This document shows positions 1 through 38,139 of a stretch of 38,139 nucleotides of DNA, in pieces. Source of the stretch: Phycisphaerales bacterium Planc_01 (GTDB lineage Bacteria; Planctomycetota; Phycisphaerae; Sedimentisphaerales; Anaerobacaceae); assembly GCA_001603075.1 (NCBI GenBank), contig LVBB01000154.1, positions 1 to 38,139 on the forward strand, written 5' to 3'. The position numbers were made by a program, and so were the translations under genes. The notes under the pieces were generated by a model, which saw only the letters and a list, made by a program, of their open reading frames with translations, was not told the origin of the DNA and ran no database searches. How positions within the stretch are numbered: position 1 is the stretch's first letter; each line of letters begins with the position of its first letter.

Positions 1-24
1 GTGTGGCAGGAGATGATGCCACGC
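1..24 (-). terminator. Hairpin downstream of the RRM gene
   Basis: GTGGCA (3-8) pairs with TGCCAC (17-22) around an 8-nt loop, and the flanking G1-C24 and T2-G23 pairs extend it to 8 bp. It lies 18 nt past the stop codon of the minus-strand RRM gene. The window edge hides whether a U-run follows, so intrinsic termination cannot be judged. Confidence 0.4.
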
Positions 25-42
25 GCCGCCGGGCGGTGTCAA

Positions 43-432
43 TCAGAACCGGCGCCCGCCGCCACCACCGCTACGGCCTCGGCCGCCACCACCACCGCCG
101 CCACCGTAGCCGCCACCGCCACCACCGCTGCGGCCCCGGCCTCCGCCGCCGCCATAGCCACCGCCGCCACCGCCGCCGCCTCGCTTCGGGGCCTTGGGCT
201 TGGCCTCGTTGACGGTGATGCTGCGGCCCTTCAGGTCATGTCCATTGAGCGCCTCGATCGCCTCGGCCGCCTCGGTCTTGTTCGGCATCTCCACGAACCC
301 GAACCCGCGCGACTCGTTGCTGAATCGATCCGTAATGACATTCGCCGATTCCACCTGGCCATGGCCGGCGAACAGCTCGCGCAGATCGTTGTCCGTCACC
401 TCGCCGGCGAGGTTCCCTACGTAAATATTCAT
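43..432 (-). CDS. Glycine-rich RRM RNA-binding protein
   Basis: This 129-aa protein has one RNA-recognition motif followed by a Gly/Arg/Ser-rich tail. RNP2 is IYVGNL (residues 3-8) and RNP1 is RGFGFVEM (42-49), both intact, so single-stranded RNA binding is expected. From about residue 84 the protein is almost entirely glycine with Tyr, Arg and Ser interruptions and ends GRRF, like the cold-responsive glycine-rich RNA-binding proteins of cyanobacteria and plants. The start is supported by AAGGAG about 9 nt upstream. A role in cold adaptation or RNA chaperoning is family knowledge, not shown here. The GCC/ACC-rich DNA at about 45-185 is simply the coding strand of the glycine tail. It is probably monocistronic; see the promoter at 680-708. 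Confidence 0.93.
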   Translation of the reverse strand: MNIYVGNLAGEVTDNDLRELFAGHGQVESANVITDRFSNESRGFGFVEMPNKTEAAEAIEALNGHDLKGRSITVNEAKPKAPKRGGGGGGGGYGGGGGRGRSGGGGGGYGGGGGGGGRGRSGGGGGRRF

Positions 433-679
433 ATCTCGACTCTCCTTATACGCCGCTGTGCGACGCGTTTAGATTGTGGCAACGGCCCGCTTCCATAAGC
501 GAGGTTCCACAATGAGCTGCGAACTGCCATAAAGCCGATGACGGCCCTATCCGGGTTGTCCTGACAGAATCCGCGAAGAGGAGTCGGACCCAAGGCGAGG
601 GTCACATGACAAGAATGGCCGGCGTTGTTTCCACTCCCAGGACGCATCATCCACGTTTTTACTGTGCGACACTGAGGCA

Positions 680-708
680 AGTATACCGGCCCGCCGACCC
701 GCCCACAA
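680..708 (-). promoter_or_regulatory. Predicted promoter of the RRM gene
   Basis: On the minus strand TTGTGG (708-703) and TATACT (685-680) are separated by exactly 17 nt. Transcription would start near 673, giving a 5' UTR of about 240 nt before the RRM start at 432. Long leaders are typical of cold-shock mRNAs such as cspA. This was found by eye, and no other -10/-35 pair was seen closer to the gene. Apart from this element and a TACAAT hexamer at 817-822, nothing is recognised in 433-876. Confidence 0.4.
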
Positions 709-876
709 GGATCATTGCGGAATTCCGACAGAATAACCATGTCGCCGGCCGGCGTGCCCCGCCCCCAATGCGCCCCTCGGCCGAGCTTGCAGGTGGGAAC
801 CGGCTGCTGGACTCGGTACAATCGTAGATGGCAGATTCGGCCGACGTAGGAATTCGACGGCGATGGAGATGTTGCG

Positions 877-1629
877 ATGCGACCCAACCACGCGTTTACT
901 CTGATCGAACTACTGGTCGTGATCGCCATCATCGCCCTGCTTATGGGGATCATGGTGCCCGCTCTCAGCCGCGTCCGCGACCAGGCCCGAACCGTCTACT
1001 GCCTCAACAGCCTGCGTCAGATCGGCCTGGCGATGCACGCCTACGCCCACGCCAACGACGACGCCGTCCCCCGGGCGCTGGACCACGAGGTCAAGTGGAT
1101 CCTCGCGTTTATGCCCTACCTCGGCACCGACTACAAGACCGCCACGGACTACCGCCGGGTGGACGTCTACCAGTGTCCATCGTTCCCGCGTGCGGGCGTC
1201 GGGCTCAGCGGCCGACCCAACAGCGAGCAGACCGTTGATTATGTGGTCAACGCCTGGGACTTCGACGATCCCGGCCTGACGACCGGCAACCGGGGCCGAC
1301 AGAAGGACGAGCCCACGAAACTCGGCGACGTCCGACAGCCCGGCGAGCGGATCTATCTGGCCGACAACGAGGCCGGCGACTGGCGGCCCGTCATCACCGA
1401 CCGCGATGAGCTGAACGTCGCGTCCCGGTTCAACCTGCTCGACCTCTGGTCCACCACGCACCTGCCCGCCTCCGAGGCCGAGACGCCCGGCAACAACCTG
1501 ACCCGCCGCGTCGCCGCCCAACGCCACCGGGCCAAAGGCTGCAACAACCTGTTCTTCGACGGCCACGCCGCCTGGCTCGCCGCCGAAGACAACACCCCCC
1601 GCCACTGGTGCGGCCAAAACCCCCTCTGA
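877..1629 (+). CDS. Pseudopilin-like protein with prepilin N-terminus
   Basis: This 250-aa protein begins with a short basic leader and [22 protein letters not shown], the type IV prepilin / type II secretion pseudopilin signal: Phe after the leader, Glu at position +5 of the mature protein, then a hydrophobic helix of about 20 residues. A globular domain follows, ending with a histidine ten residues before FFDG (about 224-237). This is one residue longer than the H-X9-DG motif seen in the many planctomycete proteins of this class. GGAG 8 nt upstream fixes the start, and a TACAAT hexamer lies at 817-822. No secretion ATPase, peptidase or other pilin gene is adjacent, so it is an orphan. Family members are exported and membrane-anchored; their specific function is unknown. 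Confidence 0.88.
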
Positions 1630-1651
1630 CCCCACGTACTTGCTGATGGGG
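1630..1651. terminator. Short hairpin between convergent genes
   Basis: CCCCA (1630-1634) and TGGGG (1647-1651) form a 5-bp stem in the 27-nt gap between two convergent coding regions. It is short and lacks a U-run, so this is a weak call. Confidence 0.2.
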
Positions 1652-1656
1652 CAGAT

Positions 1657-3720
1657 TCAGCGGAGGGTGGCTCTGCGGACGGAGAAACAGTCGTTGCCGG
1701 AGAAGAGGAGGTGGCAGGTTCGGCCGTCCTGGCTGATCCACTTGGTGGGAAAGCCGGCGGTCTCGCCGGGTCCGACGTCCCACGCCTGGGTGTAATAGGC
1801 GGTGCGCCAGGGGCCCCACGGCTCGGGCGCTTCGTAGACGCCGAAGCCGCCCTGGAAGCGCGGGCCGCGCGAATCGGTGCTTTCGGGGAGGATCTGGCAC
1901 CACAAGTATCGCTTCAGTGCCGCGTTGTAGCTGATTCCGGTACGATAGCAGCGGCCGGGATGGACGAAAACGGCGCCCCGCTCGCGAATGTCCTTCGTCC
2001 AGAGCGGCACGCCGGCGACGTCCAGCCCTCGGAAGAACTCGTAGGCTTGCCGCTGCCGGATGCGGTCCTTGGGCACGCGCGCCATGACCATCCGGTCGGC
2101 CGGTTCGTAGGCACTGTCGCTGTCGCTCGAATAGACATAGACAAACTCATCCCGTGCCCCGGCATAGTCCTTGCCGAAGTTCAGAAACGTCGGAGCACCG
2201 AAACTCGTCTCGAACTTCCAGTCGCACCACTGCCAAGTCCGGCTGTGGTCGCTCGACCAGGCCACCTGCGAATTGGCCACGTTTCGCACGAGCATGTACA
2301 GCACGCCATCAACGCACAGCATCCCACTGGCCTTCGGCCCGGAACGACCATCGCCCCGCCGCTCCCCCGTCTCGCTGCGGATATTCACCCCCGTGAAATC
2401 GGCTGGCCCGCCGGCAATCCTGGCCAGACCCAGACTCAGCTTTTGCTCCACCTTCGGCTCGAAGCCCCAGCCGTCCCCGTAGGCGGTATACAGATGGTCG
2501 TCGTCGGCCCAGGTGATGGGCCAGTTGTCGCTGCCGTCGGCGGCGCGACGAATCGTATCGGCCGGCGCCCATTCGATGTCACGGACAATCTCGCTGGCCG
2601 GATACGGGGCGCCGGGCCATCGGCCTCGATCCTTCACGGACAGGGCGATCGGCTCGATGAACGGCTCGATCGGCGCATAGTGCGGAGTTCGTTCGCGCCC
2701 GATGGACTTGCCCGCCCGCGCCACGACGACGTCCAGCGAGGGGATGACGACGATCAGGCTGTCGTACAGGCCCCACGACCAGTAGGCGTCGCGTGGGACG
2801 TTCTTCATCGTCCCATCGGCGTTGTTCCACCAGAGCAGGCCGTAGTGATCGGAGGCATTGCCGTACTCCTGCTGCTTGAGAACCGGCACTCCCTTGACGC
2901 CATGCGGCACGGTGCGGGCCGCATCGACGAACCACGATGGGATGAGCTGCCGGTCCTGCCATCGTCCCCGACGCAGGTAGAGTAGACCGATGCGAGCCAT
3001 GGCATCGACGTTGGCATGAATACCCGAGCCGAACTCGCGTCGCGCCACGCCGTGGATTTCCTTGGGCCGGTATGCATTGGCCCGCCACCGCAGATCGTCT
3101 CGCCCGATCCCGATCGGTGAGAACACCCGCTCGAACATCACCTCCTGCAAGTCGCGCTCGTAGACCAGCGTGATGCACTCGGCCAGCCAGTTCGGACCGC
3201 CGTCGCTATAGGACCACTTCGTACCCGGCTCGAACAGCAGTTCGGTATATCCTCCGCCCTTGTCGAAACCGGCGGTCTGCGCCGCCAGGTGGAACAGCGC
3301 GATCCGCTTCAGTCGCGTCTGGTTCCTGTTGGCTTCGGGCGGAACCCCGAACTCGGGATGGTATCTGGCCGCCGGCTCATGCAGACCCGCGATCCTGCCG
3401 TCGGCCAGGGCCAGTCCGAGAGCCGTGATGCCGATTGCCTTCGTTGAGGACTTGAGATCGTACGTCTGCTTCTGATCGCCCCACCGCAAGACCACCCGCC
3501 CGTGACGGCTGACAATCCCCGAACCATCGCCCGTCAGAGCGTAGTCTTCGGCCATCGCCAGAAGCGATTCATCCATGCCCACCTCAGCAGGCGCGGCCGT
3601 TTCCCATGTCTCTGTGGGCCAGGTATCCGCCTTGTCGCGTCCTCGCGAAACGGCACAGGACGCGAAGATGCAGAGGATCACGCCAACACATGCGATCTGG
3701 TAAAGCGAGCTCCGGGCCAT
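1657..3720 (-). CDS. Serine hydrolase (beta-lactamase-like) with extra C-terminal domain
   Basis: This is a 687-aa exported protein. Residues 1-22 form a signal ending FASC, a weak lipobox, so it may be a lipoprotein. Residues about 40-350 match the class C beta-lactamase / penicillin-binding-protein hydrolase fold: S91-S-T-K94 provides the S-x-x-K nucleophile pair, and YSD (170-172) stands where these enzymes have YxN. Such proteins hydrolyse esters or amides; the substrate is unknown. Residues about 370-687 form a second domain rich in Trp/Asp strand repeats, reminiscent of DUF4185-type propellers seen in planctomycete polysaccharide-degradation proteins (resemblance only). The start has GGAG 7 nt upstream. 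It is divergent from the 3886 gene across a strong dyad. Confidence 0.85.
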   Translation of the reverse strand: MARSSLYQIACVGVILCIFASCAVSRGRDKADTWPTETWETAAPAEVGMDESLLAMAEDYALTGDGSGIVSRHGRVVLRWGDQKQTYDLKSSTKAIGITALGLALADGRIAGLHEPAARYHPEFGVPPEANRNQTRLKRIALFHLAAQTAGFDKGGGYTELLFEPGTKWSYSDGGPNWLAECITLVYERDLQEVMFERVFSPIGIGRDDLRWRANAYRPKEIHGVARREFGSGIHANVDAMARIGLLYLRRGRWQDRQLIPSWFVDAARTVPHGVKGVPVLKQQEYGNASDHYGLLWWNNADGTMKNVPRDAYWSWGLYDSLIVVIPSLDVVVARAGKSIGRERTPHYAPIEPFIEPIALSVKDRGRWPGAPYPASEIVRDIEWAPADTIRRAADGSDNWPITWADDDHLYTAYGDGWGFEPKVEQKLSLGLARIAGGPADFTGVNIRSETGERRGDGRSGPKASGMLCVDGVLYMLVRNVANSQVAWSSDHSRTWQWCDWKFETSFGAPTFLNFGKDYAGARDEFVYVYSSDSDSAYEPADRMVMARVPKDRIRQRQAYEFFRGLDVAGVPLWTKDIRERGAVFVHPGRCYRTGISYNAALKRYLWCQILPESTDSRGPRFQGGFGVYEAPEPWGPWRTAYYTQAWDVGPGETAGFPTKWISQDGRTCHLLFSGNDCFSVRRATLR

Positions 3721-3752
3721 GGTTACGCTCCAGTCAGTGGAACCGGCGTCAT

Positions 3753-3790
3753 TGGCGCCATCGATATGGCAATGATAAGCGATGGCGCCA
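3753..3790. promoter_or_regulatory. 11-bp inverted repeat in a divergent promoter region
   Basis: TGGCGCCATCG (3753-3763) and CGATGGCGCCA (3780-3790) are perfect inverse complements separated by 16 nt. Each arm contains the palindrome TGGCGCCA, so it could bind two dimers of a regulator or fold as a hairpin. It lies between the divergent starts at 3720 (-) and 3886 (+), 33 nt from the first. Operator function is inferred. Confidence 0.5.
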
Positions 3791-3885
3791 TGACAGACAA
3801 GAATGGAATGAAACCGTTACCGGCGGCCTGCCGGCTGCCTTAAACGGGTAGACGCAAGGACGTCAGCCAATGAAAGGGTACGACG

Positions 3886-4350
3886 ATGACACGACAAAGA
3901 CGCATTGCGACAGTCACAGTTGGGGCGGTGCTGTTCGCCCTGCTGGTTGCGCCGGTGCCCGCACAAGCCAGAACGAGTACCCGGGTGGTCATCTCGCCCG
4001 AGATCGGTTTGGGCATCTGGATCGGGCGCGACGTCGAACGACACCGCCCTTATGGCCCCCCATGCGGTCCGGTGGTGTTTCCCGGACGGTGGCCACGACC
4101 GTACGGCCCCGTGTGGATGCCCTCGCCAAGGGTCGTGGTCGTTCCGCCTCCGGTCGTCGAACCCGTTATCGTCACGCCACCGATCATCGAACCGGTGTCG
4201 ACGGTGATCACCGTGTGGATCACCAACTCCAACGGATCGATGACATCCATTCAGTTGACCAGAGAAGGTCCCTGGTACAGGGGTCCACGAGGCGAGTACT
4301 ACACGAGCATACCGACCAACGAGCAACTCCGAGCGGTGTACGGCTTCTGA
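3886..4350 (+). CDS. Small secreted proline-rich protein
   Basis: This 154-aa protein has a clear Sec signal peptide: basic start, hydrophobic VGAVLFALLVAPVPAQA, probable cleavage after AQA at about residue 28. The mature part is rich in Pro, Val, Arg and Tyr, with a Gly/Pro stretch (about 50-85) and a run of PPPVVEPVIVTPPIIEP (about 88-104), then a short domain with TVWITNSNGS and a tail containing RGPRGEYY. I do not recognise the family. It resembles small periplasmic or surface proteins of unknown function that carry a short beta-rich tail. A terminator hairpin follows at 4429, so it is probably transcribed alone from the region holding the 3753-3790 dyad. Confidence 0.75.
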   Translation: MTRQRRIATVTVGAVLFALLVAPVPAQARTSTRVVISPEIGLGIWIGRDVERHRPYGPPCGPVVFPGRWPRPYGPVWMPSPRVVVVPPPVVEPVIVTPPIIEPVSTVITVWITNSNGSMTSIQLTREGPWYRGPRGEYYTSIPTNEQLRAVYGF

Positions 4351-4428
4351 CACAGTCCCACCTGGCCCACGCACCCAACGGAAAGGGCCACGCAGCCGGG
4401 GATATCCGAAGGGAATATCCTCACGAGC

Positions 4429-4463
4429 AGGACGCCCCACGCAGACCAGCGTGCGGGCGTCCT
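4429..4463 (+). terminator. Strong terminator-like hairpin
   Basis: AGGACGCCC-CACGC (4429-4442) pairs with GCGTG-(C bulge)-GGGCGTCCT (4449-4463): 14 bp with one bulged base and a 6-nt loop, 79 nt after the stop at 4350. The 3' flank is only weakly T-rich (CTTCTC). Confidence 0.6.
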
Positions 4464-4594
4464 CTTCTCATCGGCCCCCAAGGCGACATGCGGGGCGGTG
4501 ACACCGTCCAACGCACAGCCGCACAACGACGCCGCTGTTCCGGCCTATCGCACCTTCATCACAAATGATTACACACAATACGTAGTCGCCACAA

Positions 4595-4624
4595 TTGACG
4601 TGAGGGCCTTTGGACGCATACAAT
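4595..4624 (+). promoter_or_regulatory. Promoter-like element in the 4351-5024 gap
   Basis: TTGACG (4595-4600), an 18-nt spacer and TACAAT (4619-4624) are good sigma70-like hexamers. No convincing ORF starts between here and 5025. About 160 nt downstream is an 8-bp hairpin (TGCGTCCG 4786-4793 with CGGACGCA 4807-4814, 13-nt loop). It could drive a small RNA or be the distant promoter of the operon at 5025. Nothing else is recognised in 4464-5024. Confidence 0.35.
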
Positions 4625-5024
4625 GTCCCGCGTTGCCAGTGCAAATTGAACCCTTACGATCAGTTTTCAACGGACTGAAATCAAGGCACTGGGCAGCAGG
4701 GAGGCACGGGGTGATGAAGAGAGCAGCGCTCCCATGTCTCCCTTTTTCGTCGCGAAGCGGCGTTTGCACAAGCCGAGTGCATCGCTGCGTCCGGTCCTGT
4801 TGACAGCGGACGCATCGGTGTGGCGTGCAAATGCAGAGTGCTATCGTTGAACATCAGCTTTCATTATCGTTCGGGCTGTGAGCAGGGAGGCTTGCGGCCC
4901 TTATTTTTTGGCCCGGCCGCCCTGGTTCGGCTATCCTCCGGCGGACGAACGGCTCGGTCCCCCGCCGCAAGGCGCGTGAGCCTGACCTTGACGGACGCCT
5001 TCGCCCGGGGTAACCTCTGGGGCA

Positions 5025-5822
5025 ATGGACTTCGAGCATACGAGCGCAGCACAAGCCCCGCCGACCATACTGACGTGTGGCGACAACTACACGTACCTCT
5101 GGCACCTCGACGGTACCTGTGCTTTTGTCGTGGACCCGACCGATGCCGCGATGGTCCTGCAGACCCTGGAGACACACCGAATCGCGTTGGTCGCCGCGCT
5201 CGTGACGCATCATCATGCGGACCACACCGCCGGACTGGCCGAACTCAAGTTGCGCACCGGCTGCCGGATCGTCGGCCCCGATGCGCAGCGCATTGTCGGC
5301 ATCGACTGTCTCGTTCGAGACGGCCAGTCCATCGAACTGTGTGGCCGGACCGTTGAAGTCCTTGGCACGCCGGGGCATACGCGAACCTCGGTCTGCTACT
5401 ACCTGCCGCCGGCGCCCGGCGGAGAACCGGGCGACGCGTTCACGGGAGATACGCTGTTCGTCGGCGGTTGTGGCCGGCCGATGGAGTGTGACGCCGGCGT
5501 GCTGTGGACGTCCCTGCAGCGTCTGGCGGCACTGCCCGATGAGACACGGCTCTGGTGCGGCCACGACTACACAGCGGAGAACTACGAATTCGCGCTGACC
5601 ATTCAGCCCGAGAACCAGGCCGTCCGACGGGGCCTGAACGAAACCAGACAGGCAGCGGCGCGCGGTCGGCCAGGCGTGCCGTCCACAATCGCCCGCGAGA
5701 AAGCAACCAACATCTTCCTTCGGGCCGGCGATCCGGCCGTACAGGTCGCTTTGGCGATGCACCCGGCCGATCCCGAGCGCGTCTTCGCCGAATTGCGGCG
5801 CCGCAAGACCCTTTTTGGTTGA
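5025..5822 (+). CDS. gloB: Metallo-beta-lactamase-fold hydrolase, glyoxalase II type
   Basis: This 265-aa protein has the complete dinuclear metal site of hydroxyacylglutathione hydrolases: H62-x-H64-x-D66-H67 in THHHADHT, H118 in GTPGHT, D142 in GDTLF and H180 in CGHDYT, with the glyoxalase-II hallmarks GDTLFVGGCGR and YTxxNxxFA. The length is normal for the family (about 250-260). The family hydrolyses S-D-lactoylglutathione in methylglyoxal detoxification. Whether this host makes glutathione is unknown, so another thioester may be the substrate. TTGACG (4988-4993) and TAACCT (5011-5016) sit so close to the ATG that the mRNA might be nearly leaderless. The next gene follows after 6 nt. Confidence 0.88.
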   Translation: MDFEHTSAAQAPPTILTCGDNYTYLWHLDGTCAFVVDPTDAAMVLQTLETHRIALVAALVTHHHADHTAGLAELKLRTGCRIVGPDAQRIVGIDCLVRDGQSIELCGRTVEVLGTPGHTRTSVCYYLPPAPGGEPGDAFTGDTLFVGGCGRPMECDAGVLWTSLQRLAALPDETRLWCGHDYTAENYEFALTIQPENQAVRRGLNETRQAAARGRPGVPSTIAREKATNIFLRAGDPAVQVALAMHPADPERVFAELRRRKTLFG

Positions 5823-5828
5823 ACGAGA

Positions 5829-6770
5829 ATGCGCAGATCGACCGTTTGCTATCTTGCGTTGCTGTTGTGTGCGACCGGGGGAATGTCGTGCGCGACGCTG
5901 GCGTGGTCGGAGGAGTTCGCCCCCGGCATCGAGGCAGGCATCGTCCGCAGCCCGCTGATCCGGGAGGCGTCCGGACTCGTGGCCAGCCGCAAAAACCCCG
6001 GCGTGCTCTGGATCCACAACGATTCCGGGGACGCCCCTCGCATCTTCGCCATCGACACACGGGGCAATCTTCTCGGCGTCTGCGCCGTCACCGGAGCGAA
6101 CGCCAGAGACTGGGAGGACATCGCCATCGGCCCAGGGCCCGATCCGAATCAGGCGTACCTCTACATCGGCGATATCGGTGACAACGAATCCAAATATCCG
6201 TCGGTATGGGTCTACCGGGTCGCCGAACCCGAGGTCGATGTGGCCAGGCCATTCGGGCAGATTCCCATCGGTCCGGCCGAGGCGCTCGAACTGACCTATC
6301 CCGACAGCCCGCGGGACGCCGAAACCCTGCTGGTCGATCCGCTCAACGGCGACCTCTACATCATCGCCAAACGCTCGCTGTTCTGCCGGGTGTACCGAGC
6401 CGCCTTCGGCGAATCGCCGGCCGGCCCGGTCGTACTCGAACACGTCGCCACCCTGCCCTGGGGTTTCGCGGTGGCCGGCGACGTCTCGCCCGACGGCCGG
6501 CGTGTGATCGTCCGCAGTCCCTTCAACGCCTCGCTCTGGATGCGGCCGGACGGCGAACCCCTGTGGAAGGCCTTCGGCACAAAGCAGATCGGCATCCCGC
6601 TGCGGATGGAGTTGCAAGGAGAAGCCATCTGCTTCGACCACCAGGGGCAGGGCTACTTCACGATCGGCGAAGGGGCCAATGTTCCGCTCTACTACTTCGC
6701 CCTCACTTCGGGCGCAGACGATGGCGGGTTATCGGACACCGCCGTCCCGGATGCAAATCGCCCTCGGTAA
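5829..6770 (+). CDS. Secreted beta-propeller-like protein
   Basis: This 313-aa exported protein has an N-terminal signal (residues 1 to about 28; a Cys in GGMSC could be a lipidation site). The mature part carries blade-like repeats rich in Asp/Asn/Trp and Gly: LWIHNDSGDAPRIFAID, ARDWEDIAIG, YLYIGDIGDNES, ETLLVDPLNGDLYII, CFDHQGQGYFTIGEG. These resemble SdiA-regulated, phytase-like or WD40-type propellers that planctomycete genomes usually list as hypothetical. No catalytic motif is evident. The gene starts 6 nt after the hydrolase and is almost certainly co-transcribed with it. The association is not explained by a known pathway. Confidence 0.75.
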   Translation: MRRSTVCYLALLLCATGGMSCATLAWSEEFAPGIEAGIVRSPLIREASGLVASRKNPGVLWIHNDSGDAPRIFAIDTRGNLLGVCAVTGANARDWEDIAIGPGPDPNQAYLYIGDIGDNESKYPSVWVYRVAEPEVDVARPFGQIPIGPAEALELTYPDSPRDAETLLVDPLNGDLYIIAKRSLFCRVYRAAFGESPAGPVVLEHVATLPWGFAVAGDVSPDGRRVIVRSPFNASLWMRPDGEPLWKAFGTKQIGIPLRMELQGEAICFDHQGQGYFTIGEGANVPLYYFALTSGADDGGLSDTAVPDANRPR

Positions 6771-6846
6771 TTTGCCGTGCGGGCCAATCGCACCGGCCGA
6801 TTCGATTGGGGCCGCGACAAGCGCATCAGGAGCACCCTGCCGGCGT

Positions 6847-6874
6847 TTGGATTTGTCGGAGGTTTCACTATATT
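6847..6874 (+). promoter_or_regulatory. Predicted promoter upstream of the 6990 gene
   Basis: TTGGAT (6847-6852) and TATATT (6869-6874) are separated by 16 nt in an AT-richer patch. Transcription would start near 6881, about 110 nt ahead of the proposed start at 6990. Confidence 0.35.
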
Positions 6875-6989
6875 TTATGTGAGGGTCGTTTTCGGCCGAT
6901 CCTTGATGAGGCGGCGTTCCTGCGGATCGCCTGCGAGGGCCCCGCGGTCGCCGTCGGGCGCAATGGGACAACTGGTAGGAATCGGGAAG

Positions 6990-7457
6990 ATGCTGGCGCG
7001 AACGACACGGCTTGAACTGCTCATCGTCAATGTGGCCATCCTCGTGCTTCTGTTCTGCAGCAAGCCGCCGCGATCCGGCAGCGCCCAAGTGCCCGATTCG
7101 GCCCCTGCCGGACACATCCGTTCTGAGACGCTCGCCCTGGACGACCCGTTTGCCCCTCAGACGCCACTCGACGAAGACGTCGAGCAGGACGGTCCCAACG
7201 CACCGGACGAAGGCGCGAACCATCCGCAGGCCCCTCGCGTGGGGTCGGTCGATGCCCGAAACATCTCGGATCTGCCGTATGGCGACGTCATGTATGGCGA
7301 CGTCACCGTGCGATGGGTCTGGAATGGCACGCGATTCGTCCCGCAGAAGGTCTGCGTCGTCAAGGAAAAGGACGGCGTCAGCAGCGTCTGGAGCTTCGAT
7401 CAGCAGGACAAAGCCACCGTCTCCGAGGTCTCCGACGGCCGCGGCACGGCCCCATAA
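6990..7457 (+). CDS. Small membrane-anchored hypothetical protein
   Basis: A 155-aa protein from the start chosen here. The frame is open further upstream (ATGs at 6777, 6906, 6963), but that part is Arg-rich and not protein-like and the promoter-like element lies inside it, whereas ATG 6990 has AGGA/GGGAAG upstream. It begins with a hydrophobic segment (ELLIVNVAILVLLFC, about 8-23) that may be a signal anchor or lipobox-like signal, then an acidic Pro/Asp-rich linker (about 40-85) and a small domain with YGDVMYGDVTVRWVWNGTRFVP and VVKEKDGVSSVWSFD. I recognise no family. It has probably a single membrane pass with an exported C-terminus. Confidence 0.6.
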   Translation: MLARTTRLELLIVNVAILVLLFCSKPPRSGSAQVPDSAPAGHIRSETLALDDPFAPQTPLDEDVEQDGPNAPDEGANHPQAPRVGSVDARNISDLPYGDVMYGDVTVRWVWNGTRFVPQKVCVVKEKDGVSSVWSFDQQDKATVSEVSDGRGTAP

Positions 7458-7583
7458 CCCCTGGCGCCGACAGCCGGCTGAACCGATCCAGCCGCATGGG
7501 GCACTCCCCCTTGCTCCGGACGAACCGCCCGATCCGGCGGCGTTTCTCCGTGAACTCACTGGAATTTTCACGATCTTCCTGTC

Positions 7584-7612
7584 TTGTGGACGGCGTTCCC
7601 ATCTGCTATAAA
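7584..7612 (+). promoter_or_regulatory. Predicted promoter of LamG gene 1 or a small RNA
   Basis: TTGTGG (7584-7589) and TATAAA (7607-7612) are spaced by 17 nt. The predicted start near 7619 is about 354 nt before the LamG start codon at 7973. Confidence 0.45.
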
Positions 7613-7618
7613 GAACCG

Positions 7619-7791
7619 TGGTCGAAGGCGTCCCTGCCGCTGTGGTTGGTCTCTGCCACCGGCGGGCGGCTGTCTTCGGGCCGGTTTCGGAGGCATTGGG
7701 GTATGGATCGAGGGCCGATACAGATCGGTAAACGCGGGGGGACGGCACGTGGTCCGGCCACACACCGGGACCGAGCGCACACGCTCGTTTT
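7619..7791 (+). ncRNA. Candidate small RNA or attenuated leader
   Basis: A promoter-like element (7584-7612) and a terminator-like hairpin (7772-7791) bracket about 173 nt with no credible ORF. The segment has local stem potential (for example GTGG/CCAC and CCGC/GCGG pairs at about 7638-7670). It could be an independent small RNA, or the prematurely terminated form of the LamG gene 1 mRNA. This is inference from position and hexamers only. Confidence 0.25.
7772..7791 (+). terminator. Hairpin plus TTTT inside the LamG1 leader
   Basis: CGAGCG (7772-7777), loop CACA, CGCTCG (7782-7787), then TTTT (7788-7791): a perfect 6-bp GC-rich stem followed directly by a U-tract, the shape of a short intrinsic terminator. 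It lies between the predicted promoter and the gene, followed 7 nt later by GGAAGGAGG (7799-7807). Confidence 0.4.
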
Positions 7792-7972
7792 CGCTTCAGG
7801 AAGGAGGTGGGTCGGCCGATAGCTCCATAGAATGGTGCGGCGAAGGCTGCCGGTGTCGACAAGGGCGTGAGCGCGCACGATCCTGCTGCTCATATCCGCC
7901 CCGCGCTTCGACACGAGCGCCCCGCCCAAGAATCTCATTATTATCTGATGGTTTGCTTGAAGGAGGACTGCT

Positions 7973-10933
7973 ATGTGTGGACGACTGTGTTTACTGGTGG
8001 CTCTCGCGGTGGCGATGAGCCTGGGGACCGCCTACGGCGCCGTGGACCCGGACATCATTGGCTGGTGGTGGTTTGATGAAGGCGGCGGAACCACTGCGGC
8101 CGATTCATCCGGAAACGGCAACAACGGAACCCTCATGGGCGGGGCCTCATGGGCGCCGGGTTACTTCCGCACCGCCCTGCAACTCGACGGCGTAGATGGA
8201 TATGTCGAAGTGCCTCACAATCCGTCGCTCAATGTCGATGGCGAGGCAACGGTGATGGCCTGGATCAACACTCCCAGGCGGGAGACCCCAGGCCAAGGCT
8301 ATCAGGGCGTGATCGGCAAGGGCAATGGCACCGCCCGATCCTACAGCCTCTACACCACGCCCAACAACCTGCATTTCAGCACGGGCCCGTCGGGCGCCTA
8401 CATCGGCTCGTCCAGCAGTACCGGAGCCATCCCCATCAACGAGTGGGTGCACGTTTGCGGAATGATCATCAGCAATGGGCACCAGTACTACGTCAACGGT
8501 GAAGACGCCGGCAGATTCGCAAACGGGGCCGTAGGTCCGGGCGCGGCCGACACGGAGAATCTGGTCATCGGCCGAACGCAGGAAGGCACCGGCCGCAGTT
8601 TCGAAGGCTTGATCGACGATGTCCGCATCTATCGGCGCGGCCTGACGCAAGAGGAAGTGCAACGGATCATGACGGGCAGCGACTTGACCAGCACCACCGC
8701 GGGCAACCCCGTCCCCGGCGACGCCCAGCAGGATGTGCGCCGCGACGTGGTTCTCTCCTGGACGCCGGGCGAATATGCCGCGACACATGATGTCTACTTC
8801 GGCACCGTCGCCAACGACGTCAACAACGCCAGTCGGACCAATCCGATGGGTGTTCTTGTCAGCCAGGGCCAGGCCGCGTCCAGCTACGACCCGGCCGGAC
8901 TGCTCGACATCGCCCAGACCTACTACTGGCGTATCGATGAAGTCAATGCTCCGCCGAGCAACACGATCTTCAAAGGAAGCCTCTGGAGCTTTACGACCGA
9001 ACCTCTGGCCTACCCGATCGCCGGCATCACCGCCACGTCCAACGGTGTGTTCGACGCGACCGCTGCACCGGAGAACACGGTCAACGGCTCCGGCCTCAGT
9101 GAAAACGACGAACATTCGCTGGCACCGGCGGCAATGTGGCTCACCAAGGCGCCGGAGGACGGCTCCGATCTCTACATCCAGTATGAGTTCGACAACGTCT
9201 ACAAGCTCCACGAGCTGCTCGTCTGGAATTACAACGTCCAGTTCGAGTTGCTGCTGGGCTTCGGGGTCAAGGACGTCACTGTGGAGTACTCCGTCGACGG
9301 CGCGGAATGGGCGACCCTGGGCGACTTTGAACTTGCCCAGGCCACGGCCAAAGCCACCTACGTCGCGAACACCACCGTCAACTTCGACGGCGTCGCGGCC
9401 AAATACGTCCGCCTCAACATCAACAGCGGCCATAGCACCATGGGCCAGTACGGCCTGAGCGAGGTCCGCTTCACCTACATTCCCGTCCAGGCGCGCGAAC
9501 CGCAGCCGAGCGATGGCGCCGCCAATGTGGACCCGGGCGCCGTTCTGGCCTGGCGGCCGGGCCGAGAGGCTGTCTCGCATGAGGTCTATGTCGGAACCGA
9601 CGCCGAAGACCTGGCGCTGGCCGGCACCGTGGCCCAACCAACCTTCACGCCCGCCAATCTCGTGTACGGCGGCACCTATTACTGGCAGATCGTCGAGGTC
9701 GGCGAAGACGAGGCCGCCAGCACATGGGCCGGGAACGTCTGGAGCTTCTCGACCAGCGCATACGCCGTTGTCGATGACATGGAGAGCTACACCGACGACA
9801 TCGATGCCGGTGAGGCCATTTTCGACACATGGGTCGACGGCTGGGTCAACAACACCGGATCGACGGTAGGCTACCTTCAGACGCCGTTCGCCGAGAGGAC
9901 CATCGTTCATAGCGGTCGGCAGGCCATGCCGCTGTTCTATGAGAACACTGGTGGCGTAACCATCGCCGAGGCCGTGCGCACATTTGCGACACCGCAGAAC
10001 TGGACCGCACGCGGTCTCAAGAGCCTCTCGCTGTATTTCCACGGCACCGCCGGCAACACCGGGCAGTTGTACGTCAAGATCAACAACACCAAGGTCGTCT
10101 ATGACAGCGATGCGGCGGACATCACCCGAGGTGTCTGGCAGGCATGGAACATCGATCTGACGACTGTCGGTGCGAATCTGAGCAGCGTCACGTCGCTGAC
10201 GATCGGCATCGACGGCGCCGGCGCCAGGGGCACGCTGTACATCGACGACATCCGACTGTATCCGAACGTGCCGGAGTTCGTCACGCCGGCCGAGCCGGGC
10301 ACTGGGAGTCTCGTCGCGCGGTATGCCTTCGACGGCAATGCCAATGACAGCTCCGGCCGAGGCCGCAACGGCACGGTGCAGGGCAGCCCGACTTATGTCG
10401 CCGGCAAGGACGGCCAGGCCATCGCACTCGACGGCGTCCGACAGTATGTGGTCGTCGAGACCGTCGGCATCACCGGTGCCGCCCCGCGGACCATTGCCGG
10501 ATGGGCCAAGGCCGACACGACCTCGATCACGGCCTGGGCCAACGTATTCGGCTTCACGGGGCCCAGCGGCAACGGCGGCCACTTCGACATCGAGGCCGTC
10601 GGCACCAGTGGCACTTCCGCCACGCTGGGCTACTACGGCCTGCACCGTTACGGCTGGGAGTTCAACATCCTCCCGATCGACCTGGAATGGCACCATCTGG
10701 CGGCCTCGTTTGACGGCACGACCGTGCGCTGGTATGGCGACGGCCTGCTGATCGGCAGCGACGACGTGGACAACGTCAACACGCCGGGCCCCTTCCATGT
10801 GGGCAAGCGCCAGGACAATGAGGTCTTCTTCCCCGGTGCCGTCGATGAAGTGCGCGTCTACAGCGAAGCGCTGGCCGACGGCGAGATTGCCTGGCTGGCT
10901 GGAAGAAGGGCCCCTATGCACAAACCCTTCTGA
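7973..10933 (+). CDS. Secreted LamG / F5-8C / LamG protein, copy 1
   Basis: A 986-aa exported protein whose domains I read in order: signal peptide (1 to about 22), LamG/concanavalin-like domain with WWWFDEGGGT (27 to about 230), an Fn3-like segment with VVLSWTPG and YYWRIDEVN (about 250-345), an F5/8C discoidin-like domain (about 350-505), a second Fn3-like segment (about 508-600), a galactose-binding-like domain from VVDDMESY to YIDDIRLY (about 600-760), and a C-terminal LamG domain (about 780-980). All are typical carbohydrate- or surface-binding folds; no catalytic domain is seen. AGGAGG just upstream fixes the start. It is paralogous to the genes at 25708 and 36703. No anchor or sorting signal is visible at the C-terminus. 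A role in binding extracellular polysaccharide is inferred. Confidence 0.88.
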   Translation: MCGRLCLLVALAVAMSLGTAYGAVDPDIIGWWWFDEGGGTTAADSSGNGNNGTLMGGASWAPGYFRTALQLDGVDGYVEVPHNPSLNVDGEATVMAWINTPRRETPGQGYQGVIGKGNGTARSYSLYTTPNNLHFSTGPSGAYIGSSSSTGAIPINEWVHVCGMIISNGHQYYVNGEDAGRFANGAVGPGAADTENLVIGRTQEGTGRSFEGLIDDVRIYRRGLTQEEVQRIMTGSDLTSTTAGNPVPGDAQQDVRRDVVLSWTPGEYAATHDVYFGTVANDVNNASRTNPMGVLVSQGQAASSYDPAGLLDIAQTYYWRIDEVNAPPSNTIFKGSLWSFTTEPLAYPIAGITATSNGVFDATAAPENTVNGSGLSENDEHSLAPAAMWLTKAPEDGSDLYIQYEFDNVYKLHELLVWNYNVQFELLLGFGVKDVTVEYSVDGAEWATLGDFELAQATAKATYVANTTVNFDGVAAKYVRLNINSGHSTMGQYGLSEVRFTYIPVQAREPQPSDGAANVDPGAVLAWRPGREAVSHEVYVGTDAEDLALAGTVAQPTFTPANLVYGGTYYWQIVEVGEDEAASTWAGNVWSFSTSAYAVVDDMESYTDDIDAGEAIFDTWVDGWVNNTGSTVGYLQTPFAERTIVHSGRQAMPLFYENTGGVTIAEAVRTFATPQNWTARGLKSLSLYFHGTAGNTGQLYVKINNTKVVYDSDAADITRGVWQAWNIDLTTVGANLSSVTSLTIGIDGAGARGTLYIDDIRLYPNVPEFVTPAEPGTGSLVARYAFDGNANDSSGRGRNGTVQGSPTYVAGKDGQAIALDGVRQYVVVETVGITGAAPRTIAGWAKADTTSITAWANVFGFTGPSGNGGHFDIEAVGTSGTSATLGYYGLHRYGWEFNILPIDLEWHHLAASFDGTTVRWYGDGLLIGSDDVDNVNTPGPFHVGKRQDNEVFFPGAVDEVRVYSEALADGEIAWLAGRRAPMHKPF

Positions 10934-10951
10934 GACATTCGACTACAGTGC

Positions 10952-10979
10952 GTCCGGCCCGCTCTCTGAGCGGCCGGGC
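10952..10979 (+). terminator. First hairpin after LamG gene 1
   Basis: GTCCGGC-(C bulge)-CGCTC (10952-10964) pairs with GAGCG-GCCGGGC (10968-10979) around a 3-nt loop, 18 nt after the stop. There is no U-run. Confidence 0.4.
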
Positions 10980-10999
10980 GAGATGAACTGGATCGATTC

Positions 11000-11028
11000 G
11001 GGGCCTGTGTCCGCGTGGCACAGGCCCC
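11000..11028 (+). terminator. Second hairpin after LamG gene 1
   Basis: GGGGCCTGTG (11000-11009) and CACAGGCCCC (11019-11028) form a perfect 10-bp stem with a 9-nt loop, 66 nt after the stop. No T-run follows. The same CGGGGCCTGT left arm begins the hairpin after LamG gene 2 (28692). Confidence 0.55.
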
Positions 11029-11071
11029 AAGCTTATTCGGGCCGCCGCCCGTCGGTCCAGGCAATTGACGC

Positions 11072-11101
11072 TTGCCCTGCCCGGTGGGTCGTTGGTACAA
11101 T
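11072..11101 (+). promoter_or_regulatory. Predicted promoter of the second pseudopilin gene
   Basis: TTGCCC (11072-11077) and TACAAT (11096-11101) have an 18-nt spacer, 49 nt ahead of ATG 11150. The GGTACAAT string also occurs upstream of the first pseudopilin (815-822) and the sigma-factor gene (35323-35330). Confidence 0.35.
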
Positions 11102-11149
11102 GGCGCCGGTATCGGAAACCATCGGTTCCTTCTGGTAGGAGAAAGGCAT

Positions 11150-11905
11150 ATGGGCCTCAAGCGAAACGCCTTCACCCTCATCGAACTGCTCGTCGTGATC
11201 GCCATCATCGCCATCCTCATGGCCATCCTCATGCCCACGCTGGGCCGGGCCCGCGAACAGGGCAAACGAATCGCATGCCTGAACAACCTCAAGCAGATGA
11301 CAATGGGCTGGATCCTGTACGCCGACGACAACAACGACAAGGTCGTCCCGGCCAATACGGGCCTCTCGAACGCCTGGGTTCTTTGGCGCGAGCCCACCAC
11401 GCCGGAGGAAACCCGAATCGAGGGAATCCGACAGGGAGGGCTCTTTCGCTACTGCCCCGAGCCCAAGCTGTACAAGTGCCCCACGGGCGTTCGCGGCGAG
11501 GTCGTCACCTACGCCATCACCGATGCCATGAACGGCTACGATGGGATTCCCGGGACGTCGAAGTTGATGGTCTACCGCCGGATGCAGATCAAGCGGGCCG
11601 ATGAGAGAATCGTCTTCCTCGACGAAGGCCGGCTCAGTCCCAATAGCTGGACGCTCTGGTACGATCAGGAACGGTGGTGGGATCAGGTGACAGCGCGTCA
11701 CGGCGACGGCACCAATTTCGGCTTCGCCGACGGCCACAGCGAGTACTGGAAATGGAAAGACCCGCGCACGCTGGACGTCGCCAAGGCAGACTACAACTAC
11801 TGGCAGAACACCGGCCGCAACGGTGCCGAGGCGACGCAGCCCGGCAATGAGGACTTGCACCGCGTCCAGCGAGGTGTCTGGACGAAGCTGGGCTACGAGC
11901 CCTGA
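11150..11905 (+). CDS. Pseudopilin-like protein with H-X9-DG motif
   Basis: This 251-aa protein begins [21 protein letters not shown], a canonical prepilin leader with cleavage expected before FTLIE and Glu at +5. It has a globular domain with paired short Cys motifs (CPEP, CPTG, about 103-114) and, near residues 184-195, [12 protein letters not shown], an exact H-X9-DG motif. The start is supported by AGGAG 9 nt upstream; the frame is open from 11072 but that part lies in the promoter. It is a distant paralogue of the protein at 877-1629, and again no assembly genes are nearby. It follows the LamG1 hairpins, so it is probably a separate transcript. Confidence 0.9.
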
Positions 11906-11906
11906 T

Positions 11907-11933
11907 CGGCGATTTGTCTCCTACGAATCGCCG
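11907..11933. terminator. Bidirectional hairpin between convergent genes
   Basis: CGGCGATT (11907-11914) and AATCGCCG (11926-11933) form a perfect 8-bp stem with an 11-nt loop. It spans the 15-nt gap and the last codons of the minus-strand carboxypeptidase, so it could end transcription from both sides. Confidence 0.45.
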
Positions 11934-13159
11934 TCGTCGAAGTAGCGATACAGCGCCTCGCAGAGTTGGGCCCCGAACAGTTCCCAGTTCGTCGCCGAGG
12001 GGTAGTCGTCGAGGCCCGCGATCCAGTTGCCGTTCAGCTCCAGAACGCAGGCATCAATTCCGAACCGCTCCAACAGCCCTTCGCCGATGCTTCCGGGGTT
12101 GCGGAAACTTGCCGTCGTGCTGCCCTCCGTGAACCAGGTGTGCTCTCGCAGCATGGCTTCGAGCCTTGCCATCTTCGCGAGGTAATCTTCCAGGTCGATG
12201 TCGGGACGGCTGACGTGCAGCTTACCGGAGTTGTCGTTGTGCAGGTCGATCATCAACTGAGCCGCTCGCCCTCGCTTCACCATTGATGTCAGCCAGGTTT
12301 CGAGGGCGTGGTTTTCCGGGTTGGTCTGCGGGTCCGGCGGCCGATCCCACTTGCGGTTCAGATCGGCGCCGAGCACGTTGAACCGCGTCCAGCCGCGGGC
12401 GACGCCGTCCTTGTTGGCCATCGGCATCACATAGACACAATAGCGACGCAGGCAGCGCCGCGCCTCGGCGTCGTCTCGCAGCAGGCGATCGATCAGGCCC
12501 TGGACCACCCAACTACCGCCCGGCTCCCACGGATGGGCCCGCGCCCGCAGCAGGACGCCATGCGGCGCGTCGGTGCGGCCGACGCGGATGATCTCCAGCT
12601 CCCGCCCTTCGACCGTCTTGCCGATCGTCTTGATCTCCACGTTCGGATTCACAGCAATTCGCTTCTTGAGCGCTTCGAGATCGGACAAGCGATACGGCTC
12701 CAGACGGGCGACGTACAGAGAGCCGGTGTCGACCGTTACGCCAAATCGCAGACAGTTGTCTCTGGTGGTCTCCAGGCGGATGACACGCCATGTCTTGGCG
12801 TCCTCGGAAACGAACCCGATGGTTCGATTGTCGAGCGGAGAGCCCTTCTTGCCATTCCAGACGTTGTCGAAATTGTGCAGTACGAGCGTCAGCTCGGCGC
12901 CGGGGACCGCCTGAATCTCGAAGAACCAGTGGCCGTTGGCCCGATTGGGCGAGGACCGTTCGTGATCGTAGATGAGGTAGACGTGCACCACGCCATCGGA
13001 ACCGATCTGCCAGTGCAGAGGCGAAGCGTTCTCGAAGCTCGTGTTGATGTAATGGAGCGGCGACGACCCGTTCACAGTCTGACCTTGAGCCACCACACTC
13101 CAGGCCAGCACCAGCAACACCGAGCCGTACCGGGCAACACTGTGTCTTGCGTTCGGCAT
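11921..13159 (-). CDS. M14-family zinc carboxypeptidase-like protein
   Basis: This 412-aa exported protein has a signal peptide (1 to about 26, AQG). Residues about 35-155 form a beta-rich N-terminal domain like that of cytosolic carboxypeptidases (AGBL/CCP group). The peptidase domain spans about 160-410 with zinc ligands H209-P-W-E212 and H307 in DLHND, substrate-binding N268-R269 in DLNRKWD, and probable catalytic Glu374 in VLELNG. The site looks complete, so metallo-carboxypeptidase or deacylase activity is expected; the substrate is unknown. The start was chosen at ATG 13159 with GAGG 8-10 nt upstream; the longer open frame to 13840 only mirrors the HAD gene on the other strand. It is divergent from that gene. 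Confidence 0.87.
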   Translation of the reverse strand: MPNARHSVARYGSVLLVLAWSVVAQGQTVNGSSPLHYINTSFENASPLHWQIGSDGVVHVYLIYDHERSSPNRANGHWFFEIQAVPGAELTLVLHNFDNVWNGKKGSPLDNRTIGFVSEDAKTWRVIRLETTRDNCLRFGVTVDTGSLYVARLEPYRLSDLEALKKRIAVNPNVEIKTIGKTVEGRELEIIRVGRTDAPHGVLLRARAHPWEPGGSWVVQGLIDRLLRDDAEARRCLRRYCVYVMPMANKDGVARGWTRFNVLGADLNRKWDRPPDPQTNPENHALETWLTSMVKRGRAAQLMIDLHNDNSGKLHVSRPDIDLEDYLAKMARLEAMLREHTWFTEGSTTASFRNPGSIGEGLLERFGIDACVLELNGNWIAGLDDYPSATNWELFGAQLCEALYRYFDDGDS

Positions 13160-13321
13160 GTCTTTGTCCTCAAGCCGTTTGACGACTGACCGCGTTAGTG
13201 TATCACGAGGCCACTGGCCGAGCAATCGTGGGCAAATCCGCTTGACCCCGGGACGTGGATCGATAGGATGGACCACCTTTCGGGCGGTGTTTCCACGATG
13301 GGCAGATTGGGGATTCTCCAT

Positions 13322-14002
13322 ATGGTCTCTTCGGATCGACAACGGGGTGTGATCTTCGACATGGACGGGGTGCTGGTCGACAGCGGCTGGGCCCATCGGC
13401 AGGCGTGGTTCGACCTGGCGGCGGCCGAAGGACTGGAGATGTCCGATGAGTTCTTCAGCCGCACGTTCGGCATGCAGAACGACACCATCCTGCCGATGCT
13501 GCGGCCGGACATCTCGCCGAGCGAACTGGATCGCCTCTCCGACTGGAAGGAACGCCGATACCGCGAACTCGTCCACAGCCGGCCCAAGGCCGCTGAAGGC
13601 GTGCTCGTCCTGCTGGGCGATCTCAAGGCCAACGGCTTTCGGCTGGCCATCGGTTCGTCGGCGCCCAGGGCGAATCTCGACGTCTTCTGGGGACCGCTGG
13701 GTCTGGGCGACTACTTCGAGGCCGCTGTGACCAAAGAGCAGGTGGTCGAGGGCAAGCCGGCCCCGGAGACGTTCCTGAAGGCAGCCACGGCGCTCTCTCT
13801 GGTCCCCGAGCGATGCGTCGTCGTCGAAGACGCGGTGCACGGGGTCCAGGCGGCCAAGGCCGCCGGGATGCGCGCGGTCGCCGTGACGACGACGCGAAAC
13901 CGCCGGGAGTTGTTCCAGGCCGACCGCGTCGTCGACAGCCTGGCGGAACTGAACGCCGACGATTTTGCGGCGATGTTGAATTCGGGCCGTGGCACGGCAT
14001 GA
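13322..14002 (+). CDS. HAD-superfamily phosphatase, beta-phosphoglucomutase-like
   Basis: A 226-aa protein with all four HAD motifs: I = FDMDGV (nucleophile D13, acid D15), II = GSSAPR, III = Lys in GKPAPE, IV = VEDAVHG. A helical cap is inserted after motif I, as in subfamily IA phosphatases and phosphomutases. The likely reaction is hydrolysis or transfer of a sugar or other small-molecule phosphate in the cytoplasm; the substrate cannot be read from sequence. GGGGA at 9-nt spacing favours ATG 13322, but in-frame ATGs at 13268 and 13298 are possible. The TGA overlaps the ATG of the downstream transporter (ATGA at 13999-14002), so translation is likely coupled. Confidence 0.85.
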   Translation: MVSSDRQRGVIFDMDGVLVDSGWAHRQAWFDLAAAEGLEMSDEFFSRTFGMQNDTILPMLRPDISPSELDRLSDWKERRYRELVHSRPKAAEGVLVLLGDLKANGFRLAIGSSAPRANLDVFWGPLGLGDYFEAAVTKEQVVEGKPAPETFLKAATALSLVPERCVVVEDAVHGVQAAKAAGMRAVAVTTTRNRRELFQADRVVDSLAELNADDFAAMLNSGRGTA

Positions 14003-14877
14003 AGACCTACCTCAAATTGTGGCTGACGGCGATGTTCTGGGCCGGCGCGTTCATCGCCGGAAAGCACGTCTCCGATCACCTTGGTCCGTTTGCCATCGCG
14101 TTTCTGCGGTTTGCCCTGGCCTCCGTGCTGCTCCTTGCGATGGTTCGACATCAGTACGGCACGCTGCCTCGGCCGGACCGACAGCAAACCCTGGCCGTCC
14201 TGCTGCTCGGCGCTATCGGCGTCTTCGCCTACAATGCGTTGTTCTTCAAGGGCCTCAGTCTCATCGAGGCCGGCCGCGCCTCGGTCATCGTGGCCACCAG
14301 CCCGGCCTTCATTGCGGTCGGCTCGGCGGCGTTCTTCAAAGAGCGGCTGGGCTGGGTCAGATCGTCCGGCGTGGTGCTGTCGGTCCTGGGAGCGGCGGTG
14401 GTCGTGTCCCGAGGCAACCTCAGACAGGTCCTGGCCGGCGGCGTCGGTCTGGGCGAAGCAATGATCTTCGGCTGCGTGCTGAGCTGGGCCGCCTATTCGC
14501 TGCTCGGCAAGACCGTCATGCGCGACCTCTCGCCCCTTGTGGCGGTGTGCTACTCCATCGTAGCCGGGTCCGTCGCCCTCTTCGCCGCGGCGTGCTTCGA
14601 TGGACTCGGGCACGACATCGCCCGGGCCACGGCCCTTGACTGGCTGGCCATCGTTTATATGACAGTCTTTGCGACCGTTCTTGGCTTCGTCTGGTTCTAT
14701 GAAGGCGTTCGCGAGATCGGCCCGACGCGGGCCAGTCTGTGCATCAACTTCGTCCCCGTGTTCGCGGTCCTGCTGGCCTGGCTGTTCCTGCACGAGCCGC
14801 TGACCATCTCTCTGGCCCTCGGCGCCGCCCTCGTCCTGTCCGGCGCCTATCTGACCAACCGTGTCTCCCAAAGGTGA
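13999..14877 (+). CDS. EamA-family (DMT superfamily) inner-membrane transporter
   Basis: A 292-aa, highly hydrophobic protein with about ten transmembrane helices in two repeated five-helix halves, the arrangement of EamA/DMT metabolite exporters. Recognisable pieces are WAGAFIAGKH near the start, ASVIVATSPAFIAVGSAAFFKERL in the first repeat, and ASLCINFVPVFAVLLAWLFLHEPL in the second, the usual Pro/Glu-containing signature. The family moves small metabolites such as amino acids or sugars; the substrate is unknown. Its start codon overlaps the HAD stop codon, indicating a two-gene operon. Confidence 0.9.
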   Translation: MKTYLKLWLTAMFWAGAFIAGKHVSDHLGPFAIAFLRFALASVLLLAMVRHQYGTLPRPDRQQTLAVLLLGAIGVFAYNALFFKGLSLIEAGRASVIVATSPAFIAVGSAAFFKERLGWVRSSGVVLSVLGAAVVVSRGNLRQVLAGGVGLGEAMIFGCVLSWAAYSLLGKTVMRDLSPLVAVCYSIVAGSVALFAAACFDGLGHDIARATALDWLAIVYMTVFATVLGFVWFYEGVREIGPTRASLCINFVPVFAVLLAWLFLHEPLTISLALGAALVLSGAYLTNRVSQR

Positions 14878-14888
14878 GTCGGACAGGC

Positions 14889-14917
14889 TTGACACACCCA
14901 CGCTATGGTTTCATAGT
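14889..14917 (+). promoter_or_regulatory. Predicted promoter of the PP-loop gene
   Basis: A perfect TTGACA (14889-14894) and CATAGT (14912-14917) are separated by 17 nt. Transcription would begin near 14924 with a leader of about 83 nt to ATG 15007. Confidence 0.5.
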
Positions 14918-15006
14918 AGAGGCCGATCGCCGAGAAGGAAACGGATCGCAGCATGTCCGAGGCATGATAGACACTGTATTTGCACAGTTCTGTTGAGGAC
15001 ATCAGG

Positions 15007-16122
15007 ATGAGCTGGACGCTGGAACGCATGTTCTACGGGAACAAGAACGGACTCGATCTGAAGAGCATGTGGGACTTCCTGATGCGAGGCTATTACTTCA
15101 TTCCCCGCACGCTCTTCAAGGACTACTACCGGGCCGTCGTCTACACAGGCGACACCAATGAGGTCTACCGGCGCGTGGAGAAACCGTTTCCCGATGCGAT
15201 CAAAGCTCAGAGACCATCGGGCAAGTTCGCCCTTCACCTCTCCGGAGGGTTCGACTCCTCGATCCTGGCTAAACTCTACGACCGTGACGATGCGGATTAT
15301 ATCCATCTGACCGGTCCCGAGTCCGGCAAGGCGCGCGCTCTGGCCGCCACACTCACCGGGACGCTGCGCGAGATTCAGATTGCGCCCGAGGACTTCATTC
15401 AAGCGGCGGAGGAGATGATTCACCGTCTGCCTGAGCCTTATCCTTTTGAAGACGTCGTCTATGCGTACATCGCCAGCAAGAAGGCCAAAGAACTGGGCCA
15501 TTCACTGATCGTCGCCGGCGATGGCGGCGACGGCATCTTCGGAGGCGCGTGCGTCGGCCCCTACAGCCGAAAGGCCATCGTTGCGTGGAAGACCATCGAT
15601 CCGACCCGCCTGCTCGGTCTGCAGGTTCATCAGCCCTTCATGCATACCGCATTGTACGCCTGGTCCAAGGCCATGCTGGACCCCAAACTCACCGGCTGGA
15701 GCAAGCGATTCGCTCAGGACTACTGCCGCCAACTCGGCATGCCCGATGAGGTTACAGGGCAGAAGAAGACGTACTGGGCCGGCTCCCTCGGCACCCGAAC
15801 CAGTCCGAAGGTCCTGGCCCATATGCAGGCTGTGGTGGACGACTCAGACTACAAGTGGATCAGGCAGTTCGAGTTCACGCAGAAACCCACAGCCGATCTG
15901 CTGTTCCGTCAGTACGGCCTGGTCAAATGGCTCCAGGCCAACTACAAGGAGCGACTCAATGCTTATGAGATCCGAGAACTGTCACAGGGCGTCCAGCAGG
16001 TAAGTGCGACCGAGAGAAGACAGGTTCAGACCGCTCGACGCAAAGAGCTCATCTGTCGCTATTGCCCGCGCGGGGCGATCAACATGGCGCGCCGCATGAG
16101 AGACCGGATCGTGCGATGCTGA
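15007..16122 (+). CDS. Stand-alone asparagine-synthase-type PP-loop protein
   Basis: A 371-aa protein corresponding to the C-terminal synthetase domain of asparagine synthase B. The PP-loop ATP-pyrophosphatase motif is S79-G-G-F-D-S-S85, and GDGGDGIFGG (about 168-177) matches the family's second signature GxGxDExFGG with D/G changes. The N-terminal glutaminase domain (Cys1 nucleophile) is absent, so it needs another ammonia or amine donor. Relatives adenylate a carboxylate and form an amide, as in asparagine, beta-lactam or surface-glycan amidation. The C-terminus is Arg-rich and holds CRYCPRG. The start is chosen from GAGG at about 10 nt. It faces a glycosyltransferase and a SAF dehydrogenase, suggesting surface glycan or metabolite tailoring (inference). 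Confidence 0.8.
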   Translation: MSWTLERMFYGNKNGLDLKSMWDFLMRGYYFIPRTLFKDYYRAVVYTGDTNEVYRRVEKPFPDAIKAQRPSGKFALHLSGGFDSSILAKLYDRDDADYIHLTGPESGKARALAATLTGTLREIQIAPEDFIQAAEEMIHRLPEPYPFEDVVYAYIASKKAKELGHSLIVAGDGGDGIFGGACVGPYSRKAIVAWKTIDPTRLLGLQVHQPFMHTALYAWSKAMLDPKLTGWSKRFAQDYCRQLGMPDEVTGQKKTYWAGSLGTRTSPKVLAHMQAVVDDSDYKWIRQFEFTQKPTADLLFRQYGLVKWLQANYKERLNAYEIRELSQGVQQVSATERRQVQTARRKELICRYCPRGAINMARRMRDRIVRC

Positions 16123-16133
16123 CGTCACGATCC
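16106..16133 (+). terminator. Hairpin spanning the end of the PP-loop gene
   Basis: GGATCGTG (16106-16113) and CACGATCC (16126-16133) are perfect 8-bp complements with a 12-nt loop over the stop codon. It is in a gap between convergent genes (16122/16175). There is no U-run. Confidence 0.35.
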
Positions 16134-16174
16134 TGCACGGGACGATAGAGCACAATCGACATCCGTCATCCTGT

Positions 16175-17218
16175 CTATGACGATCGAACGACATCTGGCG
16201 AATCGGCGGTCCATCGGGCGGATCGCTTTGCGGCGTCCGGATATCCCGTTCCGCTGCGCAAGTGCGCCAGGTAGCTTTCCGGATTGTCGAGCAACATCGC
16301 CCTTTCGCGTTCCCAGTCTTGCCGATCATCGGATCGACACCATCTCTTTATGCGTCCCGAGAGATGGCTTCGAAGCGTCTTTCGAAACCCCTCCGGGATC
16401 GTGAGGACCGAGAACCTGGCCATGGCGCCGACGAGACCGCGCCGCTGAGAGGGCCGAACGGTATAATCCACGCCGTTCTGCTGGTCGACCACCGCTGCGG
16501 CCATAAGGTGGAAGATCATGTCGCCGTGAATCATCCCAAACAGTGCATGATTGCCACCGCGATTGGATCGGACCAGGGGATGCCACGTCAACCCTTCCAC
16601 GAAGATCCGGAAACCGTAACCGACGCCCGAGCCTCGGCCGTGCGGATATGCCTGGCAGTACCGCTGGTACTCCGGCGAATCGCTTTCCGCCTGCGTCAGC
16701 AGCAACCTCGGCTGGTACTGGCGGTAGAACTCGCACGAGAACAGGATCCCGGCCGTCAGAGGCTTGTAGTCTTCTTTCGTATCTCGCACCGCCCCGGCCA
16801 GCACACACCGATCGGACAACGCAGCCATCAGCTCCCGGTCCCAGCCTTGTCGAACCGGGAAGGAGTCCACGTGGAACATGGCGACGTGCGTCACCCCGTC
16901 ATCGATTGCCTGGCGGATCAACTGTTCGAGATACCACGAGTGCTCGTACTTGCTGTCCAGATACGCCAGGCCTTTCGTCGCCACCTGGTCCTGCTCGAAG
17001 GGGAGAAGCCCGCTGCCGGGCACGTACGGTTCGCACGGACAGATCTTGACTCGCGGGTTGGCTTCGAGCTTCTTGCGGAACTGCGGCAGCAGGCGGTTGA
17101 CGCCGGCATAGATGGTATACGGCGTCGTCGTGTTCTTCTCGATCTGGCTCAGGTGCAGGTCGAGGAGTCTCTCGTTCCTCTCACTGACCATGTACACGAC
17201 CGCAATGCCCAGCCTCAT
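16175..17218 (-). CDS. Probable GT-A-type glycosyltransferase
   Basis: A 347-aa soluble protein. The N-terminus MRLGIAVVYMVSERNERLLDLHLSQIEKNT resembles nucleotide-sugar-binding folds, and MFHVDSFPV (about 113-121) sits where GT-A enzymes carry their DxD-like metal-binding triad; DGVTHV just before it is also typical. Later motifs include FVEGLTWHPL and HALFGMIHGDM. I assign it to glycosyltransferases by this pattern, not by a named family, and donor and acceptor are unknown. AAAGGGTGA precedes the start. It is the second gene of a minus-strand pair 74 nt downstream of the SAF dehydrogenase, consistent with a shared transcript. Confidence 0.6.
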   Translation of the reverse strand: MRLGIAVVYMVSERNERLLDLHLSQIEKNTTTPYTIYAGVNRLLPQFRKKLEANPRVKICPCEPYVPGSGLLPFEQDQVATKGLAYLDSKYEHSWYLEQLIRQAIDDGVTHVAMFHVDSFPVRQGWDRELMAALSDRCVLAGAVRDTKEDYKPLTAGILFSCEFYRQYQPRLLLTQAESDSPEYQRYCQAYPHGRGSGVGYGFRIFVEGLTWHPLVRSNRGGNHALFGMIHGDMIFHLMAAAVVDQQNGVDYTVRPSQRRGLVGAMARFSVLTIPEGFRKTLRSHLSGRIKRWCRSDDRQDWERERAMLLDNPESYLAHLRSGTGYPDAAKRSARWTADSPDVVRSS

Positions 17219-17292
17219 GCCATCACCCTTTCAACATCCTTGTCCACCGGCCGCAGCCCCCTTGAAACGGCCGATGACGAAGAGATCCCTCT

Positions 17293-18582
17293 CTACGACG
17301 ACACGGCATGAGACTCGTCACGAGCCAATGTGTACAGGCGATAATCCAAACGGCGGGCATCGTAAACGACATCCTCCATGAAGATCTTCTGGTCCTTGGC
17401 CACATTGCGTTTCAGTCTCACCTCGTCCGCCAGACAGATCGGCAATCCGCTGTGCGTTTCGTTCTCCGAGCAGTTCTCGATCAAGCCGTAGCAGGCATAC
17501 CCTCCGATTCCGTCCAGCGCCTCACCCTTGCGCAAATCCCGCTTGGCATAGGCATAGACGTTCGTCCGGAATCCGGCGGTCGGCTGGAGCAGGGCTTCGT
17601 GGTCGAGAAACGCCTCGGCCACACACTGCATCGCCTCGACATGACATAGATGATACGGCCGGTTGAACACGAAATACGGGCCGGTGCCCATCTGCGAGGG
17701 GAAGTAGTTCATCATCGCCTGCTGGAATGGACTGTCCGACCGGGCGACGACGAAGACGCCGCCATAGGGTTTCGAGCCCAGAACGTAATCGACCACGGCG
17801 CGCCGGCCCTCATAGATCCGGTCGAAATCGAAGTGGTCAAACACCTCCAGCAGGTCCTTCGTTTGGGGCCCGTGCATCCCCGGCTTGTCCGTTTCCAGTC
17901 CCAGAGCGTTGGCCACGAGAGCCATCTCGACGGACAGCTTCGTCCCATCGGTATACGCGGTGCACATCTTGTAGTCGAGAAACCGCTTGTCGGCCTCCGG
18001 AACGATAGAGGTCGGATTGGCGTAGCGATCGAGGAATCCCTTGATGTTGCCGGCCATGACCAGCTCGAACCCCCAGAGGGTGACCTCGTCCACCAGCCGC
18101 TTGATCACGCCCGGCTGGTCTCCGTCGCAGGTCGTGTAGACGACCCCGTTCTTCTCCGCCAGGTTCATCAGGTAGGGACCGAAGATCAGGTCCGACTCGG
18201 CATTCATCATGACCACGTGGACGCGATTCTCCAACGCCACAGCCGCGAAATGGCCGCCGCCGGCCACCGCGCTGGACGACTCGATCAGCACATCCACCGA
18301 CTCACACCGCGCCAGCAGCTCGCCGTCCTCGACCACGCCGATGGTGCCCCGTGCAATGCAATCCTGCAGATCCGGGAGGTTCTTGACGATACGGTGCGCA
18401 CAACCGAAGGCCGAGCACGCGCCTGCAGCCTTGTCGACCTTGATGTCCGCCACCGCAACGCATTCGATGCCGGGCGTGATCCCGCACTGATACAACAGCG
18501 CCTTGCCAGTGTGACCGGCCCCGATGATGGCAACACGGATAGGTTTGGCCAGAGACTTGAGCCTCGAGAGAGTGTCTGCCAT
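17293..18582 (-). CDS. NAD(P)-binding oxidoreductase with SAF domain
   Basis: A 429-aa protein. Residues 16-160 form a Rossmann domain with VAIIGAGHTGKAL (G21-x-G23-x-x-G26), followed by a homoserine-dehydrogenase-like middle (about 160-330) and a SAF-type beta-clip module near the C-terminus (about 345-415: YAKRDLRKGEALDGIGG, EVRLKRNVAKDQKI). This architecture matches the predicted homoserine-dehydrogenase-like/SAF proteins found in sugar-acid and surface-polysaccharide loci; the substrate is unassigned. GGAG at 9-nt spacing favours ATG 18582, with 18591 as alternative. The frame is open to 18990 without other start support. The 404-nt upstream gap carries several dyads. Confidence 0.8.
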   Translation of the reverse strand: MADTLSRLKSLAKPIRVAIIGAGHTGKALLYQCGITPGIECVAVADIKVDKAAGACSAFGCAHRIVKNLPDLQDCIARGTIGVVEDGELLARCESVDVLIESSSAVAGGGHFAAVALENRVHVVMMNAESDLIFGPYLMNLAEKNGVVYTTCDGDQPGVIKRLVDEVTLWGFELVMAGNIKGFLDRYANPTSIVPEADKRFLDYKMCTAYTDGTKLSVEMALVANALGLETDKPGMHGPQTKDLLEVFDHFDFDRIYEGRRAVVDYVLGSKPYGGVFVVARSDSPFQQAMMNYFPSQMGTGPYFVFNRPYHLCHVEAMQCVAEAFLDHEALLQPTAGFRTNVYAYAKRDLRKGEALDGIGGYACYGLIENCSENETHSGLPICLADEVRLKRNVAKDQKIFMEDVVYDARRLDYRLYTLARDESHAVSS

Positions 18583-18657
18583 AAGATCCATCTCCGACAG
18601 AACCGCATCCAAGCCACAACGCTCGACGACATGAACGGCCGGATGCGCCGCTGTCCT

Positions 18658-18702
18658 AAGGGGAGAATAAACACCAGGAGATTCCGCTGTGCATCTCCCC
18701 TT
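18658..18702 (-). promoter_or_regulatory. Competing-dyad element upstream of the SAF gene
   Basis: AAGGGGAGA (18658-18666) and TCTCCCCTT (18694-18702) form a perfect 9-bp inverted repeat with a 27-nt loop. Within the loop GGAGAT (18677-18682) can pair with ATCTCC (18693-18698), which is part of the right arm, so the two stems are mutually exclusive. It lies 76-120 nt ahead of the start codon on the transcribed strand. A leader switch or operator is possible; function unproven. Confidence 0.35.
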
Positions 18703-18838
18703 TCCTATATCGGCACAGCGAATACCGTTCGATGAGCAAAACGGGTGCGACTTCTCACCCCGCTGCTCACACACCAAGTCCAGATCACCTGCCGGGACTC
18801 GACCCCACACGGCCGACGATCTTATCGGCCCCCATCGG

Positions 18839-18873
18839 ATTTGGCAATGGGCAATTCCCCTATCCTGCCAAAT
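18839..18873 (-). terminator. Stem-loop downstream of the AsmA-like gene
   Basis: ATTTGGCA (18839-18846) and TGCCAAAT (18866-18873) form a perfect 8-bp stem, with a GGG/CCC pairing inside the loop, about 114 nt past the stop at 18987. It has no U-run. A shorter stem, GGCCGA/TCGGCC (18811-18830), lies next to it. No gene is seen in 18583-18986. Confidence 0.35.
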
Positions 18874-18986
18874 TCCTGCGAATGCCGCTTCATCAATCTC
18901 GATACGGTCGGATCGCCGATCTGCCTGACGTACGTCCCGACAGACGGGGAGGCGGCGACCGTCTCGCAGTGGCCCCGAAGACCGGT

Positions 18987-21900
18987 TCATTCCCTCAGTT
19001 GCGACCAGAGCAGATTCCGCAGGGCGCCGCTGACCGCCGGCAGGGGAACGACCGTGACCTTGGTATCGCTCAGCGTCCCGTCGATGGCGACCGAGGCGAC
19101 CCCGGTCTGCATGGAGGCCATGAGCCGGTCCAGTTCCCTGACGCCGGGGAGCCGAACGCCCCGGAGCACGCGGGTCGACCCGACCGCGTAGCCTTCGACC
19201 GGGCTCTGGCCGGCCAGTGTGAAATCGACGATCTGCCCGGCCCCACGGATTTCCACGCCACGGTTAAAATAGGCAAAGCTTGGAATTCGAATGCGGGTGC
19301 CGTCAAAACGCAGCTTGACCTGGCCGGTGCCCTCCGGCTCGGTCTGGCCGAGCCCCAGACTCAGCGTGTCGTAGAGCGTCCGGACGATCGGAGCGTCCAC
19401 CAGATCGGACCGCGTGATCTCCAGGTCGGCCTGCCCACTGAGGTACCGCCAGTCCGTACTGGTCAGAATGGTCGTGCGGCCCCCCAGTCTGCCGACAACC
19501 TTATCCGTCGCATCGCTCGATACGAACTGGCCCAGATCGATGTCGTTGAAATCCACGACCGCGGTGAGATAGACCCTCTCGGGACCGGGCCTGGCCCGCG
19601 CCCATCCTTTGGCTACCCCGCCCAGCACATGAGCATCCATCCGGTCGACCACGAACCGGTTCGGACCCACATAGGCCACGATGTGACAATCAGCCAACTG
19701 CGCCTGCGCGAAACGCCCGTCCGGAATCTGGGCGTGGAGTTCCACACGCAAAGGCTCCAACGGGCGCAGCGTCTTGTCCGCCTCGACCGCATCGAGTGTC
19801 CCGGAGAGCCGGCCGGCGAACTGGGCGGCTTGCGGCCACCAGGGCGTCAGCGCATTGGGCTCGATCCCCTGCCATTGCATCCGTCCGGTGCTGCCGGTCC
19901 ATTGGTCCAGCGGCACACGCGCCGAGCCTTCCACCAGGCCGCCGAGCAAGTCGCAGCGGAACGCATGCACGTCCAACGTTCGTTCGCGCAGCCGGGCCGA
20001 GGCGCTGAGGCGTCCGAAATGCTCGTCGGCGACAACCAGCAGGCCGGAAATCGTTGCCTCTCCATCAAGCGACTTCTTCTGCACGTCCACCGTACCCTTT
20101 GCTTCCGTGTCGGCCAGTAGCCGGACGGCCTGCGGCTCCCATTCGAGAGGCCATTGCGTGGTCTTGAATTCGATGGACAGCCGCTGCGGCTGATCCAACC
20201 GGAACTGCATCGACCCCAGCGCCTGACCGCCCTCCTGTTCGAGACGAATCTCGTCCAGCCTCGCCAGACCATCGGCGATTCGCAACGTGCCGCGCCCCTG
20301 CCGGGCCTCGAACGGCGGGATGCGCAGATCCGCGATCTCCCAGCTTCCATAGGCAAGTGCCTTGTCCATCGCGAAACCAGGCACCGCCAACTGCAAGCGA
20401 GCCTTGGCCTGCCCCTGGTACTTCAGCGGCGAGCCCGCCATTTCGGCAGCCGCCTGAAGCGACAGATTGTCGATCATCAAGGCAAGCTGCGTCAGAGGTT
20501 TGGACAACTCGTGTCGCCCGCTGAGCTGCCATCGCCCACCGAGCAGGTCAAACGATTCCGTGGCGATCTGGACATACTCGGCATTGACCGTTCCCTGCAA
20601 TGGGACGCTCATCTGAGGCACCGTTTGTCGCCCCAATCGCACGCGGCGGCCGGCAATCGCCCCGCCGAACCGCAGGTCCATCGGGCGAACCTGTCCTTCG
20701 ACCTCGACCTCGCAGGTCCACTGCCCCGGCGTCTCGGTCGCGGACTCCGCAGAGCCGCTGCGTCGATCCGACCACCTCGCCGAGAGATGGGCCCCATGGA
20801 TTTCGCCCGAAGGCAGGCTCAGCCTGCCCTTGGCGGTGGCCAGGCGATCGCCCTTCGTGATGCCCAATTCGGATATGACCGCCTCTTCGCGGTTGCCCGA
20901 ACCGTGAATGCGGATGTCCAGATCCGGACCCTGCCCGCTCAACGGTTTGACACCTTTGGCGTCAACCTGGACCCGCCATTGGAGCGTCTGGACATCCAAT
21001 TCGGCCGCCGCATCGATCCGCTGGGTGTCCGGCAGCTTCAACGACGCCAATTGGACTTTCGGCCAGTCCAGCGCAACCTTGAGGCCGGCGCCGCTCAGAT
21101 CGACCTGACGGGCCCTGCTCGTCCAGACCAATTCCTCGGCCGACGCCTCCCACAATGTCTTTCGCCAGTCGCCGCCAGCCCCTCGAATCTCCGTATCGAC
21201 GCGCAGCTCCCCGACGGGATTCCGCACCGTCAGGGCCGTCCGCAACGTCATCTCCTTGCGTCCCGACAGCGGCGACTTGATCGCCACTCTGGCGGTACCG
21301 TCGTGCTCGCCGCCCTGTCCGCGAAGGCTGCCCGCCCAGTTGGCGGACCATTCTCCGCCGCGTTGATCGAAGTCCCAATGGCCGCTGATCTGCGCGGCGC
21401 CCGAATCGGCGGCGACCACCAGTCGATCGGCCTTGGCGGCGTCGCGATCGAGCCGGACGTTGCCGGCCGTGAAACGGAGGCTCTGTCCGGCCAGATTTGG
21501 CTCGATCACCGCCAGGTCCTGAGGGGTCAGGACCAGACCGTCGCCCTGCAGGATCACATCCACCGCGCCGGCAACGACCGCGACGCCGATATCGAAGCGA
21601 TCCAGCCGCAACGTGCCGGCCAGACCATTGTCCCGAACCTGTCCGGTCCATCGCCCGGAGACTTGAATCGATTGGAGATCGGCCATCCGCATCATGCCGA
21701 GTGGCAAATCGTTGGGCTCGATGTGGAAATCGACGCGATGGGGCCAGTTGCCGCCCTGCGCCAGTTCCCCATGCAACCGGGTCCCCTTCGGCGCCTTGAG
21801 GCTGAATCCCCAGGCCGAAAGACCGTTGCTCGTGCCAAACACATCGACGGGACCAACGGTCTGCACGTCTTCGTTGGGCTCGGCGATCCGGACAAGCGCC

Positions 21901-22358
21901 TCGCGCACGTCCACGCGGGGCAATGCAAACGTCCCTCGCCTGTCCGGAGCCCGGTTGGCGTGGGCGATGAGCCGGGCGACCACATCCTGGACGTTCCACC
22001 GGCCGTTCGCATCCCGCCGGAGATCGAGTTGCGGCCTGTCGACCCGGACGGAATCGAGTCCCAGCGATCGCGTAATCGCAAGCAGAGGAATCGAACGATG
22101 CGACAGGTCCACCGTCTCGACCCGGAGCACCTGCCCCTCGCTCAACGGCGCCGTTACGGCCAGCTCGCCGATCACCGTTCGCCCCATCCATCCCACCGAC
22201 AGCGATCCGGCCGTCACGTCCAGGCCCAACTGCTCGCCGGCGGCGCGCAGAATCCACTGCCGGGGCAGATCCGTCATCAGAACGATCTGCGTGGCCAAGC
22301 CTGCCAGCAGCAGGACCACAAGGAGAACGATGGAGATTCGAATCGCCCAGCGGCGCAT
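18987..22358 (-). CDS. AsmA-like large membrane-anchored protein
   Basis: A 1123-aa protein with one N-terminal transmembrane helix (ISIVLLVVLLLAGLATQIVLM, about residues 8-28) and otherwise long beta-rich repeats typical of the AsmA/TamB/DUF748 superfamily, ending with an AsmA_2-like region (SGQADLEITRSDLVDAPIV, FAYFNRGVEIRGAG, VEGYAVGST). Family members bridge the periplasm and are linked to lipid transport and outer-membrane homeostasis in diderm bacteria. A start at 22358 is preferred because AGGAG lies 10 nt upstream; ATG 22376 is 6 codons earlier and overlaps that site. The lipoprotein gene ends 44 nt before it, so the two are probably an operon. Function here is inferred from family. 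Confidence 0.85.
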   Translation of the reverse strand: MRRWAIRISIVLLVVLLLAGLATQIVLMTDLPRQWILRAAGEQLGLDVTAGSLSVGWMGRTVIGELAVTAPLSEGQVLRVETVDLSHRSIPLLAITRSLGLDSVRVDRPQLDLRRDANGRWNVQDVVARLIAHANRAPDRRGTFALPRVDVREALVRIAEPNEDVQTVGPVDVFGTSNGLSAWGFSLKAPKGTRLHGELAQGGNWPHRVDFHIEPNDLPLGMMRMADLQSIQVSGRWTGQVRDNGLAGTLRLDRFDIGVAVVAGAVDVILQGDGLVLTPQDLAVIEPNLAGQSLRFTAGNVRLDRDAAKADRLVVAADSGAAQISGHWDFDQRGGEWSANWAGSLRGQGGEHDGTARVAIKSPLSGRKEMTLRTALTVRNPVGELRVDTEIRGAGGDWRKTLWEASAEELVWTSRARQVDLSGAGLKVALDWPKVQLASLKLPDTQRIDAAAELDVQTLQWRVQVDAKGVKPLSGQGPDLDIRIHGSGNREEAVISELGITKGDRLATAKGRLSLPSGEIHGAHLSARWSDRRSGSAESATETPGQWTCEVEVEGQVRPMDLRFGGAIAGRRVRLGRQTVPQMSVPLQGTVNAEYVQIATESFDLLGGRWQLSGRHELSKPLTQLALMIDNLSLQAAAEMAGSPLKYQGQAKARLQLAVPGFAMDKALAYGSWEIADLRIPPFEARQGRGTLRIADGLARLDEIRLEQEGGQALGSMQFRLDQPQRLSIEFKTTQWPLEWEPQAVRLLADTEAKGTVDVQKKSLDGEATISGLLVVADEHFGRLSASARLRERTLDVHAFRCDLLGGLVEGSARVPLDQWTGSTGRMQWQGIEPNALTPWWPQAAQFAGRLSGTLDAVEADKTLRPLEPLRVELHAQIPDGRFAQAQLADCHIVAYVGPNRFVVDRMDAHVLGGVAKGWARARPGPERVYLTAVVDFNDIDLGQFVSSDATDKVVGRLGGRTTILTSTDWRYLSGQADLEITRSDLVDAPIVRTLYDTLSLGLGQTEPEGTGQVKLRFDGTRIRIPSFAYFNRGVEIRGAGQIVDFTLAGQSPVEGYAVGSTRVLRGVRLPGVRELDRLMASMQTGVASVAIDGTLSDTKVTVVPLPAVSGALRNLLWSQLRE

Positions 22359-22402
22359 CCGTCGATCACTCCTCATACATGTCCATGGTTACGGCCGCCA
22401 CA

Positions 22403-23089
22403 TCAATCGACCTGATGGTCCACCGGCGGGATTGTGCCGATGGTCCGTGGACCGAACCCGAACAGCCACCAGTCGTCGCGGAAGGCCTTGCCGACCGACG
22501 GCCCGGAACTGTCAACGACCTCCCCGGTATCCGCCCAGTAGGCCACATAGGCGACGCTGGCGAAGCCAATCTGTTTGATCGATTTGGTAATGGCAATCTC
22601 CGGTGTCACAATGCTCGCCACGGGGACTCCGGCGCCGGCGGCCGCCGCGGCGGCAGACGTCCCGATCGACGGAATGCCCAACAACGTCTCGTACCGGTCG
22701 ATGCCCACCCCGCCGCTTCGCACCTCGAGCACAATCTCCGCCTGCTCGCGTTTGGCCGAAATTTGCACACCCGATAGAAGCAGCTTGGCACGGAGTTCTC
22801 CCACAACGAACTCCTTCTCCGCCGCGGCGAAATACGTGTCCTCCACGAAGATCTTGTGGCCGCGCAGGACAACGAACGAGAAGGGCTTGACGGCCTCGAT
22901 GGCCGCCTGCGAGAGGAGGAACTGCTCCGTCGCCGTGCGCGATGGGTCGGTAATGCGGAGACTGGCGCAGCCGCTCAGGACCATCAACGCGCAGACCAGC
23001 CCAATCGACAATGCGCCCACCGAGCGTCTCAGGTATGCTGCCAACGCGCCGCCAAGACGTTTGCCCACTCCCATAGGGGTCACCTTCAT
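22403..23089 (-). CDS. Lipoprotein of unknown function
   Basis: A 228-aa protein with a strong lipoprotein signal: Arg-rich start, hydrophobic core (GALSIGLVCALMV) and lipobox L-S-G-C41. The mature part (about 42-228) has alternating helix and strand, DTYFAAAEKEFVVGELRAKLLLSGV, a Gly/Ala-rich loop (TSAAAAAAGAG) and a Trp-rich end (DDWWLFGFGPRTIGTIPP). The pattern resembles conserved planctomycete lipoproteins whose role is not known. The start is 23089 or 23074; GGTG lies before the second. It probably leads the transcript that continues into the AsmA-like gene, so both are likely envelope components. The longer open frame to 23608 is a shadow. Confidence 0.8.
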   Translation of the reverse strand: MKVTPMGVGKRLGGALAAYLRRSVGALSIGLVCALMVLSGCASLRITDPSRTATEQFLLSQAAIEAVKPFSFVVLRGHKIFVEDTYFAAAEKEFVVGELRAKLLLSGVQISAKREQAEIVLEVRSGGVGIDRYETLLGIPSIGTSAAAAAAGAGVPVASIVTPEIAITKSIKQIGFASVAYVAYWADTGEVVDSSGPSVGKAFRDDWWLFGFGPRTIGTIPPVDHQVD

Positions 23090-23288
23090 TCCATTTCCGT
23101 TCCGTCGATCCGAAGTCACGGCTCGAAGCCCAGCTGGACACCGGGATCGTCCTATACGTCGCCGGAGAACGGCGAGTGCGTTGAGGACGAACCGTACAGC
23201 CACGGATCTCCATGGCATCCATACAGACGGCACTGTACCAGAATCAAGCATCCAGATCAAAGAATCCCTGGGCGCCTCTCGCAGCGAC

Positions 23289-23317
23289 TTGAAAGATGCG
23301 CCGCGGCGCGATATCCT
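23289..23317 (+). promoter_or_regulatory. Predicted promoter of the sulfatase-like gene
   Basis: TTGAAA (23289-23294) and TATCCT (23312-23317) are spaced by 17 nt, with the predicted start near 23324 and a leader of about 56 nt. Confidence 0.45.
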
Positions 23318-23328
23318 GTCGGTACAGG
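23315..23328. promoter_or_regulatory. CCTGT/ACAGG dyad at the sulfatase promoter
   Basis: CCTGT-CGGT-ACAGG overlaps the end of the -10 box and the expected start site, a position where a bound repressor would block initiation. The same half-sites recur at 24940-24954, with one more base between them. Operator function is inferred. Confidence 0.3.
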
Positions 23329-23379
23329 GAAGGTTCGTCTTCACAGCGAGCCAATCCCGACGATCCGGAGAAGGCAGTG

Positions 23380-24750
23380 ATGAAGCGCCGTGCGTTCCTG
23401 AAAGGCTGTGCTGTATCGTTGGCGGGCTTGGCCCGGCCCGACGTGTTGTCGCCGAGGGTCTGCGCCGCCCCGCCGGCCGGGATGCCGGATACCTCCGGTA
23501 TGAACGTGCTGCTGATCCTCGTCGAGGGCCTGACGGCCAACGCCATTGGCTGTTACGGCAATCCAGAGGTCCGAACCCCGAACCTCGACCGCTTCGCAAC
23601 GCGAGCAATGCGATTCACCCGATGCTACTGCCAGACACCGATGAGCGGCCCCTCGCGCAATTCGCTTCTCACGGGCCTGCGTCCCGACCCCGTCGGCGCC
23701 GTGTCCGATGGCCCCCCCGCAGGGGCACGGTCATTGCCGGAGATGCTTCGCCAGTACGGATTTCGTGACGTAGGAATCGGCCAACCGTCTACCGGCTCAC
23801 GACGGCGCGGCATATCCGACCGTACCGGGCGCTGTCACGACGTTCGCAGACGTCGCAGCGAGACAGACCAGAAACGCCGGGAGCAGTCCACGAGTCGAAG
23901 CGTCACGAGAGTCCTTGCCGAATCCGCCGAGGAAGGGTCCCCATTCTTCATGTCGGTGGATGCCTTGTCGCTTCGTATGCCGCTGCGATGCCCTGCGACC
24001 TTTCTCGACCTGTACGATCCGAGTCGCATCCCGCGTCCCCAGGCCCCTACCTGCCAGGACCGCGACATCCCTGCCGTCGCCAGGCGATTCGGCCGCGACG
24101 ACATCTCGCTCGGAAGCGATGACGACGGCCCCATGTCGGAGGAGGTCACTCGCACGACCGTTCTGGCATACTACGCTTGCGTTTCTTTCGTCGATGCGCA
24201 GATTGGAGCTGTGCTCGACGCGCTCGATCGATCGCCACAGTGCAGCGACACCATCGTCGGCATCCTCAGCTATCACGGGTTCCATCTGGGCGAACACGGG
24301 CTCTGGGGAGCGAGAACGCTCTTCGAGCAATCCACCCGTGTTCCCCTGCTGGTCCGCGTGCCGGGCGTTACCACGCGCCAAACCGTATGCGACGAGATCG
24401 TTGAACTGGTGGACCTGCTGCCGACTGTTTGTGACCTTCTGGCCGTCCCGGTGCCGGACGGAACCGAGGGCAGAAGCTTCGGCCCGCTGTTACACGACCC
24501 GCTGCAACCCTGGAAGCGAGCGGCGTTCACGGTCTGCGCTGTGGACGATCATATCGGACGGTCTGTGCGAACCAAACGCTGGCGCTATGCCGACTGGCAA
24601 TCCCGCACGACCTCGTTGCGCCAGTTCGAGCTCTATGACCTTGACACCGATCCGTGGGAACAGATCAACCTCGCATTGCATCCCGACTATCGCAACGAGC
24701 GCACGATCCTGGCGAATCTCCTTCAGCGTGGCTGGAAGGCCGCCCAGTAG
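23380..24750 (+). CDS. Sulfatase-fold protein with degraded active site
   Basis: A 456-aa exported protein with a twin-arginine-type signal (RRAFLKG, cleavage near residue 30). The scaffold is that of iduronate-2-sulfatase-like enzymes: NVLLILVEG, TPNLDRFA, PSRNSLLTG, PFFMSVDAL, LYDPSRIP, YYACVSFVDAQIG, GFHLGEHGLWG, RVPLLVR. Key residues differ. The metal-binding Asp pair is E49-G50; the formylglycine position is Ser89 in S-G-P-S-R, which would be a valid Ser-type site if modified; the SDHG metal motif reads S-Y298-H-G; and the usual Lys after LWG is Ala. Residues about 135-180 are Arg/Ser-rich and not sulfatase-like. I conclude it is probably a pseudoenzyme or binding protein. GGAG 9 nt upstream supports the start. 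Confidence 0.8.
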   Translation: MKRRAFLKGCAVSLAGLARPDVLSPRVCAAPPAGMPDTSGMNVLLILVEGLTANAIGCYGNPEVRTPNLDRFATRAMRFTRCYCQTPMSGPSRNSLLTGLRPDPVGAVSDGPPAGARSLPEMLRQYGFRDVGIGQPSTGSRRRGISDRTGRCHDVRRRRSETDQKRREQSTSRSVTRVLAESAEEGSPFFMSVDALSLRMPLRCPATFLDLYDPSRIPRPQAPTCQDRDIPAVARRFGRDDISLGSDDDGPMSEEVTRTTVLAYYACVSFVDAQIGAVLDALDRSPQCSDTIVGILSYHGFHLGEHGLWGARTLFEQSTRVPLLVRVPGVTTRQTVCDEIVELVDLLPTVCDLLAVPVPDGTEGRSFGPLLHDPLQPWKRAAFTVCAVDDHIGRSVRTKRWRYADWQSRTTSLRQFELYDLDTDPWEQINLALHPDYRNERTILANLLQRGWKAAQ

Positions 24751-24907
24751 CCCACGCCTCACGACATCATCCTGAGATCTCGGCGCAAAGCTCCCGTCGA
24801 ATCACGACAGAACGCAGACATCGGCCGCGTTCGTCCGAGAAGAAAAAAAACCACACCAATTGTCTTCCGTTCCATCCGTCACACCCGCCGGGCAGGAGGA
24901 AAAAATC

Positions 24908-24988
24908 ATGACCTTGCCGCTTGCGTTGCGAACTCGTTTCCTGTATAATACAGGCGACACTTTTTGGGGTGGTGTAAGCTATGAATGA
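24908..24988 (+). CDS. Candidate 26-aa micro-ORF with perfect Shine-Dalgarno
   Basis: ATG 24908 is preceded by AGGAGGA (24894-24900) at 8-nt spacing, the strongest ribosome-binding site in this gap. It encodes 26 residues (begins MTLPLALRTRF, ends GGVSYE) and stops at TGA 24986-24988, overlapping the next micro-ORF by 8 nt. No known family. It could be a leader peptide. A -10 box lies inside it, so it needs a transcript from further upstream. Confidence 0.3.
   Translation: MTLPLALRTRFLYNTGDTFWGGVSYE
24921..24949 (+). promoter_or_regulatory. Predicted promoter with perfect TATAAT
   Basis: TTGCGT (24921-24926), 17 nt, TATAAT (24944-24949), with transcription expected near 24956. The -10 lies within the palindrome CCTGTATAATACAGG (24940-24954). 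Confidence 0.5.
24940..24954. promoter_or_regulatory. Palindrome CCTGTATAATACAGG over the -10
   Basis: A perfect 7+1+7 palindrome containing the TATAAT box. As RNA it could also form a 5-bp hairpin (CCTGT/ACAGG) upstream of TTTTT (24961-24965), a weak terminator-like alternative. Operator or terminator function is not established. Confidence 0.4.
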
Positions 24989-25046
24989 AATAGTCCTGAC
25001 GGTTTTCGTGATGCTTCTGTTCCTTTCAGGCGTCACAACCCAATAG
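24981..25046 (+). CDS. Candidate 21-aa hydrophobic micro-ORF
   Basis: ATG 24981 to TAG 25044-25046 encodes 21 residues, MNEIVLTVFVMLLFLSGVTT plus Q: one short membrane-spanning helix with an acidic N-terminus. It starts 25 nt after the predicted start site of the 24921 promoter and overlaps the preceding micro-ORF (ATGAATGA). Upstream GGGGTGG is only a partial Shine-Dalgarno. It could be a small membrane peptide. No homologue can be named. Confidence 0.35.
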   Translation: MNEIVLTVFVMLLFLSGVTTQ

Positions 25047-25269
25047 GCCTGAGGGTACAGGGGACATTCGAATAGGTTCGTGATCGGCGCCTCGTCCGAC
25101 GAGACACGTTCTCTTCGGTCCAGTCAGCGTCCGACAGATTGGTTCTCGCATCCATCGGACCAACCCACTTTCACATGCCGGCTCCCCACGGCAGTGCCGC
25201 CATCTGCCCAGCTCGCCTGTAGCCACTCGGCCCGCCGGCGGAGGCCACACGCTGCGTCCGAGAATTTCC

Positions 25270-25298
25270 TTGATCGCCCCGGACCGATCTGCCATAAT
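25270..25298 (+). promoter_or_regulatory. Predicted promoter of LamG gene 2
   Basis: TTGATC (25270-25275) and CATAAT (25293-25298) have a 17-nt spacer, giving a leader of about 400 nt to ATG 25708. The perfect palindrome CTAACGTTAG (25311-25320) follows close to the expected start site. The leader also holds AGGAAGGAGG at 25521-25530. No gene is recognised in 25047-25707. Confidence 0.45.
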
Positions 25299-25707
25299 GA
25301 AATGCGGTTTCTAACGTTAGCATGCCGGGTTAGACAGGCTTTGGCGTTCTCACAGGAGGACAGCCGCGTCGCGACCGGCACGGCGGAGAATCGGCCGATA
25401 TCCAGGCCACGACGAGATATGGCAGGCGCAACGCACAGTGAACAGCGAATCGGCACATCCCCGCCCGGAGTGCATCGCCAGCCTGCCAATCGATCACGCC
25501 CTTCAACATCCGCACCGCACAGGAAGGAGGAACATGCCCGGGTCTGATAGCGATCGCCCCCAGGCAAGCACGAAAAGCGTCGCCGACTGAAACGTCCTCA
25601 AGACCCCCGGTATATGCGGTGATCGAGGCCGGGGCGGCATCGGCACAAGAGCACTACATTGGCGCACGATGGGGCGCTGGAGCAGTAATTTCTACTGGAG
25701 GATTGTC

Positions 25708-28638
25708 ATGGTTAGGAAAGTGTTTTGTCTCGTCTTTTTAACCCTTTCGATTGGACTGACGACGGCTGGGCCGGCGGCAGCCGATCTCCTCGCCTGGTGG
25801 ACGTTCAACGAAGGCGCCGGCACGACCGCCGCCGACGTCTCCGGCAACGGGCACGACGGCACTCTCAACGGTGACGCGACCTGGGCGGCCGGCTATCTCG
25901 GCGGCGCGCTGCAACTCGACGGCTCCGGCGACTACGTGATGTGTGGCCTGCTGGACATCGACACCGCCGTAACAGGCGGCATGACGGTCACCGTGTGGAT
26001 CAACAAGCCCGCCGGGGGAGACTACAAGATGTGCAGTAACCGCCAGGCCGACAACGCTGCCGGCGGAGGCTTCACGTGCTCGATCTACAATGACCGCATG
26101 GAGATGGACATTTGCAGCGCTACGGCGCGAAACCTCAACCGGGACAGCGACGGCCCCACCATCCCTGGTGACACGTGGACCCATCTGGCATGGGTCCTCG
26201 ACGACGCCGGTGACATGTTCCACGAGTATCACAACGGCGTGCTGGTCGATTCCTCGTCGGAAGCCGTCTCCGTCGGCCTTTCGACGCAGAACTTCCGCAT
26301 CGGCGCGGATTCTCCGAGTCTCGGACACTACTTCAGCGGCCTGATCGACGACCTGCGCGTGTACGATCATGTCCTGACCGAGGCGGAGTTGGCCGGCGTC
26401 ATGGCGGGCAAGGCCCCCGGCTTCGAGACGGCTGCCGACCCGAGGCCGGCAAGCGGCGCCACCGACGTGCCGCGTGACACGGTCCTGAGCTGGACCGCCG
26501 GCGAATTCGCCGCGACGCACGACGTCTACCTCGGCACGACGTTCGAGGACATCGACGCCGCCGATCGCGTCAACCCCATGGCGGCGCTCGTCAGCCAAGG
26601 CCAGGGCAACACCACATATGTCCCCGCCGAGGTCCTGCAATTCGGTCAGACCTACTACTGGCGCGTCGATGAGGTCAATGCGGCCCCGGACAACACGATC
26701 TTCAAGGGCGAGGTCTGGAGCTTCACTACCGAACCTCTGGCCTACACGATCCAGGGCGTCGTGGCAACAAGCAATGCGACATCGGGCGCTGGCGCCGGGC
26801 CGGAGAACACGGTCAACGGCTCCGGTCTCAACGCCGCCGACGAGCATTCCCTCGCTTCGGAGGACATGTGGCTGGCCGCGTGGGACCAGAGCGAGCCTTT
26901 GTGGATTCAGTTCGAATTCGACGCGGTTCACAAGCTGCACCAGATGTTCGTGTGGAACTACAACAGCCAGTTTGAGATGGTGCTCGGTTTCGGGCTCAAG
27001 GATGTCACCGTGGAATACTCGACCGACGCAACCGAGTGGACCGTATTCGACGACGTCCGGCTCACCCGCGCCACGGCGACGGCGACCTATGCCTCCAACA
27101 CCACGATCGACTTCGCCGGCGTCGCCGCCAGATACGTCCGCTTGGTCGTCAACAGCGGCTGGGGGACGATGGGCCAGTACGGCCTCAGCGAGGTCCGATT
27201 CACCTATCTCCCTGTTCTGGCGCGCGAGCCGGAGCCGGCGGACGGTGCGGTCGATGTGTCGGTCGAGACCCTTCTCGATTGGCGCGCAGGCCGCGAGGCC
27301 GCTTCGCATGAAGTCCTGCTGGGAACCGCCCCGGAGACGCTCGCCGTGGTCGAGGTGGTCGCTCCGTCACAATACAACCCCGGCACGCTGGATCTCGGGA
27401 CAACCTACTACTGGCGAATCGACGAGGTCAATGACAATGCCGCCCCGAGCCTCTGGACCGGCACCCCGTGGAGTTTCTCAACACAGGACTGTCTCGTCGT
27501 GGACGACTTCGAGAGCTACACCAACGACATCGATGGCGGCAAGACCATCTTCCAGGCCTGGCTCGACGGCTACGAGGATTCCACAAACGGCTCCCAGGTC
27601 GGTTACCTCAATGCCCCGTTTGCCGAACAGGCCATCGTTCACGGCGGCAAACAGTCCATGCCCCTGTACTTCGACAACACCTCGGCCTCGACGTCCGTGG
27701 CCGATCTCGATCTTGGCGGTCAGGACTGGACCCGGGCCGGCATCCGGGCGCTCGTGCTGTACTTCCGTGGCAGCACGAGCAATACAGGCGGTCGGCTCTA
27801 TGTGAAGATCAACGGCACCAAGGTCGTCTACGACGGGGATGCCGACGCACTGACCAGGCCCATGTGGAAGCAATGGAACATCGATCTGGCCTCGGCCGGC
27901 ACCAACCTGTACAATGTCACGAGCCTCAGCGTCGGTGTGGACGGGGGCGGTTCCGGCCTGGTCTACGTCGATGACATCCTGCTGTACCGGACGGCCCCGG
28001 AGATTCTCGCTCCGGTCGATCCGGGGACGGACGGGCTGACGCTTCAGTACCTCTTCGACAACGGCGCCGCCGACAGCTCGGGCAACGGCTATCATGGCAC
28101 GCTGCTGGGCCATGCCGTTGCCGCGGACGGGGTCCTGAACCTGGATGGCATCGATGACGCCGTGGCCGTGCCGAGGATCGGCGGCGCCAGCGCGACGTTC
28201 AGCGCGTTCAGCTATGCGATGTGGGTCCACCCGGCGTCGTCTCTGGCCGACGTGCAGTTCGCCGGCGGGATGAACACCGATGTCTGGGCGGCCGGCGCGG
28301 TGCACTTCAAGCTCTCCTACGGCCTGGTCAACGTCGGAATCAACGGACTCGACGGCGGCGACCTCGCCGGCGTGACGATGGTCAACGCCGGGGAGTGGAG
28401 CCACATGGCCCTGACCGTCTCTCCGACACGAGCGGCCATCTATCTGAACGGTCAGATCGAGGATTCGCGCGATCTGTCGGCCCCCATGACGAACCTCATC
28501 CTGGGCGGCGCCTCTCTGGGCGCATGGAACAACAGCGGCACTCTCGAACGGGAGATGGCCGGCCAGATGGACGATGTCCGCATCTACGACCGCGCCTTGT
28601 CGGAGGCGGAGATCCTGTTCCTGGCCGAGCACCGGTAG
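25708..28638 (+). CDS. Secreted LamG / F5-8C / LamG protein, copy 2
   Basis: This 976-aa exported protein has the same domain order as copy 1: signal (1 to about 26, AAA), LamG with WWTFNEGAGT (about 27-232), Fn3-like with VLSWTAGEF and YYWRVDEVN (about 245-345), discoidin-like with LLLGFG/VLGFGLKDVTVEYS equivalents (about 350-505), Fn3-like (505-595), galactose-binding-like from VVDDFESY to YVDDILLY (about 597-760), and C-terminal LamG with LDGIDDAVAVP (about 770-970). ATG 25708 is preferred over 25669 because GGAGG lies 7 nt upstream and the signal peptide begins there. Like copy 1 it has no catalytic domain. It is followed by a 15-bp terminator hairpin. A polysaccharide- or surface-binding role is inferred. 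Confidence 0.87.
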   Translation: MVRKVFCLVFLTLSIGLTTAGPAAADLLAWWTFNEGAGTTAADVSGNGHDGTLNGDATWAAGYLGGALQLDGSGDYVMCGLLDIDTAVTGGMTVTVWINKPAGGDYKMCSNRQADNAAGGGFTCSIYNDRMEMDICSATARNLNRDSDGPTIPGDTWTHLAWVLDDAGDMFHEYHNGVLVDSSSEAVSVGLSTQNFRIGADSPSLGHYFSGLIDDLRVYDHVLTEAELAGVMAGKAPGFETAADPRPASGATDVPRDTVLSWTAGEFAATHDVYLGTTFEDIDAADRVNPMAALVSQGQGNTTYVPAEVLQFGQTYYWRVDEVNAAPDNTIFKGEVWSFTTEPLAYTIQGVVATSNATSGAGAGPENTVNGSGLNAADEHSLASEDMWLAAWDQSEPLWIQFEFDAVHKLHQMFVWNYNSQFEMVLGFGLKDVTVEYSTDATEWTVFDDVRLTRATATATYASNTTIDFAGVAARYVRLVVNSGWGTMGQYGLSEVRFTYLPVLAREPEPADGAVDVSVETLLDWRAGREAASHEVLLGTAPETLAVVEVVAPSQYNPGTLDLGTTYYWRIDEVNDNAAPSLWTGTPWSFSTQDCLVVDDFESYTNDIDGGKTIFQAWLDGYEDSTNGSQVGYLNAPFAEQAIVHGGKQSMPLYFDNTSASTSVADLDLGGQDWTRAGIRALVLYFRGSTSNTGGRLYVKINGTKVVYDGDADALTRPMWKQWNIDLASAGTNLYNVTSLSVGVDGGGSGLVYVDDILLYRTAPEILAPVDPGTDGLTLQYLFDNGAADSSGNGYHGTLLGHAVAADGVLNLDGIDDAVAVPRIGGASATFSAFSYAMWVHPASSLADVQFAGGMNTDVWAAGAVHFKLSYGLVNVGINGLDGGDLAGVTMVNAGEWSHMALTVSPTRAAIYLNGQIEDSRDLSAPMTNLILGGASLGAWNNSGTLEREMAGQMDDVRIYDRALSEAEILFLAEHR

Positions 28639-28691
28639 CCTGCGGCACACTGCCCCGCACAAACGGCAGACGACAGCGTGATGAATCGACA

Positions 28692-28727
28692 CGGGGCCTG
28701 TCCCAATGGACGTTGGGGCGGGCCCCG
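28692..28727 (+). terminator. Terminator hairpin after LamG gene 2
   Basis: CGGGGCCTGTCCCAA (28692-28706) pairs with TTGGGGCGGGCCCCG (28713-28727) around TGGACG: 15 uninterrupted pairs, two of them G-U, 54 nt past the stop. There is no U-run. Confidence 0.6.
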
Positions 28728-28777
28728 CATTCGTGAATGGCCTCTGCGACCCCGCCCGACCGTTGCGAGGCAGTCGG

Positions 28778-28805
28778 TTGACACGCGGGCATCGCCCGCT
28801 ATCAT
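28778..28805 (+). promoter_or_regulatory. Predicted promoter of the Gfo/Idh gene
   Basis: Perfect TTGACA (28778-28783) and TATCAT (28800-28805) with a 16-nt spacer; start near 28812 and a leader of about 60 nt. It is among the best-matching promoters in the window. Confidence 0.55.
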
Positions 28806-28872
28806 GGTCTGGAGCGAGTACGTGAAGGGATGTAGTCTTCATCACAACCGATGATGGAAAGGACGGGACACG

Positions 28873-30165
28873 ATGGCGAAGATGAATCGGCGGAACTTCC
28901 TCACAGCGGCGGTCGGCAGCGGCCTTGCCATGAACGCCTTCCTCACACGGACAACCGCAGATCAGGACGACAAACAAAGAATTCACCTGGGCGTCATCGG
29001 CTGCGGCAATTACGGCATGGCCAACATCCGCGCGGCGTTCAAGGCCGGCGGCGTGGCCGTCGTCGCGCTGTGCGACGTGGACAGCCGGCATCTCGCCGAC
29101 AGCGCCGACAAGGTCGAGCAATCGCAGGGCACCCGCCCGAAGACGTTCAAGCACTATGGCGAGCTGCTGGAGACGCCGGGGCTTGATGCGGTCGTGATCG
29201 CCACACCGCCGCAGTGGCACGCGCTGCCCTTCCTCGCGGCGGTCGAGAAGGGATTGGACGTCTACTGCGAGAAACCGCTCGCCTACGATGTGCGGGAGGG
29301 TCGCGTCATGGTGGATGCGGCCGGGAAGAAAGGTGTCATCGTCCAGGTCGGCTTCCAGCGAAGGCAGAGCCCGGCGATTCGACAGGCCCGCGAGTACATC
29401 CGCCAGGGCCACCTCGGGCGGATCATCCAGGCCGATGCACAAATCCACTACACGGCGGGAATGCTCGACACGACGCCGCAGGACCCGCCCGCTTCGCTGG
29501 ACTGGGACCTCTGGTGCGGCCCGGCGCCCAAGCTGCCCTACAGTCCGCAGATCGGCCACTTCGCCTGGCGGCTGGAGAAGACCACCGGCCACGGCCACCT
29601 CGTCGATTGGGGCATCCACCTGATCGATGCAACGCGGTATATTTTGGGTGAGACGACGCCGAAAAGCGTGCAGGCTTCGGGCGGCATCTACTACTTCAAG
29701 GACAAGATCACCACGCCGGACATCCTCTCGGTCCACTTCGATTTCGAGACCTGTCCGGTGTTCTGGAACCATCGCATCTACGGCGCCGCCGAGTATACGC
29801 CGGAGGTGGCCAACGGGATCTTCTTCTACGGAGACAAAGGCACCGTCTTCGTCACCGATCAGCGTTGGGTCATCATCCCGAAGGGCCGAGATGCGCAGCG
29901 CATCGAGCACAACGTCGGTGCGGACATGGGCACGGCGCACATGACGGAATTCCTCGACGCGGTCCGCGGCAGAACGCAGCCCGGCTGCACCATCGAAGAT
30001 GGGCATCGCTCGACCACCACCGTCAAACTGGCCATGATCGCCTACGACGTCGGCGCCAGGATCGCATGGGACGAGCAGACCGAGCAGATCACCAACCACG
30101 CGCAGGCCAACGATATGCTCCAGCGCCCCTACCGCGCGCCGTGGAAGCACCCGTTCAGGAGTTGA
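28873..30165 (+). CDS. Tat-exported Gfo/Idh/MocA oxidoreductase
   Basis: A 430-aa protein. The N-terminus has a twin-arginine signal (NRRNFLTAAVGSG, cleavage near TTA at about residue 32), so a folded, cofactor-bearing enzyme is sent across the membrane. The Rossmann domain carries GVIGCGNYGMANI (G-x-G-x-x-G, about 40-52), and CEKPLAYD has the family's EKP (about 135-142). A later Gly/His cluster (TGHGHLVDWGIHLID) matches the substrate-binding region with its catalytic histidine. Family members oxidise or reduce sugars or related polyols with NAD(P). Exported versions are numerous in planctomycetes and lie near polysaccharide-degrading genes, as with LamG gene 2 here. Substrate unknown. The region upstream has its own promoter. 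Confidence 0.92.
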   Translation: MAKMNRRNFLTAAVGSGLAMNAFLTRTTADQDDKQRIHLGVIGCGNYGMANIRAAFKAGGVAVVALCDVDSRHLADSADKVEQSQGTRPKTFKHYGELLETPGLDAVVIATPPQWHALPFLAAVEKGLDVYCEKPLAYDVREGRVMVDAAGKKGVIVQVGFQRRQSPAIRQAREYIRQGHLGRIIQADAQIHYTAGMLDTTPQDPPASLDWDLWCGPAPKLPYSPQIGHFAWRLEKTTGHGHLVDWGIHLIDATRYILGETTPKSVQASGGIYYFKDKITTPDILSVHFDFETCPVFWNHRIYGAAEYTPEVANGIFFYGDKGTVFVTDQRWVIIPKGRDAQRIEHNVGADMGTAHMTEFLDAVRGRTQPGCTIEDGHRSTTTVKLAMIAYDVGARIAWDEQTEQITNHAQANDMLQRPYRAPWKHPFRS

Positions 30166-30204
30166 GTTACCCAATCAAGATCGACACGGGCGGCGCGCCG
30201 ACGC

Positions 30205-30972
30205 TCAGAACGAGTAGAGCAGGCCCGCGACGAAGGAGACGTCGTTCGACCGGTCCACGATGGGGCTGTCGGTGATCTCGCTGTCGAACCATTCGTATTG
30301 GACGGCGCCGAGCAGGCTCCACTTGCCGCCGAGCTTGCGCCGAACCGCGAGCCGAACGAAGGGGTCGACGGCCTCGGTGGCCTCGTAGGCGGGCCGTCCG
30401 GCCCGGGCCTCGCTGGTGCGCACGCCGTAGTAGTAATCGACGAGGTTGTCGCTCTTGTAACGCAGTCCCGCTGACGGAATGAAATCGAAGCCGGCGTAAG
30501 GGAGGATCGCCGTATAGCTGAATTCCAGCTCCTGGCCATGGTGCTTGCCGAGAAGATCGGTGATCCACGACAGGCCGATCAGGCCCCACTTTGTCCGCCA
30601 GGTCAGCCCGACGCCGCCGTCGAGCGTCAGATCGCGATCCTTCATCCCCGCCAGGTAACGGCTGTCGTCGGCCTCGTAGCCGTCAAAGCGAGGCTGCAGG
30701 ACTGGCCCGAGCGACCAGCCGCCCATGCGGAATAGCTGATACCCCCCGCCGACGCCGCGGAGGTAGAGCCTCTCGCCCTCATAACCGAACATCGGAATTG
30801 GATAGACCCGCGGATCGATCCCCCTGTACGGCTTCGAGCTGACGAGGACGCCGGCACCGACAAACACCTCTCGTTTCCTGGACTCGACCGACGGCTCAGC
30901 CTCACCGGCCCATGCTCCGCCCGCGACGGCGGCACAAATCCACATCGCCGCCATGACGACTTCGATTCTCAT
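30205..30972 (-). CDS. MipA/OmpV-like outer-membrane protein
   Basis: A 255-aa protein with a signal peptide (1 to about 22, AWA; start chosen at ATG 30972 because the signal begins there, the frame being open to 31026). The mature chain has alternating aromatic strands (VFVGAGVLVSSKPYRG, YPIPMFGYEGERLYLRGVGGGYQLF, GVGLTWRTKWGLIGLSWI, LEFSYTAILPYAGFDFIPSAGLRYK) and ends with an aromatic strand, LLYSF, ending in Phe, as outer-membrane beta-barrels do. This matches the MipA/OmpV scaffolding-protein family. It is convergent with the Gfo/Idh gene (39-nt gap) and last in the run of minus-strand genes. Function beyond outer-membrane location is unclear. Confidence 0.82.
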   Translation of the reverse strand: MRIEVVMAAMWICAAVAGGAWAGEAEPSVESRKREVFVGAGVLVSSKPYRGIDPRVYPIPMFGYEGERLYLRGVGGGYQLFRMGGWSLGPVLQPRFDGYEADDSRYLAGMKDRDLTLDGGVGLTWRTKWGLIGLSWITDLLGKHHGQELEFSYTAILPYAGFDFIPSAGLRYKSDNLVDYYYGVRTSEARAGRPAYEATEAVDPFVRLAVRRKLGGKWSLLGAVQYEWFDSEITDSPIVDRSNDVSFVAGLLYSF

Positions 30973-31149
30973 GCGTGGCTTCGTCCCCCACAGCAGAAAA
31001 GACCATAATCTCAGCGGGCCTCCCACATGTCACCAGGTCGCCCAACAACGGCATCACCATAGCATCTTCGCCGGTCGCTGTCAGCAAAATACTGGCGTGC
31101 CCGATCCGCCCACATCGCCAACGGGCCGTAATGCGGGATTCGGGCGCGG

Positions 31150-31551
31150 TCAGAAGCCCTTGTAGTGCCCCAGAAATGCCGCAAGCCCTTCGCGGCCGAA
31201 CCACTGAGGGTCCCACGCCGCGTGGTCGGTCATGTGGAGGTACTCGTCCCTGAGGACATAGGCGTCGGCGGTGATTCTCTCGCGTCCGGCGATGACGGTT
31301 TGACTCTGGCGGTCGTAGAATTCGCCCTCGAAGAAGTCCAGCCGCTTGAGGTCTTCTGCACCGATGTCCAGGTAGACCAGGCCATCGACCCATTCGGCGT
31401 CGTGGGTCCGGAAGATGACGGGATAGACATCGTCGCGCACCTTGCGACGGGTGAAGCCGTGCAGGCGGGCCGGGCGACTGGCATAGGCGCCCCGCACCAG
31501 CCGTGTCCAAACCGATTCAAACATCAGCGAACCGTAGGTAAACAGATGCAT
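31150..31551 (-). CDS. Gamma-glutamylcyclotransferase-like (AIG2) protein
   Basis: A 133-aa cytoplasmic protein. It begins MHLFTYGSLM, the YGSLM signature of the gamma-glutamylcyclotransferase/AIG2 fold, and carries LDFFEGEFYDR (about 72-82), where the family has its catalytic Glu. The family releases 5-oxoproline from gamma-glutamyl amines or peptides; the substrate here is unknown. The length is normal for compact members. A start at 31551 is favoured by the conserved N-terminus; the long open frame to 31962 is not protein-like. No operon evidence: a 211-nt gap precedes it on the minus strand and 177 nt (30973-31149) separate it from the next gene. I see no gene in either gap. Confidence 0.8.
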   Translation of the reverse strand: MHLFTYGSLMFESVWTRLVRGAYASRPARLHGFTRRKVRDDVYPVIFRTHDAEWVDGLVYLDIGAEDLKRLDFFEGEFYDRQSQTVIAGRERITADAYVLRDEYLHMTDHAAWDPQWFGREGLAAFLGHYKGF

Positions 31552-31700
31552 GCCCTGCGTTCCCGGCAAGAAACGACGTTCTCGTAAGACCCATGCAGGA
31601 ATCCGTTGCAAACGCCGTGCCACCCGCAGGCTCGTCGTCGGCCCCGAGACTGGCAGCGACCTCGCGGAAAGCGACAGAACTGTGGACGGACGCACCCCGG

Positions 31701-31718
31701 ACCGACGAAATTGTCGGT
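31701..31718 (-). terminator. Short hairpin after the DUF5107-TPR gene
   Basis: ACCGAC (31701-31706) and GTCGGT (31713-31718) form a perfect 6-bp stem around GAAATT, about 45 nt past the stop at 31763. There is no U-run. Confidence 0.3.
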
Positions 31719-31762
31719 TCTGCTTCTGCGGACCCCGCCGCATTACACCGACAATCGAGCTT

Positions 31763-34700
31763 CTAAGGCAGCATCGCCAATTGAGCCCTCGCCCAGACAT
31801 GACTGACGTTGAGCTTCGCCGCCTGGTCGAACGCACTGCGGGCGGCCTCGGTCCGGCCGGACCCGAGGTAGCCCAGTCCCTGGATGTAATGGGCCGAGGC
31901 GAGCCGCGCCTGGCGGGCCTGCTGCTCGCCGAACTTGGCGAAGAAATCCACTTCCTCATCACGTTCGATCCGCTCGGTGCCCGTTCGGATCAACTCCTCG
32001 AAGATCTCCGTGGCCTGCTCCTCGCGCCCCAGCTTACGCATCGACATCGCCCGGTAGAAACGCGACTCGGGCGCCCAGCGCGCGCCCGCCTCGGCCGCCG
32101 ATTTCTCGTAGAGGGCCCTGGCCTTCTCCGCGTCGCCGAGAGCCTCGTGAGCCTGCGCCGCATAGTAGGCCATCTGCGCCGCCCGCGGATCGTTCTGCGG
32201 CCGACCGACGGAGAGGTTCTCCGGGTATTCGGCCGCCGCGAGGAAGTCCTCCAGGGCCTTGGCCGGGTCATCGTTCCTGAGCCGTTCCAGCCCGCGAAGC
32301 AGATGGGCATCGACGTAGACCTCGCGAATCTCTCCGCCGCCTTCCCGAACGTGGAAATGGTGATTCGCCAGATTCGCAATAGCCGGGTCGTAATGGCCCG
32401 TCAGTACCATCGCCGCGATCAGACTCTGGAAGCTGTCGTTGCGTTTGATGACCGTCGCATGGTGTTTCTGGAGGATCTCCAGTCGTTTGGCGGGGTCCAC
32501 GTTGCCCAGTTCGTACAGATGGTCCAGTTCCGCGAACAAACGCGCATCATCGGTCCTGCATGCGATCGCCTTCTCGTAACAGGCGATGGCTCTGGGCACA
32601 TCATCGGCTATTCGATGGTAAGCCCACCCGAGGTTGCGATGGCTCCCGGCGAAACTCGGATCGAGCCGGGCCGCCCGTTCCCAACAGGCCACCGCCCGCT
32701 CCGGCTGCACGTCGTAAAGCGCGTTGCCAAGGTAGTAGGCCGCACGCGCATCGTCCGGGTTGCACTCGATCGCGGCGGCCAGCGCCGCGATCGATTCGTG
32801 ACGGAACGGGAAGCAGTAATCCGCCGGCATGGCCTGCGCCTGTGAGAACAGCTTGCGGGCCGCCTCGATATCGCCGTTGCGATGATGGATGTGGCCGAGA
32901 TAGTAATACACCAGCGGATAGCGGCCGGCCGCATCCGTCTTGTCGCGCGCCGCCCGCCCGAGCACCTCGACCGCCTCGTCCCAGAGGCCCCAGCCCATGT
33001 AGTCCGTCGCCAGTTCGAGGTAGGCCTGCACGTTGCGTTGCATCGTGCGTTCCAGCCGCTCCAGCGTATCGGCGGCGCGACGTCTCTGTCCGAGGGCCGT
33101 CTGGATCAGAACCAATTCGTTCCTCGCCACGAAATCGAGCGGGTCGCCTGCAAGCACAGCCTGGACGATCGCCCGGGCCTGTCGGAGATCCCCCTGACGC
33201 CGGAGCACCGCCGCCTTGAGGTTCCGCGCCTTCGTGTTCACGGCGTTGGTCGTCATCGATTTATCGATCTGCTCGATGGCCGTCGCCCAGTCGCCCTTGC
33301 CGCACGACAGCTCTGCAAGCTGATAGTAGCCTGCCGAGTGAAACGCGTAATCCCACGTGGACCGGTAGAAGGCCTCGTACGCCTCGTCGATCCTGCCCTG
33401 GGCGCGCAGCGCCACACCCAGATGGTACAACGCTTCGGTGCTGACGGGCCGTGTATAGTCGGCCGAAAGCCTCGTCACCGCCCGGCGCAGGTGCTCTTCG
33501 GCCCTGGCGTACAGGCCCCGCCGGTTGTAGTTGATGCCCACGATCGTGTTCGTCCGCGTGTCGTCCGGGTCGCGCCGCAGGGCCTCGTTGTAGTAATCGA
33601 ACGGATCGACGCGGGGGTTGTGAATCTGCTCGATGCGAAAGCCGGTCAGATACAGCTCCTCGATGGTCTCGATGTCCTTCGGGGCCGGCGGGTTCTTCAC
33701 GACCGCCGGCAGATTCGGATCGTACGGGCGCTCGACGGGCCGATAGGCAATCAGCTCCCGGCCCGAGGCCGAGAGCAGAGAAGCCCGCAGATCGGTGACA
33801 TCGACGCCCTCCGGCGCCGCCACTTCCGCTACGAACGGCTCGGCCGGACCGATGGCGATCGTCGCGTCCAGAATGGTCTGCCCCGAGGCGGTCAGCATCG
33901 CTCTGGCCTTCTTGTGCGGAGCGGTTGTGTTGAACCCCAGCCTGACCTTGCCGTCGTCGGTCCGTTCGAGGTTGACAGCCGCATCGAGATTGGCGTTCTT
34001 GAACCCGCCGATCGCGCGAATGGGATACCAACACTGCTGGAACGTCTTGACCTCGTACGGTTTGATCCAACTGTAGTCCGGCTGGTTGTCGCTGAACGCG
34101 CCGACCATCAACTCAGCGTACGGCCCATCCTCATCGGTCAGGATCTTGTCCCACATCCGTCCCCGAGGTCCGGGCCCCCACTCCCACAGTTTGGCCCCGC
34201 ACACGACGTGATGGTTGCCGACGTGAACCACACCCGCCTGGCGGCCGTGATCGTAGCCGCCCATGAAGTCCTCCTGGAGGTCCCAGGCGAAAAACGAGAC
34301 AGGCTCCGGATGGTTCTTCCACCAACTCAGGTCCACACCTCGGTAGTCCGTGCCACGATAGGTCTCGGCGCCGATCGGCCAGCGGGCGAAATCGTTCTTG
34401 GAGTGGTAGGTCGCCGCGGTGACGCTGGGCGGAAAGATCACCTGGTAGGTGTCGTCCACGTGGACCGCGACATTGGCCCAGTACAGGATCGAGTGCGGCT
34501 GGGCCGTCCGGTTGAACAGCTTGACCGTCGTATCGATGTACGACCGGCCCGGATGGAGCGTCACGCCGATCAGCCACTTCATCCGATGCCGCCGCTCCGT
34601 CTCACCGAACCAGATCGTCTTGCTGCCGTCGGCGTTCTCGGCCAGCGTGTAATCGACGGGCATGTGCGTCGTGTCGCGATGGTGGTGGAAGACGCACCAT

Positions 34701-35110
34701 TCGATCCCGCCGGAGATCCACGCCCCGAGCATGCCGATCAGCGCCGGCTTGACCACATTCTGCCGGTAGAAGATCTCGTAGTTGTTGGTCTTGTCGGTCG
34801 CGTAGAACAGCCGCCCGCCGATCTCCGGAAGGATGCACAGCTTGATATACTCGTTCTCCAGGTACAGGGCCGTATAGGTCTGCTCCTCGCGGATGTTCGT
34901 CACGCCGTCCTGCATCGCATAGGGATAGACCCGCTTCTGCGCGCCCTGATACGATTCATTGGTGTAGAAGCGCGGATTCACGTCGGGCGCTTCGAGCCGG
35001 TAGGTGGGAAGCGTCAGCGGCTCCTGCCAGACCTTCACCGCCGCCGGCGCCGGACCAAGAACGATCAGGACGAGAAGAAACGACAGACACGCGCGTCTTT
35101 CCAGTGACAT
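31763..35110 (-). CDS. DUF5107 domain plus TPR-repeat protein
   Basis: A 1115-aa exported protein with a signal peptide (1 to about 24). Residues about 35-450 match DUF5107, a galactose-mutarotase-like beta-sandwich: YLENEYIKLCILPEIGGRLFYATDK, GIEWCVFHHHRDTTHMP, SILYWANVAVHV, GAKLWEWGPGPRGRMWDKI. From about 500 to the end there are about fifteen TPR-type helical repeats (ALYHLGVALRAQGRIDEAYEAF, AAYYLGNALYDVQPERAVACW, FAGSHRNLGWAYHRI). The whole-protein shape is common in planctomycetes and Bacteroidetes polysaccharide-use loci and may process or bind oligosaccharides; activity is not established. AAAGGAG 10 nt upstream marks the start. It is divergent from the sigma-factor gene. Confidence 0.85.
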   Translation of the reverse strand: MSLERRACLSFLLVLIVLGPAPAAVKVWQEPLTLPTYRLEAPDVNPRFYTNESYQGAQKRVYPYAMQDGVTNIREEQTYTALYLENEYIKLCILPEIGGRLFYATDKTNNYEIFYRQNVVKPALIGMLGAWISGGIEWCVFHHHRDTTHMPVDYTLAENADGSKTIWFGETERRHRMKWLIGVTLHPGRSYIDTTVKLFNRTAQPHSILYWANVAVHVDDTYQVIFPPSVTAATYHSKNDFARWPIGAETYRGTDYRGVDLSWWKNHPEPVSFFAWDLQEDFMGGYDHGRQAGVVHVGNHHVVCGAKLWEWGPGPRGRMWDKILTDEDGPYAELMVGAFSDNQPDYSWIKPYEVKTFQQCWYPIRAIGGFKNANLDAAVNLERTDDGKVRLGFNTTAPHKKARAMLTASGQTILDATIAIGPAEPFVAEVAAPEGVDVTDLRASLLSASGRELIAYRPVERPYDPNLPAVVKNPPAPKDIETIEELYLTGFRIEQIHNPRVDPFDYYNEALRRDPDDTRTNTIVGINYNRRGLYARAEEHLRRAVTRLSADYTRPVSTEALYHLGVALRAQGRIDEAYEAFYRSTWDYAFHSAGYYQLAELSCGKGDWATAIEQIDKSMTTNAVNTKARNLKAAVLRRQGDLRQARAIVQAVLAGDPLDFVARNELVLIQTALGQRRRAADTLERLERTMQRNVQAYLELATDYMGWGLWDEAVEVLGRAARDKTDAAGRYPLVYYYLGHIHHRNGDIEAARKLFSQAQAMPADYCFPFRHESIAALAAAIECNPDDARAAYYLGNALYDVQPERAVACWERAARLDPSFAGSHRNLGWAYHRIADDVPRAIACYEKAIACRTDDARLFAELDHLYELGNVDPAKRLEILQKHHATVIKRNDSFQSLIAAMVLTGHYDPAIANLANHHFHVREGGGEIREVYVDAHLLRGLERLRNDDPAKALEDFLAAAEYPENLSVGRPQNDPRAAQMAYYAAQAHEALGDAEKARALYEKSAAEAGARWAPESRFYRAMSMRKLGREEQATEIFEELIRTGTERIERDEEVDFFAKFGEQQARQARLASAHYIQGLGYLGSGRTEAARSAFDQAAKLNVSHVWARAQLAMLP

Positions 35111-35357
35111 GAGCCAGGCACTCCTTTCTATGGTCTTCCGTCGTGCTCCCTTGTCTGCGACTCAAGACCCGCCGAGCCGGAGGCAAGCCCACGTCATGCT
35201 ACCAGAAGACCCCTGCCGCCACAAGCATGCATCGCAGCCATGCTTCACCCCGGCAGTTCGCGGGCCGACGCATCCTGCTGCCCTGCCTGCCGAGACAAAT
35301 GTGAGATTTTGCGTAACGAAATGGTACAATCAGGACTCTATCAGGCGAGCAACGCCT

Positions 35358-36203
35358 ATGTGTACCGATATCGATATCGTCGAACTGGTCCGCCAGGCAC
35401 AACATGGGGACCGGCAGGCCATGGACCGTCTCGCCGAGGCGGCCCGGGGCAGGCTCTCTGCCTACATCTACCGCCTGACCCTCAACCACGATCTGGCCCA
35501 GGACCTTGTACAGGAGACCCTCCTGAAAATGGTCGAGAACGTCAGGAACATCGAGCGCCCCGATCGATTCTGGCCCTGGCTGTTTCGGACCGCCCTGGGC
35601 CAGGTCCAGCATCACTACCGCGACGAGGCCCGCACCCAGCAGATCGGATTCTCATCGATCAGCCGTCAACGCCTCTCGGACTACCTCGCACACGACCGCG
35701 ACGACGGCCTGGACCGGCTCATGCGGAAGGAACTGGCTGAGGCCGTGGTCGATGCCATGGCTCAGTTGAAACTGACCTACCGAAGCGTACTGACGCTGCG
35801 GTGCTACGAGCAGTTGTCGTTCGCCGAGATCGCCGACATGATGGACTGCAAGGAGTTGCGGGCCCGCGTGTTGTTCTTCCGGGCCAGGCACTCGCTCCGT
35901 CGCCGATTGACCAAACGAGGGTTCGGCAAGGGGTTGTTGCTGACGGCCCTGGGCCTCTTCGGCTGGCTGACGGCCCCGGCCGACACCGCTGCGGCGGGCA
36001 CCACGGTCACCGCCGCCTCCTGCCAGGTGGGAGCCGCCGCCACGATTGCCGGCCTCGCGGGCACCCCCTCCGGCATCGCGACCCTCGTCACTACGACGGG
36101 TCTGACCTTCATGCTCAGCCTGTCCCTCGAACAGATCGCCTGCGCGATTCTGCTCGTCGCCGCCGTGCTTGTCGGCCTGCTGATTGCCTTTGTCTTCGAG
36201 TGA
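35358..36203 (+). CDS. ECF-type sigma factor with hydrophobic C-terminal tail
   Basis: A 281-aa protein. Residues 1-90 form sigma region 2 (AYIYRLTLNHDLAQDLVQETLLKM; -10 recognition and core binding) and 125-185 region 4 (AMAQLKLTYRSVLTLRCYEQLSFAEIADMM; helix-turn-helix for -35). The region 3 linker is short, as in ECF factors. Unusually, residues about 190-281 are mostly hydrophobic, with segments at 192-207, 225-253 and 260-280, so the factor may be membrane-tethered and need no separate anti-sigma factor; none is found next to it. A TACAAT hexamer precedes the start (35325-35330). The start chosen is the first ATG that gives a normal sigma N-terminus; it has no strong Shine-Dalgarno. It lies 500 nt upstream of LamG gene 3. 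Confidence 0.85.
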   Translation: MCTDIDIVELVRQAQHGDRQAMDRLAEAARGRLSAYIYRLTLNHDLAQDLVQETLLKMVENVRNIERPDRFWPWLFRTALGQVQHHYRDEARTQQIGFSSISRQRLSDYLAHDRDDGLDRLMRKELAEAVVDAMAQLKLTYRSVLTLRCYEQLSFAEIADMMDCKELRARVLFFRARHSLRRRLTKRGFGKGLLLTALGLFGWLTAPADTAAAGTTVTAASCQVGAAATIAGLAGTPSGIATLVTTTGLTFMLSLSLEQIACAILLVAAVLVGLLIAFVFE

Positions 36204-36306
36204 CACCCGGCTCTTCGCCGAATACCGAGCCCGAAATCCCCCTGGCAGTCCGCAGAAACGCCGTCGCCACGACACCTGGGCAATCTCAGAATGACCGGAA
36301 AAAAGG

Positions 36307-36335
36307 TTGTTTTCGTGACGTTCATTTGGTATACA
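36307..36335 (+). promoter_or_regulatory. Predicted promoter of LamG gene 3
   Basis: TTGTTT (36307-36312) and TATACA (36330-36335) are spaced by 17 nt, giving a leader of about 360 nt to ATG 36703. Confidence 0.4.
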
Positions 36336-36341
36336 AAGAGG

Positions 36342-36702
36342 TATAGGAAAAGCTCTGTCGAAACCTCCATTGCCGGAGGCGGCGAAGCGATCTGCCTCGC
36401 TCGTCGGTGACGCAGAGGTTTCAATATCGGTCGGAGGTCGTAGCACGGGGTGATTTGCCTGACGCAAATCGATACGGAGACGTCCGGAGAGGGTGTTTTC
36501 GCACGCCGTCATGTCCCTTCATCGATACGAGTGGTCTGTGATCTGCCATGAGAAGGAGGTCGCTACACCCGGTCTGACATTGTCTTCACCCGCCGGAAAG
36601 ATACCCTGACTGCCCGGAAGAAATTTCTTCATCCGGAACGAATTCCGGCTTGTAGCGGGCACAGGGGTTCGAGGTTTGACTGTCTTTTGAAGGAGGACGA
36701 AC
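36342..36702 (+). promoter_or_regulatory. Structured 5' leader of LamG gene 3
   Basis: This leader holds several perfect stems: GAAACCTC (36360-36367) with GAGGTTTC (36415-36422); inside it CCTCC/GGAGG (36364-36379) and AGCGA/TCGCT (36386-36401); GATTTGC/GCAAATC (36452-36470, 5-nt loop); CCGGAA/TTCCGG (36633-36648, loop CGAA); and the palindrome GAAGAAATTTCTTC (36617-36630). The outer stem and CCTCC/GGAGG share bases and exclude each other. AAGGAGG occurs at 36553-36559, well before the true site AAGGAGG near 36690. No known riboswitch class was recognised. Confidence 0.35.
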
Positions 36703-38139
36703 ATGTGTAGAAAGTTAGTGTTATTGGCAACCCTGTTTGCTCTGTTGAGCCCGGCCGGAGCGGTCCTGGCGGGGTTCGACCCGGCCCTCGTGGCCTGGTG
36801 GTCCTTCGATGAGGGCCAGGGCACCGTCGCGGCCGACGGCTCCGGAAACGGCAACGACGGCACCGTCGGCGGTGGCGCGCAATGGGTCGCCGGAAGGTTG
36901 GCCGGCGCGATGCAATTCAATGGCTCCGATGCCGAAATCACGGCGCCTCACATCGAGTTCGACAATCGGAGTTTCACCATCGCAATGTGGATCAATCCGG
37001 TGTTGAGCGGTTCGGCCATCATCTTCTCCCAGAGGGGCTCGGACTCGACGAACCTGAACATGCACATGCGGCTCGGTGGACCCAGCAGCGACGATGCCCC
37101 CGTTCGCGCCGTCCGCTTCGGATTCTACAGCAATGATCTCGATTCACCCGCCGGCGTTTTCCAGGACAACACATGGTACCACGTGACTTTCTGGTATGAC
37201 TACGAGAACCGGGACCGCCGAATCTACGTCGACGGCGAGCAGGTGGCTCAAGATGCAGGCACGCCGTATCTTGGGACATCGGGCAACACCATCATCGGCT
37301 CGTGGGATACGAGTCAGTTCTTCAACGGCATTATTGACGACGTGCAGGTTTACCACAAGGCCTTGTCAGATGGCGAGATCCGGAAGATCATGGCCGGTCT
37401 GGCCGATCAGTCGCTGGCGCAGAGCCCCAGCCCCGACAATGGAGCCATCGACGTTCAGCGTGACGTGGTGTTGAGCTGGACGGCGGGCGAGTTCGCGGCG
37501 ACACACGATGTGTACTTCGGCACCTCGTTCGATGACGTCAATGCAGCCAGCCGGACCAATCCACTGGATGTGCTCCTCAGCCAGGGCCAGGCCGGGACCA
37601 CCTACGATCCCGCCGGGCTGCTCGACTTTGGGACAACGTACTACTGGCGCGTCGATGAAGTCAACGCCGCGCCCGACAATACGATCTTCAAGGGCGAAAT
37701 CTGGAGCTTCACCAGCGAGCCGTTCGCGTATCCGGTTGCGAACATCATCGCCACGAGCAACGGTGATTTCGATGCGGCTGCTGGGCCGGAGAAGACGATC
37801 GATGGTTCGGGCCTCAATGCCGCCGATCAGCATTCCGTCGAGGCGGCAGACATGTGGCTGGCCTATGCCCCGGACGAAGGGCCGTTCTACCTCCAATACG
37901 AGTTCGACCGGGTCTACAAGCTGCACGAGATGCTGGTGTGGAACTACAACGTCCAGTTCGAGCTGCTGTTGGGCTTCGGGCTCAAGGACGTGACCGTCGA
38001 GTATTCGGTGGATGGTGAAGAGTGGACCGCGCTGGGCGACTTCACGTTCGCTCGGGCGACGGCCAAGGCGACATACGAAGCCAACACGACCGTGCCGTTC
38101 GATGGGGTTCCGGTGAAGTTCGTGCGACTGACCATCAAC
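36703..38139 (+). CDS. Secreted LamG / F5-8C protein, copy 3 (cut by window end)
   Basis: An open frame with no stop to the last base (479 codons), so the protein is incomplete at its C-terminus. It has a signal peptide (about 1-23), LamG with WWSFDEGQGT (about 25-230), an Fn3-like segment with VVLSWTAGEFAATHDVYFGT and YYWRVDEVNAAPDN (about 238-345), and the start of the discoidin-like domain with MLVWNYNVQFELLLGFGLKD (about 348 onward). The matching parts are very close to copies 1 and 2 (for example the LLGFGLKDVTVEYS string). AGGAGG just upstream fixes the start. Full length is expected to be about 980 aa by comparison. It lies 500 nt downstream of the membrane-tailed sigma factor. Confidence 0.88.
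   Translation, partial: MCRKLVLLATLFALLSPAGAVLAGFDPALVAWWSFDEGQGTVAADGSGNGNDGTVGGGAQWVAGRLAGAMQFNGSDAEITAPHIEFDNRSFTIAMWINPVLSGSAIIFSQRGSDSTNLNMHMRLGGPSSDDAPVRAVRFGFYSNDLDSPAGVFQDNTWYHVTFWYDYENRDRRIYVDGEQVAQDAGTPYLGTSGNTIIGSWDTSQFFNGIIDDVQVYHKALSDGEIRKIMAGLADQSLAQSPSPDNGAIDVQRDVVLSWTAGEFAATHDVYFGTSFDDVNAASRTNPLDVLLSQGQAGTTYDPAGLLDFGTTYYWRVDEVNAAPDNTIFKGEIWSFTSEPFAYPVANIIATSNGDFDAAAGPEKTIDGSGLNAADQHSVEAADMWLAYAPDEGPFYLQYEFDRVYKLHEMLVWNYNVQFELLLGFGLKDVTVEYSVDGEEWTALGDFTFARATAKATYEANTTVPFDGVPVKFVRLTIN

Follow-up and report, generated by a model that had tools for sequence, protein, structure and literature searches.

In the stretch of DNA analyzed here, 38,139 nucleotides from Phycisphaerales bacterium Planc_01 that span the full length of one contig in a 5.65 Mb assembly (hereinafter the window), we identified a gene whose product is probably a catalytically dead pseudo-sulfatase. 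The function left to it would reside in its C-terminal subdomain and most likely consist in binding protein. An orthologue was found in all six genomes of the genus examined, and we tentatively propose, with rather less confidence, that this genus-wide lineage abandoned its active site and that the C-terminal subdomain, with its newly fixed helix RTILANLLQRGW, became a dedicated periplasmic protein-binding interface. As the nucleophile, the metal ligands, and the sulfate-holding residues are lost, sulfatase activity of the window protein appears, judged from its sequence, very unlikely. The loss of catalytic residues on a scaffold under purifying selection across species marks it as a probable pseudoenzyme, pseudoenzymes being a known kind of protein.

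The frame and coordinates proposed for this gene in the earlier note are borne out (Table 1). Its product matches the Pfam Sulfatase family (PF00884) with 119.2 bits against a cut-off of 25 and SGSH_C with 70.5 bits, and belongs to the S1 formylglycine (FGly) sulfatase fold (PF00884) by both sequence and Foldseek/VIA matches to solved sulfatases. The N-terminus bears KRRAFLK, which we take to be a Tat motif, and the product is predicted to be an exported S1 sulfatase homologue, nearest in PDB to the S1_7 sulfatases (6HHM and human iduronate-2-sulfatase, I2S). The sequence search of solved structures recovered 6HHM as the best match (E 4.3e-44), with I2S (5.6e-35) ranking after 4UPI. A structural model built from six sequences (pLDDT 64.6, a middling confidence; pTM 0.73) also matched 6HHM best (Foldseek E 1.1e-26; Z 35.3, rmsd 3.4, 384 aligned), and 6HR5, an S1_25 module, ties with it within 1 Z unit; S1_7 members are among the nearest solved structures, yet S1_25 is their equal on fold. 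Of four scans of viral contigs made to enlarge the alignment for modeling, two recovered nothing, one recovered three loci, and one recovered two loci from contigs already represented among those three. Since the model falls below pLDDT 50 at residues 301–314 and 136–160, it offers no reliable view of the metal site. As modeled, the protein shares a four-stranded C-terminal sheet and a final helix with the S1_7 FGly sulfatases, namely the ulvan sulfatase FA22070 (6HHM) and I2S (5FQL), but differs from both in lacking the FGly cysteine and in the change of seven of the ten I2S active-site residues.

Table 1. Positions of the pseudo-sulfatase gene, its parts, and neighboring features in the window
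Feature	Position	Strand	Remarks
Pseudo-sulfatase CDS	23380..24750	+	456 aa plus stop; ATG at 23380; start codon and MKRR N-terminus common to 6/6 orthologues
Putative export signal, twin-arginine type (KRRAFLK)	23380..23490	+	Residues 1-37; RRxFL in 6/6 orthologues; Tat assignment by motif
E49-G50, first metal Asp pair site	23524..23529	+	Intact relatives also have E at 49; at 50, G stands where 36/36 intact rows have Asp
S89-G-P-S-R93, formylglycine motif CxPSR site	23644..23658	+	Column 89 across the orthologues: S,S,G,P,G,G
Residues 111-185, relaxed segment	23710..23934	+	Holds the lost K135 and H138 (Q135, T138); omega 0.56 vs 0.055 in the intact sister pair
R199 replacing catalytic His (I2S H229)	23974..23976	+	
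Y298-H299 replacing metal ligands D334-H335	24271..24276	+	Asp lost in 6/6 orthologues (Y,N,N,E,A,R)
A311 replacing catalytic Lys (I2S K347)	24310..24312	+	Lost in 6/6 (A,A,A,P,N,E)
C-terminal subdomain, residues 334-456	24379..24747	+	Modeled as an SD2-like sheet of four strands with a helix; holds 70 of 131 invariant positions
C-terminal helix, residues 436-456	24685..24747	+	7 of 13 invariant residues absent from both sister enzymes
21-residue hydrophobic ORF, MNEIVLTVFVMLLFLSGVTTQ	24981-25046	+	TATAAT box and near-invariant leader GGGGTGGTG[TC]AAGCTATGAA upstream
Long ORF, first of three related	7973-10933	+	Laminin-G-like and F5/8 type C domain matches
Long ORF, second of three related	25669-28638	+	Laminin-G-like and F5/8 type C domain matches
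Long ORF, third of three related	36703-38139	+	
Overlapping ORF	31150-31962	-	Opposite to the next
Overlapping ORF	31550-32845	+	Opposite to the preceding

The ten active-site residues of I2S (D45, D46, C84, R88, K135, H138, H229, D334, H335, and K347; PMC5472762) correspond in the window protein to E49, G50, S89, R93, Q135, T138, R199, Y298, H299, and A311, and only E49, R93, and H299 are retained, so that the set of metal ligands and catalytic Lys/His of an active S1 FGly sulfatase is reduced to 3/10. The earlier note had held that most of the catalytic residues are changed, that SDHG has become SYHG, and that the Lys after LWG is Ala; all of this stands (7/10 altered; S-Y298-H299-G; A311), and to it we add the changes at the equivalents of K135, H138, and H229. 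Its reading of the metal Asp pair as E-G is right for the lost D50 but not for E49, which is no change, as the pair is Glu-Asp in the nearest intact relatives (G032 and G075) and in several other intact relatives. Its suggestion that Ser89 is an FGly precursor does not hold: the S-G-P-S-R of the window copy formally fits [CS]-x-P-x-R, but the orthologue family does not keep the motif, with Gly and Pro also found in column 89 and the nearest orthologue reading S-D-L-S-R, which breaks CxPxR. The maturation machinery is not the missing part, since the anaerobic maturase (TIGR03942) is above cut-off in all six genomes of the genus and FGE-family proteins are likewise present in all six. All 18 other sulfatase genes examined in the window's genome (two further matched genes lie outside this comparison) have C-x-x-x-R at the FGly site, and losses of this class are seen again in five more assemblies from the genus; the changes are therefore neither chance nor one sequencing error, the latter being the refutation the note had foreseen.

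The four other full-length orthologues are 82, 72, 58, and 53–54 percent identical to the window protein, and the copy in G004 is shortened. None of the six retains the FGly Cys, the SDHG Asp, the His that follows GKxx, or the Lys that follows LWG; K135 and H199 are retained in G001 only and D50 in G003 only, R93 persists in five of the six and H299 in four. The catalytic score accordingly ranges from 1 to 5 of 10, with 1/10 in the shortened copy. Across nine catalytic columns the six orthologues retain 12 of 54 cells, against 437 of 522 in 87 other columns, the near-invariance of both sets being judged in 36 intact rows (nominal Fisher p 2.5e-20, the rows being related). Catalytic residues were read in these aligned rows, out of many more matches, so that further degenerate copies may exist elsewhere in the family; among the 36 one (L042) has Ser at the FGly site and another (L053) has Asn at both the H138 and H299 columns. 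The residues that stand at the lost sites vary between species, which means that these sites have not settled on a new chemistry. The segment comprising residues 111–185 is shortened in G005 and largely absent in G004.

In a tree of 32 rows, the six orthologues form one group (support 100/99), within which G004 is a long branch, and this group is sister to the intact G032 and G075 (joint group 95/91). These two sister-genus orthologues (L035 and L070, respectively) are the closest relatives outside the genus and, unlike the six pseudo-sulfatases, have all ten active-site residues; they score 9/10 in an eight-row alignment where the H138 column is shifted, the His being visible in a larger alignment. 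They further differ in an insertion after the GKLFH motif that is absent from the six. Most simply, the catalytic losses arose on the stem of the genus. The neighbors of the pseudo-sulfatase gene also stay the same within the genus, a shared gene order that agrees with the tree placement: LamG, Gfo/Idh, MipA, and GGACT genes lie to one side of it in G005, as do LamG, Gfo/Idh, and MipA genes with a GGACT fragment in G002; in G003 a group of Gfo/Idh, MipA, and GGACT borders it to one side and a DRL_cat oxidoreductase to the other, and in G004 the gene is flanked by MipA and DRL_cat. The intact gene of G075 adjoins homologues of two window neighbors, g31550 and g32882.

The reading frame is open in all six orthologues. 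Pairwise codon models (custom script, F3x4, kappa fixed at 3, the shortened G004 copy left out) gave a whole-gene omega of 0.067–0.198 over seven pseudo-sulfatase pairs, every one of which rejects omega = 1 (2dlnL 114–206); the upper value belongs to the closest pair, G000–G001, at dS 0.52. Saturation affects some of the pairs (dS exceeds 4 or reaches the bound), and weight is placed on G000–G001, G000–G005, and G001–G005. The dN/dS analysis of orthologues that the earlier note had called for thus reveals purifying selection, and its view that this is not simple decay is strongly upheld by the open frames and an omega far below 1. The constraint is unevenly spread: omega in the G000–G001 pair is 0.564 for residues 111–185 and 0.054 for residues 334–456, versus 0.055 and 0.161, respectively, in the intact G032–G075 pair, and residues 334–456 lie at 0.05–0.11 in the pseudo-sulfatase pairs. 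A likelihood-ratio test of the two segments yielded p 9.6e-16, 8.4e-12, and 5.9e-16 in three pseudo-sulfatase pairs and p 0.057, with the direction opposite, in the intact pair, which shows no rate gradient toward the C terminus, unlike the pseudo-sulfatase pairs. The dN ratio of the same segments is 3.4–16.4 in 10/10 pseudo-sulfatase pairs and 0.41–1.72 in 14/14 intact pairs, the latter being close pairs that we chose among the aligned rows rather than all possible pairs. Residues 111–185 have the highest dN of six segments in 7/7 pseudo-sulfatase pairs. For this segment omega = 1 could not be rejected for three of the seven pairs (2dlnL 1.6, 3.3, and 3.4) and is rejected in four (6.2–10.4); it is therefore relaxed, but not free of constraint. 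Constraint has been redistributed from the catalytic segment toward the C-terminal subdomain.

In the model, the ten-residue blocks from 341 on have pLDDT 67–91 and form a four-stranded sheet with a closing helix, the same arrangement as in subdomain SD2 of I2S, as far as the available text of its structural description goes (PMC5472762). More than half of the positions identical in the six orthologues fall here (Table 1), and the last helix has one and the same amino acid sequence in all six proteins, that of the shortened G004 copy among them, but is encoded by differing codons, so that the constraint acts on the protein. At fifteen positions the six share a residue that neither sister enzyme has; eleven of these lie in residues 334–456, seven of them in the last helix. 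Such newly fixed residues are enriched in the helix (7/13 vs 8/118, p 7e-5), and the C-terminal subdomain as a whole shows no clear excess of them (11/70 vs 4/61, p 0.17); the GW within the helix is in part an ancestral feature. Strong C-terminal constraint could come from folding alone.

Dead carbohydrate enzymes often turn into binders, and the persistence of R93 and H299 in most orthologues is consistent with a lectin-like protein whose former substrate cleft continues to bind sulfated glycans but does not cleave them. We regard this as improbable: sulfate-contacting K135 is lost in five of the six, K311 in all six, and H199 in five, and the relaxed, partly deleted segment 111–185 argues against glycan binding in the old cleft. 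The binding or regulatory role proposed in the earlier note is therefore upheld insofar as a non-catalytic role is the best reading, but not as binding via the old site, the conservation being C-terminal. A repurposed enzyme, with a different reaction at a site rebuilt elsewhere on the scaffold, is less probable still. The alkaline phosphatase superfamily is promiscuous, and the available text of PMC7576196 describes YejM/PbgA/LapC, once thought inactive, as an inner-membrane metalloenzyme with reported phosphatase activity, whose sulfatase-like periplasmic domain, in a likeness to the present case, is linked to a regulatory role; by the same text, however, its metal site is intact, whereas that of the window protein is lost, its metal and nucleophile columns varying by species. 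Nor do the 15 newly fixed positions cluster near the old site. The shortened G004 copy, with its single catalytic residue, might suggest a decaying pseudogene whose frame is still unbroken; we consider this highly unlikely given the open frames, the rejection of neutrality over the whole gene in every pair, and a C-terminal helix that is identical even in G004, and the closest pair is ungapped, which speaks against an alignment artefact behind the omega signal. Finally, it is hardly credible that the protein is an active sulfatase of the Ser type that relies on unusual metal ligands, for although S-G-P-S-R fits the motif and both maturase families are at hand, the protein has lost two metal Asp, both catalytic His, and two Lys, Ser89 varies among the orthologues, and the closest of these breaks the motif.

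The reading we prefer, a dead sulfatase that works through its C-terminal subdomain, would run as follows. An exported S1 I2S-like enzyme would have lost its FGly, metal, and sulfate-binding residues and then been retained for another job; strong constraint still rests on export, the scaffold core, and the C-terminal subdomain. As a periplasmic binding or scaffold protein it may, less certainly, contact another protein via the C-terminal sheet and last helix, and its role would lie in protein contact rather than in catalysis or the binding of glycans within the former cleft. A hetero-oligomer with a close active paralogue was also considered and is weakened: G001 and G002 keep the gene with no other match at E 1e-30, so that an active I2S-like paralogue of this closeness is not required, though the partner may be of some other kind.

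The neighborhood of the gene offered further observations. The 21-residue ORF (Table 1) is present in all six genomes of the genus and in one of another genus (G029); it lies about 130–245 bases past the sulfatase stop in five genomes and on another contig in G001. Over its seven copies, the variable sites by codon position number 8, 3, and 14, a coding pattern, and from its sequence it is probably an unannotated membrane microprotein. We rejected an operon link between it and the sulfatase gene, as it lies on a separate contig in G001 (which fits an inversion) and in G029 adjoins DUF6655 with no sulfatase between. The gene order in G001 (L121, G001:C12; L062, G001:C284) fits an inverted segment that reaches from the small ORF to MipA and has putative breakpoints adjoining the sulfatase and GGACT genes, or else an assembly fault. 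The three related long proteins of the window all match the same LamG homologues in related genomes. The two opposite ORFs have ~410 bases in common, and homologues of each occur in related genomes; their starts may be misplaced or the overlap may be real.

In the available text of the SulfAtlas paper, nine Lentisphaerae and Planctomycetes sequences are noted as perhaps inactive through loss of the motif Arg (PMC5066984), and that text contains no selection test; by contrast, five of the six proteins described here retain this Arg and most of their other catalytic residues are gone. Our searches of an open-access library turned up no work on a lineage of conserved pseudo-sulfatases. In planctomycetes, sulfatases belong to the most expanded families of enzymes, and their numbers are routinely read as a sign that sulfated polysaccharides are degraded. 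Such counts can mislead, as is shown by a dead lineage that is conserved and still annotated as sulfatase, and the intact sister enzymes together with six stages of catalytic-site erosion constitute a natural series for the question of how an enzyme becomes a binding protein.
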